Shown here: positions 1-64,000 of the stretch, one piece after another
Layout of the letters: each line of letters begins with the position of its first letter
Numbering within the stretch: position 1 is the stretch's first letter
Assembly: GCF_000014285.2 (NCBI RefSeq)
Contig: NC_008343.2
Span: forward strand, 2,218,501-2,282,500
Source of the DNA: Granulibacter bethesdensis CGDNIH1
GTDB lineage: Bacteria > Pseudomonadota > Alphaproteobacteria > Acetobacterales > Acetobacteraceae
Reading direction: 5' to 3'
Length of the DNA: 64,000 bases
Translations under genes and position numbers: made by a program
The notes under the pieces: generated by a model
The model's database searches: none
What the model was told of the DNA's origin: nothing
Seen by the model: only the letters and a program-made list of their open reading frames with translations

Positions 1-1090
1 GATGACCAACCCCTATTCCGCCGATATTCTGGTCGCAAACCGGGAACAGGCCGAAGCGCTCGCCAAAAAGCTGGAAAAACTGCCGACCGTCGCCGAGGTT
101 CTGACACTCTCCTCTTTCGTGCCCGACAATCAGGATGAAAAACTGGCTCTGGTCGCGGATGCCGCCAGCCTGCTGGGGCCGACCCTGACCCCTCATACCC
201 CCCCCTCCTCCGTGACGCCCGAACAGATCAGGCTGGCAATCAGTGCGGCGCTGGGGCAGATCCGCCCGGCTTTGGCCAAACTGCCCGCCAATCATCCTCT
301 GGCCGGGATCGCGGCAGCGCTCGACCGGCTGTCTCATGCTTCCGATGAGACGCTTCTTGCCGCCAATGCGGCCCTCGTGCGGTTTCTGCCGATGCAGCTT
401 GAGCGTCTGCGTACGGCCCTGAGCGCCGAGAAAGTCAGCGTCAAGGATATTCCTCCCGCCTTGGCGAAAGACTGGCAGCTTCCTGACGGACGGGTGCGGG
501 TCCAGGCCATGACCAGCCCCAAAGCCTCCGACAGCGCCGGGCTGCACCGTTTCGCCGCCGAAGTTCTGGCCGTTGCCCCCGATGCCAGCGGCTCCGCCAT
601 CGTGATTGTGGAAACGGCTCAAACCATCGTGACCGCGTTCCGTCATGCCGCAATGGGAGCCATCGCAGCCATCATGGTGATCCTTGCGCTCGCGTTGCGT
701 CGGGTGCTGGATGCCGCACTGGTGATGTCGGCGCTTCTGCTCTCCGCGCTGATGACAGTCGTGGTGATCAGCCTGCTGCCCATGGCGCTGAATTTCGCCA
801 ATATTATCGCCCTGCCGCTGCTGCTGGGCGTCGGTGTCTCGTTCAACATCTATTTCGTGATGAACTGGCGGGCAGGGGTCAGCGGTTTTCTGGCAACCGC
901 CACAGCCCGGGCTGTGATTTTCTCCGCCCTGACCACCGCGACCGCCTTCGGATCACTGGCCTTGTCGGAGCATCCGGGCACAGCCAGCATGGGCAATTTG
1001 CTGATGATCAGTCTAGGCTGCACATTGGTGGCCTCGCTGATCTATATCCCGGCGCTGCTTTCCGGGCTGCGAAGGCGGGGTCAGGCCTGA
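1..1090 (+). CDS. hpnN: HpnN, hopanoid-associated RND/MMPL-family transporter, 3' part
   Basis: The open frame enters from the left edge, so only about the last 362 residues are visible; the family is usually around 850-900 residues. The visible part has an extracytoplasmic helical region, then four or five hydrophobic segments from about residue 215 to the end, as in the C-terminal half of an MMPL/RND permease. HpnN is known to move hopanoids to the outer membrane. The methionine at base 2 is internal, not a start. The hopanoid genes hpnL and hpnA-D follow, which supports the name. The 3' end overlaps the convergent homocysteine methyltransferase gene by 10 bp. Confidence 0.85.
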   Translation, partial: MTNPYSADILVANREQAEALAKKLEKLPTVAEVLTLSSFVPDNQDEKLALVADAASLLGPTLTPHTPPSSVTPEQIRLAISAALGQIRPALAKLPANHPLAGIAAALDRLSHASDETLLAANAALVRFLPMQLERLRTALSAEKVSVKDIPPALAKDWQLPDGRVRVQAMTSPKASDSAGLHRFAAEVLAVAPDASGSAIVIVETAQTIVTAFRHAAMGAIAAIMVILALALRRVLDAALVMSALLLSALMTVVVISLLPMALNFANIIALPLLLGVGVSFNIYFVMNWRAGVSGFLATATARAVIFSALTTATAFGSLALSEHPGTASMGNLLMISLGCTLVASLIYIPALLSGLRRRGQA

Positions 1091-2022
1091 GCGTGGATCA
1101 GACGGCGCAAAGCGCGTATATCATCCGGCCGGGTGCGGCAGCATCCGCCGACGATCCGTGCTCCAAGCCGGAGCCAGCTTCTCGCCTGCTCTGCCCAGTC
1201 ATCGGATCGCCTGTGTCCCCAACAACGGGTCACCAGATCAAATGGCTCCCCGGCATTGGGGTAGACGATCACAGGCAGGCCACCACGGCGCAAACAGCGG
1301 ATCAGGGCAGGCACGAGGACCGGATCGGTACAATTGATCCCGATGGCGGCCACGAAAGGGCAGGATGCCATAGCCTGCACACAGAGTCTCAATGGCGTTC
1401 CATCGGCGATATGGGCCGCATCCCGCACGGAAAAGCTGACCCATCCCGGCACACTCAATGCCTGAAGCAAATCCGCAAACGCCAGTGCCTCATCCAAATG
1501 CGGCACGGTTTCACAGGCGATGAGATCGGCGCCTCCGGCTGCAAGCGCACGCATGCGGGGAGCGTGGAACGCCAGATACTGTGAGCGCGACAGGGCATAG
1601 CGCCCGGTATATTCCGAGCCATCGGCCTGGCACGCCCCATATGGCCCCAGCGAGCCGGCCACCAGCGGACGAATCCGGTTGCGGCGCTGCGCAGCCGGCA
1701 GACCGGCCCAGACGTCATCCCGGACCGAACAGGCCAGTCGCGCCGCATCGGCCAGGACCGACATAGCCCGACCTCGCGACAATCCCCTGCGCTGCAACCC
1801 CGGCAGACTCAGCTGATAGCTGGCGGTTTCGATACAATCGGCTCCGGCTTCCAGATAGGCCCGATGCACCGCCGCAATCGCCGCCGGATTATCCAGCAGC
1901 AGGCGACCGGACCAGAGCGGATCATCCAGATGATACCCGGCACGTTCCAGTTCCGTCGCCAAGGCGCCATCCAGAAGCAGCGGTCGGGCCTGCCGAAAGA
2001 GAGAAGAGATCAATGCCATCAC
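1081..2022 (-). CDS. mmuM: Homocysteine S-methyltransferase (MmuM-like)
   Basis: A 313-residue protein of the Pfam S-methyl_trans family. It should transfer a methyl group from S-methylmethionine or S-adenosylmethionine to homocysteine, giving methionine, in the cytosol. The zinc-binding cysteines of the family are visible in GINCTDP (about residue 230) and in IVGGCCR near residue 291. The N-terminal LLLDGALATELE motif is typical. Length fits MmuM (about 310). It lies between hpnN and hpnL and is transcribed against hpnN; no functional link to hopanoids is evident. Confidence 0.88.
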   Translation of the reverse strand: MMALISSLFRQARPLLLDGALATELERAGYHLDDPLWSGRLLLDNPAAIAAVHRAYLEAGADCIETASYQLSLPGLQRRGLSRGRAMSVLADAARLACSVRDDVWAGLPAAQRRNRIRPLVAGSLGPYGACQADGSEYTGRYALSRSQYLAFHAPRMRALAAGGADLIACETVPHLDEALAFADLLQALSVPGWVSFSVRDAAHIADGTPLRLCVQAMASCPFVAAIGINCTDPVLVPALIRCLRRGGLPVIVYPNAGEPFDLVTRCWGHRRSDDWAEQARSWLRLGARIVGGCCRTRPDDIRALRRLIHAQA

Positions 2023-2052
2023 ATCCTCCCATCATCGGCGACATGCAGACTG

Positions 2053-3228
2053 TCAGCGGCGCAAGGCCCTCGCTTCCGTCATTTGCCATCCCAGCAGAAT
2101 CGGCACACCAACCAGAAGATCCCGCGCCCGCCGCACCAGAGAAATACCAATGGCAATATCCGGTGGCACACCGAACACACTGCCGAGCGCAACATAGGCA
2201 GCTTCCTGCACCCCCAGCAGTCCCGGCACCATAAAAGCCCCCGCCACCAGACCGTGCATCATGCCCTCCACCGCCAACGCATCGATGAACAGCAATTGCA
2301 CGCCCAACATATGCGCCGTGAGCCAGGTTGCAACGCCAGACCCCATCCACGCCAGAAAATGCCAGCCAATCCCCCTCAGCAGGGCAGGCAGATTGGCAGA
2401 GAGCTGGGTCAGCTCCATTTCCAGACAGTCAATACCATCACCCAGAGCAGGAGCAGCGACTCTGGAAGCCAGCGCCCTCATTATCGGTCCGACCCCATGG
2501 CGTTGCACCCACACCGCGCCCCATCCTGCCAAACCGGCCACCACAACCCCGGCCACGGCCGGGATCAGCAAAGTGCCTGATGACGTGCTGGCCAGCAGGA
2601 TCGACAACCCGAGCAAGGCAAAAATCAACTGGGCCAGAAACTCACAGGTGACATCCACAATGGTCGAGGCCGCCGCGACCGGCCAGCGCAGCCCCCAAAG
2701 CGTCGCGGCGCGGGCGCCGAGCACCAGACCGCCGATTTGCGAAAAGGGCAGACAGGTACTGGCGGCATCCCTCACCATCCTGCACCAGACCGGCAGCCAG
2801 AACGAAACATTGCCCGGCAGCATCTGCCGCCATGCCCGCCCCAGCAGCAGGAAAATCGGCACCTGCAACAGGCACAGCAGGCCCAGCCCTTTCCAGCCGA
2901 TACGGAGCGTGGCATCCAGCACCTGATCCAGCCCGAACCAGCCGATCAGGCCCGTTGCCAGGGCAAGACCCAGCAGGGCCGCCAAAATCGAAATCCGTTG
3001 CAAACGCTCCGCCCGCCCAAACCAGCCCGCCAGACCAGTCTGCGGGAAAAAGAATGGCGCCCGTGCTACACGAAAGAACGGTGAAACTCTACACCCGGCA
3101 AGACGGTGCAGATATTTCTCCAGAGAGGGCAAAGCAGCATAATTTTGCCCCAATCGAAGGTCGGCTGTAGAAGGGCATCCGCACGCCAGCCGCACAGCGT
3201 GTTCACCCTTTTCAGCGGCAAGGATCAC
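2053..3228 (-). CDS. hpnL: HpnL-like integral membrane protein of hopanoid locus
   Basis: An integral membrane protein of the LPG-synthase/flippase-like fold family (TIGR03476 HpnL type), with about seven to eight hydrophobic segments starting near residue 79. Its place beside hpnN and hpnA supports the hopanoid assignment; the molecular role is not established. The listed start is a GTG with no Shine-Dalgarno and leaves only 20 bp to the divergent hpnA. The first 75 residues look unlike a family N-terminus. A TTG at 3003, preceded by GGAG but only 3 nt away, would begin just before the first membrane segment, so the true start is probably internal. Confidence 0.75.
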   Translation of the reverse strand: MILAAEKGEHAVRLACGCPSTADLRLGQNYAALPSLEKYLHRLAGCRVSPFFRVARAPFFFPQTGLAGWFGRAERLQRISILAALLGLALATGLIGWFGLDQVLDATLRIGWKGLGLLCLLQVPIFLLLGRAWRQMLPGNVSFWLPVWCRMVRDAASTCLPFSQIGGLVLGARAATLWGLRWPVAAASTIVDVTCEFLAQLIFALLGLSILLASTSSGTLLIPAVAGVVVAGLAGWGAVWVQRHGVGPIMRALASRVAAPALGDGIDCLEMELTQLSANLPALLRGIGWHFLAWMGSGVATWLTAHMLGVQLLFIDALAVEGMMHGLVAGAFMVPGLLGVQEAAYVALGSVFGVPPDIAIGISLVRRARDLLVGVPILLGWQMTEARALRR

Positions 3229-3248
3229 AAGCGGATGGGCAGACAGGA

Positions 3249-4283
3249 ATGACCAGTCCGGGACGGGCCTTCATTACCGGAGCAACCGGCTTTGTCGGTT
3301 CGGCCGTCGCGCGTGCTTTGCTGCAACGAGGCTGGCAGGTCAGGCTGCTGACCCGGCGCAGCTCCGACACGCGGAACCTTGCCGGTCTCACCGCGGACAT
3401 TGTGGAGGGTGATCTGCTGCAGCCCGAAAGCATCACACCCCATCTGCACGGCTGTCAGGCCCTGTTTCATGTCGCTGCCGATTACCGCATCTGGGTGCCG
3501 GAACCGGAGGCCATGATGCGTGCCAATGTCGATGGTACCGTGGCTCTGCTGCGCGCGGCTCAGGCAGCCGGAATTGAGCGAATCGTCTATTGCAGTTCCG
3601 TCGCGGCGCTGGGCCTGATTGGTGACGGCACCCCCTCCACCGAGGATACGCCGAACAGCGAGGCCAAGACTGTCGGCATCTATAAGAAATCAAAATATCG
3701 GGCCGAACAGGCTGTTCTGCGGCTGGTGGCGGAGGAAGGGGTGAGGGCAGTGATCGTCAATCCCTCCACACCGATCGGGCCGCGTGACGTAAAGCCGACA
3801 CCGACCGGGCGCATGATCCGGGATGCAGCTTTGGGTAAAATGCCTGCCTATCTCGATACCGGTCTGAACGTCGTGCATGTGGATGACGTCGCGGAAGGAC
3901 ATCTTCTTGCCATGGAGCATGGCGTGCCGGGCGAACGCTATATTCTGGGCGGCACCGACATGCATCTGGCGGATATTCTGGCCATGGTGGCGCGGGAGAC
4001 AGGACGCAAACCACCACGCATCCGGCTGAATGAAACCTTGCTGTGGCCGCTGGCGATGGCCAGCGAGACACTGGCACGTCTCACCGGAATCGAACCGCTG
4101 GTCACGCGGGATCATCTGCGCATGGCCCGCAAGAAGATGTTTTTTTCCTCCGCCAAGGCCCGCACCGCGTTCGGCTGGTCGCCCCGCCCGGCAGAGGAGG
4201 CGATTCGTGATGCCGTTTCGTGGTTCCGTCAGAACGATCCCGCTTTCATCAGACAGCGGCCCGTCAAAGGAACCGCCGCATGA
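3249..4283 (+). CDS. hpnA: HpnA, hopanoid-associated NAD-dependent sugar epimerase
   Basis: A 344-residue extended short-chain dehydrogenase. The Rossmann motif GATGFVG is near residue 10, and the YKKSKYRAE stretch supplies the catalytic Tyr-x3-Lys. HpnA family members are NAD-binding epimerase-like proteins tied to hopanoid side-chain biosynthesis. It is the first gene of a tightly coupled plus-strand operon: its TGA overlaps the hpnB ATG (ATGA at 4280-4283). An AGGA lies directly against the ATG, so the ribosome-binding site is imperfect. Confidence 0.92.
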   Translation: MTSPGRAFITGATGFVGSAVARALLQRGWQVRLLTRRSSDTRNLAGLTADIVEGDLLQPESITPHLHGCQALFHVAADYRIWVPEPEAMMRANVDGTVALLRAAQAAGIERIVYCSSVAALGLIGDGTPSTEDTPNSEAKTVGIYKKSKYRAEQAVLRLVAEEGVRAVIVNPSTPIGPRDVKPTPTGRMIRDAALGKMPAYLDTGLNVVHVDDVAEGHLLAMEHGVPGERYILGGTDMHLADILAMVARETGRKPPRIRLNETLLWPLAMASETLARLTGIEPLVTRDHLRMARKKMFFSSAKARTAFGWSPRPAEEAIRDAVSWFRQNDPAFIRQRPVKGTAA

Positions 4284-5413
4284 TCTGGCTGGCCGCCCTG
4301 AGCGCGATGATCTGGCTCTATCTGCTGTTTTTTCACGGGCAATTCTGGCAGGCCGGGCCGATCCTGCCCCTTTCCCCTCGTCCATCCACCACACCCGTCA
4401 CGGTGGTCATCCCGGCAAGGGATGAGGCGGAGAGCATCGCACGCTGCCTGCGCTCCCTCGCTTTGCAGGATCATCGGGCGTTGCATGTCATTCTCGTCGA
4501 CGATGCCAGCAGTGACGGCACTGGTGACATCGCCCGCGCCATCGCCGCCGAGACTTTCCCCAACCGGTTGCCCGGCTGGCTTCAGGTGATCGCGGGCAAA
4601 CCGCGCCCGACCGGCTGGAGCGGCAAACTCTGGGCAGTCCATCAGGGGGTTGCCGCCGCACGGGATGATATTCTGCTGCTGACCGATGCGGATATCGAAC
4701 ATGCACCGGGTCATGTCGCCTCCCTGCTTGCTCAGGCAGAGAGCAAAGACCTCGATATGACGAGCGAAATGGTGGCGCTGAACGTGGAAAGCTGGCCGGA
4801 ACGGGCGTTGGTGCCTGCCTTCGTGTTCTTTTTCCAGATGCTGTACCCTTTCGCGCGGGTGAATGACCCGCTCAGCGCAACAGCGGCGGCGGCAGGCGGA
4901 ACGGTGATGATCCGTCGCCGGGCGCTGGAAAGGATCGGCGGAATCGAAAGCCTGCGCGGTGCCTTGATCGACGATGTGACCCTGGCGAGCAGGGTCAAAA
5001 CCGGTGGCCCGATCTGGCTGGGTCATTCCGCGCTGGCTCGCTCCATCCGCCCCTATCCGCATCCCGCCGATATATGGCGGATGATTGCGCGCACTGCGTT
5101 TGTACAGTTGCGATTCTCCTGGACCCTGCTGCTGCTGACAGTGCTCGGCATGCTGATCGTCTGGATTGCACCGCCTGCCCTGACCTTTTTCGGCCATGGA
5201 GTGGCGCGCTGGCTCGGGCTTGCCGCCTGGCTCGGGGCCATGGCGAGCTATCTGCCGACCTTGAAACGCTTTGGCCTCAGCCCGCTCTGGGCGCTGGCAC
5301 TGCCTGCAATCGCGGGTTTTTATACCGCCGCCACGATCGGCTCGGCCATCGACTACGCGACCGGGCGCGGAGTCCGCTGGAAAAGCCGCGCCTATACGGA
5401 GCATACCGCATGA
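4280..5413 (+). CDS. hpnB: HpnB, hopanoid-associated family 2 glycosyltransferase
   Basis: A 377-residue membrane-anchored GT2 enzyme. An N-terminal hydrophobic segment is followed by the nucleotide-sugar fold with VTVVIPARDE, DDASSDGT and the TDAD metal-binding motif near residue 135. DDVTLASR acts as the acceptor/base region, and three C-terminal membrane segments follow. HpnB is linked to hopanoid biosynthesis, probably glycosylation of bacteriohopanepolyol; the exact reaction is not settled. The ATG at 4280 was chosen because it forms an ATGA overlap with hpnA and precedes the first membrane helix. Its stop overlaps hpnC in the same way. Confidence 0.92.
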   Translation: MIWLAALSAMIWLYLLFFHGQFWQAGPILPLSPRPSTTPVTVVIPARDEAESIARCLRSLALQDHRALHVILVDDASSDGTGDIARAIAAETFPNRLPGWLQVIAGKPRPTGWSGKLWAVHQGVAAARDDILLLTDADIEHAPGHVASLLAQAESKDLDMTSEMVALNVESWPERALVPAFVFFFQMLYPFARVNDPLSATAAAAGGTVMIRRRALERIGGIESLRGALIDDVTLASRVKTGGPIWLGHSALARSIRPYPHPADIWRMIARTAFVQLRFSWTLLLLTVLGMLIVWIAPPALTFFGHGVARWLGLAAWLGAMASYLPTLKRFGLSPLWALALPAIAGFYTAATIGSAIDYATGRGVRWKSRAYTEHTA

Positions 5414-6252
5414 GCGCTTCCCTGACCGAAAACAGGCCGGTCGAGATATGGTCCGGCAAAGATCAGGGGGACGAGAATTTCCCCGTCAGCCGCATCGTGC
5501 GCCGCAAATGGCGACCGCATGTGAACGCCTATTATGCTTTCGCCCGCAATGCCGACGATATTGCCGATCATCCCGATCTGTCAGCCAATGAGAAAATCAG
5601 CCGGCTGGACCTGATGGAAGCCGTTTTGCTCGGCCATGCCGATCACGGTTCCCCCACCGCCAGCCGCCTGCGCGACAGTCTGGCCTTAACCGGGATCGAT
5701 CCGAGGCATGCCACCGATCTTTTAGTGGCCTTTCGTCGTGATGCCATCAAGCATCGCTATGAGAGCTGGGATGAATTGCTGGATTACTGCCGTTACTCGG
5801 CCATGCCGGTTGGCCGCTATATGCTCGATCTGCATGGCGAGTCCCTGCAGACATATCCGTCTTCGGATGCGCTCTGTGCCTCTCTTCAGGTACTGAACCA
5901 TCTGCAGGATTGCGGAAAGGATCTGGCGTCTCTGGATCGCTGCTACCTGCCTGCCGACATTCTGGATGCCCATGGCGCCCGCATTGCCGATCTGCGCCGC
6001 TCCAGTTGCTCCCCCGCCTTGCGGCAGGTGCTGGATGATCTGCTCAATCGCACCGAACGGCTGAATGTCGAGGCGGCTCCCCTCTCTGGATTGACCGCAG
6101 ACCGCTGGCTGCGGGTAAACGTTGCCATGATCCACCGGCTGGCTGAACGTCTGGCGCAGCGGCTGCGGCATGGCGATCCGCTGGCGCGACGCGTGAAGCT
6201 TCGTGGCATCGACATCGCTTTGAGCCTGTTTCAAGGATTGCGCGCCCTATGA
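5410..6252 (+). CDS. hpnC: HpnC, hydroxysqualene synthase
   Basis: A 280-residue member of the trans-isoprenyl diphosphate (squalene/phytoene) synthase family. HpnC converts presqualene diphosphate to hydroxysqualene in the three-step HpnC-D-E route to squalene. Both aspartate-rich motifs are visible: DDIAD near residue 49 and LQDCGKD near residue 168. SRIVRRKWRPHVNAYYAFAR is the usual N-terminal signature. The start at 5410 gives ATGA overlap with hpnB, and the stop overlaps the hpnD ATG by 4 bp, so translation of all four genes is probably coupled. Confidence 0.93.
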   Translation: MSASLTENRPVEIWSGKDQGDENFPVSRIVRRKWRPHVNAYYAFARNADDIADHPDLSANEKISRLDLMEAVLLGHADHGSPTASRLRDSLALTGIDPRHATDLLVAFRRDAIKHRYESWDELLDYCRYSAMPVGRYMLDLHGESLQTYPSSDALCASLQVLNHLQDCGKDLASLDRCYLPADILDAHGARIADLRRSSCSPALRQVLDDLLNRTERLNVEAAPLSGLTADRWLRVNVAMIHRLAERLAQRLRHGDPLARRVKLRGIDIALSLFQGLRAL

Positions 6253-7097
6253 CCGCTTTGAGTGCCGATGCCGCCGATCTCGCCCGTGTCGAGGCCCTGA
6301 CCCGTGCCTCCGGTACCTCGTTCTATCAGGGAATGAAGGTGCTGCCTGCGGATCGCCGTCTGGCAATGTATGCGATTTATGCCTTCTGCCGCATTGTGGA
6401 CGATATCGCCGATGAGCCTGCCCCGATCGAGGAAAAACGCGCCGGGCTGAATGAATGGCGCGCCCGCATCACCGCCCTGTATCGTGGAGAAGCGGATGAT
6501 CCCGTCACCCGCGTGCTGTTACCGGCGATCCGGACATTCCGACTACGGCAGGATGATTTCCTCGCCGTGATCGATGGAATGCAGACCGATGCCGAAACAA
6601 AGGTTGTCGCCCCCAGCTGGGCTGAGCTTGATCTGTATTGCGATCAGGTGGCTTCTGCGGTCGGCCGGCTGTCTGTCAGGGCTTTTGGCGATGAATCAGA
6701 AGACGCGGACAGGGTTGCCCATCATCTGGGCCGCGCCCTGCAATTGACCAATATCCTGCGCGATCTTCAGGAAGATGCCGCACGCGGGCGGCTTTATTTG
6801 CCACGCGAATGGCTGGTGGAAGCCGGTGTTCCCCTCGATGCGAGAGCCGCCATGGTCTCACCGGCGCTGGAGGGTGTTTGCCGCCGGGTCGTGCAGATTG
6901 CCAGGGGCCATTATGCTGATGCTTTCGCGTTCATGGCGCAATGCGACCAGCGTGCCATGCGTCCCGCCCGGCTTATGGCTGCGACGTATCGCGCCATCCT
7001 GAACCGGCTGGAACAGGCCGGATGGACTCCTCCCCGCCGGGTCAGCCTCCCCGCATGGGAAAAACTCTGGGTTCTTCTACGGCATGGGCTGGGTTAA
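6249..7097 (+). CDS. hpnD: HpnD, presqualene diphosphate synthase
   Basis: A 282-residue squalene/phytoene synthase family enzyme that condenses two farnesyl diphosphates to presqualene diphosphate. The motifs SFYQGMKVLP, VDDIADE (about residue 55) and the second Asp-rich motif in NILRDLQEDAARGR (about 163-176) are intact. It ends the hpnABCD operon. The next usual gene, hpnE (hydroxysqualene dehydroxylase), does not follow: the next reading frame is on the other strand and overlaps hpnD by 4 bp. Later pathway enzymes (hpnE, shc) must lie outside this window. Confidence 0.94.
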   Translation: MTALSADAADLARVEALTRASGTSFYQGMKVLPADRRLAMYAIYAFCRIVDDIADEPAPIEEKRAGLNEWRARITALYRGEADDPVTRVLLPAIRTFRLRQDDFLAVIDGMQTDAETKVVAPSWAELDLYCDQVASAVGRLSVRAFGDESEDADRVAHHLGRALQLTNILRDLQEDAARGRLYLPREWLVEAGVPLDARAAMVSPALEGVCRRVVQIARGHYADAFAFMAQCDQRAMRPARLMAATYRAILNRLEQAGWTPPRRVSLPAWEKLWVLLRHGLG

Positions 7098-7348
7098 CGT
7101 CTTGATCTGAGCCGAGCGGCCACAAAAGCCACAACCGCCACAATCAGCAGAAGGCCACCCGCCATGACGATCCAGTCATGGGCGGGAAGATCAGTCCCTG
7201 GAATCCAGACCCAGCCAAACACCAGCCCCCAGATTGCCAGCACGGCCACAATACCGACAGGCAGAACCACCGCGAGATGAGACAAGGCACTCCCGGTCGT
7301 GGGAGTACCAGTCGTGCCTTCATTATCCGCTCGCCTGTTTGCAGCCAT
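7094..7348 (-). CDS. Small two-helix membrane protein, unknown function
   Basis: An 84-residue protein with a polar, Thr-rich N-terminus and two hydrophobic segments (about residues 25-45 and 60-79), ending in a basic RLRSRR tail. I do not recognise a family. The reading frame is open between the asnB-like gene (59 bp upstream) and the convergent hpnD, with which it overlaps by 4 bp. It may be a real small inner-membrane protein, but there is no functional clue beyond its position. Confidence 0.55.
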   Translation of the reverse strand: MAANRRADNEGTTGTPTTGSALSHLAVVLPVGIVAVLAIWGLVFGWVWIPGTDLPAHDWIVMAGGLLLIVAVVAFVAARLRSRR

Positions 7349-7406
7349 GACATTTCTCTCCCGCTTCCGATACCGCTAACGCGGGGAAACATCGTTCGGA
7401 TGCGAG

Positions 7407-9164
7407 TCAGTCGGCCAGAACCGAAAAGACATCTCCTTCCATCGATTTCGCTTCAATATGCGCACGGTGCCACAGCGCGTAGAACAGCAGGATCCAGGCG
7501 GCAAATCCCTCCCTGCGCCCATGTGCATGGCGGAACAGACTGACCACGCGATCAGGGCGGGCGATGGCCTGAATACATCTCTGCCGTGCCACCAGCGGCC
7601 CGAGCTCCTGCCCCCGCGCAGCGATCCAGGCGGCAACCGGCACGGTAAAGCCCTGCTTGGCTGCAAAAGGTCTTGCCTGAGGGCTGTGCCGCTCCAGCCA
7701 GCGACGGAGAATGTATTTGCCTTTGCCATCCTGAACCTTCAACCGGTCCGGCAGACGGAAAGCAGCGGCGGCAACGCCGGGATCGAGCAGCGGAGTGCGT
7801 CCCTCCACCCCATGAGCCATCAGACAGCGATCCAGCTTCAGCAGCAGATCATGCGGCAGCCAGTCTGTCATGTCGGTTTCCTGTGCCGCTGCAAGGCGTG
7901 AGCGCAACGGAGAAACATGACTTTCAGCAGCCGCAATTCCGTCCCGCCAGCCGGGTGGAATGGCATGCAGTACATCCAGACCATCGAAATGCCCTTTCGA
8001 TCGCATGACCCGCCCGCCACGCCACCATGGGCGCATCGCGCTGCGATACCGTCCATAGCCGCCGAACAACTCGTCTCCTCCCTCACCGGAGAGGACAACC
8101 TTCACGTCCTCTCTTGCCCGGCGCGCCAGAAACCAGGTGGGGATGATCGCATAATCCGCCGCGGGATCGTCCATGCAGGCCACGATCTCCGGCAGATGCT
8201 GCCAGACCATTGATTGCGTTACCGTCACGGTACGGTGCCGTGCGCCTGCCGCCGCCGCCAATGCAGCAGCATGCTCACGCTCATCAGCCGCGCCGGGCAC
8301 GTCAAATCCGGCCGTGAAAGCCAAGACCGGGCTGTCATTCAGCCGTGCCATCAGGCTCAGCACCGTGGCGCTGTCGATGCCTCCTGACAGAAACATGCCA
8401 TAAGGCACATCCGCACGCTGATGCAGTGCCACGCTTTCTTCCAGGGCGGCATCCAGACGCGCCAATGCCTCATCCTCCCCGATCTCCTCGGCGGGGCCTT
8501 CGGGCAGGGCGCTGATGCGGCGGCGATCCAGAATCTGCCCGTCGCGGCAGATCAGCGTCTCGCCCGGCAACACGCGCTGAATACCCGGAAAAATCGTATC
8601 TGCTCCGGTGGTGAACTGAAGCTGAAGCAGCTCGTTACGCTGGGCATCGGCCACATCGCGTTTGACCAGACCGGCGTCGAGCAGGGCCGAGGGTTGGGAG
8701 GCAAAGGCCACCCCCCCTGCCAGCCGGGCCACGTAAAGCGGCTTGATCCCGAACGGATCGCGGCTCAAAGTGACTGTACGTGCGGCCCGCTCATGGATCG
8801 CGATGGCATACATGCCGCGCAGTCTGACAGCGTAATCAGGCCCCTCCCGCAACCAGAGATGCAAGGGCGGCTCGCAATCGCTGCCGGTCGAGAACGACAC
8901 GTCCGGCATCGCTTCACGCAGCGCAAGATCGTTATAAATCTCGCCATTGGCCACCAGGGCCGAGGAGCCGGCGAAAATCGGCTGATCGCCCCCTTCCGGA
9001 TCGACAATGGCCAGACGGGTATGCACCATCGCCACCCGGCCGATCTGGGTATGGCCGCTGCCATCCGGCCCACGATGGTGCAAGGCGGTGGCCAGATCGC
9101 CCAACAGGGAAGGATCAGGCGACGCCTGCCCGGAAGCCATGATAACGCCCGCAATACCGCACAT
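7407..9164 (-). CDS. asnB: Asparagine synthase (glutamine-hydrolysing) family amidotransferase
   Basis: A 585-residue protein starting MCGIAGVI, so Cys2 is the class II glutaminase nucleophile. The ATP-pyrophosphatase motif SGGIDSA is near residue 260, and GEGGDELFGGYGRY in the synthase domain is also typical. Family members make asparagine or amidate carboxylated sugars in surface glycans. Its start overlaps the stop of the upstream glycosyltransferase (TGATG), so it belongs to a GT9-GT4-AsnB operon. That context favours a role in polysaccharide or LPS assembly rather than plain asparagine supply, but this is inference. Confidence 0.85.
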   Translation of the reverse strand: MCGIAGVIMASGQASPDPSLLGDLATALHHRGPDGSGHTQIGRVAMVHTRLAIVDPEGGDQPIFAGSSALVANGEIYNDLALREAMPDVSFSTGSDCEPPLHLWLREGPDYAVRLRGMYAIAIHERAARTVTLSRDPFGIKPLYVARLAGGVAFASQPSALLDAGLVKRDVADAQRNELLQLQFTTGADTIFPGIQRVLPGETLICRDGQILDRRRISALPEGPAEEIGEDEALARLDAALEESVALHQRADVPYGMFLSGGIDSATVLSLMARLNDSPVLAFTAGFDVPGAADEREHAAALAAAAGARHRTVTVTQSMVWQHLPEIVACMDDPAADYAIIPTWFLARRAREDVKVVLSGEGGDELFGGYGRYRSAMRPWWRGGRVMRSKGHFDGLDVLHAIPPGWRDGIAAAESHVSPLRSRLAAAQETDMTDWLPHDLLLKLDRCLMAHGVEGRTPLLDPGVAAAAFRLPDRLKVQDGKGKYILRRWLERHSPQARPFAAKQGFTVPVAAWIAARGQELGPLVARQRCIQAIARPDRVVSLFRHAHGRREGFAAWILLFYALWHRAHIEAKSMEGDVFSVLAD

Positions 9165-10210
9165 CAGCGTCCTGCCTTTTCCGGAGCCGCATGGCGCTGC
9201 AACCAGTCCAGCCAGCGCGCCAGCACCGGTGCCTCCGCATAATCCCGCTCAAACCGGCGGCGCCCGGACGCAGCCAGACGATGAGCGAGCGCCGAATCCT
9301 CCAGCACGGTGGCAATGGCGGAGGCCAGCGCATCGACATCATCAACAGGAGAAAGCAGCCCATCCTCGCCCGTCTGGATCAGCTCGCGCGGACCGTCAGC
9401 GGCGGTTGCGACAACCGGGCAAGTTGCCGACCATCCCTCGATCACCACATTCCCGAGCGGCTCATGGCGGGAGGGACAGACCAGCATGTCGGCCATGGCC
9501 AGCAATGCGCCCGTATCACTGCGCCAGCCGGGCATGTACAGCCGATCCTCGACCCCCATTTTGCGGGCCAGATCGGTCAGGGCCTCCCGCTCCGGCCCCT
9601 CCCCGGCGATCAGGGCGTGGACTCCGGGCAGATGGCGCAGGGCACAGATCAGGGTATCGAACCCCTTGTTTCTGTGCAGCCTGCCCAACGCCAGCACCAG
9701 AGGCACATGGGGAGGAATCTTCATCTCCGCCCGGTCAGCAGCGGGGATACGGCTGAAATCATTGGCGAAATTCGGCAGGTAATGCACCCGATCCTCCGGC
9801 CAGCCCTGCTGCACCATCCAACGGGTCAGGCCCACCGTATTGCCGATCAGATGCTGACAGCGGCGGTAATAACCAAGGTCATAGTAACCACCCAGCCGCC
9901 CTGCCAGCGTCCAGTCACCAGATGGGGCAAAGCGCGCGGCACGGCTCATCCACGCAATGGCGATCTGGGGTGCAAAAGCGCGTAGCTGGCTGCGCAGCCT
10001 CACTCCGGTGCGGATGTCGAATAAACCGCCGAACGCCATCTGTACCGGCTTCAGCCCTGCCTTCATCAAACGGGTGGCCCGCGCCGGTTCAGTGCGGATG
10101 CAGGGCAGAACCTGCACACCAGAGCGATACAAGGCAATACTCAGACGTTCGAAAAACAATTCCGCCCCGCCCTGAGGCGCGCCTGCCATGATCTGGGCCA
10201 CACGCATCAT
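9164..10210 (-). CDS. GT4-family glycosyltransferase
   Basis: A 348-residue GT-B glycosyltransferase of the group 1/GT4 family. The N-terminal GAPQGGAE motif (acceptor domain loop) and the C-terminal EPLGNVVIE motif (nucleotide-sugar donor binding, E-x7-E) are both visible. The start at 10210 forms an ATGA overlap with the upstream GT9 gene; a second ATG follows immediately at 10207. Sugar specificity cannot be read from sequence. It probably adds a residue to LPS core or another surface glycan together with its operon partners. Confidence 0.85.
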   Translation of the reverse strand: MMRVAQIMAGAPQGGAELFFERLSIALYRSGVQVLPCIRTEPARATRLMKAGLKPVQMAFGGLFDIRTGVRLRSQLRAFAPQIAIAWMSRAARFAPSGDWTLAGRLGGYYDLGYYRRCQHLIGNTVGLTRWMVQQGWPEDRVHYLPNFANDFSRIPAADRAEMKIPPHVPLVLALGRLHRNKGFDTLICALRHLPGVHALIAGEGPEREALTDLARKMGVEDRLYMPGWRSDTGALLAMADMLVCPSRHEPLGNVVIEGWSATCPVVATAADGPRELIQTGEDGLLSPVDDVDALASAIATVLEDSALAHRLAASGRRRFERDYAEAPVLARWLDWLQRHAAPEKAGR

Positions 10211-11154
10211 GCACTCTCCCGCATCACGACACCTGCCATACCCGGTCTGAGCCATCCGGGCTGACGAAGCAGTTCCTCTGCCGCAGTGACGACTTTATCC
10301 ACTGTCAGAGCCTCCATCGGCGCTTCCCCTGGAGAACCATCGGCCATGACCGCAGCCGCGTGGCGCCCGGCAGGAGCATATTCCGCGGCAGGAGTCGGAC
10401 CGAACAGGCCCAGAGTGGGGATACCCGATGCTGCCGAAAGATGCATCAGACCGGAATCATTACCAACAAACAGCGCACAACGCGACAGGCAGGCAGCCGC
10501 TTCGGGCAGGCTCACGGCACCGGCGAGATCAATCGCGCCCGGAATCGCCGCCAGGACCGGATGGGCGAGCGCCCGTTCCTTCTCCCCCGGCCCAGCCAGC
10601 ACAGCAATCCGCAATGCCGGTTGCCCGGCCCGCATCCTGCCGGCCAGCGCTACGAAGCGCTCAGCAGGCCAGAGCTTGCCATCCCAGTTGGCTGTCGGCC
10701 CCAGCGCCAGCACCGGGCTACCTTCCGGGATCAACGTGGCGGCGCGCGCTTCATCCTCCGGTCCGAACCAGACCACCGGCGCAATCGGCGTCCTGATCCC
10801 CAATGCTCCGGCCAGATGAATCAGCCTGTGTCCAGGACGGCGACCGCCACGCATGATGAAACGCCGTCGCGCCGGGATCGTCAGGGAGAGCGCCGAGCCA
10901 CGCAGATCAACCACCATATCCCACCAGCGTGGCGCAACCTGCCGCCATAACGCGAACCAATGCCCATTCCGCGGACGTTTTTCCACGATGATAGTGGCAT
11001 CCCGGCGTGGCATGCGCAGAAACACACCCTCAGCCGCGGGGCCGCAGGCGATGGTAAAACGGGCTTCCGGGAAAGCCCGGCCGAGATAATCAAGCAACGC
11101 GGTAGAAAGCACGGCATCGCCGATTCGCGTCGCCGTGACGAAAAGAATACGCAT
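10207..11154 (-). CDS. GT9-family (heptosyltransferase-like) glycosyltransferase
   Basis: A 315-residue GT9 protein of the ADP-heptose:LPS heptosyltransferase type. MRILFVTATRIGDAVLS is the family N-terminal motif, and the donor-binding FVGNDSGLMHLSAASG lies near residue 235. Such enzymes build the LPS inner core from activated heptose. It is the first gene of the GT9-GT4-AsnB set and is divergent from ygfZ (94 bp between starts). Acceptor and exact sugar are unknown. Confidence 0.85.
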   Translation of the reverse strand: MRILFVTATRIGDAVLSTALLDYLGRAFPEARFTIACGPAAEGVFLRMPRRDATIIVEKRPRNGHWFALWRQVAPRWWDMVVDLRGSALSLTIPARRRFIMRGGRRPGHRLIHLAGALGIRTPIAPVVWFGPEDEARAATLIPEGSPVLALGPTANWDGKLWPAERFVALAGRMRAGQPALRIAVLAGPGEKERALAHPVLAAIPGAIDLAGAVSLPEAAACLSRCALFVGNDSGLMHLSAASGIPTLGLFGPTPAAEYAPAGRHAAAVMADGSPGEAPMEALTVDKVVTAAEELLRQPGWLRPGMAGVVMRESA

Positions 11155-11248
11155 GGCCTCCTTTTAACACCGGATCAGACCGGCTCGACCATATCCGCAT
11201 GAAAAATGCTCTCTTGCCCTGCCTCGCACGGCACGCCACATCTGCCGC

Positions 11249-12085
11249 ATGACACAGGAAAACGCCTGCTCCGCCCTGCTGCCCCACCGCGCCGTTCTGG
11301 CCGTGACCGGGGAAGATCGTGTGACATTCCTTCAGGGGCTGGTCTCGAACGATGTGACTCTGACCGCGCCCGGACAGGCCATCTGGGCGGCTATGCTGAC
11401 GCCGCAGGGCAAATGGATCGCCGATTTCTTCATCTTCTCCGATGGACAACGCCTGTTGCTGGATGTCGAGGCCACACAGGCTGCCATGCTGATACAGAAG
11501 CTCAGCCGGTTCCGTCTGCGTGCCCGGGTCGCGATCAGTGCAGAATCTGATCTGCACGTCCATGCCGGATGGGGCAGCGCACCCATCCCTGCCGGTTCCG
11601 TCTGCGTCGCCCCTGACCCGAGGCTGCCCGAAGCCGGCTGGCGTGCCCTTACGGGAGCCGGAATTCTGCCGGAGGGGGATGCCGCCGCCTATGACACGCA
11701 TCGTTTGTCACTCGGCCTGCCGGATGGCAGCGCCGATCTGGAAGCAGAGAAAACCGTGCTGCTGGAAGCCGGGTTTGACGAGCTGAACGGCATTTCCTGG
11801 ACCAAAGGCTGCTATATGGGACAGGAACTGACGGCCCGCACCCGCTATCGCGGCCTGCTGAAACGCAGGCTGGTGCCCGTCACGGGACATGCCCCCCTGC
11901 CCCCCCGAGAAACCCCGCTGATGCAGGATGGCAAGGAGGTCGGGACCATGCGGTCCTCCCGCGGGAAGACAGGCCTTGCGATCCTGCGGCTCGAAGCGCT
12001 GCATGCGCCTGTTCAGGCTGGAGATCAGAGTCTGACCCCTGCCCCCGCGCCCTGGATGAGACTGGCTCAGCCGGACGGAACCTGA
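11249..12085 (+). CDS. ygfZ: YgfZ/GcvT-like folate-binding protein (Fe-S cluster maintenance)
   Basis: A 278-residue protein of the YgfZ/IBA57 family, which uses tetrahydrofolate to support assembly or repair of certain iron-sulfur enzymes. The diagnostic K-G-C-Y-x-G-Q-E motif is present as KGCYMGQE near residue 191, including the conserved cysteine. The early GLVSNDV motif is also typical. It stands alone on the plus strand and its 3' end overlaps the convergent yejF gene by 19 bp. Confidence 0.9.
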   Translation: MTQENACSALLPHRAVLAVTGEDRVTFLQGLVSNDVTLTAPGQAIWAAMLTPQGKWIADFFIFSDGQRLLLDVEATQAAMLIQKLSRFRLRARVAISAESDLHVHAGWGSAPIPAGSVCVAPDPRLPEAGWRALTGAGILPEGDAAAYDTHRLSLGLPDGSADLEAEKTVLLEAGFDELNGISWTKGCYMGQELTARTRYRGLLKRRLVPVTGHAPLPPRETPLMQDGKEVGTMRSSRGKTGLAILRLEALHAPVQAGDQSLTPAPAPWMRLAQPDGT

Positions 12086-13680
12086 AAAGCCGCCGCAATC
12101 AGGCTGCGCGTATAAGGATCGGCGGGACGCTCGAAAATCGCCGCCGTCTCCCCTTCCTCGACCACAACGCCGCGTCGCAGAACCGCAACACGGTGCGCAA
12201 GGGCGCGCACAACACGCAAATCATGGCTGATAAACAGATATCCCATGCCGTAGCGGGCCTGTAATCCGCGCAGCAGGGTGACGATCTGCGCCTGCACGGA
12301 CATATCCAGAGCACTGGTCGGCTCATCCAGCACGATGAAGCGCGGCTGCAACACCAACGCACGGGCAATGGCGATACGCTGGCGCTGGCCGCCGCTGAAT
12401 TCATGCGGATAGCGTTCCGCCGCGTCTTTCGGCAGGCCGACTTCTTCCAGCGCCCGCGCAACCCGTGCTTCCCGCTCTGTGCGTTTCTGATGGGGTTCAT
12501 GCACGGCCAGACCTTCACCGATGATCTCCCGCACACTCATCCGGGGGGAGAGACTGCCGAACGGATCCTGAAACACGATCTGCATATCGCGTCGCAACGG
12601 GCGCAAGCTGCGTTCCCCCAACCCCTGCAGATCATGCCCGGCAAAGCGGATCACCCCTTCCGAAGGTTGCAGACGCAGCAGAGCCTGACCAATGGTCGAT
12701 TTGCCCGACCCGGATTCTCCGACCAGCCCGAGCGTTTCACCTTCCCGCACCGTCAGTGTCACGTCATCTACCGCCCTGACCTGCCCGGTAACACGCCGCA
12801 ACAGACCGCCACGGATCGGGAAATACACTTTCAGATTGCGCGCCGATGCCAGTCCCGGCGGTGACCCCGGCAAGGGAGAGGCCGTCCCCGTTGGCTCCGC
12901 ATCCAGCAGCATCCTGGTGTAGGGATGGGCAGGGGTGGAAAATACATCCTTCACCGCTCCCTGCTCGACGATCTCTCCATGCCGCATGACGCAGACACGG
13001 TCGGCGTGGCGGCGCACAACGGTGAGGTCATGGGTGATCAACAGCAGACCCAGCTGACGCGCCCGTTTCTGCTCCGCCAGCAGATCGAGGATCTGGGCCT
13101 GAATCGTGACATCCAGCGCAGTGGTCGGCTCATCGGCAATCAGCAGAGCCGGATCGTTGGCCAGCGCCATCGCAATCATGACGCGCTGGCGTTGCCCCCC
13201 TGAAAGCTGATGCGGAAAAGCATGCAGACGCGTTTCCGCATCCGCGAAACCGGCCTGACGCAGCAGATGTGCGACCGCCGCCTTATCCGGCTTGCGGCCA
13301 TGCAGCGCCAGAGCCTCGCCCACTTGTCGCCCGATCCGGTGAAGCGGATTCAGGCTCGTCATCGGCTCCTGAAAGATCATCCCGGCCACGCCACCGCGCA
13401 TCTGCCGCAAGACCGCCGGGGCGGCTCCGATCATCGGCACGCCATCCAGCGCGATCCGGCCGGAGCACAGCGCCCCATCCGGCAGAAGTTGCAGGATCGA
13501 CAACGCGGTCAGCGACTTGCCGGAGCCGGACTCTCCTACCAGCGCCAGTGTCTCACCACGCCGAACCGAGAAAGAGACGCGCCTGACCACCTCCCTCGTC
13601 GCAAACCGCACCGATAGATCGGCAATCTCCAGCAGGGTCTGTGCGGGGGTGTCAGGATGCGAATCGTGTGACGGTCTCAT
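12067..13680 (-). CDS. yejF: YejF, peptide ABC transporter ATP-binding protein (two NBDs)
   Basis: A 537-residue fusion of two oligopeptide-type ABC ATPase domains. Walker A motifs GESGSGKS occur near residues 54 and 324, and signature motifs LSGGQRQR and FSGGQRQR follow, with [11 protein letters not shown] and [11 protein letters not shown] as Walker B regions. It powers uptake of small peptides through YejBE with binding protein YejA. The start overlaps the yejE stop (ATGA at 13677-13680). In enterobacteria Yej imports microcin C-like peptides and affects peptide resistance; the substrate here is unknown. Confidence 0.92.
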
Positions 13681-14783
13681 TCCGCCTCCTCCATGCGGGC
13701 CGCCTCCTCCATGCGGGATGCGGAGAGGGGAGGCGCCGGCAAGGCACCGATATGCTTGCGCGGATCAAAAGCATCCCGCACCGCCTCGCCCATGAACACA
13801 AGCAGGGTCAGGATCGCGCCGAGCACGAAAAACGCCGTCAGACCAAGCCAGGGCGCGCTGACATTGTTTTTGCCCTGCAACACCAGCTCTCCCAGCGAGG
13901 GCGACCCGGGCGGCATGCCGAACCCCAGAAAATCCAGACTGGCCAGCACCGTGACGGAGCCGGACAGCGTGAAAGGCAGAAAGGTCAGCACCGCCACCAT
14001 CGCATTGGGCAGGATATGACGCGCCATGATCCGCGCATCGGACACACCAAGCGCCCGTGCGGCGCGCACATAATCCAGTGCCCGTCCGCGCAGGAACTCC
14101 GCCCGCACCACACCGGTCAGTGCCATCCAGCTGAACAGCAAAAGGAACAACAGCAATATCCAGAAACCCGGCTCGATGATGCTGCCCAGAATGATCAGCA
14201 GATAAAGCTGCGGCATCCCCGACCAGATTTCGATGAAACGCTGGAACGCCAGATCGACCAGACCGCCATAATATCCCTGCACAGCGCCTGCCGCAATGCC
14301 GACAAAACTGGAAACCACCGTCAGGGCAAAGCCGAACAGAACCGACAGACGAAACCCGTAAATCACGTTCGCCAGCACATCCCGCGCACGATCATCGGTG
14401 CCAAGCCAGTTACGGCGATCCGGTGGCGTCGGCGCAGAGGTCTTCAGATCCTTGATGGTGGTATCATAGCGAAACGGAATCAGCGGCCAGATGGCCCAGC
14501 CTTTTGCATGGATGGCCCGCATGACCTCCGGATCGGTATAATCGGCTTCGGTCGGCAGAAAATCGGACCCGAACGTGTCCTCATTCAGATTTTGCAACAC
14601 CGGTACATACCAATGCCCGTCGAAACGCAGCAGCAAAGGGCGATCATTGGCAACGAACTCCGCAAACAGGCAGATCGTGAACAGGACGGCAAAAATCCAT
14701 GTCGACCAGTAACCCCGCCGGTTGGAACGGAATGCCATCCAGCGGCGCTGCGCCTGCGTCACTGGCACGTCGCCGTTTTTCAT
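13677..14783 (-). CDS. yejE: YejE, peptide ABC transporter permease
   Basis: A 368-residue inner-membrane permease of the DppC/OppC type. One N-terminal helix (about 30-47) is followed by a large periplasmic loop and the binding-protein-dependent transport domain, with the EAA-loop region RAARALGVSDARIMARHILPN split around residue 245. The C-terminus contains a duplicated RMEEA stretch caused by an 18-bp tandem duplication at 13682-13717. It overlaps both neighbours: yejB ends on the base where it starts, and yejF starts within its stop. Confidence 0.92.
   Translation of the reverse strand: MKNGDVPVTQAQRRWMAFRSNRRGYWSTWIFAVLFTICLFAEFVANDRPLLLRFDGHWYVPVLQNLNEDTFGSDFLPTEADYTDPEVMRAIHAKGWAIWPLIPFRYDTTIKDLKTSAPTPPDRRNWLGTDDRARDVLANVIYGFRLSVLFGFALTVVSSFVGIAAGAVQGYYGGLVDLAFQRFIEIWSGMPQLYLLIILGSIIEPGFWILLLFLLLFSWMALTGVVRAEFLRGRALDYVRAARALGVSDARIMARHILPNAMVAVLTFLPFTLSGSVTVLASLDFLGFGMPPGSPSLGELVLQGKNNVSAPWLGLTAFFVLGAILTLLVFMGEAVRDAFDPRKHIGALPAPPLSASRMEEAARMEEAE
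13682..13717. repeat. Perfect 18-bp tandem duplication in yejE
   Basis: CCGCCTCCTCCATGCGGG occurs twice in a row with no spacer. It is in frame and encodes a repeated R-M-E-E-A segment at the extreme C-terminus of YejE, just before the overlapping yejF start. Confidence 0.9.
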
Positions 14784-15868
14784 CAGGAACGGCCCTCGAA
14801 ATCAATGCGAGGATCGACCGCCGTGTACATCAGATCACCGACAATCTGCATCAGCAACCCGATCAGCGTGAAGATATACAGCGTCCCGAACATCACCGGA
14901 TAATCACGGCGAATAGCCGCATCGAAGCCGAGCAGACCCAGCCCGTCCAGCGAGAACACGATCTCGATCAGCAGAGCGGAGGAAAACAGGATGCTCACAA
15001 AGGCCGCCGGAAAACCGGAGACAATCAGCAGCATCGCATTCCGAAAAACATGCCCGTACAACACGCGATTTTCACTGGCGCCCTTTGCGCGGGCGGTCAG
15101 GACATACTGTTTCCTGATTTCCTCGATAAAGCAGTTCCGCGTCAGCAGGGTCAGACTGGCAAAACCGCCCACCACCAGCGCGATCGTCGGCAAAACCATA
15201 TGCCAGCCATAATCGAGCACCCGACTGACAAAACTCCAGTTTTCCGCCCCTTCACTGGTGAGACCACGCAGCGGAAACCACTGTACGAACGAGCCGCCCG
15301 CAAACAGCACCGCCAGCAACACGGCAAACAGAAAACCGGGAATTGCGTATCCAATCAGTACAACCATAGAGGTTACCACGTCGAAACGGGTTCCCTCACG
15401 CGTGGCCTTGGCGATCCCGAGCGGGATCGAGACCAGATAGACCAGCAATGTGGACCATAATCCAAGCGAGATACTGACCGGCAGGCGTGTCATCACCAGA
15501 TGCAGCACGCTCTGCCCACGAAAAAAACTCTGCCCGAAATCGAATTGCAGATAGCCTTTCAGCATCAGCCAGAAGCGCGTCAAAGGCGGTTTGTCGAAAC
15601 CGAACATGCCTTTGATATCCTGCAACAGATGCGGATCAAGCCCGGCATCGCCACGATAACGGCCGGCAAGGCTTGTCGATTGTGCGACCTCCGCGCCACC
15701 GCCGGTCAACCGGCCCATCGCACCACCCCCACCATGGCCTTTCAGTTCGGCAATCACCTGTTCCACCGGTCCGCCAGGCGCGAACTGCACGACAGCGAAG
15801 TTGATCGCGATAATACCGAACAGCGTCGGCAGAACCAGCAACAGACGCCGCAAGATATAGCCGGTCAT
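14783..15868 (-). CDS. yejB: YejB, peptide ABC transporter permease
   Basis: A 361-residue DppB-type permease with about six membrane segments; the first is MTGYILRRLLLVLPTLFGII. The periplasmic insert near residues 40-75 is glycine-rich. The ATG at 15868 was chosen because it places this canonical N-terminus first and leaves 7 bp after the yejA stop; an in-frame extension to 15970 would run into yejA. It pairs with YejE to form the channel. Confidence 0.92.
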   Translation of the reverse strand: MTGYILRRLLLVLPTLFGIIAINFAVVQFAPGGPVEQVIAELKGHGGGGAMGRLTGGGAEVAQSTSLAGRYRGDAGLDPHLLQDIKGMFGFDKPPLTRFWLMLKGYLQFDFGQSFFRGQSVLHLVMTRLPVSISLGLWSTLLVYLVSIPLGIAKATREGTRFDVVTSMVVLIGYAIPGFLFAVLLAVLFAGGSFVQWFPLRGLTSEGAENWSFVSRVLDYGWHMVLPTIALVVGGFASLTLLTRNCFIEEIRKQYVLTARAKGASENRVLYGHVFRNAMLLIVSGFPAAFVSILFSSALLIEIVFSLDGLGLLGFDAAIRRDYPVMFGTLYIFTLIGLLMQIVGDLMYTAVDPRIDFEGRS

Positions 15869-15875
15869 GCGTCGA

Positions 15876-17735
15876 TCAGCCTTTTGCGGGGGACACAGCC
15901 CACCATGAATCCAGCGCAAATCCACTGCGCACCGGTTTGTCGACATGCGCGAAGCGGTTCCAGTATGCAACGTTCATGGTCGCCGCCGTCCAGTTCGGCA
16001 TGATATACCAACCCCACAGCAGCACCCGATCCAACGCACGGCAGGCCGTAATCTGGCTGGCGCGATCAGGCGCGGTGATGACTTTGGCAACCAGCGCATC
16101 CACCACCGGGCTGGAGACACCCATCAGATTGTTGCTGCCCTTTTCCTTCGCACTGGCACTGCTCCAGAAACCGATCTGCTCGTTGCCCGGGCTGTCGGAT
16201 TCCGGAAACTGCATCAACGCCATGTCGAAGTTGAACTCTTCCTGCAAATGCTGCGCCTGCGCCGGGTCCACACTACGGATACGCGCGTCGATCCCGAGTT
16301 TGGCGAGAGACTGCGTATAAGGCAGCAGTACCCGCTCGAAAGGCGGATTATCCAGCAAAATCTCGAAAGACAATTGCTGCCCGCCGGCATCGACCAGCTT
16401 GCCCTCCCTGACCGTCCAGCCGGCCTCTTTCAACAAGGTAAGGCAGTGGCGCAGGACATCGCGATTATTGCCGGAGCCATCCGTCACCGGAAGCGTATAT
16501 GGCTCCGTGAACAGACGCGGCGGGAGCTGAGTCCGGAACGGTTCCAGCAGAGCCAGCTCCTCCTTCGACGGCAGTCCGGAGGACGCGCATTCCGTGAAGG
16601 TGTAATAGGATTTCAGCCGCTGATAACGGCCATAAAACAGATTTTTGTTCGCCCACTCGAAATCGAAGGCACAGACGATGGCCTCGCGGACACGCGGGTC
16701 ACTGAACTTGCTCAGGCGCGTATTCATCCCGAACCCGACCATGCCGAATGGCAGGTTCCAGGGCAGTTGTTCCCGCTTGATCCGACCCTCCTTCACCGCC
16801 GGAAAATCATAGCCGGTGGCCCATTGGCGGGCGATATTTTCGACCCGGATATCCACCTGTCCGGCCTTGAATGCTTCAAACGCGATGGTCGGATCGCGAA
16901 AAAATTCCGTGCGCATGCGATCGAAATTATAAAGTCCCCGCCCTGTCGGCAGGTTGGCGGCCCACCAGTCCTTCACCCGCTCCAGCGTCAGACTGCGGCC
17001 GAAATCCACTTTCCCGACCTGATACGGTCCGGAGCCGAGCGGCGGCTCCGTCAGGGGTTGGGTGAAGTCGCGCTTTTCCCACCAATGTTTCGGCAATACC
17101 GAAAGCTGTCCGATGATCAGCGGTAACTCACGGTTCTGATCGGTGCGGAAATGAAACACCACACGGTGGGGACCCTGTGCTTCCGCTTTCTCGACATCGG
17201 CATAGTAGGCACGCTGTTGCGGACGGCCATGCTTCATCAGCGTCTCGAACGTCCAGGCCACGTCCTCCGCCGTCAGCTTATGTCCGTCATGGAAACACGC
17301 CTCCGGCCTCAGCTCGAACGCGACCGAGCGGCGATCCGCCGCGATCTCGATCACCTGTGCGAGATGGGCATAGCCGGTTTCAGGCTCATCCGCCGTGCTG
17401 ACCAGCAACGTATCCCACACCGCACCGACCGGACCGGCAACGCCGCGCAGAATGAACGGGTTGAGACTGTCGAAACTGCCTATTTCCGCCTGCACAATCT
17501 CGCCGCCCTTGGGAGCATCGGGATTGGCATAGGGGAAGTTCTTGAAATCCGCCGGCAGTTGCGGCGCTCCCACCGTGGTCACGGCATGCGTGCGCACCAC
17601 GCCCGGCGGCAGGTCACGCAGAAACTGCGCCCCCGCCCGACGCATGGTGCCGGGCATCAGGAACAGGGCCGGAGAGATGGCTCCGGCAGTCAGGCCAGTG
17701 GTCAGGCCGGTGGTCAATAAACTGCGGCGGCGCAT
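15876..17735 (-). CDS. yejA: YejA, periplasmic peptide-binding protein (SBP family 5)
   Basis: A 619-residue extracellular solute-binding protein family 5 member. The N-terminus begins RRRSLLTTG followed by a hydrophobic stretch, a plausible twin-arginine signal. PDAPKGGEIVQAEIG and the long alternating lobe pattern are typical of YejA. It delivers peptides to YejBEF, encoded directly downstream. The coding sequence for TTGLTTGL in the signal is a short imperfect direct repeat. It starts 12 bp after the upstream phosphatase gene, so it is in the same operon. Confidence 0.92.
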   Translation of the reverse strand: MRRRSLLTTGLTTGLTAGAISPALFLMPGTMRRAGAQFLRDLPPGVVRTHAVTTVGAPQLPADFKNFPYANPDAPKGGEIVQAEIGSFDSLNPFILRGVAGPVGAVWDTLLVSTADEPETGYAHLAQVIEIAADRRSVAFELRPEACFHDGHKLTAEDVAWTFETLMKHGRPQQRAYYADVEKAEAQGPHRVVFHFRTDQNRELPLIIGQLSVLPKHWWEKRDFTQPLTEPPLGSGPYQVGKVDFGRSLTLERVKDWWAANLPTGRGLYNFDRMRTEFFRDPTIAFEAFKAGQVDIRVENIARQWATGYDFPAVKEGRIKREQLPWNLPFGMVGFGMNTRLSKFSDPRVREAIVCAFDFEWANKNLFYGRYQRLKSYYTFTECASSGLPSKEELALLEPFRTQLPPRLFTEPYTLPVTDGSGNNRDVLRHCLTLLKEAGWTVREGKLVDAGGQQLSFEILLDNPPFERVLLPYTQSLAKLGIDARIRSVDPAQAQHLQEEFNFDMALMQFPESDSPGNEQIGFWSSASAKEKGSNNLMGVSSPVVDALVAKVITAPDRASQITACRALDRVLLWGWYIMPNWTAATMNVAYWNRFAHVDKPVRSGFALDSWWAVSPAKG

Positions 17736-17747
17736 GGCATCGGTTCC

Positions 17748-18590
17748 TTATTTCGTACGCATGCCGGAAGAAGATTCGGACAGGGCTGCAACGGCCTGCG
17801 GCAGCAGGGCCGGATCGCCCACCGCCAGCGTACGGCCCGAGCCGTGCTCGGAGAGAGGTTCACCGGACCAGCAGGTCATGCGCCCACCCGCCCCCTCCAC
17901 CACCGGCAGCAGGGCAGCCCAGTCCCAGACTTTCAGATCCGCTTCGGCCACGATGTCGATCTGCCCCAGCGCCAGCAGCCCATACGCATAACAATCGCCG
18001 CCCCAGCTCACCCGGCGGGCATGGCGGGCGAAAGATTGCCAGCGGGGCAGGTCATTGCCGAACATCTCCGGGCTGGTGGCGGAAAGCTCGGCATCTTCCA
18101 GCCGGGCGCAGGGTCTGATGCCGACCTGCCCCCCGAAAGAACCGGTGAAACGTGTGGGATGCACGACATCATCCGAGGTCAGGGCACGTTCGCCGATCCA
18201 GCGTTCTCCGGTGACCGGCTGGTCAATCAGGCCCAGCACGGGTTCGCCGCGCCACATCAGCCCGATCAGCGTGCCGAAAGTCGGTCGACCGGTGATAAAG
18301 GCGCGGGTGCCGTCGATAGGATCGAGCACCCAGCGGAAATCGGCCTCTGGACGTTCCAGCCCGTATTCCTCGCCCAGAATGCCGTGATCGGGAAAAGCAT
18401 CGGCAATCAGCCGCCGCATCACCTCCTCCGCCTTGCGGTCGGCGATGGTGACCGGGGACTGGTCGGATTTCAGCGCCGCATCCAGCCGGGTACGAAACAG
18501 CGGCCTGATCACGGAGGCCGCTTTATCGGCGGCGGCCTCGGCAACGGCAATCAGACGGTCACGCAGAGAACGGTCGAGGGGAGAACTCAT
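17748..18590 (-). CDS. hisN: Inositol monophosphatase family phosphatase, HisN-type
   Basis: A 280-residue metal-dependent phosphatase of the IMPase superfamily. Metal ligands are visible in GEEYGLE (about residue 76), DPIDGTRAF (about 92) and VWDWAALLPV (about 221). The sequence best resembles the histidinol-phosphatase (HisN) subgroup, which performs the penultimate histidine step; inositol or other sugar phosphates remain possible. It lies 7 bp downstream of a cytochrome c gene and 12 bp upstream of yejA, so its expression is probably tied to the peptide importer. Confidence 0.82.
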   Translation of the reverse strand: MSSPLDRSLRDRLIAVAEAAADKAASVIRPLFRTRLDAALKSDQSPVTIADRKAEEVMRRLIADAFPDHGILGEEYGLERPEADFRWVLDPIDGTRAFITGRPTFGTLIGLMWRGEPVLGLIDQPVTGERWIGERALTSDDVVHPTRFTGSFGGQVGIRPCARLEDAELSATSPEMFGNDLPRWQSFARHARRVSWGGDCYAYGLLALGQIDIVAEADLKVWDWAALLPVVEGAGGRMTCWSGEPLSEHGSGRTLAVGDPALLPQAVAALSESSSGMRTK

Positions 18591-18597
18591 CGGGCAC

Positions 18598-19083
18598 TCA
18601 CGGTTGCCCGGACTGCCGTATGGAAGCCGGCGGCAGACCGGAAATGACGCGCAGATAGGCTATGATGTCAGCTCTTTCCCGATCATCCTTCACCCCGGCA
18701 AACGACATACGGGTACCGGGAGCAAAAGCGGACGGCCGGAAAAGCCAGGCATTGAGGGAGTCCGTATCCCATTGTCCGTGCATCTCTTTCAAGGCATGGG
18801 AATAGTGAAAACCGGGAACCGACGCACGTTCCCGCCCTATCACGCCGCGCAAGGGCGGCGCCACGGTGCGGGCATCGGGCGATCCTGTCAAAGCGTGACA
18901 ACGGTGACAATGCCGTTCGGCGGCCACCTCGCCCTTCGCCGGATCAGCGCTGGCCATCAGCAAGGCGATCGAGGGCACCGGAACCGGGGTTTCATCCCCC
19001 CACATGGCCGGCAACAGGCACCATCCGGCGAGCGTAAGCGCTGCCGCGCCGAACGCCACTGCCCAGATCATGACCGATTTCAT
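18598..19083 (-). CDS. Membrane-anchored class I cytochrome c
   Basis: A 161-residue c-type cytochrome. An N-terminal hydrophobic helix (about residues 5-27) acts as a signal or anchor. The haem-binding CHRCH motif is near residue 59, and the distal methionine is probably in PGTRMSFAG near residue 128. It resembles CycM/c-552-type electron carriers feeding a terminal oxidase. It is the first gene of a cyc-hisN-yejABEF run and is divergent from kdsB. Confidence 0.85.
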   Translation of the reverse strand: MKSVMIWAVAFGAAALTLAGWCLLPAMWGDETPVPVPSIALLMASADPAKGEVAAERHCHRCHALTGSPDARTVAPPLRGVIGRERASVPGFHYSHALKEMHGQWDTDSLNAWLFRPSAFAPGTRMSFAGVKDDRERADIIAYLRVISGLPPASIRQSGQP

Positions 19084-19238
19084 ACCTGTCCCACCTCGTA
19101 CAAACCCGTTCTTCCCCCCAACGGGTCATTCCCAGCGCCCCGCTTCTGGCTTAAAGGCCTGCTTTCTGTCTAACACGGATAATCGCATCGTCGCAGGCCA
19201 TCTGGTCATGATCATGGCGACGCGTCAGGATCGACCGC

Positions 19239-20003
19239 ATGACCCCTCTCATCGTCATTCCCAGCCGCATGGGATCGAGCCGCCTGCCCGGCAAACCTCT
19301 CGCCGATCTCAACGGGCGCCCGATGATCCTGCATGTGCTGGACCGGGCGATGGAGGCCGGGATCGGGCCGGTGGCTGTCGCCTGCGCAGAAGAAGAAATC
19401 GCCGCCGCCGTGCGCGCCGCAGGGGGAACCGCCATCCTGACCGATCCGGACCTGCCCGCCGGGACCGACCGTGTGCATGCGGCACTTGGCGTGCTCGATC
19501 CGGAGATGCGATATAATGCGGTGGTCAATCTTCAGGGCGATCTGCCCACCATCCCGCCGGACATGATCAGCACGGTGCTGAAGCCTCTGCGCAGCCCGAC
19601 TTTCGACATCGCTACGCTGGTGGCGGAAATCACCACTGAGGAAGAGCGGACCTCCCCCGCCGTGGTCAAGGCCGTCTGCGCTTTTCCCGATCCGTCCGGC
19701 ACCGTTGCTCCGGCACTGTATTTCTCCCGTGCGGCGGTCCCATCAGGACCGGGATCGCTCTGGCATCATATCGGCATTTATGCCTATCGGCGTACCGCGC
19801 TGGACCGGTTTGTCTCCCTGCCTGAAAGCCCGCTGGAAAAACGCGAGAAGCTGGAACAGCTGCGTGCGTTGGAAGCAGGCATGCGGATTGGCTGCGCCCG
19901 CGTCGAGCACGCGCCCTTCGGCGTCGATACGCCGGACGACCTGGAACGCGCCCGCGCGGTGCTCCGCACCTGGTCATCCTCCGTCACGGAGCCTTCGGCA
20001 TGA
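19239..20003 (+). CDS. kdsB: KdsB, CMP-KDO synthetase
   Basis: A 254-residue 3-deoxy-manno-octulosonate cytidylyltransferase. It activates KDO with CTP for LPS inner-core synthesis. The nucleotide-binding VIPSRMGSSRLPGKPL motif is at residues 5-20, and NLQGDLPT is near residue 97. Length fits the family. The 3' end overlaps the pheA start by 4 bp (ATGA). The core-LPS role fits the nearby GT9 gene. Confidence 0.95.
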   Translation: MTPLIVIPSRMGSSRLPGKPLADLNGRPMILHVLDRAMEAGIGPVAVACAEEEIAAAVRAAGGTAILTDPDLPAGTDRVHAALGVLDPEMRYNAVVNLQGDLPTIPPDMISTVLKPLRSPTFDIATLVAEITTEEERTSPAVVKAVCAFPDPSGTVAPALYFSRAAVPSGPGSLWHHIGIYAYRRTALDRFVSLPESPLEKREKLEQLRALEAGMRIGCARVEHAPFGVDTPDDLERARAVLRTWSSSVTEPSA

Positions 20004-20887
20004 ACCCTTTCCCCCCTGCACCACCTGCCGCGTCCTATCGCGGTCCGATCGCGTTTCAAGGGCAACCCGGTGCCTATTCCGACCTCGCCTGCCGTGCCGC
20101 CTATCCGCATCTGAACACCTTGCCCTGCCCGACTTTCGAAGCCGTGATCGAGGCCGTCCGCGACGGACGGGCCGATCTGGCCATGCTGCCTTGCGAGAAC
20201 ACATTGGCCGGCCGGGTGCCGGATATTCACTCCCTGTTGCCTGCCAGCGGGCTGTTCATCGTCGGCGAGCATTTCCAGCGCGTGGAGCATGCCCTGCTGG
20301 CCCCACATGGCGCGACGCTGGAAACGCTGAAACGGGCCCGATCCCACGCAGTGGCACTGGGTCAGGTCCGTAACATCCTGCGCGATCTGGGGCTTGAAGC
20401 CGTCGTGGAAGCCGATACCGCAGGCGCTGCAAAGCTGGTTGCCGAACTGGGGGGTACCGAGGATGCCGCCATCGCCTCCCCCCTCGCCGCCGAAATTTAC
20501 GGCCTGAATATCCTGCGCCGGAATGTCGAGGATGCAGCCCATAATACGACCCGCTTTTACGTCGTCTCGACCGCCGCCGCGCCGCCAGAGCCGGAACGCA
20601 GCGATACCATGACCACCTTTGTCTTTCGCGTGCGCAACATCCCGGCCGCGCTCTACAAGGCGCTGGGAGGGTTCGCTACCAACGGTATCAATCTGATCAA
20701 GCTGGAAAGCTATATGCTGGATGGTGCCTTCACCGCTACACAGTTCCTGTGCGATGTGATCGGTCATCCCGAACAGCCGCCGCTCCGCCGGGCGCTTGAA
20801 GAACTTGGTTTTTTCAGCCGGGAAGTGAAAATCCTCGGCGTCTATCCCTCCGCCCCCCAGCGTGGGATCACCGAACCAGCCGAATAA
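20000..20887 (+). CDS. pheA: Prephenate dehydratase with C-terminal ACT domain
   Basis: A 295-residue monofunctional prephenate dehydratase, making phenylpyruvate for phenylalanine. The catalytic domain starts IAFQGQPGAYSD and holds the TTRFYV motif near residue 179. A C-terminal ACT domain spans about residues 205-285. The classic Phe-binding motifs are altered: the GALV position reads AALY and ESRP reads ESYM. The latter is common in alphaproteobacterial forms, so loss of feedback control should not be assumed. Coupled to kdsB by ATGA. Confidence 0.94.
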   Translation: MNPFPPAPPAASYRGPIAFQGQPGAYSDLACRAAYPHLNTLPCPTFEAVIEAVRDGRADLAMLPCENTLAGRVPDIHSLLPASGLFIVGEHFQRVEHALLAPHGATLETLKRARSHAVALGQVRNILRDLGLEAVVEADTAGAAKLVAELGGTEDAAIASPLAAEIYGLNILRRNVEDAAHNTTRFYVVSTAAAPPEPERSDTMTTFVFRVRNIPAALYKALGGFATNGINLIKLESYMLDGAFTATQFLCDVIGHPEQPPLRRALEELGFFSREVKILGVYPSAPQRGITEPAE

Positions 20888-20896
20888 GCCGGAAAC

Positions 20897-22144
20897 TCAG
20901 ACAGTTCCCAGCCAACGTAGCAGAGGCTGCCACAGCACAGCCTCTGCCGAGCGGCCCGCCGTCATGCCGATATGGCCCGCCTCCATCCGGTGCAGCAACG
21001 CACCAGGGATAAGCTGTGCCAGCTTCAGGGCGCTGGCGGGCGGCACAATCCGGTCCCGGGATGGAACAGCCACAAAAGCCGGACAGTGCAAGGCGGCGGG
21101 ATCAACCACATGCCCTGCCACTTTCCATCCGCCTTGTGCCGGCAGATTGTCGCAATACCAGCCATTCACCACCTCCTGAGCCACCGGGGCCGCAAGGGAG
21201 ATCCCGTCATTGAGCCAGTCCTCCAGCGCCACGAAATGGTCGGCACGCGGATGATCCTGCGGCAGGCGACCAAAAGCACGGTATTTATCCGCAACCGCAA
21301 ACGGCTCAATCAACGCAAACATAATCTGGAGAATATCCACCGGCAGACAGCCGTACTGTTTCAGTATTCCCCCCAGAACAGGCTGCAACGCAGCACTCAG
21401 ACGCTGATGCTCCGGCCCGGCCGCATGGAAATCCCAGGGAGTGGCCAACAGTGCAAGCGCCCGCACCGCCTCCGGACGGCGCAGAGACGCAGCGAGAGCC
21501 AACAGGCCCCCCATACAATATCCAGCCATGACCACAGCCTGATCCGTCAGATCGGCAATAGCCTGCACAGCGCGATCCAGACGGCCCGCAATATAGTCGG
21601 TCAGACCGAAATGCTGTTCAGTTTCCCCCGGCCCGCCCCATTCCAGCAGAAAGACGCGATACCCGGCCTGAGCCAGCCGATCCATCAGGGAATAACCCGG
21701 TGCCAGATCGAGTACATAGCCGCGATTGATCAAACTGGGGACCAGCAAAACAGGCGGCAAATGGCCGGAACCCGGCGCAGGGTGCCGCAGAACCGTGCTT
21801 CCCCCCTCCCGCCAGATCACCTGTCTCGGCGGAGCATGGCGATAATAAGGATGCCGGCGATACGCCGCTACACCCGCGATCAGAGCCGCATCACGCTGAA
21901 GAGACTCGGTCCAGACCGCTTGCTCCAACAGTGGAGAAAATTCAGTTTTTCCCGCCGCTCTCCCGTGATGAAGCCTTTCGACCACGAGGTTTTGCAGCAG
22001 CTTTTCCGCCATCTCCGCCGCCTGCGGCGTTTTCCAGGCGGGCCAGCCGCTTTTCCAGCTCTGCAACCCTGCCAAGGAGAAACCGGAGCGCATCATCGCG
22101 AGGGTCAGATGCAGGCCGAGCGGCCGTGGGCCGCTGCGGTGCAT
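20897..22144 (-). CDS. phaC: PHA synthase-like (PhaC-like) alpha/beta hydrolase
   Basis: About 415 residues from the chosen ATG; an upstream in-frame ATG at 22237 would add 31. The lipase-box nucleophile is in GYCMGG, where the usual Cys is present; the later SRDRIVPP region holds the catalytic Asp and AGHIGM the His. The fold and boxes match PHA polymerases, but the protein is short and of the group starting GPRPL-HL, so it may be a synthase or a related esterase. The start lies about 200 bp inside the upstream PhaE-like frame. Divergent phaR supports a link with polyhydroxyalkanoate metabolism. Confidence 0.78.
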   Translation of the reverse strand: MHRSGPRPLGLHLTLAMMRSGFSLAGLQSWKSGWPAWKTPQAAEMAEKLLQNLVVERLHHGRAAGKTEFSPLLEQAVWTESLQRDAALIAGVAAYRRHPYYRHAPPRQVIWREGGSTVLRHPAPGSGHLPPVLLVPSLINRGYVLDLAPGYSLMDRLAQAGYRVFLLEWGGPGETEQHFGLTDYIAGRLDRAVQAIADLTDQAVVMAGYCMGGLLALAASLRRPEAVRALALLATPWDFHAAGPEHQRLSAALQPVLGGILKQYGCLPVDILQIMFALIEPFAVADKYRAFGRLPQDHPRADHFVALEDWLNDGISLAAPVAQEVVNGWYCDNLPAQGGWKVAGHVVDPAALHCPAFVAVPSRDRIVPPASALKLAQLIPGALLHRMEAGHIGMTAGRSAEAVLWQPLLRWLGTV

Positions 22145-22481
22145 GGGGCGCGGCTGCTCCGGCCTGTCTGCCGGATCGGGACTGTTGTGATCCACTTTCT
22201 TCTCCGCCCGCCTGTCCCGGCTCCTGCTGATAGCCACGCTCCTGCGAGGCTTTCAGAGCAGCCTGCATGGTTTCCATCGACTGTGCTGCCATGGCCGACC
22301 AATTCTGCGCCAGAGCCTGCCATGCAGACAAAGAGTCCGGATCACTGGCACGTGCCGATAATTCGCTCTGCCACAGATCGACCCAGTCACGGGCAAAATC
22401 AGCGGTGGATGTCGAATCGGACGTCGTCCCGGATCCGCTTCCTTCCGTCGACGGTCCTGCCCCCGTGTCGTTTCCCGCCAT
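21942..22481 (-). CDS. PhaE/phasin-like small protein upstream of phaC
   Basis: A 179-residue acidic-then-basic protein. The N-terminal third is Ser/Thr-rich, followed by a helical FARDWVDLWQSELSA stretch. A short leucine-rich coiled coil, LLGRVAELEKRLARLE, is near residue 140, and the tail is rich in Gly, Lys and Ala. This layout resembles PhaE-type partner subunits or phasins. Its last 68 codons overlap the PhaC-like gene in another frame. Both frames look coding: this one through the heptad pattern, the other through GC-rich third positions. Function is inferred from position. Confidence 0.6.
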   Translation of the reverse strand: MAGNDTGAGPSTEGSGSGTTSDSTSTADFARDWVDLWQSELSARASDPDSLSAWQALAQNWSAMAAQSMETMQAALKASQERGYQQEPGQAGGEESGSQQSRSGRQAGAAAPHAPQRPTAARPASDPRDDALRFLLGRVAELEKRLARLENAAGGGDGGKAAAKPRGRKASSRESGGKN

Positions 22482-22688
22482 GAATCACCCATTTCTTCCA
22501 ATGAGGAAAGATCGTGCTTGCCACAATGTGACAGATGCGAGAATACCGGCCAGCGATGCTTCTTGTTTCGCTCAGGATTTAAAACCGGTCATCACGGCTC
22601 CTCCCGGCTGCGCTATAAGCACAGCATATACTTCTGGCCCCGCTGACGCCCTCCCGGTAACGTCGATGCAGGCCCCGCAGAGCAGAGT

Positions 22689-23417
22689 ATGTCCATGCCC
22701 AACCCGCGTCCCGCTTCTTCCCGTGCTGCTGGACGCCCGTCCAGGTCCGTCAAAAACGCCTCTATGCATCACGTGGCGCAGGCGAATGGGGAAGCAGCAC
22801 CGGACCAGGATGATTCCCAGGATGATTCCCATGGGGCCCCGCCACCCGTCATTATCAAGAAATACGCCAACCGCCGCCTCTATAATACCGAGACATCCTG
22901 TTACATCACGCTTGAAAATCTGGCCGACATGGTCCGCACGGGGCGCGAATTCTCCGTCTTCGATGCCAAAAGCGGCGAAGACATCACAAGAAGCGTTCTG
23001 ACCCAGATTATCGTCGACGAAGAAAACAAGGGGCGGGCCATGCTGCCTACCACCTTCCTCCGGCAGTTGATCGGGTTTTATGGGGATAGCCTGCAATCCA
23101 TTGTGCCCCGCTACCTTGAGGAAGCCATGAGCACCTTTGCCCATCAGCAACAGCAGATGCGCAGTGCAGTACAACACACTATGGGCAGCTTTTTCCCGTT
23201 CGCTTCCAGCAGTACTCTGGAAGAAGTCAGCCGTCAGAATATGGCCATGATTGAAAAAGCCATGAGTCTTTTCAATCCATTCTATAAAGGACCGGAGACT
23301 CCGGTCTCAGAAAAACAGGATGAGCGTTTCTCTGCCGATCAAGAGATCATTCAACTAAAAGAAGAAATAAAAGCTCTCAAAGATCAACTAAAGAAAGCAC
23401 AAAGCAATTTTAAATAA
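22689..23417 (+). CDS. phaR: PhaR, polyhydroxyalkanoate synthesis regulator
   Basis: A 242-residue protein. The PHB/PHA accumulation regulator DNA-binding domain begins at VIIKKYANRRLYNTETS (about residue 53) and runs to about 115. A helical region follows, and a charged C-terminal coiled coil (EEIKALKDQLKKAQ) ends it. PhaR represses phasin and PHA synthesis genes and is released by PHA granules. It is divergent from the PhaE/PhaC-like pair across 207 bp. The first 50 residues are low complexity, so the start could be the internal ATG at about 22764. Confidence 0.92.
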   Translation: MSMPNPRPASSRAAGRPSRSVKNASMHHVAQANGEAAPDQDDSQDDSHGAPPPVIIKKYANRRLYNTETSCYITLENLADMVRTGREFSVFDAKSGEDITRSVLTQIIVDEENKGRAMLPTTFLRQLIGFYGDSLQSIVPRYLEEAMSTFAHQQQQMRSAVQHTMGSFFPFASSSTLEEVSRQNMAMIEKAMSLFNPFYKGPETPVSEKQDERFSADQEIIQLKEEIKALKDQLKKAQSNFK

Positions 23418-23476
23418 CGATTATAAGGTGACTACCTTTATTGAATGACAAAATTCACAAGAACGTGATTGTATTA

Positions 23477-23551
23477 ATGGAGAACACTTATCAATTTATT
23501 GTCTTTGTTACGCTCGTTTTGATCGATCTGGTTGCAAGCCATCCCACCTGA
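23477..23551 (+). CDS. Possible 24-residue hydrophobic small ORF
   Basis: A 25-codon frame from ATG to TGA in the AT-rich gap between phaR and the XRE regulator. Its middle (QFIVFVTLVLIDLVA) is hydrophobic enough for a membrane helix. No convincing Shine-Dalgarno precedes it, and a frame this short in AT-rich DNA can arise by chance. The rest of the 201-bp gap shows no other clear feature. Confidence 0.15.
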   Translation: MENTYQFIVFVTLVLIDLVASHPT

Positions 23552-23618
23552 ACTCTTCTCTGAACCCCTCCCAGATATTGAAGGGTCAAATCCGGCAGTG
23601 TCCGACAGGAATTGAAAC

Positions 23619-24173
23619 ATGCAGTCTTCTACTAATCATATCGCACAGGATGCAGAACACCTGCCCCAGCCGAACCCGGCATATCCTGTTGCTGATGAAG
23701 GAAGCATTCTTGCTGTAACCTCGCGAACCGCTTCAGGCGGTCGCGCCGCAGCCAGGGCCAGTGATGCAGACAGGCATGTGGGCAATCGCATCAGGGAGCG
23801 CAGGGTCATGCTCGGGCTGTCCCAGCAGCAGCTGGCCCAGATGATTGGCGTGACCTATCAGCAAGCCCATAAATATGAGCGCGGGCTGAACCGCATTTCA
23901 GCGGGTCGGCTTTATCAGATATCGCATGTGCTGAATGTGCCGATTTCCTGGTTCTTTGATGGCTTTGCTACTGAAAGCAAAACAGCCGATCTGACGACGC
24001 GGCAGCGCATGTGCCTCGAACTTGCACGCAACTTTGCAGCGATCGACAACGAGAAGCATCAGGAAGCCCTCAGCCAGATGGCACGGGCATTGGCCGCACA
24101 GTCCGTGGCCAATAAAATGGCACAGGATGGTTACGCCACGGCTCTGGAAGAATCACGCGAAGAAGTTGCCTGA
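23619..24173 (+). CDS. XRE-family helix-turn-helix transcriptional regulator
   Basis: A 184-residue DNA-binding protein. A poorly conserved N-terminal extension of about 50 residues precedes a Cro/C1-type helix-turn-helix, RIRERRVMLGLSQQQLAQMI, at about residues 56-75, then YQQAHKYERGLNRIS. A helical C-terminal half may dimerise. This architecture is common in alphaproteobacterial XRE regulators of metabolism or stress; the target is unknown. AGGA 8 bases before the ATG supports the start. It stands alone in an AT-richer pocket. Confidence 0.85.
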   Translation: MQSSTNHIAQDAEHLPQPNPAYPVADEGSILAVTSRTASGGRAAARASDADRHVGNRIRERRVMLGLSQQQLAQMIGVTYQQAHKYERGLNRISAGRLYQISHVLNVPISWFFDGFATESKTADLTTRQRMCLELARNFAAIDNEKHQEALSQMARALAAQSVANKMAQDGYATALEESREEVA

Positions 24174-24276
24174 CGGCGTCAATACTCTGGCATCGCCGAG
24201 TGGCGCGTCAGAAACTACCCACCCGCTCTGACCATCTTCCATCGCTTCTGATAGCCACATCTTTGCGTCACAGAGG

Positions 24277-24296
24277 CAGATGAATTTTCTCATCTG
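24277..24296. terminator. Weak hairpin between convergent genes
   Basis: CAGATGA, a six-base loop, then TCATCTG, lying between the XRE gene and the convergent L,D-transpeptidase gene. There is no T tract on either side, so termination is only suggested by position. Confidence 0.25.
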
Positions 24297-24305
24297 ATCC
24301 GGCCC

Positions 24306-24824
24306 TCAGGCAGGCAACACCCTGAAGGATGTTATTCCGTCCTTGAGCAGACGGATAACATCCGGGGCCGCAAGAGCAAGGCAGCCCGCCGTAGGCTGAT
24401 AATCCTGCTGCGCGACATGCAGAAAAATGGCAGAGCCTCTGCCTTTTTCAACTGGTTGATCATTCCATCCCAACACACCGATAATATCGTAGAGATCATC
24501 CTGACGCCATAATTCTTCATGACTGGCTGAAAACGGTCGGGTTATCCGGCAATTATATTGTGGATGCGCCGGATCGTCACACCAGCCATCAGACGGGGCG
24601 ATTGGCTCCAGCGGGCAAGCACAAACCGGTATTGTCAGACGATCAGCCCTGTAAAACACCCGACGGAGAGGAAGGATGCCGACCGGCGTAGCTCCGTCCC
24701 CTTCCTGCTTGCAGGTCGTAACGCCTGCTCGTCCCAGCGCAACTCGAAGAACCGTATTCCGATACATCAGCCGTCCATCCGGACTTATGATTGCTTCCAT
24801 ATAGTTTGCCGTATTGTTTTCCAT
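24306..24824 (-). CDS. L,D-transpeptidase family protein (YkuD domain, no signal peptide)
   Basis: A 172-residue single-domain YkuD protein. GDGATPVGILPLRR near residue 42, the YDIIGVLGWN stretch, and the active-site region FLHVAQ...PTAGCLAL with the probable catalytic Cys near residue 148 are visible. L,D-transpeptidases crosslink peptidoglycan stem peptides. The pattern recalls the short group described in acetic acid bacteria (LdtGo of Gluconobacter), reported to form L-Ala-mDAP links; that match is from memory. No signal peptide or anchor is seen, and a TAA directly before the ATG rules out an N-terminal extension. The Shine-Dalgarno is poor. Confidence 0.82.
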   Translation of the reverse strand: MENNTANYMEAIISPDGRLMYRNTVLRVALGRAGVTTCKQEGDGATPVGILPLRRVFYRADRLTIPVCACPLEPIAPSDGWCDDPAHPQYNCRITRPFSASHEELWRQDDLYDIIGVLGWNDQPVEKGRGSAIFLHVAQQDYQPTAGCLALAAPDVIRLLKDGITSFRVLPA

Positions 24825-24868
24825 TTAAACCAATGCGCCATTCAAAAAAACAATGGTTACTAAAATTG

Positions 24869-24919
24869 TCAGCACCTTTGAAAGATGATATGCTTTTTAG
24901 TTACAACTGAAAATTTCAT
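24869..24919 (-). CDS. Possible 16-residue leader ORF upstream of the L,D-transpeptidase
   Basis: The frame reads MKFSVVTKKHIIFQRC and stops 44 bases before the transpeptidase ATG. It is preceded by a perfect AGGAGG six bases upstream (24926-24931), far stronger than the site of the downstream gene. Between the two frames is a short ACAAT/ATTGT hairpin followed by seven Ts. This could be a leader peptide with attenuation, or a chance ORF in AT-rich DNA. Confidence 0.35.
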   Translation of the reverse strand: MKFSVVTKKHIIFQRC

Positions 24920-25028
24920 TTTTGCCCTCCTATATCAATGCATGAAAAATTCCTTCACAACATTTATGTGACCCAAAAATATCTATCACAATGTCTATGA
25001 TTTTAGTTTCCATCATTACGATGACATT

Positions 25029-25057
25029 TTGACTTTACCTGCCAGCCGTAACATATC
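25029..25057 (+). promoter_or_regulatory. Possible promoter of the response regulator gene
   Basis: TTGACT, a 17-base spacer, then CATATC, in the AT-rich gap 38 bases before the response regulator ATG. The -35 box matches consensus at five of six positions; the -10 box is weak. Confidence 0.35.
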
Positions 25058-25094
25058 ACTCTCTACAGGCCTGCCTCGATTGGAGACAACCCGT

Positions 25095-25787
25095 ATGCCA
25101 CACACACGCCCTATCCTGGTCGTTGATGACGATACAATGCTACGGGAAACCCTGTCTGATCAGCTGTCGGTCGACGGGGAGTTCGTCGCTATCCCGGCCA
25201 TCAACGGAAAAGAGGCAGACGATTTTCTCAGCGATAACATCTCTCGCTTTGATGCCATTATTCTGGATGTCGGCCTGCCGGATGGGGACGGGCGGGATCT
25301 GTGCGTGCGCTGGCGGCGCATGGGCGTCAAGGTGCCAATTATCATCCTGACTGGTTCCGACGAAGAACATGATGTCGTACGCGGGCTTGAGGCAGGGGCA
25401 AATGATTATATCGCCAAGCCTTTCCGCATGGCCGAATTGCTGGCCCGGGTCCGCAATCAGCTGCGGAGCTACGAAAACAGCGAGGATGCAGCGTTCAAAA
25501 TCGGTCCCTACATCTTCAAGCCCGCCGCAAAACTGCTGGAAACCGAACAGAACAAGCGCATTCGACTGACCGAGAAAGAAGCCTCCATTCTGAAATTTCT
25601 CTACCGTGCCGGAACCAAGGCCGTAGCGCGGGAGGTGCTGCTGAACGAGGTATGGGGCTACAACGCCGCCGTCACCACGCATACGCTGGAGACCCATATC
25701 TATCGCCTGCGGCAGAAAATCGAGCAGGATCCTTCCAGCGCGCAACTCCTGACCACTGAAGGAGGGGGATACCGGCTGCTTCCCTGA
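25095..25787 (+). CDS. Orphan OmpR/PhoB-family response regulator
   Basis: A 230-residue two-domain regulator. The receiver domain holds the acidic pair in VVDDD (residues 9-13), the phospho-acceptor Asp in ILDVGLPDGDG and the conserved Lys in AKPFRMAELLARVR. The winged-helix effector domain ends LETHIYRLRQKIE...GGGYRL. The ATG at 25095 follows GGAG with 9-base spacing. No histidine kinase gene is nearby, so the partner is elsewhere. The xthA gene is convergent. Confidence 0.9.
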   Translation: MPHTRPILVVDDDTMLRETLSDQLSVDGEFVAIPAINGKEADDFLSDNISRFDAIILDVGLPDGDGRDLCVRWRRMGVKVPIIILTGSDEEHDVVRGLEAGANDYIAKPFRMAELLARVRNQLRSYENSEDAAFKIGPYIFKPAAKLLETEQNKRIRLTEKEASILKFLYRAGTKAVAREVLLNEVWGYNAAVTTHTLETHIYRLRQKIEQDPSSAQLLTTEGGGYRLLP

Positions 25788-25793
25788 AGCGCC

Positions 25794-25818
25794 CCTCCCT
25801 CTGCCCACACGAGGGAGG
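25794..25818 (+). terminator. Hairpin after response regulator gene
   Basis: CCTCCCTC, a nine-base loop, then GAGGGAGG: an eight-base perfect stem just after the stop codon and before convergent xthA. No T tract follows, so it may only protect the 3' end or act with Rho. Confidence 0.35.
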
Positions 25819-25861
25819 ATTGGCGTCCCGGATAGGCCCGCGGCAGATTATGGTAAGGGCC

Positions 25862-26680
25862 TTACAGCGACAAAGTCACGCTGACGGGTACATGATCAGA
25901 AGTACGCTCCCAATCTCGGGCCTCTTTCAAGGTTGTATGGCCTTGCAGTGAAGAAACCAGATCAGGGCTGACCCACACATGGTCCAGCCTCCGCCCCCGA
26001 TCAGACGCACGCCAGTCCCGGTTCCGGTATGACCACCACGTATAATGCTTGCGGTCCGACGGCACGAAATGGCGTATTGCATCAACGAAGCCGGTTTCCA
26101 GCCATTGTCTCATCCGGGTGGTCTCCGGCGGCGTATGGCTGACCACATTCAGCAGCTGCTTGTGGCTCCAGACATCATGCTCCAGCGGAGCAATATTGAG
26201 GTCACCGACCAGCACGGTGCGGGTAAAAGGAGACTGCGCCGCGAAATAGGCCGTGGCTTCCTCCACGAAAGCCAACTTATGCGCGAATTTCGGGTTGATA
26301 GCCGGGTCGGGCTCATCCCCGCCTGCCGGGACATAGAAATTATGCAGCGCCACGGGACCTGACGGCACTGCCAGCGACACCGCCATATGACGGCAGTCGC
26401 CTTTGGCGCACCAGTCCGGCGCCGCCTCATCCACCGTGAAAGGAATCCGGGAAAGAATGGCAACCCCGTTATATCCTTTCATCCCGCGATAGGCGACATG
26501 GGCATAACCGTGATGCTCCGCCGCCCTGCCGGGGAACAGATCTGCCGGGAACAAGGGGTCAGGCACCTTGGTTTCCTGAAGGCACAGCACATCCGGATCA
26601 AGCTCGGCCAGCACTTTCTCCAGCAAGGGCAGACGCAGACGCAGGGAATTGATGTTCCAGGTCGCAACACGCACACGCAT
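25862..26680 (-). CDS. xthA: Exodeoxyribonuclease III
   Basis: A 272-residue AP endonuclease/3'-5' exonuclease of base excision repair. RVATWNINSLR at the N-terminus, LCLQETKVPD with the metal-binding Glu, VGDLNIAP near residue 155 and TSDHVPV at the C-terminus cover the active site. The start at 26680 has GAGGA about 9 bases upstream; ATG 26689 in the same frame would add three residues. It follows the FAH-family gene closely. Confidence 0.94.
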   Translation of the reverse strand: MRVRVATWNINSLRLRLPLLEKVLAELDPDVLCLQETKVPDPLFPADLFPGRAAEHHGYAHVAYRGMKGYNGVAILSRIPFTVDEAAPDWCAKGDCRHMAVSLAVPSGPVALHNFYVPAGGDEPDPAINPKFAHKLAFVEEATAYFAAQSPFTRTVLVGDLNIAPLEHDVWSHKQLLNVVSHTPPETTRMRQWLETGFVDAIRHFVPSDRKHYTWWSYRNRDWRASDRGRRLDHVWVSPDLVSSLQGHTTLKEARDWERTSDHVPVSVTLSL

Positions 26681-26693
26681 GAGTGCCATTTCC

Positions 26694-27386
26694 TCAGACG
26701 ATGCGATTGCGCAGGGGGATCAGGCCAGACACCGATGCATTCAGGACATCCCCGCGCGACAGGGCGGAAACCCCATCCGGTGTACCAGTCATGATCAGAT
26801 CACCAGCTGCAAGGGTGACCAGACGCGACAGGGCCGAGATGATTTCACTGACTGACCAGATCATGTCGCTCAGCCGCCCGCGCTGACGCTCGGTGCCATT
26901 GACCGTCAGCACGATATCCCCATCCGACTCTCCATTGGGCAACCCGCCCCCCACCACCGGCGTGATCGGTCCGATGGGGGCGGAGTGGTCGAACCCCTTC
27001 GCCATATCCCACGGACGCCCCGCATCACGCGCCGCGAACTGGAGATCGCGCCGCGTCAGATCCAGCCCGACCGCATAGCCGAACACATGGGACAGTGCAG
27101 CCTCGACCGGAATATCGCGTCCGCCGGAATGCAGCGCCACGACCAGCTCAACCTCATGATGCAGCAAGGCGGTCGCAGGAGGATAAGGAATATCCGCATC
27201 CCCCGGCACCACCGCATCAGCCGGTTTGGAGAAGAAAAATGGCGGCTCGCGCGCCGGATCACTCCCCATTTCACGCGCATGAGCAGCATAGTTCCTGCCG
27301 ACACAAAATACTCTTCGGACGGGAAAACCCCTTCCATCCGTCACGGGCACAATCACGGGAGTCGGGGGAGGAAAAACGCTCTGCAT
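26694..27386 (-). CDS. Fumarylacetoacetate hydrolase family protein
   Basis: A 230-residue FAH-fold enzyme. CVGRNYAAHAREMG near residue 30, the metal-binding LLHHEVELVVAL region near 74 and the C-terminal DLIMTGTPDGVS motif are intact. Short single-domain members act as fumarylpyruvate or acylpyruvate hydrolases or oxaloacetate decarboxylases; the substrate cannot be assigned here. It sits between a C26-type hydrolase and xthA on the minus strand. Confidence 0.88.
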   Translation of the reverse strand: MQSVFPPPTPVIVPVTDGRGFPVRRVFCVGRNYAAHAREMGSDPAREPPFFFSKPADAVVPGDADIPYPPATALLHHEVELVVALHSGGRDIPVEAALSHVFGYAVGLDLTRRDLQFAARDAGRPWDMAKGFDHSAPIGPITPVVGGGLPNGESDGDIVLTVNGTERQRGRLSDMIWSVSEIISALSRLVTLAAGDLIMTGTPDGVSALSRGDVLNASVSGLIPLRNRIV

Positions 27387-27469
27387 TCATCCTGCTTATC
27401 AAAACCCGCCAGAAACACCAGCGCTGTTCCCGGCACACTCCCCGCATGCAGGCCCCATGCAGACGGATT

Positions 27470-28270
27470 TTATTCAGCCGCGCTGGCTAGTCCATCCGAA
27501 CGGCCGGCTGCCTTGCCGGTGATCCCCCGATGGCGAGCCTCCACCGCCGCACCAAAATCCTCGAAAATACGATGCGACAATGGATCGGTCAGATAATCGA
27601 ATTCAGGATGCCACTGCACGCCCACCACAAACCCAGTGCAATCCACTGCCCGGACAGCCTCGATCACACCATCAGGCGCATGCGCATCGGCACGCAGAGG
27701 CGGAGCCAGCCGGTCGATGCCCTGATTATGCAGAGAGTTCACAGCAAAAGAGGCCGAGTCAGACAAACGGTGCAGCCAGCCATCGGTCACGGCGGTGACC
27801 ATATGCGCCTTGCCATTGCGCAGGGAGGATTGCGGCACGATCGGAGTGGAATGATCCAGATAACCCGGCATATCCTGCAAAACCTGATGCAGGCTGCCGC
27901 CCAGAGCAACATTCAGTTCCTGAAAGCCGCGGCAGATAGCCAGAATCGGCACGCCGCAGGCCACAGCGGCCCGGATCAATGGCAATGTCACCGCATCACG
28001 CCGCACATCTTCCGGCGTTCCCTCCGCATGCGGCGCACCGCCATATTGACCGGGATGCACGTTGGATCGGCTACCGGTAAAAATAATGCCATCCAGCCGG
28101 CTCAGCAGGGCGGAGAGATCGGCGCGGTCTCCATTCGCCGGGATCAGCACCGGCACAGCCCGGATCACATCATCGGTCACCTGTACATATGTATCCGACG
28201 CAGCATGGTTGGGTGTCGAAAAAGCCCCGAACGGCTTCGTGCAACAGGAAATGCCAATAAGCGGTTTCAT
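27470..28270 (-). CDS. Gamma-glutamyl-gamma-aminobutyrate hydrolase family (peptidase C26)
   Basis: A 266-residue class I glutamine-amidotransferase-like hydrolase of the PuuD group. The nucleophile is in LAICRGFQELN near residue 119, and the His-Glu pair is in VQWHPEFDYL near residue 231. PuuD cleaves gamma-glutamyl-GABA in putrescine breakdown, but related proteins act on other gamma-glutamyl compounds. No other putrescine genes are in view, so the substrate is open. Confidence 0.87.
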   Translation of the reverse strand: MKPLIGISCCTKPFGAFSTPNHAASDTYVQVTDDVIRAVPVLIPANGDRADLSALLSRLDGIIFTGSRSNVHPGQYGGAPHAEGTPEDVRRDAVTLPLIRAAVACGVPILAICRGFQELNVALGGSLHQVLQDMPGYLDHSTPIVPQSSLRNGKAHMVTAVTDGWLHRLSDSASFAVNSLHNQGIDRLAPPLRADAHAPDGVIEAVRAVDCTGFVVGVQWHPEFDYLTDPLSHRIFEDFGAAVEARHRGITGKAAGRSDGLASAAE

Positions 28271-28329
28271 GATCCCTTCACATTTAGGCGATCATTGCGG
28301 CAAAATGAAGGAATACATGCCATGCCGGG

Positions 28330-29382
28330 TCAGCCTGGAACACCGGTGCTGGTCGAATATTCAAAATGTAGTGCCTGATCGGGATGCACGATCGGATGGA
28401 TGGCATGCGCCGCCATCGCGGCTTCGCTGAATCCCTGTAAAATCAGTTTCAGCTTGCCCGGATAGGTGGCCACATCTCCGATAGCGAAAATACCCGGCAC
28501 ATTGGTCTCGCAACGCGACGGATCGATCGTGATATGATGACGTTCCAGCGCCAGCCCCCACTCCGCAATGGGCCCCAGATCCATCGACAGACCGAAGAAA
28601 GGCAGCAGGCAATCAGCCTCCAGACGGCGTATCTCGCCATCCAGCGTCGCAACTTCAACGACGGACAACACCCCCTCTGCACCCTGAAGACCATGCAGTT
28701 GATAAGGGACCACCAGCTCTACCTCCCCCGCTGCCGCAGCTTGCTCCAGTTGCGCAAGCGATTCCGGGGCGGCACGGAATTTGGCGCGCCGGTGCACCAC
28801 GAAAATCCGGGCTGCAATCCCACGTAAGGCCAGTGCCCAGTCCACCGCGCTGTCACCGCCACCCGCAATCACGACGGAGCGCCCCCGAAAATCCTCCCGG
28901 CGACGCACATAATACTGAACGGCACCGGAAGCCTCGAACGCTTCCAGCCCATCCAGCGGCGGACGGTTCGGTCCGAATGCACCCGCGCCGGCCGCGAGCA
29001 CCACGGCACGTGCGCACACCGTATCGCCGGCACTGGTCGTCAGCGTGAAATCGCCCTGTGTTCCGGTCAGTGTCTCCACCCGGCGGGACAGCAGGCGGGG
29101 CATGTCGAAAGGGGCAATCTGCCGTTCCAGCGCCGTGATCAGATCGCCACCGGAAATCGCCGGATGGGCGGGAATGTCATAGATCGGCTTTTCTGGATAC
29201 AGGGCCGCGCACTGGCCACCGACCTCCTGCAACGCGTCGATCAGCACGGCGCGTAACCGCAGCATCCCCAGTTCGAAAGCAGCAAATAATCCGGCTGGCC
29301 CCGCGCCGATAATAGCGACATCGGTGTCGATTATCCGGGGCTGGGTCGAAGAAGCAGGGGGGGCCAGGTCGATCTGTGTCAT
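28330..29382 (-). CDS. Thioredoxin-reductase-like ferredoxin/flavodoxin-NADP+ reductase
   Basis: About 350 residues from the chosen ATG. The FAD-binding GAGPAGLFAAFELG lies near residue 25 and the NADP-binding GGGDSAVDWAL near residue 165. FAIGDVATYPGKLKLI near the C-terminus closes the FAD site. The redox Cys-x2-Cys of thioredoxin reductase is absent, which marks the TrxR-like ferredoxin-NADP+ reductase group. ATG 29394 in frame is an alternative start; longer frames cover divergent tsaE upstream sequence and are unlikely. Confidence 0.9.
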   Translation of the reverse strand: MTQIDLAPPASSTQPRIIDTDVAIIGAGPAGLFAAFELGMLRLRAVLIDALQEVGGQCAALYPEKPIYDIPAHPAISGGDLITALERQIAPFDMPRLLSRRVETLTGTQGDFTLTTSAGDTVCARAVVLAAGAGAFGPNRPPLDGLEAFEASGAVQYYVRRREDFRGRSVVIAGGGDSAVDWALALRGIAARIFVVHRRAKFRAAPESLAQLEQAAAAGEVELVVPYQLHGLQGAEGVLSVVEVATLDGEIRRLEADCLLPFFGLSMDLGPIAEWGLALERHHITIDPSRCETNVPGIFAIGDVATYPGKLKLILQGFSEAAMAAHAIHPIVHPDQALHFEYSTSTGVPG

Positions 29383-29527
29383 GGGCGGGACCATAAGACG
29401 GCCACGAAAATGCGACAATTGCCTATTCCGACTCCCGATGCCCACATTCCCAAAAAGCGCCGCGCCGGTTACATGCGAGGTTGATCCGGGCCTGTTGCAT
29501 TGCTCCGGATGAGGCATAGTAAGACGC

Positions 29528-29995
29528 ATGTCCCTGACCACCTCTTCTTCATCCATGCTGGTGCTGACCGATCAGGAAGCGACGGAGGCTCTGGGCCGCC
29601 AGATCGCCGATACGCTGCATCCCGGTGATGTCATCCTGCTGGAAGGCTCTCTCGGCGCCGGAAAAAGCACGCTGGTCCGTGCCTTGCTGCGCCATATGGC
29701 GGGCGATCCGGCCATGGAAGTGCCAAGCCCCACCTATACGCTGGTGCAAGGCTACGATACGCCACGTGGAGCCGTGGCCCATCTGGATCTATGGCGTCTG
29801 GACGGGCCTGATGCGCTGCATGAACTGGGATGGGACGCCTTGCTGAAAGACATTGTCATCGTCGAATGGCCTGACCGGTTGGAAGATTTGCGTCCGCCGC
29901 AGGCGCTGACCATCCGGCTGGAAACCGTGCCCGACAACGATGGCGCGCGCCATGCCCATCTGTCCGGTTGGCCTGCGGATCGCCTGTCCCGATGA
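29528..29995 (+). CDS. tsaE: TsaE, tRNA threonylcarbamoyladenosine ATPase subunit
   Basis: A 155-residue P-loop protein that supports the TsaBD complex in making t6A37 on tRNA. The Walker A motif GSLGAGKST is near residue 38, SPTYTLVQGY follows near 65, and IVEWPDRLED near 115 is the usual Walker-B-like region. Its TGA overlaps the amgK ATG, starting the tsaE-amgK-murU arrangement common in proteobacteria. Confidence 0.94.
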   Translation: MSLTTSSSSMLVLTDQEATEALGRQIADTLHPGDVILLEGSLGAGKSTLVRALLRHMAGDPAMEVPSPTYTLVQGYDTPRGAVAHLDLWRLDGPDALHELGWDALLKDIVIVEWPDRLEDLRPPQALTIRLETVPDNDGARHAHLSGWPADRLSR

Positions 29996-31050
29996 GTACC
30001 CCATCCGCCGATACAGCGATGCGCGAGGATACCATCACCCGTTTTCTGGCCGAGCATGGCTGTGCGGATTTTCAGCGAACGCCACTGGCCGGGGATGCAA
30101 GCTTCCGCCGCTACTGGCGGCTGCGTGACGAAACAGGCGCTACGCTGGTGCTGATGGATGCGCCACCTCCCCACGAAGCCGTGGAGCCATTTCTGCGCAT
30201 TGCCTCTGCCATGGAAGGTACGGGTCTGTCCGTTCCTCATATCGAGGCCGCCAATGTCGAGGCCGGGCTGGTCCTGCTGGAAGATCTGGGCGATGCGCTC
30301 TATCGTACTCTTCTGGATGACAGCAACGCGGATGCGTTCGGGGAAGCCGCCGCCAGCGCGCTGACCGTGCTGCACCGTATGCCCATGCCACCGGATCCGC
30401 TGCGCTGGGATGGCGCGGCCATGCGGGATGCAACCAGCGACACGTTTCTGGGCTGGTGGTGGCCCGCCACGTTCGGAGAAACGCCTTCCGCCCGCGTCAT
30501 CGCCGCGCTGCATGCGGCTCTGGATGAAACGCTGTCTATTTTGGCCGCCTCTCCTCCCGTTCCGGTGCATCGTGATTTCGAGGGTGGCAACCTGCTCTGG
30601 CTGCCACAACGAGATGGCTTCCGCCGCACCGGCATCATCGATTTTCAGGATCTCGGGGCCGGGCATGGCGCCTATGATCTGGTCTCCCTGACCCAGGATG
30701 CACGCCGGGAGATGCCGGATGGTTTCGCGGAACAGCAGATCGCACGCTATGCCACAGCACTCGGCCTGAGCCTCGGCCCAACCGGTCCGGACTCTCTGCC
30801 CGCAGCCTGTGCGGTCTGCGCGGCGCAACGCCATATGCGGCATGCCGGGCTATGGGTGCGGCTGGCACAACGGGATGGCAAGACTGGTTACCTGACGCAT
30901 GGACCACGCTCCTGGCGTCGGCTGCTGCATGCGCTGACACATCCGGCCAATCAGGCGCTGATGGATTTCTTCAACGATCACGTGCCGGCCTCCCGGCGCG
31001 GTAACCCGGCGCTTTTGTTGCCGGAACAGACAGGCTCTGCCAGGGATTAA
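29992..31050 (+). CDS. amgK: AmgK-like N-acetylmuramate/N-acetylglucosamine anomeric kinase
   Basis: A 352-residue aminoglycoside-phosphotransferase-fold kinase. LAGDASFRRYWRL is the family N-terminal motif, HRDFEGGNLLWL is the catalytic loop (Brenner motif) near residue 190, and IIDFQDLGAGHGAYDL binds metal. In the cell-wall recycling pathway it phosphorylates MurNAc at C1, feeding MurU. The immediately following murU gene makes the assignment strong. The ATG at 29992 gives ATGA coupling with tsaE. Confidence 0.93.
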   Translation: MSTPSADTAMREDTITRFLAEHGCADFQRTPLAGDASFRRYWRLRDETGATLVLMDAPPPHEAVEPFLRIASAMEGTGLSVPHIEAANVEAGLVLLEDLGDALYRTLLDDSNADAFGEAAASALTVLHRMPMPPDPLRWDGAAMRDATSDTFLGWWWPATFGETPSARVIAALHAALDETLSILAASPPVPVHRDFEGGNLLWLPQRDGFRRTGIIDFQDLGAGHGAYDLVSLTQDARREMPDGFAEQQIARYATALGLSLGPTGPDSLPAACAVCAAQRHMRHAGLWVRLAQRDGKTGYLTHGPRSWRRLLHALTHPANQALMDFFNDHVPASRRGNPALLLPEQTGSARD

Positions 31051-31061
31051 AGACCAGAATT

Positions 31062-31808
31062 ATGACGATACGACACGCAATGCTGCTGGCGGCTGGCCTT
31101 GGCACCCGCATGCGCCCCCTGACAGACACCACCGCCAAGCCGCTGGTGCCGCTGGCCGGACGGACCTTGCTGGACCACGCGCTCGATCGCCTGTTCGAGG
31201 CCGGGGTGGAGCATGTGGTGGTCAACACCCACTGGAAAGGCGATCTGGTCGCAGCCCATATCGCTGCCCGTCACGATCCGCGCATCGTGGTCCGGGCCGA
31301 GGAAACCCTGCTCGACACGGGGGGAGCCATCGTCGCCGCACTGAAAGACGGGCTGCTGGATCAGGCCGAGCCGTTCTACGTCGTCAATGGCGATGCGTTC
31401 TGGCTCAACGGCCCCATCCCGATGCTCGACCGGCTGGCTGAAGCCTGGACGCAATGGGGTAGCGCTGACGCGATGGACGCGCTGCTGCTGGTACATCGGA
31501 CATTCCAGATTTCCGCCGAAGTGGGCGCGGGCGATTTCGTACTGGACCCGCTGGGCCATGTCCGCCGCCGTAAGGAAATGGAAATCGTCCCCTATCTGTT
31601 CGCAGGGGTGCAGATCGCATCCGCCCGCCTGTTCGCCGATGCGCCGGAGGGACCATTCAGCACCAACCTGCTGTGGGACCGCGCCATCGAGGCGGAAAGG
31701 CTGCGGGCCATGGTGCATGACGGGCTGTGGTTCCACCTGTCCACTCCGGAAGATCTGGAGGTCGCAGAACAGAAACTCTACGCGGCGGAAACCGGCGAAA
31801 CGCGTTAG
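31062..31808 (+). CDS. murU: MurU, N-acetylmuramate-1-phosphate uridylyltransferase
   Basis: A 248-residue nucleotidyltransferase with the GT-A fold. LLAAGLGTRMRPLTDTTAKP at the N-terminus binds UTP, and VVNGDAFW near residue 110 holds the metal-binding Asp. It makes UDP-MurNAc from AmgK product, bypassing MurA; this salvage route lowers fosfomycin sensitivity in organisms where it was studied. It is 11 bp after amgK. Confidence 0.93.
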   Translation: MTIRHAMLLAAGLGTRMRPLTDTTAKPLVPLAGRTLLDHALDRLFEAGVEHVVVNTHWKGDLVAAHIAARHDPRIVVRAEETLLDTGGAIVAALKDGLLDQAEPFYVVNGDAFWLNGPIPMLDRLAEAWTQWGSADAMDALLLVHRTFQISAEVGAGDFVLDPLGHVRRRKEMEIVPYLFAGVQIASARLFADAPEGPFSTNLLWDRAIEAERLRAMVHDGLWFHLSTPEDLEVAEQKLYAAETGETR

Positions 31809-31816
31809 GCAGCACC

Positions 31817-34747
31817 ATGCGCATCACCTCCATCCCGCCGGACTGGCCGTTTCTCGACACTGTCGCGTCTGCCTGGCTGGGGAAGGGTGAGCAAAGCCCG
31901 CTTGATACGGCTGATGGCATCATCCTGCTGCCGACACGGCGCGCTGCGCGGGCGCTGGCCGATGCGTTTCTGCGTATCTCCAATGGCCGCCCGTTGCTGT
32001 TGCCACGTATCACGGCCCTCGGCGCGCTGGACGAAACACCGCTGGCCCTGCATGGCGCACTGGATCTGCCGCCCGCCGTGGACACGCCCCGTCGTCTGGC
32101 GGAGCTGACACGGCTGATTCTGGCATTACCAGACCCGGCCCTGTCGGCGGATAATGCATGGATGCTGGCCAGAGAACTGGCCAAACTCCTGGACGAAGCC
32201 GCCCGCGCCGGGATTGATCTTGCAACGTCCCTGCCCGATGCGGTCGATCCATCTTTCGCAGCGCACTGGCAGACGACTCTGACCTTTCTTCAGATCGTGA
32301 CCCGTGCCTGGCCGGACTGGCTGGCGGAGGAAGGTCTGACCGATCCGGCAGCGCGGCAGGCCGCCCTGCTGCGGATTCAGGCGACGCACTGGCAGGATCA
32401 TCCGCCTGCGACACGTCTCTGGGCGGCGGGGATTTCCGGCGCGGCCCCGGCCGAAGCGATGCTGCTGAAAACCATCGCCAGACTGAAGCAGGGCCTGGTG
32501 ATCCTGCCCGGCCTCGACATGACCATGCCGGAGGAAGCATGGGGCATGCTGGAGGCCTCTCATCCACAGGCGGGGATGCGCGACCTGCTGGCCATGATGG
32601 ATGCAAGGCGGGATGATGTAGCACCATGGGGATTGACGCCCCCGCCTTCCCGCCCTGCTGATCGCTCCCGTCTGCTGCATCAGGCGCTGCTTCCTGCCGA
32701 AGCCCTGACGCTCTGGCGCGAAACCACGCCGCCTTCCTCCGAATCCGTGTTCCGTCTGGAAGCGGAAGATGAACAGCAGGAGGCCGTCGCCATCGCGCTG
32801 ATCCTGCGGGATGCGCTGGAGACACCGGGACGGAGGGCCGCGCTGATCACGCCGGATCGCGGGCTGGCGGTGAGAGTGTCAACCGAGTTGGCCCGGTTCG
32901 GCGTCATCGCCGATGACAGCGCCGGCGAACCGCTTGCCGAAACACCCCCTGCCCTCTTTCTGCGCCTGCTGGCGGAAACGGTGCGGAGCGGTTTCTCTCC
33001 GGTCTCGTTGCTATCCCTGCTGAAACATCCCATGACAGCGCTGGGCATGGACCGTCTGATGACGCTGCATGCGGCGCGCGGGCTGGAACAGCACGCCCTG
33101 CGCGGCCCGCGTCCTCCGCCGGGCCTGTCCGGGCTGCGTGCGGTCCTCGAAGCCGGAAAAACGGAAGCCGCCGCTCTGATCGACCGGCTGGAACAGGTTC
33201 TGCATCCCCTGATCGACCTCGTAGCACAGGAAAAGCTTGCGCCCCATGACTACCTGCGCGCCTTGCTGACCGCCGGGGAAGCCGTGGCCGCCAGCGATAC
33301 TCACTCCGGCGCCGAGCGTCTGTGGGCGTTGGAGGAAGGGGAGGCGCTGGCCGTCCTGCTGGCGGAGACGCTGCCCGCCCTGACGGTGCTGCCGCCGCAA
33401 CCGCCCGATACGCTGCCGGGCCTGTTCGACGCGGTACTGGAAGGCATTGCCGTCCGCAGCCGCCGTGCCCTGCGCCGCTTCGGCGAGAACGATGCCGAAC
33501 ATCCGCGCCTGTTTATCTGGGGCCTGCTGGAGGCACAGCTTCAACATGTGGATGTGGCTGTGCTGGGTGGTCTGAGCGAGGGGGTATGGCCCCCCGCCAC
33601 GGATCCCGGCCCATGGATGAGCCGCCCGATGCGCAGCCGTGTCGGGCTGCCGAGCGCCGAGCGAATCATCGGTCAGGCGGCCCATGATTTCGTGCAGGCA
33701 GTATGCAGCGCCTCCGTGGCGATCCTGTCCTGCCCCGCCCGGCGGGAAGGTGCGCCTGTCGTCACAGCACGCTGGCTGGCACGGATCGACGCTCTGCTGA
33801 AGGGACATGGGAAACATCTGCCGACCCACCCCGCCACCGCCTGGGCCGGAATACTGGATCAACCGGAACGGCCTGCCCCGGTCAGGCCGCCTCGCCCCTG
33901 CCCACCCCGCAGGTCACGTCCTCGCAGCCTGAGTGTGACGGAAATAGGACGCTGGCTGAGCGATCCTTATCGAGTCTATGCGGAGCGTATCCTGAAATTG
34001 AAACCGCTTGATCCGCTGGAACAGGATACTGATGCCGCCGATTTCGGCATGATCGTGCATGATGGCATGCAGTGTTTTCTGGAAAATGCCGCCCGGCAAT
34101 GGCCCGATGGGGACCTGCCGGCCGCCCTGCGCACGGCATTCCGGGTCGCGCTGGACCGCCACAATCCTCGCCCTGCCCTGCGAAGCTGGTGGCTGCCGCG
34201 TCTCGACCGGATCGCAGCCTGGGTGGCAACCCGGGAGCAGCGGGATACGAAAATCCATACCGAAACCTCCGGCATCTGGCATTTATCGGCTTTCCCGGGC
34301 GGCCCCTTCACGCTGAAAGGCCGGGCCGACCGGATCGAGATCAGGCAGGACGGCAGTATCCGTCTGCTCGATTACAAAACCGGCACGGTTCCCTCTGCAC
34401 CGGCGATTCTGAGCGGAGAGGCTCCGCAACTGCCGCTGGAAGCCGCGATGATGAAGGCGGGGGCCTTCCCGGATGTACCGGCACAATATCCGTCCGAACT
34501 GGTGTACTGGCGGCTCAGTGGCGGCCGTGTCGCCGGCGAGGAAATCATTCTCGGCAGGAAAGCCCCCGCCGCATGGGCCGAAGAACAGGCGCAACTGGCG
34601 GCCGAGAAGCTGCGCGATCTGGTCATGCGCTATGACGATCCGGATTTTCCCTATCTGGCACAACCTTTTGCCCCCGGCCATGCGCCCATGGATGCTTATG
34701 CGCATCTGGCCCGCGTGCCGGAATGGGCGGATGGTGACGAGTCATGA
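31817..34747 (+). CDS. addB: AddB, double-strand break repair helicase-nuclease subunit
   Basis: A 976-residue protein of the alphaproteobacterial AddB type. The inactive helicase-like N-terminal part (LPTRRAARALADAFL near residue 35) precedes a C-terminal RecB-like nuclease domain containing GMIVHDGMQ and the catalytic LLDYKTGT near residue 855. With AddA it resects DNA ends for RecA loading. The ATG at 31817, 8 bp after murU, was chosen over an in-frame start inside murU. Its stop overlaps the addA ATG. Confidence 0.94.
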   Translation: MRITSIPPDWPFLDTVASAWLGKGEQSPLDTADGIILLPTRRAARALADAFLRISNGRPLLLPRITALGALDETPLALHGALDLPPAVDTPRRLAELTRLILALPDPALSADNAWMLARELAKLLDEAARAGIDLATSLPDAVDPSFAAHWQTTLTFLQIVTRAWPDWLAEEGLTDPAARQAALLRIQATHWQDHPPATRLWAAGISGAAPAEAMLLKTIARLKQGLVILPGLDMTMPEEAWGMLEASHPQAGMRDLLAMMDARRDDVAPWGLTPPPSRPADRSRLLHQALLPAEALTLWRETTPPSSESVFRLEAEDEQQEAVAIALILRDALETPGRRAALITPDRGLAVRVSTELARFGVIADDSAGEPLAETPPALFLRLLAETVRSGFSPVSLLSLLKHPMTALGMDRLMTLHAARGLEQHALRGPRPPPGLSGLRAVLEAGKTEAAALIDRLEQVLHPLIDLVAQEKLAPHDYLRALLTAGEAVAASDTHSGAERLWALEEGEALAVLLAETLPALTVLPPQPPDTLPGLFDAVLEGIAVRSRRALRRFGENDAEHPRLFIWGLLEAQLQHVDVAVLGGLSEGVWPPATDPGPWMSRPMRSRVGLPSAERIIGQAAHDFVQAVCSASVAILSCPARREGAPVVTARWLARIDALLKGHGKHLPTHPATAWAGILDQPERPAPVRPPRPCPPRRSRPRSLSVTEIGRWLSDPYRVYAERILKLKPLDPLEQDTDAADFGMIVHDGMQCFLENAARQWPDGDLPAALRTAFRVALDRHNPRPALRSWWLPRLDRIAAWVATREQRDTKIHTETSGIWHLSAFPGGPFTLKGRADRIEIRQDGSIRLLDYKTGTVPSAPAILSGEAPQLPLEAAMMKAGAFPDVPAQYPSELVYWRLSGGRVAGEEIILGRKAPAAWAEEQAQLAAEKLRDLVMRYDDPDFPYLAQPFAPGHAPMDAYAHLARVPEWADGDES

Positions 34748-37700
34748 GCGCCGCGTTTTCTCCCCGCGATGAAGCGGAACGCAATCAGCGCGATGCCTCC
34801 GACCCCATCGTTTCCGCTTTTGTCAGTGCCTCTGCCGGGTCGGGCAAGACCAAGCTGCTGACAGACCGGCTGCTGCGCCTGATGCTCTCCGGCGCCCATC
34901 CGGGGCGGATTCAATGCCTCACCTTCACCAAGGCCGGTGCGGCGGAAATGGCGATCCGTCTGCGGTCAAGACTGGGCGCATGGGTGACGATGAGCGATGC
35001 GGCGCTCGATCAGGCGCTGGCGGCGCTGGCCTTCACGCCGGACGATGCAGCCAGGCTGAGGGCGCGCGCTCTGTTTGCGCAGGTGCTGGATCTGCCCGGC
35101 GGCATGCGGATCGAGACGATCCATGCTTTCTGCCAGTCTCTGCTGCGGCGCTTTCCGCTGGAAGCCGCACTGAGTCCCCACTTCAAAATGATCGAACCGG
35201 CTGAGCAGGAAGTCACCCGCCAGGAAGCGCAGGAGACGATGCTGGCAGCGACGGCGGATCATGCCTCCCTGTCCCTGCTCTCCGGCCAGATCAGCCTTCA
35301 GACATTCGGCATGCTCTCCGCTGGATTGCATATCGAACCGGACCGCCTGAACCGGCTGACCCCATCTCTGGCTGGGCTGGAAGCCGCCCAACGCCGGGCG
35401 CTGGGCGTGCCGGGCAGTCAGGGGGAAGAAGCGTTGCTGGCCACCGCCGTCGAGTGGACCGCCATCGGCAAAGTCCGTGAGGCAGCGCGGGATGCGTTCG
35501 AGAACGGATCAAACACCGTGCGCGAAAGAGCAGGACAGATGCTCGCCTGGCTGTCCCTGTCGCCTGCCGAACGTCAAACACGCTGGGAGGAATGGGCCAG
35601 CCTGTTCCTGACCGCCAAAGGGGAGCCATGCAGCCCGAAAACCCTGTTCAACGAAAACAAGGCCAATCGCGGCACCAGCGCCGATACCTCCCGGGAGACT
35701 CTGGTTGATGAGTCGCATCGGATCGTCTCAATCCGTCAGACCCTGCATGCGATCAGGCTTGCCTCCCTCTCCGCTGCCCTGACCCGGCTGGCGATCCCGG
35801 TGGCCGAGGCCTACGCAAAGGACAAGGCACGGCGCGGGCTGGTTGATTTCTCCGATCTGATCGGGCGCACCAGCGCATTGCTGAGAGAACCCGGCGCTGC
35901 CTGGGTGCTGTACAAGCTGGATGGCGGCATCGACCATCTGCTGCTGGATGAAGTGCAGGATACCGCTCCGGAACAGTGGGAGATTGCCGGAACCCTGACG
36001 GCGGAGTTTTTCGCCGGTCTCGATGATCGCGCCGAACAGGGCAAACCCCGGACTGTCTTTGCGGTGGGCGATCCGAAACAGTCGATCTACTCGTTTCAGG
36101 GGGCCGACCCGCAGGCTTTCCGGCACTGGCGCGGCATCATGGCGCACCGTGTGCAGCAGATCGGCTATGAATGGCGCGACCGTCCCCTGACGGTCTCGTT
36201 CCGCTCCACCGCCCCGGTGCTGGCCTTGACCGATGCGGTATTCGCCGATCCGCTGGCCCGTCAGGGTGTGATCGAACCAGAAGAAACCCTGCGCCACCTG
36301 CCTGACCGCGCCGAGGATGCGGGCACAGTGGAAATCTGGGAGCCAGTGCAGACCCCGGAAACCCCAACCCGCCCCGCATGGCAGCCTGCCGAGGAGTACG
36401 GCACCCACACCACCGCCGCCAGCCTGCTGGCGGGCCGGCTCGCGGACTGGATCGCCAGCCGGATCGGCCAGACACTGCCGAGTGAAAACCGTCCGATCCA
36501 TGCGGGAGATTATCTGATCCTGCTGCGCCGGCGCAAACCTTTCGCCCCTCTGCTGGAACGGGCACTGAAGCTGCGGGGCGTGCCGGTGGCGGGGCTGGAC
36601 CGGCTGCCCCTGACCAGCCAGCCTGCCGTGGCCGATCTGCTGGCCCTGTGCGACACGCTGCTGCTGCCTGATGACGATATGGCGCTGGCCTGTCTGCTCA
36701 CCAGCCCGCTGGGCGGCCTGAGCGACGACTCCCTGATGGAACTGGCGCTGGGCCGTCGGGACACATTGTGGGGTACGCTGAGAAAACGCCGGAAAGAACG
36801 CACGGCGTGGGATCAGGCCGCCAGTTTTCTCGAAGATATGCTCGGGCAGGTGGATTACACCACGCCCCATGCCCTGCTCAGCGCCGCACTGGTGCGGCAT
36901 CGCGGGCGGGCACGCCTGTTCGCGCGTCTGGGCGCGGAAGCCTCCGAGCCGATCGACGAGCTGCTGAATGCCGCGATGCGCTATGCGCAGCTTCATCCAC
37001 CCTCATTACAGGGTTTCGTCCACTGGCTGCGCCGCTCCGCGCCGGAGGTCAAACGCGAAATGTCATCAGGCGGCCAGGCCGTCCGTATCATGACGGTGCA
37101 TGGCTCGAAGGGTCTGGAAGCCCCTATCGTCATCCTGCCCGATACTGTCTCCACCCCCCGTACGGAGAACAGCATTCTCTGGACGGAGGATCCTGAAACC
37201 GGCCTGTCGGTACCGCTGTGGAAACCCAATCAGGATTTTCAGTGCGACAGCTTCGCCGTACTGGAGGCAAAGGAACAGGCTGCCCGACAGGAGGAATACA
37301 ATCGACTTCTCTATGTCGCGCTGACCCGTGCCAGAGACCGGCTGCTGGTGTGCGGCTGGCTGGGGAAGGAAAACAAGCCGCCCCCGGATGAAAGCTGGTA
37401 CGCCGCCATCCGGCGCGGGATGGAACGACTGCCAAACGCCGAAACCGTCGGGACAGATCATGGCGAGGTAATCCGCCTGACCTCCCCGCAACAGCGTGCC
37501 GCACAGCAGGCACGCACCGACATCTCTACCCCCGTTCAAGCCCCACCCGCATGGATGGGGCAGGCTCCGGACTGGCAGCCTGCCCCCCGTCCTGCGGAGC
37601 CTGTGCGCCCCGAGCCGCTCGCACCAAGCCGCCCCGACAATGCCGATCTGGGCCCCGTGCCTGCCGCCGACTCACCGCTGATCGCCGACCGACGCGCACG

Positions 37701-38223
37701 GTTCCGGCGCGGACAGGTGATTCATCAACTGCTGCAACATCTGCCCCTGTTGCCTGCCAAGGAACGTGAGGCCGCCATGAAGCGGTTCCTCTTACAGACG
37801 CTGCCTTCGGAAGCCGATCATGTGGCAAAGCAGATCAGCGCTATTCTGGATCATCCCCGCCTTGCCGCATTGTTCGGCGCTGACGGGCGGGGTGAAGTCC
37901 CACTGACCGGAGTCATCGGCCCGGATGACAAACCACAGGTCATCGGCGGCATCGTGGACCGTCTGGCGGTGTTGCCGGAGCGTATCCTGATCGCGGATTA
38001 CAAGACGAACCGGCACCCCCCTGCGAGCATCTCGGAGACACCGGTGCTGTATCTGCGGCAGATGGCAGCCTACCGTGCGGTACTGTCCTCAATCTATCCG
38101 GACCGGGATGTTCTATGCGCATTGATATGGACGGAAACCGGTCGGATCGACACACTGCCATCAGAGTTACTGGACCCGCATGCACCCGGCGTCGCTATGC
38201 CTGCGTTTGATCAAAAGGCTTGA
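34744..38223 (+). CDS. addA: AddA, double-strand break repair helicase-nuclease
   Basis: A 1159-residue UvrD-type helicase fused to a nuclease domain. Walker A is SASAGSGKTKLL near residue 30, LLLDEVQDT near 400 is Walker B, FAVGDPKQSIYSFQGA follows, and MTVHGSKGLEAP near 784 is a late helicase motif. The nuclease active site is in LIADYKTNR near residue 1085. It is the motor of AddAB. ATGA-coupled with addB. Confidence 0.95.
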   Translation: MSAAFSPRDEAERNQRDASDPIVSAFVSASAGSGKTKLLTDRLLRLMLSGAHPGRIQCLTFTKAGAAEMAIRLRSRLGAWVTMSDAALDQALAALAFTPDDAARLRARALFAQVLDLPGGMRIETIHAFCQSLLRRFPLEAALSPHFKMIEPAEQEVTRQEAQETMLAATADHASLSLLSGQISLQTFGMLSAGLHIEPDRLNRLTPSLAGLEAAQRRALGVPGSQGEEALLATAVEWTAIGKVREAARDAFENGSNTVRERAGQMLAWLSLSPAERQTRWEEWASLFLTAKGEPCSPKTLFNENKANRGTSADTSRETLVDESHRIVSIRQTLHAIRLASLSAALTRLAIPVAEAYAKDKARRGLVDFSDLIGRTSALLREPGAAWVLYKLDGGIDHLLLDEVQDTAPEQWEIAGTLTAEFFAGLDDRAEQGKPRTVFAVGDPKQSIYSFQGADPQAFRHWRGIMAHRVQQIGYEWRDRPLTVSFRSTAPVLALTDAVFADPLARQGVIEPEETLRHLPDRAEDAGTVEIWEPVQTPETPTRPAWQPAEEYGTHTTAASLLAGRLADWIASRIGQTLPSENRPIHAGDYLILLRRRKPFAPLLERALKLRGVPVAGLDRLPLTSQPAVADLLALCDTLLLPDDDMALACLLTSPLGGLSDDSLMELALGRRDTLWGTLRKRRKERTAWDQAASFLEDMLGQVDYTTPHALLSAALVRHRGRARLFARLGAEASEPIDELLNAAMRYAQLHPPSLQGFVHWLRRSAPEVKREMSSGGQAVRIMTVHGSKGLEAPIVILPDTVSTPRTENSILWTEDPETGLSVPLWKPNQDFQCDSFAVLEAKEQAARQEEYNRLLYVALTRARDRLLVCGWLGKENKPPPDESWYAAIRRGMERLPNAETVGTDHGEVIRLTSPQQRAAQQARTDISTPVQAPPAWMGQAPDWQPAPRPAEPVRPEPLAPSRPDNADLGPVPAADSPLIADRRARFRRGQVIHQLLQHLPLLPAKEREAAMKRFLLQTLPSEADHVAKQISAILDHPRLAALFGADGRGEVPLTGVIGPDDKPQVIGGIVDRLAVLPERILIADYKTNRHPPASISETPVLYLRQMAAYRAVLSSIYPDRDVLCALIWTETGRIDTLPSELLDPHAPGVAMPAFDQKA

Positions 38224-38248
38224 TCAAACCGGGTGCCTGCCCCACTTG

Positions 38249-38305
38249 CCTGTTCAACTGCCCATCAACAAACAGGATCCCGTCTGATAAGGCTGCCACG
38301 GGATC
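38249..38305 (+). promoter_or_regulatory. Two adjoining inverted repeats in the trxA upstream region
   Basis: CCTGTT pairs with AACAGG (38249-38276), and GATCCCGT pairs with ACGGGATC (38276-38305). They meet at one shared base in the 104-bp gap between addA and trxA. They could form leader hairpins, a weak terminator for addA or a protein-binding site. Confidence 0.3.
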
Positions 38306-38327
38306 AATGATCGAAAAGAGACTGCCC

Positions 38328-38654
38328 ATGAGCGAGCATACGAAACCCGTCACGGATGCCACCTTCGAAACCGATGTGCTGGGTGCATCCGGGCCGGTGC
38401 TGGTGGATTTCTGGGCCGAGTGGTGCGGCCCGTGCCGTATGATCGCTCCGGCATTGGAAGAAGTCGCCGCAGAGAATACCGGCAGGTTGACAGTCGCCAA
38501 GGTGAATATCGACGAAAACCCCGACAGCCCCAATCGCTATGGCGTCACCGGCATTCCGACCCTGATTCTGTTCAAGGACGGTCAGCCGATCGCTAAACAA
38601 GTCGGCGCCCTGCCGAAAAGCGCACTGAAACAGTGGGTCAGCGGGAATATCTGA
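38328..38654 (+). CDS. trxA: Thioredoxin
   Basis: A 108-residue thioredoxin with the redox motif WCGPC near residue 34 and the cis-proline loop GIPTL near 76. It reduces protein disulfides in the cytosol. The ATG at 38328 gives the normal length; an in-frame extension to 38220 would add 36 unusual residues. It closes the tsaE-to-trxA plus-strand series. Confidence 0.95.
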   Translation: MSEHTKPVTDATFETDVLGASGPVLVDFWAEWCGPCRMIAPALEEVAAENTGRLTVAKVNIDENPDSPNRYGVTGIPTLILFKDGQPIAKQVGALPKSALKQWVSGNI

Positions 38655-38665
38655 TCCGTATGACA

Positions 38666-38688
38666 GGGCCGGGCGTTCAGCCCGGCCC
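38666..38688. terminator. GC-rich hairpin between trxA and folC
   Basis: GGGCCGGGC, loop GTTCA, GCCCGGCCC: a perfect nine-base stem 11 bases after the trxA stop and just past the convergent folC stop. The T-richness is slight (GGTTCTT on plus), so it may serve both directions. Confidence 0.6.
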
Positions 38689-38710
38689 GGTTCTTATCAA
38701 CCTGTGGAAA

Positions 38711-40003
38711 TCAGGCCAGCCCCTGATCCAGCTTCAGGATTTCACCCGCCAGATACAGACTGCCGCAAATCAGGATGCGGCCCGGTATACTCCCTGCCTC
38801 CGCCTGCTTCAGGATCGCCGCCATGGCCTGCCGCACGGTCGGACCAGGAATCGCCTTGCCGCCCGAAGCGCTGACAATTGCCTCCACCGGCAGCGCCAGA
38901 TACTGACCCGGCTCGGCAATGGCCCAGACGGTGTCGGCCTCCGGCAGGACCGAGGCCAGAAACTGCCCGGCATCTTTTGCCTGTTTCATGCCGACAATCA
39001 CATGGGCCGGACGATCTTTCCAGCCGCGCAGATGACCCGCCAGCATCACGCCAGCCCCCGGATTATGGCCGCCATCCAGCCATAGCTCCCAGCCATCCGG
39101 TAAATCCTTTGCCAACAGACCGGTCAGACGCTGCATCCGCGCAGGCCATTCCGCCCGCGCCAACCCTTCCGCCCGCCATGACAACGGGAGAGCGGTTTTT
39201 GCCGCTGCACGCATCGCCGCAACGGCAATCCCGGCATTGTCTAACTGGTGCTCACCCGGCAGCGCAGGGAGCGGCAGATCAACCACGCCATCCGGATCGC
39301 TATAGCGCAAGCCGTCCCCACGCCTGGCGATATGCCAGTCACGATCACGGGCCAGCAGAGAAACACCCTGTTTCGCAGCCTCCCGATCCAGCACTTCCAG
39401 CACGTCCGGCAGTTGCAGGCCGGTCACGCCTGGCGCACCGGATTTAAGAATGCCGGCTTTCTCCGCTGCAATGCCCCTGATGTCGTCGCCCAGATATTCA
39501 CGATGGTCGATCGAAATCGAGGCAATCGCACTGACCACCGGCGTCACGACATTGGTGGCATCGAAGCGGCCGCCAAGCCCGACCTCCACCACACACAGAT
39601 CCGCTGGAACGCGGCTGAACAACAGCAGAGCGACCGCCGTGATGACCTCGAAAACGGTGATTGGAGCGCCGGCATTGACGCGCTCCACCTCCTCCAGAGC
39701 CTCGACCAGAACCGGCTCGGACACCAGCTCTCCGGCCAGACGGATACGCTCGTTGAACTGGACGAGATGGGGAGAAATATAAACGTGCACACGCTGCCCC
39801 GCCGCCTCGGCCAGCGCACGGAGAAAAGCGCAGGTGCTGCCTTTGCCATTGGTCCCGGCTACATGCACGACCGGCGGCAGCGACCGCTCCGGATGGCCCA
39901 GCTTCTCCAGCAGGGCTTCGAGCCGACCCAGCGACAGGTCGATCATCTTCGGATGCAAACCGTGCAGCCGCTCGATCACCGCTTCGGTGCGACCTTTACT
40001 CAT
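38711..40003 (-). CDS. folC: Bifunctional folylpolyglutamate/dihydrofolate synthase
   Basis: A 430-residue Mur-ligase-fold enzyme that adds glutamate to dihydropteroate and to folates. The P-loop HVAGTNGKGST is near residue 47, YISPHLVQFNERI near 75, and EVGLGGRFDATNV near 143. It is the last gene of the long minus-strand run and follows accD by 45 bp, a neighbourhood often seen in proteobacteria. Confidence 0.95.
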   Translation of the reverse strand: MSKGRTEAVIERLHGLHPKMIDLSLGRLEALLEKLGHPERSLPPVVHVAGTNGKGSTCAFLRALAEAAGQRVHVYISPHLVQFNERIRLAGELVSEPVLVEALEEVERVNAGAPITVFEVITAVALLLFSRVPADLCVVEVGLGGRFDATNVVTPVVSAIASISIDHREYLGDDIRGIAAEKAGILKSGAPGVTGLQLPDVLEVLDREAAKQGVSLLARDRDWHIARRGDGLRYSDPDGVVDLPLPALPGEHQLDNAGIAVAAMRAAAKTALPLSWRAEGLARAEWPARMQRLTGLLAKDLPDGWELWLDGGHNPGAGVMLAGHLRGWKDRPAHVIVGMKQAKDAGQFLASVLPEADTVWAIAEPGQYLALPVEAIVSASGGKAIPGPTVRQAMAAILKQAEAGSIPGRILICGSLYLAGEILKLDQGLA

Positions 40004-40048
40004 GCCTTCGGCCTCAATGGAATGGATTGCTGGCGACGGATGGCCTGA

Positions 40049-40966
40049 TCAGGCATCCGCCGTGCGGGCAGGCTGCTTCGCCTCTGTGAGAGAGGCTACG
40101 CTTTCCACCTTCGGCAGGGTCACCCCCTCCGTCAGCAAGGCGATCACGCGGGACAGGGTCGCGCGCATATCCGCCCGACGCACCACCATATCGACGATCC
40201 CGTGTTCCAGCAGGAATTCAGCACGCTGGAAGCCTTCCGGCAGTTTTTCGCGGGTCGTATCCTCAATGACGCGCGCACCTGCAAAGCCGATCAGGGCTTT
40301 CGGCTCGGCAATCTGAATGTCACCGAGCATGGCAAAACTGGCGGTCACGCCGCCAGTGGTGGGGTCGGTCAGTACGACAATGAACGGCAGCCCGGCTTCC
40401 TTCACCATGCGCGTGGCGATGGTGGTGCGGGGCATCTGCATCAGGCTGATTGCCGCTTCCTGCATGCGGGCACCGCCTGAAGCGGTGAAAATAATGAACG
40501 GCGCTTTCTGCAACACCGCCAGCTGAGCGGCTGCCACAATGCCCTCGCCGACCGCCGCCCCCATGGAGCCACCCATGAACTCGAACGCCATGGCCGCGAC
40601 AACTGCTTTCTGACCCTCGATCGTGCCATGGGCCACGACGATGGCGTCATCGAGATGCGTCTTTTCCCGCGCATCACGCAGACGATCGGTGTAGCGTTTG
40701 GAATCGCGGAAACGCAGCGGATCCTGTGGCGCTTTCGGCAGCTCGATCCGTGTATAGCCCTCATCCAGCGTCCATTTCAGACGCTCCAGCGCGGTACCGC
40801 GCATGTGATGGTCACAATGGGTGCAGACGCGCTGATTCTTTTCCAGATCTCTGGCAAAGATCATCTGCTGACAGGCAGGGCACTGTACCCAGAGATTGTC
40901 CGGCACATCCCTGCGCCCCAGCAGGGTGCGGATTTTCGGACGCACATATTCGGTCAACCAGCTCAT
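40049..40966 (-). CDS. accD: Acetyl-CoA carboxylase carboxyltransferase subunit beta
   Basis: A 305-residue carboxyltransferase subunit for malonyl-CoA synthesis. A zinc ribbon is visible in QCPACQQ...CTHCDHH near residues 28-51, and the crotonase-fold core includes FTASGGARMQE near 150. The ATG at 40966 was chosen because it starts MSWLTEYVRPKI, the usual N-terminus, and leaves 1 bp after the trpA stop; an upstream in-frame start lies inside trpA. Confidence 0.95.
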   Translation of the reverse strand: MSWLTEYVRPKIRTLLGRRDVPDNLWVQCPACQQMIFARDLEKNQRVCTHCDHHMRGTALERLKWTLDEGYTRIELPKAPQDPLRFRDSKRYTDRLRDAREKTHLDDAIVVAHGTIEGQKAVVAAMAFEFMGGSMGAAVGEGIVAAAQLAVLQKAPFIIFTASGGARMQEAAISLMQMPRTTIATRMVKEAGLPFIVVLTDPTTGGVTASFAMLGDIQIAEPKALIGFAGARVIEDTTREKLPEGFQRAEFLLEHGIVDMVVRRADMRATLSRVIALLTEGVTLPKVESVASLTEAKQPARTADA

Positions 40967-40967
40967 A

Positions 40968-41804
40968 TCAGGCTCCTCGGGCGGAGAGGCGGGCGCTGCG
41001 CACAGCCTCGGCCAGTTGGCGGACCTGATCCAGCACCGCAGGCACGGTGCGATCAGTGGCGCGGCCATCATCCAGCGTTTCAGCCAGCGTATCGATCAGC
41101 GCAGAAGCAACGATGGCGGCATCTCCCTGCCGCACCGCCTCCGCGGCCTGCGCCGGATTGCGGATACCAAAACCGATCGCAACCGGCAGGTCGGTCACGC
41201 GCCGCAAACGCGGCATATTCTGCGCCAGCTGCTCCGCACTCGCGGTGACGGTGCCGGTGATGCCGGTGATACTGACGTAATAGACGAAACCGGATGAGCC
41301 GTTCAGCACATGCGGCAGACGTGCGTCATCCGTGGTCGGCGCGACCAGCCTGATCACATCCAGCCCGTTCGCGGTGGCGAAAGGCAGGATCAGGTCCGCC
41401 TCCTCGGTCGGCAGATCGACGATAATCAACCCATCCACCCCGACCGCGGCGGCATCGACGCAGAACCGCTCATGGCCGTAGGTTTCAATCGGGTTAAGAT
41501 ACCCCATCAGAATGATCGGCGTATCCTTATCCTGCTGCCGGAAGGTCTCGACCATCGCCAGAGTTTTGGCGAGTGTGGCACCCGCCTCCAGCGCACGCCG
41601 TCCGGCGCGCTGGATGGTCGGACCATCCGCCATCGGGTCGGTGAACGGCACACCGATCTCGATCAGATCGGCGCCTGCTGCCGGCAGGCCATGCAACAAT
41701 GTCTGGCTGGTTTCAGCATCAGGGTCACCCGCCTCGATAAACGGGATCAGCGCACCGCGTCCCTCACGCTTCAGCGCCGCGAAACGCGTCTGGATACGGC
41801 TCAC
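40968..41804 (-). CDS. trpA: Tryptophan synthase alpha subunit
   Basis: A 278-residue TIM barrel that cleaves indole-3-glycerol phosphate. The catalytic Glu is in [17 protein letters not shown] near residue 48, and DGLIIVDLP near 125 carries conserved residues. Its ATG overlaps the trpB stop by 4 bp, giving the usual translational coupling of the two subunits. Confidence 0.96.
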
Positions 41805-43024
41805 AGCTTGACCCCCAGATGCTCGGCAACGGTGAAGATATCCTTATCCCCCCGGCCCGACAGATTGACCACAATGGTTTTGTCCTTCCCCAGCGTCGGG
41901 GCAAGCTTGCGGACATACGCCAAAGCATGGCTCGGTTCCAGCGCGGGAATAATGCCTTCCGTGCGGGTCAGAAGCTGGAACGCACCCAGCGCCTCCTGAT
42001 CGGTGGCCGAGACATATTCGACCCGGCCGGTTTCATGCAGCCATGCATGCTCCGGCCCGATGCCTGGATAATCGAGGCCTGCGGAAATCGAATGGCCTTC
42101 CAGAATTTGCCCTTCCGCATCCTGCAACAGATAGGTTCGGTTCCCGTGCAGCACGCCGGGGCGACCACCCGTCAGGCTGGCGGCATGTTCACCGGTTTCA
42201 ACGCCGTGTCCTCCGGCCTCGACCCCGATCAGCCGCACGGATGGATCGTCCAGGAACGGATGAAACAGGCCCATCGCGTTGGAGCCGCCGCCGATACAGG
42301 CCGTCGCCACATCCGGCAAACGTCCGGTCTCCGCCAGCATCTGGGCGCGGGTTTCCTCACCGATGATGTTCTGGAAATCGCGCACCATCGCCGGATACGG
42401 ATGCGGCCCGGCGACCGTGCCAATCAGGTAATACGTATCCGACACATTGGCGACCCAGTCGCGCAAAGCCTCGTTCATCGCATCCTTGAGCGTCGCCGCA
42501 CCGGAGGTTACCGCCTTGACCTCCGCCCCCAGCAGACGCATGCGGAACACGTTGGGCTTCTGCCGTTCAACATCGACCGCGCCCATATAGATGGTGCAAG
42601 GCAGACCGAACAGCGCACAGACCGTCGCCGTCGCCACGCCATGCTGGCCCGCCCCCGTCTCGGCGATGATACGGGTCTTGCCCATACGACGGGCGATCAG
42701 GATCTGGCCAAGACAGTTATTCACCTTATGGCTGCCGGTATGGTTCAGCTCCTCCCGCTTCAGCCATACCTGCGCACCGCCCAGCTCCTCCGTCAGGCGC
42801 TTGGCGAACCAGAGCGGGCTGGGACGGCCCACGTAATTTTTCAGCAGCAGGTCGAGTTCCGCGTTGAACGCCGCATCATTCCGCGCCGCCCGCCATGCCT
42901 TTTCCACCTCCAGGATCAGAGGCATCAGCGTTTCCGCCACAAAGCGGCCGCCAAACGGACCAAACCGCCCATGATCGTCCGGACCGGAGCGATAGGAGTT
43001 CGGAAGGGAACTGGCTATGGACAC
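41801..43024 (-). CDS. trpB: Tryptophan synthase beta subunit
   Basis: A 407-residue PLP enzyme that joins indole and serine. The PLP lysine is in [10 protein letters not shown] near residue 102, and the phosphate-binding GGGSNAMG loop near residue 247. [13 protein letters not shown] is the standard N-terminus. The upstream neighbour is not trpF as usual but a malic enzyme, separated by 151 bp. Confidence 0.96.
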
Positions 43025-43054
43025 GATGGCTATACTCGCCGGCTGGGATGCATT

Positions 43055-43174
43055 TCAGAGCCGCGCCATATTGTCATACAGCGCGGAGTAATCTGCCGCT
43101 CTTAAAGCAGAACGGCGCTCACGCAAATCAGGAGATCGCCCCTGAAGACGCTTTATGGCCGTTTTATGACCCAT
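43055..43174 (-). CDS. Possible 39-residue ORF between malic enzyme and trpB
   Basis: A 40-codon frame that starts one base after the malic enzyme stop and ends 30 bp before trpB. The product would be basic at the N-terminus (GHKTAIKRLQGR) and end DYSALYDNMARL. There is no own Shine-Dalgarno, and third-position GC is lower than in neighbours. It may be a coupled small protein or a chance frame in the 151-bp gap. Confidence 0.25.
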   Translation of the reverse strand: MGHKTAIKRLQGRSPDLRERRSALRAADYSALYDNMARL

Positions 43175-43175
43175 T

Positions 43176-44897
43176 TCAACGCTTCGGCTCAACCCGGCGA
43201 TAAGTGGGATACTGCGGCTCCCACATCAGGTCATCCACTCGGGCACGCAGGGTTTCTTCATCACATGGCTCGGCCTGACCATCCCGCATGGCGCACAGTC
43301 CGACCGCGACGGCCACATGCCGGGACACGTCGCGCATTTTGGCCAGATGCGGCAATAAGGGCAGAGCAGGATCGGTGCGGGCCGGAGACATCTCCGCCAA
43401 TGCCCGGGCTGCCGCAAGGAACATGGCATCCGTCACATGCTCGGCGCGAGAGGCAATAGCGCCCAGCCCGACGCCGGGGAAAATATAGGAATTATTGGTC
43501 TGGTCGACCATGATGGTGCGACCATTGATCTGCACCGGGTCGAACGGGCTGCCCGTGCCGATAATCGCCTGCCCATCGGTCCAGGCCAGCAGATCGGCTG
43601 GTGTCGCCTCCGCATTGGCTGTCGGATTGGAGAGGGGGAAAATCACCGGGCGGGCAACATGCTGCGCCATTTCGCGGATAGCGGCCTCGGTAAACAGGCC
43701 GGGTTGACCGGACACACCGATCAAGGTGGTCGGATGCGCGTTGCGAATTACCGCTTCCAGCCCCGGTTTTTCCCGATCATCCCAATGGCTCAGCACATCG
43801 GCGGGAACGGCGAATTCCTGCTGGAAGGCAGCCAGATCATTATCGCCTTCCCGCAGCAAACCATCGCGATCCACCAGAAAGAAGCGGCGATGGGCTTCGT
43901 GCTCCGGCACCCCTTCCTCGATCATCGCCTGACGCAGCATCCGTGCAATACCGACACCTGCTGAACCGGCCCCGACCACGACGATGCGCTGGTCTTTCAT
44001 CGGCACACCGGCGACGGAGGCCGCCGCCATCAGGGTACCGACCGTCACGGAGGCCGTGCCCTGAATGTCGTCGTTGAAGGTGCAGAGCTGGTCACGATAT
44101 TTCGTCAGCAGCCGCCCCGCATTGGGACGGGCGAAATCCTCCCATTGCAGCAGAACATGCGGCCAGCGGCGCTGCACCGCGCCTACGAAAGTATCAATGA
44201 ACGAATCATACGCCTCGCCCCGGATACGCTCATGCCGCCAGCCGATATACAGCGGATCGTCATGACGTTCCTTGTTATCCGTACCGGTATCCAGCAGGAT
44301 CGGAAGCGTCGCCCAGGGCGGAATCCCCCCGCAGGCCGTGTAGAGCGCCAGCTTCCCGATCGGGATACCCATGCCGCCTGCACCCTGATCGCCAAGCCCG
44401 AGAATACGCTCGCCATCACTGACCACGATCACCTGTACATGATCGAAACGCGGATGGGACAAAATCTCGTCGATCTGCTCCTGATGCGGCGGTGACAGAA
44501 ACAATCCGCGCGGCTTGCGGAACAGGCGGGAGAAATTCTGACAGCCCAGCCCGACGGTCGGCGTATAGACGACCGGCATCATCTCTTCGAGGTTACGGGA
44601 CAACAGCGCGTAAAACAGCGTTTCGTTGGTATCCTGCAAATCCCGCAGAAAAATATAGCGGTTGATCGGGGATTTAAGCTCCCTGAAGGCTGTCAGACGG
44701 CGGTTGACCTGTTCATCCAGATTACCGACATGCGGCGGCAACAGGCCATGCAGATGGAAGGCGGTCCGTTCATCCTCGGAAAACGCCATTCCCTTGTTCA
44801 GCAACGGATCGGAAAGAAGCTCATATCCGGTGCGGGAAACCTCCACCACATGCTCGCCAGCGGCATTGGGAAGTTCCGTTCCTGGTGTCGTACCCAT
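43176..44897 (-). CDS. maeA: NAD(P)-dependent malic enzyme
   Basis: A 573-residue oxidative decarboxylase converting malate to pyruvate and CO2. VYTPTVGLGCQNFS near residue 110, RILGLGDQGAGGMGIPIGK with the catalytic Lys near 175, and the dinucleotide motif VVGAGSAGVGIARML near 310 are all intact. Size and sequence fit the large SfcA/MaeA type. It lies between trpF and trpB on the same strand, an insertion into an order that is otherwise uninterrupted in many alphaproteobacteria. Confidence 0.93.
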   Translation of the reverse strand: MGTTPGTELPNAAGEHVVEVSRTGYELLSDPLLNKGMAFSEDERTAFHLHGLLPPHVGNLDEQVNRRLTAFRELKSPINRYIFLRDLQDTNETLFYALLSRNLEEMMPVVYTPTVGLGCQNFSRLFRKPRGLFLSPPHQEQIDEILSHPRFDHVQVIVVSDGERILGLGDQGAGGMGIPIGKLALYTACGGIPPWATLPILLDTGTDNKERHDDPLYIGWRHERIRGEAYDSFIDTFVGAVQRRWPHVLLQWEDFARPNAGRLLTKYRDQLCTFNDDIQGTASVTVGTLMAAASVAGVPMKDQRIVVVGAGSAGVGIARMLRQAMIEEGVPEHEAHRRFFLVDRDGLLREGDNDLAAFQQEFAVPADVLSHWDDREKPGLEAVIRNAHPTTLIGVSGQPGLFTEAAIREMAQHVARPVIFPLSNPTANAEATPADLLAWTDGQAIIGTGSPFDPVQINGRTIMVDQTNNSYIFPGVGLGAIASRAEHVTDAMFLAAARALAEMSPARTDPALPLLPHLAKMRDVSRHVAVAVGLCAMRDGQAEPCDEETLRARVDDLMWEPQYPTYRRVEPKR

Positions 44898-44941
44898 CTG
44901 ATCCGTCCGTTCAATGGCCGACCCCTGCGCGGGTTATCGGC

Positions 44942-45571
44942 TCAGGCGTTACGCACTGCAGAGAGGAAGGAGCGGATCAGCGCCGGATCCTTGCGTCCAC
45001 GTGACTGTTCGACCCCTGACGAAACGTCGACAATAGGCGCACCTGTCCGGCGCACCGCATCAGCGACCGTATCCGGGGTCAACCCACCCGCGAGGATCCA
45101 CGCAAAGGATGGCGCAAAATCCGCAAGGATCGACCAATCGAAAGCCTGTCCGTTTCCACCCGGCAGAGCAGCGTCGGGCCTCGGCTTAGCATCCAGCAGC
45201 AGGGCATCCACACCCCCGGAATCGCGTGGCAGATCATCCGCTGCCGCAATTCCCACAGACCGCCAGACGGGTAAGGCAAGCCGTTCGCGCAACTGGAGGG
45301 CACGCGCCACAGGGACATCATGAAGCTGGATGATATCGAGCGGCAGCTCACGCAGGACCGCCTCGATCTCTCCATCACGCGGATTGACGAACAGCCCTAC
45401 TTTCCGCAGAGGCTGGGCAATGGGAGCCGCGAGGGAAGCCGCCTCCTGCGCCGTCACAGCCCGTGGAGAGGGCGGAAAGAATACGAATCCAAGATAATCA
45501 GCGCCCCCCGCGATGGAAGCCGCGACCGATGCTGCGCTGTTCAATCCGCAGATTTTAACCTGAGCGACCAT
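44942..45571 (-). CDS. trpF: Phosphoribosylanthranilate isomerase
   Basis: A 209-residue TIM barrel of tryptophan synthesis. The catalytic Cys is in VKICGLN at residues 5-11, and the general acid Asp is in VDVSSGVEQSRGRKD near residue 178. LAGGLTPDTV forms the phosphate-binding loop. It follows pyrF by 6 bp and precedes the malic enzyme by 44 bp. Confidence 0.95.
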   Translation of the reverse strand: MVAQVKICGLNSAASVAASIAGGADYLGFVFFPPSPRAVTAQEAASLAAPIAQPLRKVGLFVNPRDGEIEAVLRELPLDIIQLHDVPVARALQLRERLALPVWRSVGIAAADDLPRDSGGVDALLLDAKPRPDAALPGGNGQAFDWSILADFAPSFAWILAGGLTPDTVADAVRRTGAPIVDVSSGVEQSRGRKDPALIRSFLSAVRNA

Positions 45572-45577
45572 GATGCT

Positions 45578-46300
45578 TCAAAGCCCCGCAATATCCGCCG
45601 CAATGGAAGAGGCAACCGCCGCCGGATCAGCCGCCTGCGTAATGGGACGACCGACCACGATATAATCCGCCCCGGCCTGAATGGCGGCACGCGGGGTCAT
45701 GGTGCGGGACTGATCGCTCGCTTCGCTTCCCACCGGACGGATGCCGGGTACGACCAGTAAAGGCTCCGGCCCCAGTTCCGCCCTGAGCAGGGCTGCTTCA
45801 TGCGCGCTGCACACCAGCCCGTCCGCCCCCGCCGCTACAGCCAGCTTTGCCAGTCTGAGAACCTGCCGCGCCGGATCTTCCGCAAAACCGATCGCGGCAA
45901 CGGCCTCCGCATCCAGACTTGTCAGAATGGTAACAGCCAAAATCCTGGTCCGGTCCGCCGCATCTCCTGTCGCATTCCGCGCCGCAGCAACCATTGCCGA
46001 GCCTCCACCCGCATGAACGGTCAGCAAAGCGGGCTTCAGCGGCAAGACCGAACGCACCCCGGCCGCGACCGTGTTGGGAATATCGTGCAGCTTCAGATCC
46101 AGAAAAATCGGTCCCTCAAACCCCGTCATGCCCTGTGGACCATTGGCCAGGTAATATTCCAACCCCAGCTTGCTCATCCCGCTATACGGCGCGAAAGCCT
46201 GATTCCATGCGCGTGCGGTGGCGGGGTCCGGTGTATCGAGGGAAACAATGACACGCCGCGAGGGAAGAGAACCGGCGGGCGCGATACGATCAGACGACAT
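45578..46300 (-). CDS. pyrF: Orotidine 5'-phosphate decarboxylase
   Basis: A 240-residue TIM barrel making UMP. The catalytic Asp-Lys-Asp array is in FLDLKLHDIPNTV near residue 66, with an upstream VSLDTPD motif near 19 and VVPGIRP near 187. It sits in the conserved lapA-pyrF-trpF order. Confidence 0.95.
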   Translation of the reverse strand: MSSDRIAPAGSLPSRRVIVSLDTPDPATARAWNQAFAPYSGMSKLGLEYYLANGPQGMTGFEGPIFLDLKLHDIPNTVAAGVRSVLPLKPALLTVHAGGGSAMVAAARNATGDAADRTRILAVTILTSLDAEAVAAIGFAEDPARQVLRLAKLAVAAGADGLVCSAHEAALLRAELGPEPLLVVPGIRPVGSEASDQSRTMTPRAAIQAGADYIVVGRPITQAADPAAVASSIAADIAGL

Positions 46301-46356
46301 GACGTGACTGTCTTTATGAAATAAAATGGGCCGACCGTATCACAGGACAGGCCAGG

Positions 46357-46692
46357 TTACTGAATGGCAGGCAAAGGAGCACTGGCTGTGACAGGAGTGG
46401 AGAGAACGGCCTCCTGACGGCGCAGGGTCTCGCGCAGGGTTTCAAGCTGTTCTTCCAGCGCCTTGACCTGGGCTTCCGCCCGACGGGCACGGCGGCGCTG
46501 TCCCAGTGCAGAGAACCAGGTCAGCAAGCCACCGGCAATAAAAGCGATCGCCATCGCACTGAGCACGGCAATGGAAAACGGCAGATCAGCCCCGTAATCG
46601 GTCGGCCATAAGCCGATATGAACCGTGGTGGTGTTCGAGAGCGTGAACAGCACCAGCAGGATCAGAAACGGCAAGGCGATCAACAGACGCAT
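46357..46692 (-). CDS. lapA: LapA-domain (DUF1049) inner-membrane protein
   Basis: A 111-residue protein with two membrane helices (about residues 2-19 and 40-62) and a cytosolic coiled coil (RAEAQVKALEEQLETLRETL). LapA-family proteins take part in LPS assembly control with LapB in enterobacteria; here only the domain is evident. It lies between ihfB and pyrF, its usual alphaproteobacterial place. Confidence 0.87.
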   Translation of the reverse strand: MRLLIALPFLILLVLFTLSNTTTVHIGLWPTDYGADLPFSIAVLSAMAIAFIAGGLLTWFSALGQRRRARRAEAQVKALEEQLETLRETLRRQEAVLSTPVTASAPLPAIQ

Positions 46693-46745
46693 CAGTTTTT
46701 TCCCGTCACGCGGTGACTCTCGCGAAAGTCAGAAGCAGGATGCTC

Positions 46746-47069
46746 TCAGCCTCCGGAAGCGGCGTCGGCAGACCCGCCATTCTTGCGGGTACCGTTATTC
46801 ACCCGCTCCCGCAGTTCTTTTCCGGCCTTGAAGAAAGGGACAACCTTTTCATCGACGGAAACGGTTTCTCCGGTGCGCGGGTTGCGCCCCACCCGGGCAT
46901 CCCGTCGCTTGATCGTAAAAGCGCCGAAACCACGCAGCTCCACCCTGGCACCACGGGCAAGAGCATTGGAAATCTCATCAAAAATCGTGGAGACGATGGT
47001 TTCCACATCGCGTTCCGTCAGATGCGGATTATCGGCCTTCAGACTCGCGATCAGTTCCGATTTGGTCAT
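46746..47069 (-). CDS. ihfB: Integration host factor subunit beta
   Basis: A 107-residue DNA-bending protein of the HU/IHF family. [10 protein letters not shown] at the N-terminus, the [11 protein letters not shown] beta-arm base near residue 46, and the GRNPRTGE tip with the intercalating proline near 64 are visible. The C-terminus after VNNG is a Gly/Ser/Asp-rich tail. It is 65 bp downstream of sppA's start side in the same strand order sppA-ihfB-lapA. Confidence 0.95.
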
Positions 47070-47134
47070 GTCAGCTTTCCCCTGCCCGGTTGGAGATACC
47101 GAATCCCGCCAGCAGGTCCGGACCGATCACCGCA

Positions 47135-48085
47135 TTAAAGCCGAGGCTGCCAGAGCGCCCAAGCTCCGTCAATGCTAACACCTTGAGATAACTTGCTTTC
47201 TACAAAATTTTCCAGACTGCCCAGCCATCCGCCGAACCAGTGCTTACGCAGACCATCCGACTCATGAAGCGGCCTGACCGGCAGGTCCTCCGGAACATGG
47301 CGTTCTTTCGCCAGCCAGACCCGCGCGTCATGCTCACCACCGATCTGATCGACCAGCCCGAGCGCCAGCGCCTGCCGCCCGGTATAAGGGCGCCCATCTG
47401 CCAAGGCACGCACATGTTCCGGCGTCATATGCCGCCCCTGAGCAACCATGGTCACGAACTGGTCGTACATATCGTTGACGATCCCCTGAAGCATCTGCCT
47501 CCCTTCCGGGGAAAGCGGCGCGGTCAGGCTCGGCTGATCTTTCATCGGGCCGGAGACAATGGTGTTGGACCCGACCCCCAGTTTTCCAAGCAGGCCGGAC
47601 AGTTCGGCTGATTGCATCAGCACACCGATGGAGCCCGTCAACGTCGCCTGACGCGCGAAAATCCGTGCCGATGGCGCCGCGATCATATAACCGGCGGAGG
47701 CCGCAACACTCTCCATAGTCGTCACCAGCGGCTTGCGCGCTGCCAGCTGTGCCAGCGCATCATGCAGGGCCTCACCCCCCGCGACGGTGCCACCGGGACT
47801 GTTGATCTCCAGCAACACCGCCTTGACCGAAGAATCATCTGCCGCATGGCTGATCGCCTCCAGCAAGGGGCGGTCATAGGTGATGATACCGCTGATCCTG
47901 ATCCGGGTGAGATGCGGCCCCGATACCACCGCATGCGATACCCTCACCAGCGCCAGCGCCCCCAGCACCAGCAGGCCAATCGTCACGAGCCGCCATAGCA
48001 GCAAACGCCGCTTCAGATGATGGCGGTCTATCAGCCAGTCCTGATCGGGGGCAGCAGACGGGCGGGAAGCAAGGTCAGATGTCAT
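47135..48085 (-). CDS. sppA: Signal peptide peptidase SppA, short form
   Basis: A 316-residue membrane-anchored serine protease that degrades cleaved signal peptides. One helix spans about residues 32-50; the S49 domain includes INSPGGTVAGGE near 95, the nucleophile region VAASAGYMIAA near 125 and TGSIGVLMQ with the general-base region near 147. The ATG at 48085 avoids a long arginine-rich extension that would run through the rpsA terminator. Confidence 0.92.
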   Translation of the reverse strand: MTSDLASRPSAAPDQDWLIDRHHLKRRLLLWRLVTIGLLVLGALALVRVSHAVVSGPHLTRIRISGIITYDRPLLEAISHAADDSSVKAVLLEINSPGGTVAGGEALHDALAQLAARKPLVTTMESVAASAGYMIAAPSARIFARQATLTGSIGVLMQSAELSGLLGKLGVGSNTIVSGPMKDQPSLTAPLSPEGRQMLQGIVNDMYDQFVTMVAQGRHMTPEHVRALADGRPYTGRQALALGLVDQIGGEHDARVWLAKERHVPEDLPVRPLHESDGLRKHWFGGWLGSLENFVESKLSQGVSIDGAWALWQPRL

Positions 48086-48145
48086 AACCGCCAAAATGGC
48101 GAAATCATCGCGCCGGCAAAAGGGGAGTACAGCCGTTTTCAGAAC

Positions 48146-48175
48146 AAAAAAGCCGGAGGCGTAACCCCCGGCTTT
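48146..48175 (-). terminator. Rho-independent terminator of rpsA
   Basis: Read on the minus strand: AAAGCCGGGGG, loop TTACG, CCTCCGGCTTT, then more Ts. This is an eleven-base stem with one G-T wobble and a T-rich tail, 59 bases after the rpsA stop. Confidence 0.88.
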
Positions 48176-48233
48176 CAAGTTGCGTCCTGACCCGTTAAGG
48201 TCAGGACGATGTATCCATGATAGCCGAAGCCAA

Positions 48234-49949
48234 TCAGGCGTCGGTTTGCAGGTTCCGGCGACGGATCGCGGCACCCAGGATATCGCCCAGGGACGCACCG
48301 CTGTCGGAGGAGCCGAACTCGGCGATCGCCGCCTTGTCTTCCTCGACTTCCTTGCCCTTGATGGTGAGCTGGAGCTTGCGGGCGGCGCGGTCAACCGCGG
48401 TCACCTTCGCATCCACCTTCTCACCGACCGCGAAGCGGTCAGGGCGCTGGTCGGCCTTGTCACGGGACAGTTCCGCACGGCGGATGAAGCCGGACAGAAC
48501 GTCGCCCACCTTCACTTCGATGCCGTTGGCCTGCACAGCCGTCACCACGCAGGTAACGACATCACCGCGATGGACCGCATCCAGCTGACCGGCGGCGGGA
48601 TCTTCATGCATCTGCTTGATGCCGAGGGAGATACGCTCTTTCTCCACATCCACATCCAGCACGCGGGCGCGCACGACCTGACCCTTCTCGTAGGCGGCCA
48701 TAGCGGTTTCGCTCTGATCGTCCCAGGAGATGTCGGACATGTGAACCATGCCGTCGATATCGGCGGTGATGCCGATGAACAGACCGAATTCGGTGATGTT
48801 CCGGATCTCGCCTTCCAGCTCGGACCCGACCGGGTGCTGTTCCAGGAACTGCTCCCACGGGTTGCCCTGCACCTGCTTCAGGCCCAGGGAGATGCGGCGC
48901 TTGGAGCTGTCCACATCCAGCACGACCACGTCGACTTCCTGCGAGGTCGCGACGATCTTGCCCGGATGGACGTTCTTCTTCGTCCAGGACATTTCGCTGA
49001 CATGCACCAGGCCTTCGACGCCCGGTTCCAGTTCCACGAAGGCACCGTAATCGGTGATGTTGGTCACGCGTCCGCTGTATTTCGCGCCCGGCGGATACTT
49101 CGCCGCCACACCTTCCCACGGATCGGCCTCAAGCTGCTTCATGCCCAGGCTGATACGCTGCGTGTCGGAATTGAAGCGGATCACCTGCACCTTCACGGTC
49201 TGGCCGATCTGCAGGGCCTCGCTCGGGTGATTGATGCGCTTCCAGGCGATGTCCGTGACATGCAGGAGGCCATCGACGCCACCCAGATCCACGAACGCGC
49301 CGTAATCGGTAATATTCTTCACCACGCCATCCAGGATCATGCCTTCCTTCAGGCCCTGGATCAGCTCGCTGCGCTGCTCGGCGCGAGTCTCTTCCAGCAC
49401 CGCACGGCGGCTGACCACGATGTTACCGCGCGCGCGGTCCATCTTCAGGATCTGGAACGGCTGCGGGGTGCCCATCAGCGGACCGACATCACGCACAGGG
49501 CGGATATCGACCTGGCTGCCCGGCAGGAACGCGACCGCGCCGCCGAGATCAACGGTGAAGCCACCCTTCACGCGACCATAGATCGTGCCCTGAACGCGCT
49601 GGGCGCTTTCAAAAGCCTTTTCCAGAGTGGTCCATGCTTCCTCGCGGCGAGCCTTCTCGCGCGACAGGACGATGGAACCGTCACGGTCCTCGTAACGCTC
49701 GACATACAGCTCGACGACATCGCCGGGCTTCACGTCGGGCTTCTGACCCGGAGGGCCGAATTCTTTCAGGGCGACGCGGCCTTCAGACTTCAGGCCCACA
49801 TCGACGATCACGAATTCGGGGTCGATGCGCAGCACGCGGCCGCTGACGACGGAGCCATCAAAGCCGCTGTCACGGCCCAGGGTCTCGTCGAGCAGGGCGG
49901 CGAAATCCTCGTCACCCTGTTGTTGGATAGCAGTGGCGGAAGATGCCAT
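48234..49949 (-). CDS. rpsA: 30S ribosomal protein S1
   Basis: A 571-residue protein built of six S1 RNA-binding domains, visible as repeated ITDYGAFV or ITEFGLFI motifs followed by DGLLHVTDI-type segments. It helps mRNAs load on the small subunit. Length and domain count fit the alphaproteobacterial form. It is preceded by a 255-bp leader containing small hairpins and followed by a strong terminator. A 596-codon open frame lies antisense to it but is a composition artefact. Confidence 0.97.
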   Translation of the reverse strand: MASSATAIQQQGDEDFAALLDETLGRDSGFDGSVVSGRVLRIDPEFVIVDVGLKSEGRVALKEFGPPGQKPDVKPGDVVELYVERYEDRDGSIVLSREKARREEAWTTLEKAFESAQRVQGTIYGRVKGGFTVDLGGAVAFLPGSQVDIRPVRDVGPLMGTPQPFQILKMDRARGNIVVSRRAVLEETRAEQRSELIQGLKEGMILDGVVKNITDYGAFVDLGGVDGLLHVTDIAWKRINHPSEALQIGQTVKVQVIRFNSDTQRISLGMKQLEADPWEGVAAKYPPGAKYSGRVTNITDYGAFVELEPGVEGLVHVSEMSWTKKNVHPGKIVATSQEVDVVVLDVDSSKRRISLGLKQVQGNPWEQFLEQHPVGSELEGEIRNITEFGLFIGITADIDGMVHMSDISWDDQSETAMAAYEKGQVVRARVLDVDVEKERISLGIKQMHEDPAAGQLDAVHRGDVVTCVVTAVQANGIEVKVGDVLSGFIRRAELSRDKADQRPDRFAVGEKVDAKVTAVDRAARKLQLTIKGKEVEEDKAAIAEFGSSDSGASLGDILGAAIRRRNLQTDA

Positions 49950-50012
49950 GTGGGAAAACTATGTCCTTGAACTGACAGCCCGGAGGCTATCAAGGAAGGC
50001 GCTACACCGCCG

Positions 50013-50072
50013 GGCGCGGGTTACGCGCCGGGGATCACGGCTTGCCGGACCTTACATCACGCGATCATCGCG
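50013..50072 (-). promoter_or_regulatory. Two small hairpins in the rpsA leader
   Basis: GGCGCG/CGCGCC with a five-base loop (50013-50029) and CGCGA/TCGCG with a three-base loop (50060-50072) lie in the 255-bp gap between cmk and rpsA. S1 autoregulates its own mRNA in enterobacteria; a similar role here is only a guess. I see nothing else in the gap. Confidence 0.3.
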
Positions 50073-50204
50073 CGTCCCGGTTTCCGCGGCGGGACAGGTC
50101 GGGCCATGGCGGAAATCAGCCGGCAACAACGCCCACTGATGCCCGTAAGTCAAGGAAATTCCGCCTCCGCTGCCCCGCCTGCCATGCAGAGGAGACAGCC
50201 GGTT

Positions 50205-50834
50205 TTATCGCGGCCACTTCCGGCGGACGATCTGCTCCGCCCGTTGAAATGCCTGATCGGCGTCCAGATGGGTGGTGTCCAGCACCTCCGCATCCTCTGC
50301 CGGACGCAAGGGTGCAACATCGCGGGCCGCATCCCGTTCGTCCCTTGCCTGCATCTCGGCCCGCAGTGCCTGTTCTTCCACCGCTACGCCCCGGTTGCGC
50401 AACTCCAGCAGGCGACGTTGCAGGCGCGCTTCGGCGCTGGCGGTGACGAACAGCTTCACCGGCGCATCCGGGCACACGACCGTGCCGATATCGCGCCCGT
50501 CCAGCACCGCGCCTTCCCGTGCCGCGAAATCACGCTGGAAATCCAGCAGTGCGGCCCGTACAGCCGGATCGGCAGCAACCAGACTGGCGGCACGGTCTAC
50601 CTCCGGCACCCTCAGATCGCTGCGCTGCACTGTCTCCGGCACCAGAACCGATACCGCCCACGCCGCATCGGCAGGGCTGCCCGGATCACCGCCCGCATCC
50701 AGCACCAGCCGCCCCACCGCGCGATAGAGCAGACCTGTATCCAGATGCGGCAGCCCGAAAGCCGATGCCAGCCGACGCGCCAGCGTGCCCTTGCCTGCCG
50801 CAGCCGGACCATCGACCGCGATGATCAGGCGCAT
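50205..50834 (-). CDS. cmk: Cytidylate kinase
   Basis: A 209-residue nucleotide kinase that phosphorylates CMP and dCMP. The P-loop is [16 protein letters not shown] near residue 6, [15 protein letters not shown] near 27 is the CMP-binding region, and DGRDIGTVV near 97 is also standard. Its start overlaps the aroA end by 10 bp. aroA-cmk-rpsA is a widely conserved order. Confidence 0.95.
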
Positions 50835-52189
50835 GAGAAATCCGCCCCCAGCCCGGTCATCAGCGTGGCGAAACCGGGGAAAGACGTGTCGATGAAGGCC
50901 GCGTCATCCGCCGTCACCGGCGCCTGCGTGGTCAGGCCCAGCACCAGCGCCGACATGGCCAGCCGATGATCCATATACGTGGTGACCAGGCCGCCCCCCG
51001 GCGGCGGACCGCCGCAGCCGATGACGATCAGATCATCGCCCTCAATCTCAACCTGCACGCCATTCACCGACAGCAGCGCCGCCGTCGCCGCCAGCCGGTC
51101 ACTCTCCTTGACCCGCAGCTCTGCCAGCCCGCGCATGCGTGTGGTGCCGGAGGCGACCGCTGCGGCAACCGAGAGAATGGGGAATTCGTCGATCATGCTC
51201 GGTGCACGCTCCGGCGGCACCTCCACACCATGCAGGGTGGAGGCCCGGACGGTGATATCGCCGACCGGCTCCCCCCCCTCGATCCGGCGATTGGCGATGG
51301 TCAGCGCAGCCCCCATCTCCACCAGCGTATCGAACAGCCCGGTGCGCAGCGGATTGAGGCCTACCCCGGCCAGAGTGATCTCCGACCCCGGCACCAGCAA
51401 GGCCGCCACCAGCGGAAAAGCCGCCGAGGATGGGTCGGCAGGCACCACGATATCGGCAGCCCGCAATTCCGGTTGCCCCTGCAGGCGAACGATGCGGCCT
51501 GCACCGTCCCCGGTCGGCTCCACCTGCACAGTCGCCCCGAAATGGCGCAGCATATTTTCGCTGTGATCACGGGTGGCATGCGGTTCTTCCACCACTGTCT
51601 CCCCCCGTGCATTCAGCCCGGCCAGCAGAATGGCCGACTTCACCTGGGCAGAGGCGACCGGCAGGCGATAATGCAGCGGCAGAGCCTCCCCCGTGCCACG
51701 CACCGCCATCGGCAACCTGCCGCCGGAGCGGGTGTGAAAACCGGCCCCGCAAGCCGCAAGCGGATCGGTCACCCGGCGCATGGGGCGTTTGCGCAGGCTG
51801 GCATCGCCCGTCATCACCGCAAACAGATCATGGCTGGCCAGCACGCCTGTCAGCAGTCGCGCCGCCGTGCCCGAATTGCCCATGTCCAGTACATCCGCAG
51901 GCTCGGTCAGGCCGCCAATGCCACGACCGGCGACGCGCCATGAACCGGGCGCATCCCGCACCACCTCGGCCCCCAACGCCCGCATGGCGGCGGCCGTGCG
52001 CAGCACGTCCTCCCCCTCCAGCAGGCCGGATATACGCGTCTCCCCGACCGCCAGCGCACCGATCATCAATGCGCGATGGCTGATGGATTTGTCCCCGGGA
52101 ACATGGACCGGATGATCAGCCCGCAACCCGGCGGCAGGACGGCGGCTGATGACGGGGCGAGAGGCCCCTTCGCTGTGATTTTCGCTCAT
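50825..52189 (-). CDS. aroA: 3-phosphoshikimate 1-carboxyvinyltransferase (EPSP synthase)
   Basis: A 454-residue enzyme of the shikimate pathway that joins PEP and shikimate-3-phosphate. [13 protein letters not shown] near residue 30 and [13 protein letters not shown] near 101 form the substrate sites. RDHSENML near 206 and [10 protein letters not shown] near 356 are also present. The overall pattern is of the alphaproteobacterial (class II-like) group, which in some members tolerates glyphosate; this cannot be judged here. Confidence 0.95.
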
Positions 52190-52311
52190 CCCTGCGCGAT
52201 AGCATGACAGAACGGTTTGACAGAAGGGCGAAGCGGTGGCATGGGGCGCGCCCTGTCCTGCGCGTCAGCCGAATTTTTATCCCTCCCCACGATCACGAGG
52301 CCGCATTTCCC

Positions 52312-52632
52312 ATGGTAAAACCCGAACTTGGCACCAAGCGGGTCTGCGTTTCATGCGGAACCCGTTTCTACGATCTGCTGAAATCCCCCGCCATCTGCCC
52401 GAAATGCGGCGCTGAACAGCCGCTGGACCAGCCCCGCCCCCGCCGCGTGCCGGGTGTGCTGCTGGATGACAAACCCAAGAAGATCGGGGTTGTTGACGAT
52501 GCCGATACAGATGCCGTCGATGCCGACGACACTGACGAGGATGTGCTGGAGGATACCTCCGACCTCGAAGACGGCGACGATGACACCATCGAGGTGGAAG
52601 TCGAGACCGACGGCAACGATGACGAGCACTGA
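52312..52632 (+). CDS. TIGR02300-family FYDLN-type zinc-ribbon acidic protein
   Basis: A 106-residue protein. The N-terminal part has two Cys pairs, VSCGTRFYD and ICPKCG (family motif FYDLN; here FYDLL), fitting a zinc ribbon, followed by a long Asp/Glu-rich tail. This family is typical of alphaproteobacteria and has no known function. The ATG at 52312 gives the standard start MVKPELGTKRVC. It is divergent from aroA and followed by a strong terminator. Confidence 0.9.
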   Translation: MVKPELGTKRVCVSCGTRFYDLLKSPAICPKCGAEQPLDQPRPRRVPGVLLDDKPKKIGVVDDADTDAVDADDTDEDVLEDTSDLEDGDDDTIEVEVETDGNDDEH

Positions 52633-52662
52633 TCAGCGCCCGATCCGATAAATTCAACATGA

Positions 52663-52690
52663 AAAAAGGGGGCCTTCCGGCCCCCTTTTT
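52663..52690. terminator. Bidirectional Rho-independent terminator
   Basis: AAAAAGGGGGCC, loop TTCC, GGCCCCCTTTTT: a perfect twelve-base stem. It lies 30 bases after the FYDLN gene and 21 bases before the convergent SRPBCC stop, so it can end both transcripts. Confidence 0.93.
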
Positions 52691-52711
52691 GATAAGCCGA
52701 CTGTCAAAATA

Positions 52712-53230
52712 TCAGCCTTCAGCCTTTTGTTTCAGTGCAGTGAGGCCCGCATCATACACCCCGGTCACGGCTGTGATCGCATCCTCGTCTCCTTGTCCAG
52801 CGGGCGGCGTGCCGAGCGGCGACAGGCGGGTGAAAAATCCCTGCCACACGATTCGCGCCCCGGCCCCGACCGCCTCGACCGTGATGGTCGAACGGTAGTC
52901 GCCCGCAGGCACGATCTGCGTATTTTCCACATCCGGTGTGAATTTGTAGCTGTAGCTGCGGCCAGCCGCATCATAGGCCGTCAACGCTTCCGTAATTTTA
53001 GGGCCACCGAGATCCAGCACCCGGATCGAACCGGGAGTGTTACCCCGGTCGGCACTGCTGGACTTCACCAGCGGCAGCCAAGTGATATCCCCGAATTCCG
53101 AGATGATGGCCCACACCGCGTCTGGCGGAGCAGCAATATCGATCTTTTTCGTGAGCGTGAGTGGCTTTGGCCCGGTCTGACCCCCTTCCCCTGCAGGGGC
53201 GTAGACGGCAGATGGGAACAGTTCGTTCAT
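52712..53230 (-). CDS. SRPBCC (START-like/polyketide cyclase) family protein
   Basis: A 172-residue protein. IDIAAPPDAVWAIISEFGDI near residue 30 is the usual first strand and helix of the SRPBCC hydrophobic-pocket fold, and the C-terminal helix VTGVYDAGLTALKQKA closes it. Such proteins bind lipids or small hydrophobic ligands; no ligand can be named. The ATG at 53230 was chosen over an arginine-rich extension to 53299. Confidence 0.85.
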   Translation of the reverse strand: MNELFPSAVYAPAGEGGQTGPKPLTLTKKIDIAAPPDAVWAIISEFGDITWLPLVKSSSADRGNTPGSIRVLDLGGPKITEALTAYDAAGRSYSYKFTPDVENTQIVPAGDYRSTITVEAVGAGARIVWQGFFTRLSPLGTPPAGQGDEDAITAVTGVYDAGLTALKQKAEG

Positions 53231-53450
53231 TGACTCTGTCCTGTGTCTGGTTATCCCTCGCCGGAAGACACCGCTCCGGCGCGCTGCGTAGCAGGCCATT
53301 GATCGCCGTCGAAGACAATATCGCGCCGCTCCCTATCTTCCGAACCGGAGCGGTCTCTGTTTTTCTGCCATCAGGATGCCGTAATAGGGCGCATATGCGT
53401 TAAAAAATGGAATGGAAGCCACGGCTTCGCCAAAATGAGGAGAGGATATA

Positions 53451-53933
53451 ATGTCCCGCCAGCCGCTCTTGCTATCCCTGGCCCTGCTCGCTGCCACTGC
53501 GCTATGCGCTTGTACCGTCTCTCCACCGGAAGGACCGAGTATTGCCGCCCTGCCCGGCAAGGGGAAAACGCTGGAGCAGTTCCAGAATGACGATATGACA
53601 TGCCGCTATTACGCCTCTCAGCGGAACGGTTTTGTCTCCCCACAAAAAGGCGCCGCCAACAGTGCCGTCGGCACGGCCGCCATTGGCACGGCACTGGGAG
53701 CAGCGACCGGTGCCTTGATTGGCGTGGCCGCAGGCAATGCCGGTATGGGGGCTGCGATCGGCGCGGGCGCAGGCCTTGCAGGCGGTGGTCTGCTCGGCAG
53801 TTCGAATGCGCGGCAATCATCGGCCTCGCTACAGCAGAATTACGACATGAATTACGGGCAATGCATGATTGCCCGCGGGAATACTTTCCCGCCCCAGCCG
53901 AGGATGCAGATGGCACCCGCCTATACTTATTGA
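53451..53933 (+). CDS. Glycine-zipper outer-membrane lipoprotein
   Basis: A 160-residue secreted protein. The signal peptide ends LALLAATALCAC, giving a lipobox (ALCAC) with the modified Cys near residue 19 or 21. A Gly/Ala-rich glycine zipper (GTALGAATGALIGVAAGNAG) spans about residues 82-117, as in Rick_17kDa_Anti/YMGG-type lipoproteins, and the Tyr/Pro/Gln-rich tail follows. It probably sits in the outer membrane; the role is unknown. AGGAG lies 11 bases before the ATG. Confidence 0.82.
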   Translation: MSRQPLLLSLALLAATALCACTVSPPEGPSIAALPGKGKTLEQFQNDDMTCRYYASQRNGFVSPQKGAANSAVGTAAIGTALGAATGALIGVAAGNAGMGAAIGAGAGLAGGGLLGSSNARQSSASLQQNYDMNYGQCMIARGNTFPPQPRMQMAPAYTY

Positions 53934-53982
53934 ACAGGATCAGAGGGAATACAGGGGGCCATTCAGATCAGCCCCCTGACGA

Positions 53983-54768
53983 TCAGAACCAGAGACGCAG
54001 ACCAAACAGGAACCGCACGCTGTCCGCAGCCTGTCCCTGCTGCTGCTGGAATGTCCCGGTGCGCCCGAAGGCCCCCTGATACACCACCCCCAGATACGGG
54101 GCGAAGGTTCTGGCAAATTCGTATCGCAGCCTGATCCCGGTCTCCAGATTCGACACCCCGGCCCCCAGCCCCCGTGCGGGGTCGGATTGACCATACCAGT
54201 TCGTCTCCAGACGAGGCTGGAGGATCAGCCGATTGGTGAGCAGAAGGTCGTAGGAAGCCTCCACCCGCGCCGCGACTCGGCCATCTGTCCCCAGATAGGC
54301 GGTGGCCTCCAGATCGAAAAAATACAGGGTCAGTCCCTGCACCCCGAAAGCCGCCCATTGGCGCGTCGGCCCATTATCAAGGTCGATCCGCCATCCGGCC
54401 TGCCAGTCGAAATAGGTCGAGAACGGGCGATCATACAGCACCTCATGCCGTGCATCCTGAAAACCGCCGCCTTTACCGACCGTGCCTTCCGATTTCAGCC
54501 AGAGCTTGTTCTCATCCGTACCGAGCCAAGCCTCTCCCTCATAGGTAAAAACCTGATTCGTACCGGCCATACGATGTTCAGCCTGCTCCAGCAGGGCATG
54601 GAGATAAACCTGATCATCCATCGCCGGCATCGGGCCACCCGGCAGGTAGACGGGGCCGTCCTTGCCCGTAGCCTGCATTTCCATCCCCGCCCCGGCTGCC
54701 GTTCCACCGGTGAGCAGAATCAGTGACAGCAACAGCACTGCATGAGGGATACGCCTCAGGCCGTTCAT
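53983..54768 (-). CDS. copB: CopB/PcoB-family copper resistance outer-membrane protein
   Basis: A 261-residue secreted protein with a signal peptide (about residues 1-27). The CopB domain includes TYEGEAWLGTDENKLWLKSE near residue 75, LYDRPFSTYFDWQAGWR near 110 and a C-terminal beta-barrel ending in RFLFGLRLWF, the aromatic terminus of outer-membrane proteins. The Met-rich N-terminus seen in many CopBs is short here. It is coupled by ATGA to copA. Confidence 0.92.
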   Translation of the reverse strand: MNGLRRIPHAVLLLSLILLTGGTAAGAGMEMQATGKDGPVYLPGGPMPAMDDQVYLHALLEQAEHRMAGTNQVFTYEGEAWLGTDENKLWLKSEGTVGKGGGFQDARHEVLYDRPFSTYFDWQAGWRIDLDNGPTRQWAAFGVQGLTLYFFDLEATAYLGTDGRVAARVEASYDLLLTNRLILQPRLETNWYGQSDPARGLGAGVSNLETGIRLRYEFARTFAPYLGVVYQGAFGRTGTFQQQQGQAADSVRFLFGLRLWF

Positions 54769-56795
54769 GACACCACCACGGTGCGGAACATACCCAGTTC
54801 CATATGGTAGAGCAGATGGCAATGAAACGCCCACAGACCCGGCGTATCGGCATCAACACAGGTGGTCAGCCTCTCACCCGGCTTGACCAGAATGGTGTGT
54901 TTGAAGGGACGATCCGCGCCGGTTCCGTTCTCCAGTTCACTCCACAAACCATGGAGGTGGATCGGATGCTCCATCATCGTATCGTTGATCAGGATGAAGC
55001 GGACACGCTCCCCCAGCCGCAGACGGATCGAAGGTGCATGAGAAAATTTCTGGCCGTTAAAGCCCCAGATATAGCGCTCCATATTGCCGGTCAGATGCAA
55101 CAGGATCTCCCGATCCGGCTCCCGCCCCGGCGGGGCCGGTCGCGCGGCTCTCAGATCGGTGTAGCGCAGGACGCGGCGTCCGTTATCGTCCAGCCCACTG
55201 CCTGCCTCATGGAGTCGCGATACCGGCATCGGGGCAAGGCTGCCAACCCCCAGTTCTCCGACCTGCGGTGTCCGGTAGACCGTCACGGGCACCGGATGCG
55301 GCCCGGTCTGTTTCAGGGGAGCCGGAAGAGAGGGTGCGGTATTCCCGGGCACGCTGACCGGCGCGGCATGGTCTGCATGCATGGCGCCATCATGGACGGA
55401 ACCCCCATGATGCATCGGCATGTGATGCATGGGCATGTCCGGCATATCCATGCCGTCCATCTCCTCCATACCTTCCATCCCCTCCATGCTGTGCGCATGA
55501 TGATGGGCCGGAGCAGAAGACGCGGGAGAGGACACAGCCTCCGGCGGCGGATGAGCCATACCGTCCGTGCCGGGATTCTCCGCATCGTGGGCCGCCATGC
55601 CGTGGTGCTCCATTCCTGCACCCATATCCCCCATGTCCATGTGGTTCATGTCCATGTCGCCCATGCCCATATCCTTCATGGTGCGCAGCGGGCGAGGGTC
55701 CATTGGCGGCACCAACCCGTCCATATCGGGATGCGGTGCGAGGGTGCCACGCGCGTAGCCGGTCCGGTCCTGACTCTGTGCGAAAATCGTATAAGCCGCG
55801 TTACCGGGTTGGATCAGCACATCATAGGTCTCGGCCACGCCGATGCGGAACTCATCGACCATGACCGGGCGCACCGCATTACCGTCCGCCTCCACCACGG
55901 TCATGACCAGACCCGGAATCCGGATGTCGAAATTTGTCATTGATGCAGCGTTGATGAAGCGCAGACGCACCCGTTCACCCGGCCTGAACAGCCCGTGCCA
56001 ATGGTCATCCACCGCCCGGCCATTGAGCAGATACGCATAGGCATTGCCGCTGACATCCGAGATATCCGTCGGCCCCATCCGCATCTTTCCCCAGGCGAGC
56101 CGATCCGACACAGCCTGATGCAAGCCCTTCTGGCGTGCATCAGCGATAAAGGTGCCCAGCGTGCGCTGACGGAAATTATAGGCATCGCTCTGGAATTTCA
56201 GCGTGCTGACAATGCTCTCGGGGGCCAGATCGGACCAGTCATTCAACATGACGACATAGTCGCGGTCATAATCCGGCACCGCGCCATGCGGCGCGATAAT
56301 CAACGCGCCGTACAGGCCGGTCGCCTCCTGAAAGCCGGAATGACCATGGTACCAGTACGTGCCGGACTGCTTCAGCGGAAAGCGATACGTAAACGTCTCT
56401 CCCGCCGGAATCCCCCCGAAGCTCAGCCCAGGCACACCATCCATGGAGGCAGGGACACGCAGGCCATGCCAGTGAATGGAGGTCGGCTCATCCAGTGTAT
56501 TGGTGACGGCGATGGCAACCTCGTCCCCCTCCCGCATACGCAGTACCGGACCCGGCAGGGAAGCATTCACCAATGTCGCCGACGCATGTCTTCCGCCACG
56601 GCGAACGGAATAGCGGGCTACGTTCAGGGCAAAGCGGCTGCCACGCAGCTCCGGCATACCCTCGGCAGTTGCTTCCGGTGCAGGCGCAGGCGCGGCGCAT
56701 CCTCCTGCCGCTGCTGTCAGAAGCGCAGCACCGCAGGCACGCAGCACGCGCCGACGATCCGGCCGAATAAGGCCGGAACCTTCAGTATTCCTCAT
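54765..56795 (-). CDS. copA: CopA-type multicopper oxidase
   Basis: A 676-residue three-cupredoxin-domain oxidase that detoxifies periplasmic copper. A twin-arginine signal (RRRVLRACGAALL) ends at a possible lipobox-like GGC at residue 33. Copper sites are HWHG (about 108), YHGH (about 149), HPIHLHG (about 612) and HCHLLYHMELGMF (near 658). An insert of about 110 residues (roughly 365-475) is very rich in Met, His and Asp and probably binds copper. It is followed by copB and preceded by a small secreted protein and a TetR gene. Confidence 0.94.
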   Translation of the reverse strand: MRNTEGSGLIRPDRRRVLRACGAALLTAAAGGCAAPAPAPEATAEGMPELRGSRFALNVARYSVRRGGRHASATLVNASLPGPVLRMREGDEVAIAVTNTLDEPTSIHWHGLRVPASMDGVPGLSFGGIPAGETFTYRFPLKQSGTYWYHGHSGFQEATGLYGALIIAPHGAVPDYDRDYVVMLNDWSDLAPESIVSTLKFQSDAYNFRQRTLGTFIADARQKGLHQAVSDRLAWGKMRMGPTDISDVSGNAYAYLLNGRAVDDHWHGLFRPGERVRLRFINAASMTNFDIRIPGLVMTVVEADGNAVRPVMVDEFRIGVAETYDVLIQPGNAAYTIFAQSQDRTGYARGTLAPHPDMDGLVPPMDPRPLRTMKDMGMGDMDMNHMDMGDMGAGMEHHGMAAHDAENPGTDGMAHPPPEAVSSPASSAPAHHHAHSMEGMEGMEEMDGMDMPDMPMHHMPMHHGGSVHDGAMHADHAAPVSVPGNTAPSLPAPLKQTGPHPVPVTVYRTPQVGELGVGSLAPMPVSRLHEAGSGLDDNGRRVLRYTDLRAARPAPPGREPDREILLHLTGNMERYIWGFNGQKFSHAPSIRLRLGERVRFILINDTMMEHPIHLHGLWSELENGTGADRPFKHTILVKPGERLTTCVDADTPGLWAFHCHLLYHMELGMFRTVVVS

Positions 56796-56897
56796 GATCT
56801 TATGGTCGCTCTGTCAGAACTACTTACACGGCCCAGCCGGTTTATTCCGCCAGATGCAGCGGATCAGACAGGCCTCACCCGAACGGTCAGCCCGCTT

Positions 56898-57269
56898 TCA
56901 AGCGGGTATAAAGCGGCCTGAGCGAGGTGGAAAAGGTTCCGGCATGGGGGATGCTCCATACCCGTGATACGGAATGGAAGCTACGAAACGGACCAACCAG
57001 ACGCGCACTGAATCCGCCAGTGCCGGCGCATCCGGCACCATGGCCCCCACACAACACACCACACCATCACAGGATGGTGCGGCAGGATGGCCATGGCAGG
57101 GTGCAGGATGCTGCCCGATCATCAGCGGTGCCGTGATGACGTCATCGTCACCCGCAGCAATATCAGCCATCGACATAGTCATGACATGGGCGGCCTCCAT
57201 CGCCCGCACCTGCAGTGGCAGGCTGCAGGCGATCAACGCCGTCAGCAGAAATGTCAGAACACATCGCAT
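56898..57269 (-). CDS. Small secreted copper-locus protein (CopL/DUF2946-like)
   Basis: A 123-residue protein with a clear signal peptide (MRCVLTFLLTALIACSLPL). The mature part has several Met and His residues, a CDGVVCC cluster and an FPPRSGRFIPA C-terminus. The pattern resembles small CopL or DUF2946-type proteins found before copAB, which may bind or sense copper; the match is from memory. The ATG at 57269 places the signal first; a GTG at 57290 would add seven residues. Confidence 0.65.
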   Translation of the reverse strand: MRCVLTFLLTALIACSLPLQVRAMEAAHVMTMSMADIAAGDDDVITAPLMIGQHPAPCHGHPAAPSCDGVVCCVGAMVPDAPALADSVRVWLVRFVASIPYHGYGASPMPEPFPPRSGRFIPA

Positions 57270-57355
57270 GTCGGGCAATATTGTAACCACCCTCGCTCAA
57301 GCACGCAATCAAATGGGATCGTGCACTGATAGAGCATAAAAACTATGTTCAGGGT

Positions 57356-58060
57356 TCAATGGACCAGTTCCATCTGGCTCTTCAGATACTGGTGGACGGA
57401 GGGCGATGCATACGGAAGATAAAGCGCCCTTACCTGATAGATGCCCCATTCCATATCCCTCATCGGAAGCGCCTTGCTACCGCGGTGCATGATCAGAAAG
57501 GACATCCAGTAAGACATGATGATGCAGACATTGGCAGCCAGCGCCTCCAGCTCGGCATCTTCAATAATCAGATGCCCCACCTGACGCATATGCTGAAGAA
57601 CATGCATGGCAACCTGCTCTCCTTCACGATTCATGGTCCTGAGTCTTAAGGCCAGATCCGGAATCTGGTTCAGGATGACAGGGCCATCCCGAAACAGAAA
57701 CCGGTATCGCCAGATCAACCAGAACCATGATCTCAAATAGTCACTATACAGCTCGATCGGATGAAGCATGTTCGAACCTGACCGGGTAGTAACTTTATCA
57801 GGGCTGGTCGAGACAAGTCGCGTCATATGATGATGGAAAATGTCATATAACGTTGTTACCAGAATTTGCTTTGTATGAAAGTGATAGTATAAATTTCCTT
57901 CATTAATATTGCAGACTGCAGCAAGATGAGATGTCGTCATTGCATCGACACCTTCTATATTCAAAATATCTAACGCAGTTTTCAGAATTTTTAACTTTGT
58001 TTTTCCCTTGACTACAGTCTGCGTCATCATTTCCAAGCCGTTCCAGGAGAAATTATTCAT
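57356..58060 (-). CDS. TetR-family regulator upstream of the copper operon
   Basis: A 234-residue regulator. The TetR helix-turn-helix lies at about residues 20-62, with TSHLAAVCNINEGNLYYHF as recognition region, and the rest is a helical ligand domain containing aromatic-rich stretches (SWFWLIWRYRFLF). The ATG at 58060 has GGGAGA about 10 bases upstream. Codon use is visibly AT-richer than in the neighbours, hinting at different origin. It lies 86 bp before the copper genes on the same strand, so it may control them, but fatty-acid-type TetRs look similar. Confidence 0.85.
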   Translation of the reverse strand: MNNFSWNGLEMMTQTVVKGKTKLKILKTALDILNIEGVDAMTTSHLAAVCNINEGNLYYHFHTKQILVTTLYDIFHHHMTRLVSTSPDKVTTRSGSNMLHPIELYSDYLRSWFWLIWRYRFLFRDGPVILNQIPDLALRLRTMNREGEQVAMHVLQHMRQVGHLIIEDAELEALAANVCIIMSYWMSFLIMHRGSKALPMRDMEWGIYQVRALYLPYASPSVHQYLKSQMELVH

Positions 58061-58220
58061 AAAACTAATATCTCCCGGCAATGCATGGACGCTGATGAAA
58101 CCCCATTCGCAGTACAGTTGCGGGGCCAAAAGGATCGTGAAAACAGATAATCACAATCCCGTTCTCGTGTATTTAACGCACCCCGAAACAGACAAAGCAG
58201 ATCTTTTTTCCACTTATCAT

Positions 58221-58262
58221 AAAAACAAAAAAGGCAAACCTGCATTTTCATGCAGATTTGCC
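58221..58262 (-). terminator. Rho-independent terminator of ppk1
   Basis: Read on the minus strand: GGCAAATCTGCAT, loop GAAA, ATGCAGGTTTGCC, then TTTTTTGTTTTT. A thirteen-base stem with one wobble, a GNRA-type tetraloop and a T tract, 67 bases after the ppk1 stop. The rest of the 268-bp AT-rich gap up to the TetR start shows no gene. Confidence 0.92.
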
Positions 58263-58328
58263 AAAATTTTCTATAAAATTGTTTTTACTAAAGCGTGGTT
58301 TTATTTTCAACCAGAACGCGAATTTTGA

Positions 58329-60611
58329 TCAGTCCTCGCTGACTCTGTCCGGACGGCGGCTGGCGACCAGCGGTCCCAGCATCGGCCCATGAAGCGCTGA
58401 TCCCCGACCGGAGAGCGATGGATTGGTCATGAAATAATGATGTGCTGACACAGGTTTACGTCCCGCCACGGTTTTGGCAGGCACCCGGTGCCATGCCCCT
58501 GAAGGCTTCAGCTCCCATGACTGGGCCGTGTCCTTCAGATTGATGACCATAATCTGATCCAGTACCTGCGCATGTACGGTCGGGTTATAAATCGGCACCA
58601 GCGTTTCCACGCGCCAGTCCATGTTGCGGGCCATCCAGTCGGCGCTGCTGATGAACACTTTCGCATGCCGACTTGGTAAGGCATGGCCGTTCCCGAACAC
58701 GCAGATGCGACTGTGTTCCAGAAAGCGTCCGACAATAGACTTGACGCGGATATTCTCGGACAATCCCGGCACACCGGGCCGCAGGCAACAGATACCGCGG
58801 ATCACGGCCATGATCTTCACGCCCGCATTGCTGGCCTCATAAAGTTTGTCGATCAGCACGGCATCAACAAGGCTGTTCATTTTCAGCCAGATCGTGCCGG
58901 GCCGTCCGCCCTGCACATGGTTGATCTCTTCCTGAATCAACTCCATCAGCGTGTCGCGGGTAGTCAGCGGGCTGAATGCCAGAGCCTCCATCTTCGCAGG
59001 ACGGGCATAGCCGGTCATATAGTTGAAAAGCCGGGCCGCATCCCGTGTCAGGGCTGGATCGCTGGTGAAAAAGCTGAGATCGGTATAAATCCGCGCCGTG
59101 ATCGGATGATAATTCCCGGTGCCGAAATGCGCGTAGCTGCGCATGGAATTGCCTTCCCGCCGCACGACAAGGCTGAGCTTGGCATGGGTTTTGAGCTCGG
59201 CAAATCCGAACACAACCTGCACACCGGCCGCCTCCATGGTCCGGGCGAGACGGATATTCGCCTCCTCATCGAAGCGCGCGCGCAATTCGACCATCGCGGT
59301 CACGGATTTACCGCCTTCTGCGGCTTCAATCAGCGCCTTGACGATCGGGCTGTCGCGGCTGGTGCGGTACAGGGTCTGCTTGATCGCGACGGTGGCCGGA
59401 TCGCTGGCAGCCTGCCGCAGGAACTGGACCACCACGTCGAAACTCTCAAACGGGTGATGAACGATGATATCCTTGGCTCGGATCGCAGCGAAACAATCCC
59501 CGCCGAAATCGCGGATACGCTCCGGAAAACGCGGCGTATAGGGCGGAAACAACAGATCGGCCCGATCATCCACGATCAACTGCCGGACATCGGACACCGC
59601 CAGAATACCATCGAGCACCGATGCCTCGTCCGGGGAGACATCGAGTTCATCAATCACCATCTCTCGCAGTGGAAGCGGCGTCTCCCCGCTCAGGGTCAGG
59701 TCGATGACCACGCCCCGGCGACGGCGCTTCAGTGCGCTCTCGTAGGAGCGCACAAGATCCTCGGCTTCTTCCTCAAATTCCACATCGGTATCGCGGATCA
59801 GCCGAAACATGCCCTGCCCATCCACATGGAACCCCGGGAACAGGCGGTCGAGGAACAGGGTCAGCAGATCTTCCAGCATCAGGAAGCGGATACGGGGATC
59901 GGGTTTTTCCTCCCCCCTGCCATCAGCCGCAGCAGAGCGCGCCGGCAGCCGAATGAAACGGTCTGTCTGGGTCGGCAGGGGAATCAGGCCACGCATGCCC
60001 TGACCGTCCGCATCCCGCACCAGATGCAGGACCATGACCAGGCCCATATTCGGAATGAACGGAAACGGATGTGCCGGATCAACTGCAAGCGGCGTCAGAA
60101 CAGGGAAAACCCGCTCCATGAACCAGTTGGCCAGAAACCGCATATCGGCTTCGTCAAACAGGGTTTCCGCCATCGCTGCCGCGGCATTGCCATGGGAAGG
60201 CAGTTTCAGGACATCGATCCCGGCCTCCCCCAGCAAATTCCGCAACGTGTTCCAGCAAGCCTGCTGGTCATTGAACAATTGCCGGGACCGGGTACGAATC
60301 TCCGCCAACTGCTGGGAGGGGGAGCGTCCATCCGGCGACAGCTCCGCCAGACCAGCTTTTGCCTGCCCGATCAGACCGGCAACCCGGACCGAGAAGAACT
60401 CGTCAATATTGGAAGCGCTGATGGACAGGAAGCGCACGCGCTCCAGCAAGGGATGCAGGGGATTATCGGCTTCCTCCAGCACACGCTGGTTGAAATCCAG
60501 CCATGACAGCTCCCGGTTGATGAAACGGTCGGGGCTGTCCGGCACGATCGGTGCCACCCCCGTCTCTGATTGAGTGGCAATACGGGGGGAGAGATCAGGG
60601 TGTGCGTCCAT
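58329..60611 (-). CDS. ppk1: Polyphosphate kinase 1
   Basis: A 760-residue enzyme that makes polyphosphate from [22 protein letters not shown] near residue 27 is the N-terminal domain; [15 protein letters not shown] near 410, the phospho-accepting His in [10 protein letters not shown] near 475 and [12 protein letters not shown] near 635 belong to the catalytic domains. The ATG at 60611 follows the hda stop by 10 bp; a longer frame into hda is less likely. Confidence 0.95.
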
Positions 60612-60621
60612 GGCCGCCGTT

Positions 60622-61362
60622 TTAGAGGAGCGCCGGGGGATTCGATAAGATTTCGTCTGCGTCTGACGCGAAACTGTCACGGCAAGCCTCATCACCATCC
60701 GATTCACACAGTCCGTTCAGGATGCGCGCCGCCAGTATTTTTGTCACCCTGCCCCCCTCCGCCAATGCGGCACGGTCGAGCCTTGCGGCCACTTCCCGCA
60801 CAGCCCAGGCGGTGCGCGGCAGCCGCAATAGCAGCCAGGATTGCAGGCTGGGCGGCACACTCAACTGGCGCTCGGTCAGCAGACGCTCCAGCAACGCACG
60901 GAGCAGCGCGTCATCCGGGGGTAGAATTCCGACCGATGATGTCGCCCGTAAGCGGGAGGCAAGATCAGGCAAGGTCACGCGCCAGCGCGCCGGAGGCAGC
61001 CGGGACGCCAGCAATATCGGCACGCCCGCCTCGGCGGCGGCATTGATCAGATGCAGCAAGGCCGCTTCATCCGGGGTCGCATCCGCATCATCGACCGCAA
61101 CCGGCGCCAAAGGTGCCCGTGGCAATCCACGCAGGGAAGGACCGGGCCGCCGCTCGGCCTCCTGTAAATCGGCCCAGATACTCAGTAAATGGGTCTTGCC
61201 GGTGCCCTCGTCACCGAACAGACCGAGGCGGCCTTGCGGCCACTCCGACGTGCGGGCCAGCCAGGCCCGCGCCGCCCGGTTGGAGGGGGCTTCCAGAAAA
61301 TTCGAGGGCCGATAGGCCGGCTCGTAAGCAAAGGGAAGGCCAAGCTGCAAGGCCGCACTCAT
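60622..61362 (-). CDS. hda: Hda/DnaA-domain-III-like replication regulator
   Basis: A 246-residue DnaA-like ATPase lacking the DNA-binding domain [14 protein letters not shown] starts the protein, a clamp-binding-like QLGLPF motif; Walker A is [11 protein letters not shown] near residue 49, VAVDDAD near 84 is Walker B, and [13 protein letters not shown] near 138 follows. Hda promotes ATP hydrolysis on DnaA to prevent over-initiation. It lies between the PerM-type gene and ppk1, a common alphaproteobacterial order. Confidence 0.88.
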
Positions 61363-61408
61363 GGTGCAACCCCCACCGTCACCGCCCTGGTCGGAATCAA
61401 CGAGCGCA

Positions 61409-62605
61409 TTACGCCCCCGGCGGCTCCAGATAGAGCGGACTGGCCAGATAGCGCCGCAGCCAGAAACGCGACAGCACCCCGATGACGGCCGCCATGGGAA
61501 CCGCGAGCAAGACACCCAGAAAGCCGAACGCCGCTCCACCCGCGAACAGGGCGAAAATCACCCACACGGCATGCAGCTCGACCCTGTCACCCAGAAAACG
61601 GGGGTAAATCACGTAATTTTCCAAAATCTGACCGGCGAGGAAAACGCCTGCCACCAGAGCCACCCGGTTCCAGTCGTGGAACTGCGCCATGGCAAGCGCA
61701 AAGGATCCCGCACCCCCCAACACCGTCCCGACATAGGGGATAAAGGAAAGGATTCCGGTGGCAAGCCCCAGCAGCAGGCCCAGATCAAGCCCCACGAAAG
61801 ACAGCCCCACCGCATAGAACACACCAAGCATCAGGCAGCACAGAGCCTGCCCGCGCAGCCATGCCGACAGGATACGGTTGATCTCCCGCGCCTGCGCCCT
61901 TACCACGCCCGCATAACGGCGGGGGAGCCATAAATCCACCCGCGCCACGGCCTTGGGCCAGTCACGCAGAAGGTAAAACGCCACGACCGGCGTCACCACC
62001 AGAACGGTCAATACGTTGAACAGTGCGAAACCGCCGCCGATTACCCGGCTCAGCGCCCGTCCGAACACAGTGAGCAGGCTTCCGGCCTGCACTGACACCA
62101 CATCCTGAAGCTTCGCATCGACAAAACCCGGTCCCAGCCTCTCCTGCACCCTGCCGAGCCAGTCGATTGCGGTATCGCGCACCAGCGCGACATAGGCAGG
62201 CAGACGAGACAGCAGAATGCCGAGCTGGGCCACGATCAGCGGATACAGCAACAGGGCGAACAGCAACCCGAGCAGGATCATGGCCGCGATCAGCAGACCT
62301 GCCGCCACGCCACGCGGCAATCCCAGCCGCTCCAATCGTCCCGCCAGAGGATCAAGAAAATAGGCGATCCCGCCAGCCATCACGAAAGGCAGCAGAATCG
62401 AAGCAAACAGATGCAGGGTCAGCCATACAGCAAACAGCACACCGCCGATCAGGGCCACACGCTGCATGCGCGTGGCGCCGTGCCGGGCGGGCGGTGAAGG
62501 ATCAGCACGCAGGGAAGTGACCGGCACAGAAGTCTCCTCTGCCACCCTATGGAGTGAAGTCAGATCCTCCATCGTCGTCGTGACCTCGCCGGAATCGCCT
62601 GTCAT
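61409..62605 (-). CDS. AI-2E/PerM family membrane transporter
   Basis: A 398-residue protein with about seven to eight membrane segments and a hydrophilic loop (VRDTAIDWLGRVQERLGPGF) between segments 3 and 4. GILSFIPYVGTVLGG near residue 300 is the family signature. Members act as sodium/proton antiporters or export small molecules; the cargo is unknown. Start choice is uncertain between 62605 and 62572, both with moderate Shine-Dalgarno sequences. Confidence 0.9.
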   Translation of the reverse strand: MTGDSGEVTTTMEDLTSLHRVAEETSVPVTSLRADPSPPARHGATRMQRVALIGGVLFAVWLTLHLFASILLPFVMAGGIAYFLDPLAGRLERLGLPRGVAAGLLIAAMILLGLLFALLLYPLIVAQLGILLSRLPAYVALVRDTAIDWLGRVQERLGPGFVDAKLQDVVSVQAGSLLTVFGRALSRVIGGGFALFNVLTVLVVTPVVAFYLLRDWPKAVARVDLWLPRRYAGVVRAQAREINRILSAWLRGQALCCLMLGVFYAVGLSFVGLDLGLLLGLATGILSFIPYVGTVLGGAGSFALAMAQFHDWNRVALVAGVFLAGQILENYVIYPRFLGDRVELHAVWVIFALFAGGAAFGFLGVLLAVPMAAVIGVLSRFWLRRYLASPLYLEPPGA

Positions 62606-62731
62606 CCAGCCTATGCTCCATGGTTGCCAGCACCCGACTCCCGGATTGTTGCCGCAGGGATGATCCAACCACCCCTTTATTCGGTGTCTGCTTATGGCAG
62701 CATAGCTGCTTTCAACACCGGACACATGCGG

Positions 62732-63346
62732 TCAACGCGGATGGCAGGCCATCCAGACATAAGCCGCCCCGCTTGCCAGCGTACTGAGCGCAACCAGAAC
62801 CACCAGAATGGTATTTGTGGCCGCCACCAGACTGGCCTCCGGTGGGGCGAAGGCCGCTGTTGCCAGCAGAAAAGCGACAAGAATGATCTGTAAGGTCGTA
62901 TTCAGCTTGGAAACATAGAGCGGGCTGATCGCGACGTCCTGCCCGATTGTGGTCAGCACCACGATGCCACCAAGGATCAGGATATCGCGGAACACGACGA
63001 GAATGGCCAGCCAGTCCGGCAGCAAGCCTACGATGGACAGCATCACATACATACCGACCAGCAAGGCCTTGTCCGCCACCGGATCAAGCGCCGCCCCCAC
63101 CACGGTCGGGCCGCGACGCCGGGCCAGCCAGCCATCAATCGCATCCGACAGGCCGGCAGCCACGAACAGCCAGAATGCCGCTGCGAAATCGTGCCGCAGC
63201 ACCAGCCATACCGCGAACGGCACGGCACAGAGCCGCCCGAAGGTGATGATGTTGGGCAGGGTAAACAGGGCATGATCCGGGGGCGGAAGCATGTTTCCGC
63301 CATGGTCCGGGGTATGCTGATCGGGGGGGAAACTGCCTTCAGGCAT
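62732..63346 (-). CDS. CDP-alcohol phosphatidyltransferase family protein
   Basis: A 204-residue integral membrane enzyme with about five helices. The CDP-alcohol signature D-G-x2-A-R-x8-G-x3-D-x3-D is complete in [12 protein letters not shown]...[10 protein letters not shown] near residues 67-92. It could be a PgsA-like phosphatidylglycerophosphate synthase or a cardiolipin synthase of this family; the exact alcohol cannot be read. It is divergent from purM. Confidence 0.88.
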
Positions 63347-63516
63347 GGAAAACGATCAGCAAAAGAAAAATGCCCTCATCACACCGCATGGCTCCGCGCC
63401 ATATGTCACCGTTGCGCACGCCACGCGGCTATGGTTTCTGTCCACTCGCACCAAACGTCCCGACGCAGTCCGCGATCTTCCCGCGTTGCGCGGGAAGCCG
63501 CCCGAGAGGACAAGCC

Positions 63517-64000
63517 ATGAGCAGCATGACATACCGGGATGCAGGCGTCGACATCGACGCTGGCGATGCCCTGGTCGAAGCCATCAAGCCGCTGGCCCGC
63601 GCCACCAGCCGTTCCGGCGTGATGGGCGGACTGGGCGGGTTCGGAGCACTCTTCGACCTGAAAGCCGCCGGATTCAAGGACCCGGTTCTGGTCAGCACGA
63701 CGGATGGCGTCGGCACCAAGCTGCGCGTCGCCATCGAGGCGGGACGTCACGAGACCGTCGGCATCGATCTGGTGGCCATGTGCGTGAACGATCTGGTGGT
63801 GCAGGGGGCGGAGCCGCTGTTCTTCCTCGATTATTTCGCAACCGGCAAATTGTCGGTGGAGGCGGCCCGGACCGTTCTCGCGGGAATCGCAGAAGGCTGC
63901 CGTCAGGCGGGCAGTGCGCTGGTCGGTGGCGAAACCGCGGAAATGCCGGGCATGTATGCCGATGGCGATTACGATCTGGCCGGCTTCTCGGTCGGCGCGG
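63517..64000 (+). CDS. purM: Phosphoribosylformylglycinamidine cyclo-ligase, 5' part
   Basis: The first 161 codons of a gene that runs off the right edge; PurM is usually about 345-360 residues. It closes the imidazole ring to give AIR in purine synthesis. [17 protein letters not shown] at the N-terminus, [11 protein letters not shown] near residue 62, and [11 protein letters not shown] near 142 are the family motifs. An AGGA six bases before the ATG supports the start. Confidence 0.95.

Follow-up and report, generated by a model that had tools for sequence, protein, structure and literature searches.

A long out-of-frame overlap between a PHA-synthase-like gene and a gene for a small helical protein in Granulibacter bethesdensis and related Alphaproteobacteria

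Two genes that diverge from phaR in Granulibacter bethesdensis CGDNIH1 share about 200 nt of one strand in different reading frames, and comparison with related loci indicates that this overlap is real, dual-coding, and old. The pair probably forms a unit in which a PHA-synthase-type protein, here called C, is joined by a helical partner, E, that acts as its accessory subunit. The locus alignments show the arrangement throughout the family (Acetobacteraceae) loci examined and in most of the class (Alphaproteobacteria) loci examined. In the proposed mechanism, the shared DNA would encode the C-terminal coil and basic tail of E in one frame and the N-terminal motif, first helix, and spacer of C in the other. 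C would be translated from its own ATG within E through a Shine-Dalgarno (SD)-like site and not by termination-reinitiation, and E would bind C as an accessory subunit in the manner of PhaE in class III synthases; this role for E is suggested by analogy with PhaE. The overlap would persist because shortening either end would lose a functional segment, and it would keep the E-C pair linked and on one mRNA.

The window is the whole 64,000-nt stretch analyzed (contig NC_008343.2, positions 2,218,501 to 2,282,500) of a 2,708,434-base genome in one contig. Its open reading frames place E and C on the minus strand with 203 nt in common (203 = 2 mod 3). The C frame stays open upstream as far as a GTG at 22237, and the length of 203 nt assumes initiation at the ATG that most closely precedes GPRPL in the C frame. 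The initial annotation had described about 200 bp of one strand coding for two proteins, with a coiled coil and a Lys/Gly tail in the upstream frame and a GPRPL-HL start in the downstream frame. Each element is present: the two open reading frames overlap out of frame, E contains LLGRVAELEKRLARLE and a Lys/Gly-containing tail, and C carries GPRPLGLHL near its N terminus. The core of the E coil, AELEKRLARLE, faces C residues 28-38 (LQSWKSGWPAWK), where the first helix of C ends and the spacer starts. At the other end of C (20887-20897), only 9 bp separate C from the end of a convergent prephenate dehydratase gene; this gene, and not a phaA-like gene, is the next one beyond C in the window.

Table 1. 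Features of the E-C locus, in window coordinates
Feature	Position	Strand	Description and basis
Gene E	21942..22481	-	179 aa, ATG start; small helical protein without family match; open reading frame and translation, homologs with the same placement
Gene C	20897..22144	-	PHA-synthase-like alpha/beta hydrolase, 415 aa from the ATG at 22144
Dual-coding overlap	21942..22144	-	203 nt; E frame at +2 relative to the C frame
C motif GPRPLGLHL, C residues 5-13	22106..22132	-	Faces E residues about 117-126 (QRPTAARPASD, linker)
E coiled-coil helix, E residues 127-154	22020..22103	-	Faces C residues about 14-42 (end of C first helix and start of C spacer)
E N-terminal helical hairpin, E residues 21-85	22227..22421	-	Outside the overlap; AlphaFold2 and non-overlap profile
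E basic low-complexity tail, E residues 155-179	21945..22019	-	Translation; weak constraint in both frames
C spacer, C residues about 31-70	21935..22054	-	Faces the E coiled-coil end and E tail; pLDDT block means 60-72
GGAG, Shine-Dalgarno-like	22157..22160	-	12 nt 5' of the C ATG
C Cys210 in GYCMGG box	21515..21517	-	Candidate nucleophile with Asp364 and His391; invariance in 82 sequences
phaR, divergent PHA regulator gene	22689..23417	+	TIGR01848 157.6 bits, cut-off 109.45

The fold, conserved residues, and gene neighborhood of C agree with the initial description of the downstream protein as PhaC-like. From 142 chosen loci, two alignments were drawn, A1 (window E plus 96 sequences) and A2 (window C plus 81). 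Pro6, Arg7, Pro8, and His12 are invariant in the 82 proteins of A2, as are Gly208, Cys210, and Gly212, which make up a G-x-C-x-G box, and Asp364 and His391. Cys210, Asp364, and His391 are candidates for the catalytic roles of their counterparts in PHA synthases. C matches alpha/beta hydrolase families. Its score against the class III PhaC model TIGR01836 is 153.9 bits, below the cut-off of 365.3, and five relatives score 148-168 bits. The AlphaFold2 model of C, built with 82 sequences, has a mean pLDDT of 91.8 and a pTM of 0.90; confidence is 88-93 for residues 1-20, 79 for residues 21-30, and 60-72 for residues 31-70, and the core is well modeled. A Foldseek search of the PDB with this model returned PhaC structures for all 15 best matches (E 3e-17 to 2e-13, TM by query 0.50-0.61), among them 9knk, 5xav, 6k3c, 5t6o, and 5hz2. 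Elsewhere in the same genome, a 627-aa open reading frame (L002, G000:C1:1590673-1591476) encodes a class I PHA synthase that scores 703.9 bits against TIGR01838, above the cut-off.

The phaR gene lies divergently upstream in 123/129 family and 79/89 class loci, and a co-directional phaA-like thiolase gene follows in 37 of 58 loci (16/29 family, 21/29 class) within a flank of up to 1.5 kb. Seven Azospirillum plasmids carry, in order, phaR, C (named 'alpha/beta fold hydrolase'), an acetyl-CoA acetyltransferase gene, and phbB, and for A. baldaniorum Sp245 a passage in a review assigns the phbCAB operon to plasmid 4 (PMC10383645). This phaR, thiolase, and phbB neighborhood, Azospirillum plasmids included, supports C as a putative PHB synthase. 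E is present in all seven of the Azospirillum records as a frame of 165-180 aa in frame 2 to C, and the PLSDB gene tables of these records list nothing between phaR and C. In A. brasilense Sp7, the E-C pair occupies about 416,978-418,523 of NZ_CP012917.1. E is likely absent from the original records too; the PLSDB table itself is known to be incomplete.

E appears to belong to an unnamed protein family. A profile of the family E proteins found 76 of the 83 class E open reading frames at 1e-3; these came from 83 of the 89 class loci (L170, L190, L205, L223, L229, and L231 were omitted). Because conservation of C alone could create likeness in the overlapping part, the search was repeated with the non-overlapping N-terminal part of E, which found 69/83 at E<=1e-3, 33 at 1e-10, and missed 14. 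The conserved core reads approximately DLxxLARDWITLWQSELAALAADxE and is followed by a linker, the coiled coil ELERRLAxLE, and the basic tail. Window E matched no family in Pfam and NCBIfam at 1e-3. With the 97 E proteins as queries, Pfam gave weak coiled-coil families, of which DUF7310 matched 47 members (best 4e-5), and the PhaE models PF09712 and TIGR01834 were absent among the best 25 of 73 Pfam families and the best 25 of 44 NCBIfam families. We did not detect a match to either PhaE model at the E locus in nine genomes at E<=10, applied after a permissive prefilter, and membership of E in the known PhaE families is rejected on this ground. The earlier name 'PhaE-like' for the upstream gene is thus borne out by position and architecture and fails by sequence. 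One of these nine genomes (G191) carries, apart from its E-C pair, a PF09712 protein above the cut-off (L272, G191:C193:4262-4867), so PhaE and E-type partners can coexist.

The AlphaFold2 model of E (97 sequences) consists of a helical hairpin (residues 21-45 and 48-85), a disordered linker, and a single helix (residues 127-154) with a pLDDT of 95-96 over residues 131-150. The pTM is only 0.35, so the model leaves the mutual arrangement of these parts undefined. A Foldseek search with the model gave no matches at E<=10, and the PDB chains that the E profile matched, all weakly (best 2.5e-4), were chiefly coiled coils or designed helical proteins.

Of 246 loci scanned with the E profile, 30 gave no match; C can thus occur in the absence of E. 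These 30 loci comprise 11/89 class loci, 6/6 of L244-L249, and 13/20 weaker relatives, among them L267, which is truncated by a contig end. L244-L249 (genomes G831, G787, G310, G793, G805, and G845) keep a GPRPL-like N terminus of C with no detectable E. In L245-L249, the distance from the motif to the Cys is 136-138 residues versus a median of 192, about 55 residues shorter. The idea that the C spacer is present solely because of the E overlap was rejected, since twelve other loci lacking an E profile match keep a distance of 177-201 and the link is therefore loose; in four of these twelve (L215, L216, L217, and L233) the frame-2 open reading frame is still there. Five loci (L170, L190, L223, L229, and L231) have a full-length or nearly full-length spacer, no frame-2 open reading frame over the motif, and no E profile match, and they are probable losses of E. 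In L201, the E frame stops 38 nt beyond the motif, which leaves almost no overlap, and the N-terminal part of E is weakly recognizable. In L017, from a draft genome, the N-terminal domain of E and the part downstream of it match in different frames, owing either to a frameshift or to misassembly. On a tree of 121 C cores, 15 gains or losses of E are needed; the tree is poorly resolved, with 58/118 branches open. Rows with E occupy deep positions and rows lacking it are scattered, a pattern compatible with early presence of E followed by repeated loss.

The strongest alternative accepts both proteins and their overlap and holds that E is a granule-associated, DNA-binding, or regulatory protein and not a subunit. 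The basic tail, the lack of a clear homolog of known function beyond weak coiled-coil matches, and the C-bearing loci in which E was undetected are consistent with it. Against it, E sits within one and the same C family in almost every locus examined, and its hairpin and coiled-coil architecture is suited to binding, though neither point proves binding. We regard this alternative as unlikely, though it is by far the most serious competitor to E as an accessory subunit of C.

The distribution of the overlap was determined in samples of increasing breadth. C had a match at 1e-3 in 232 of 299 family genomes (some to other PhaC-type genes only) and E in 129 of 299. The window, two congeners, and 127 other well-ranked matches from the 232 genomes gave 130 family loci, and omission of L058 and L084, which are cut at contig ends, left 128 untruncated ones. 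In the class sample, 120/289 genomes matched C at 1e-30, and 89 loci from other families were taken from the 119 non-window matches; 20 weaker relatives were added later. In a phylum-wide sample of 299 genomes, 15 matched at 1e-45: the window's own genome and 14 labeled as the same class; such labels covered all but 264 of the non-matching genomes. A frame-2 open reading frame was scored if it had at least 90 codons, spanned the C motif, and ended 100-340 nt beyond it. Such a frame, always in the same phase (+2 to C), occurs in 128/128 untruncated family loci and 82/89 class loci, as a same-strand gene adjoining a PhaC-type gene in the manner of phaE; the third frame qualifies in 5/128 and 5/89. 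Both frames are thus conserved in relatives, as befits a genuine long same-strand overlap, and the upstream frame, whose breakage in close relatives would have argued against the initial annotation, is unbroken in the congeners L003 and L004. In all 128 family loci, the second open reading frame ends 110-284 nt beyond the motif, and the overlap measured from the nearest start before the motif is 125-335 nt (median 209).

A start codon precedes the motif in all 128 family loci (nearest start ATG in 103, GTG in 23, TTG in 2) and in 87 of the 89 class loci, with the motif position estimated where the pattern is absent. The nearest start reads ATGA, GTGA, or TTGA in 88/128 family and 36/83 class rows, which creates a stop in the third frame, not in the E frame. 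The initial annotation had expected the overlap to couple the two proteins tightly. Reinitiation is described as strongly dependent on stop-start proximity, within about -8 to +10 nt, termination-reinitiation as lost at a spacing of about 20 nt, and long overlaps as typically uncoupled (PMC10666635). The E stop lies 203 nt beyond the C start in the window and 125-335 nt beyond it in the 128 family loci. Termination-reinitiation is therefore unlikely, and the expectation does not hold for classical coupling. SD-like pairing was stronger at 211 C starts (-3.6 kcal/mol) than at 3822 internal Met/Val codons (-2.6 kcal/mol, p 1e-6), and an SD motif precedes 32% of C starts versus 11% of internal codons. 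Together with the distant E stop, this enrichment makes independent initiation at the internal ATG of C on a shared mRNA the most likely mode of translation, as read from sequence features. Ribosomes translating E would cross the C start and may tune the E:C ratio.

Programmed frameshifting, with the overlap as the shift zone, would instead yield an E-C fusion. Such a shift would be possible in the 128 untruncated family loci, where 12 or more codons of open C frame precede the motif. We consider a fusion very unlikely given the start codon upstream of the motif in every family locus, the SD-like enrichment, and the class loci, where the open C frame ahead of the motif can be as short as one codon. 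Independent initiation of C is retained.

Selection was analyzed position by position in both frames. E codons begin at C third positions, so that E positions 1/2/3 coincide with C positions 3/1/2. From 211 rows, 57 greedy pairs were formed, each sequence used once, with 72-98.5% C identity. In the overlap, the proportions of sites that differ are.118/.169/.209 for C positions 1/2/3, and over the 300 nt that follow the E stop they are.114/.089/.315. Position 2 is higher in the overlap in 50/57 pairs (Wilcoxon p about 1e-9), position 3 is lower in 52/57 (p about 6e-10), and position 1 shows no difference (29 higher, 28 lower, p 0.60). A single coding frame would not yield this pattern, because C-silent sites are slowed and mostly E-silent sites are speeded. 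The motif segment (.052/.029/.227) has the C pattern, the E coiled-coil segment (.086/.227/.089) the E pattern, the E tail segment (.153/.218/.263) is intermediate, and the segment beyond the E stop gives.113/.089/.314. Over a distance of about 20 codons, the dominant constraint therefore shifts from C to E, and it reverts to C after the E stop. The comparison shows that constraint alternates along the DNA, with the C motif opposite the Ala/Pro/Arg linker of E and the E coil opposite a C stretch tolerant of second-position change. Such a both-frame comparison with relatives had been suggested in the initial annotation, and it finds the C-silent third positions slowed and the E frame constrained.

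An RNA structure at the C start was considered as the cause of the third-position constraint and rejected: the 61-nt folding energy is -22.9 versus -23.4 at internal codons (p 0.54), and the faster second positions in the overlap are also at odds with it. The ratio SN/SS does not by itself indicate constraint. It is 1.19 in the overlap, not below 1, with only 40 observed changes in the SS class, and it is 1.62 (.0889/.0550) beyond the E stop, where no E exists, so this class is biased by codon choice; the case for selection in both frames comes from the position and segment analyses.

Shared descent was controlled with 69 rows of less than 60% C identity (2 family, 67 class), in which silent sites are presumed to be near saturation. 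Conservation of the E coil is 46.6 bits (64 rows) versus 25.8 +- 0.6 expected when C codons are redrawn with the amino acids unchanged, and conservation of the C motif is 43.0 bits (68 rows) versus 23.3 +- 0.4 expected when E codons are redrawn. C also exceeds expectation in the coil segment (38.8 versus 29.2), as does E in the motif segment (29.0 versus 25.3); in each of the four comparisons, 0/500 draws reached the observed value. Since C keeps some conservation of its own opposite the E coil, the division between frames is real but unclean.

These data bear on the view that C starts downstream of 21942 and that the overlap is a spurious 5' extension. Misannotation of 5' ends is reported as the commonest error behind long overlaps, with 409 of 715 co-directional overlaps over 60 bp attributed to it in one survey (PMC2478687), and the C start does vary between loci, from 3 to 32 codons ahead of the motif. 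No displacement of the start beyond 21942, which would have contradicted the initial annotation, was seen in the orthologs: in 219 anchored rows, the motif, upstream of the E stop, reads GPRPL in 199 and xPRP in 215. The four exceptions are one GPIPL, one SPVPL, one truncated locus, and L232 without a recognizable motif. The spurious extension is rejected because this conservation goes far beyond what the E protein explains, and the confident model of the first 20 residues of C and the start codons upstream of the motif also speak against it; we judge it exceedingly improbable.

The remaining alternative is that the E frame ends earlier or is untranslated through the overlap and is open by chance in GC-rich DNA. 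When C codons were redrawn with the amino acids kept, the E frame stayed open in a mean of 56% of draws per locus, so that an open second frame in one GC-rich sequence proves little; in the window the figure was 20%, and in L235 and L236 (GC 0.45 and 0.41) it was 0.25%. The recurrence of the open frame in one phase goes beyond chance openness. Among the 25 class loci below 60% GC, the frame-2 open reading frame is found in 20 and a third-frame one in 0. C-synonymous changes that make an E stop number 3 per 941 weighted opportunities (.0032) in the overlap and 51 per 2160 (.0236) beyond the E stop, a ratio of.135, or about one seventh; p values from these counts are too small because each pair is taken in both directions. 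The loci were found through C alone, and 0/128 family loci were dropped for missing E, whereas six class loci with no usable frame-2 open reading frame were left out before this count. Heptad residues conserved with an E-frame position pattern, recurrence at low GC, and stop avoidance together lead us to reject chance openness, which is scarcely credible. The alignments show that both frames are open, homologous, and constrained.

Annotation error is the usual explanation given for long same-strand out-of-frame overlaps. In a survey of 338 genomes (Palleja et al. 2008), all 715 co-directional overlaps longer than 60 bp were judged not to be real, and the longest real one reported is holD-rimI at up to 56 bp (PMC2478687). 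A later source notes that archaea and bacteria have since yielded examples of genes embedded in other frames (PMC8665328). Among the open-licence papers listed by literature searches, judged by titles and abstract openings, none was recognizable as a description of the E-C overlap. Dual-coding overlaps are thus already known, and E/C appears to be one that is unusually long and widely conserved, with an unnamed upstream family. It extends over about 200 nt, recurs in most class loci examined, and has a readable division of labor between the frames.

A broader reading, whose merits we find evenly balanced, is that E-C is an ancestral class-wide dual-coding module in which the missed family E would be an essential subunit of the main phaR-linked PHA synthase group, locked in the enzyme N terminus since before the sampled families split. 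If true, this would be among the longest and most widely conserved same-strand bacterial overlaps known and would run counter to the 2008 survey, in which no overlap longer than 60 bp was accepted. Should E prove to be a synthase subunit, phaC clones and mutants made without regard to E would need re-reading: in the window, roughly the N-terminal 60% of E would be missing from a construct that begins at the C ATG, and a deletion of C would take the end of E with it. PHB engineering in such bacteria would then gain a missing part.

In class III PHA synthases, a helical PhaE partner is encoded beside the PhaC-type catalytic subunit. The E-C pair resembles this system in having a C protein of similar size beside a helical partner, a Cys/Asp/His set, and a PHA gene neighborhood. 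It differs in the small size of E (179 aa here), in the lack of PhaE-model matches at the E locus, in a C score far under the TIGR01836 cut-off, and in the out-of-frame overlap of about 200 nt between the two genes. Like the enterobacterial holD-rimI pair, E/C is a conserved co-directional out-of-frame overlap of two real genes, but holD-rimI spans 32-56 nt within enterobacteria (PMC2478687), whereas E/C spans 125-335 nt in the family loci and occurs in many families of the class. The short -4/-1 nt overlaps treated in PMC10666635 also join adjacent same-strand genes for likely partner proteins; in E/C, the E stop is about 200 nt downstream of the C start, outside the coupling range reported there. 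A parallel for the division of constraint is HIV-1 Env/Rev, where the key residues of one protein fall on tolerant residues of the other (PMC9119678). Unlike that viral case, E/C resides in a bacterial genome and divides its shared DNA mainly by consecutive segments.
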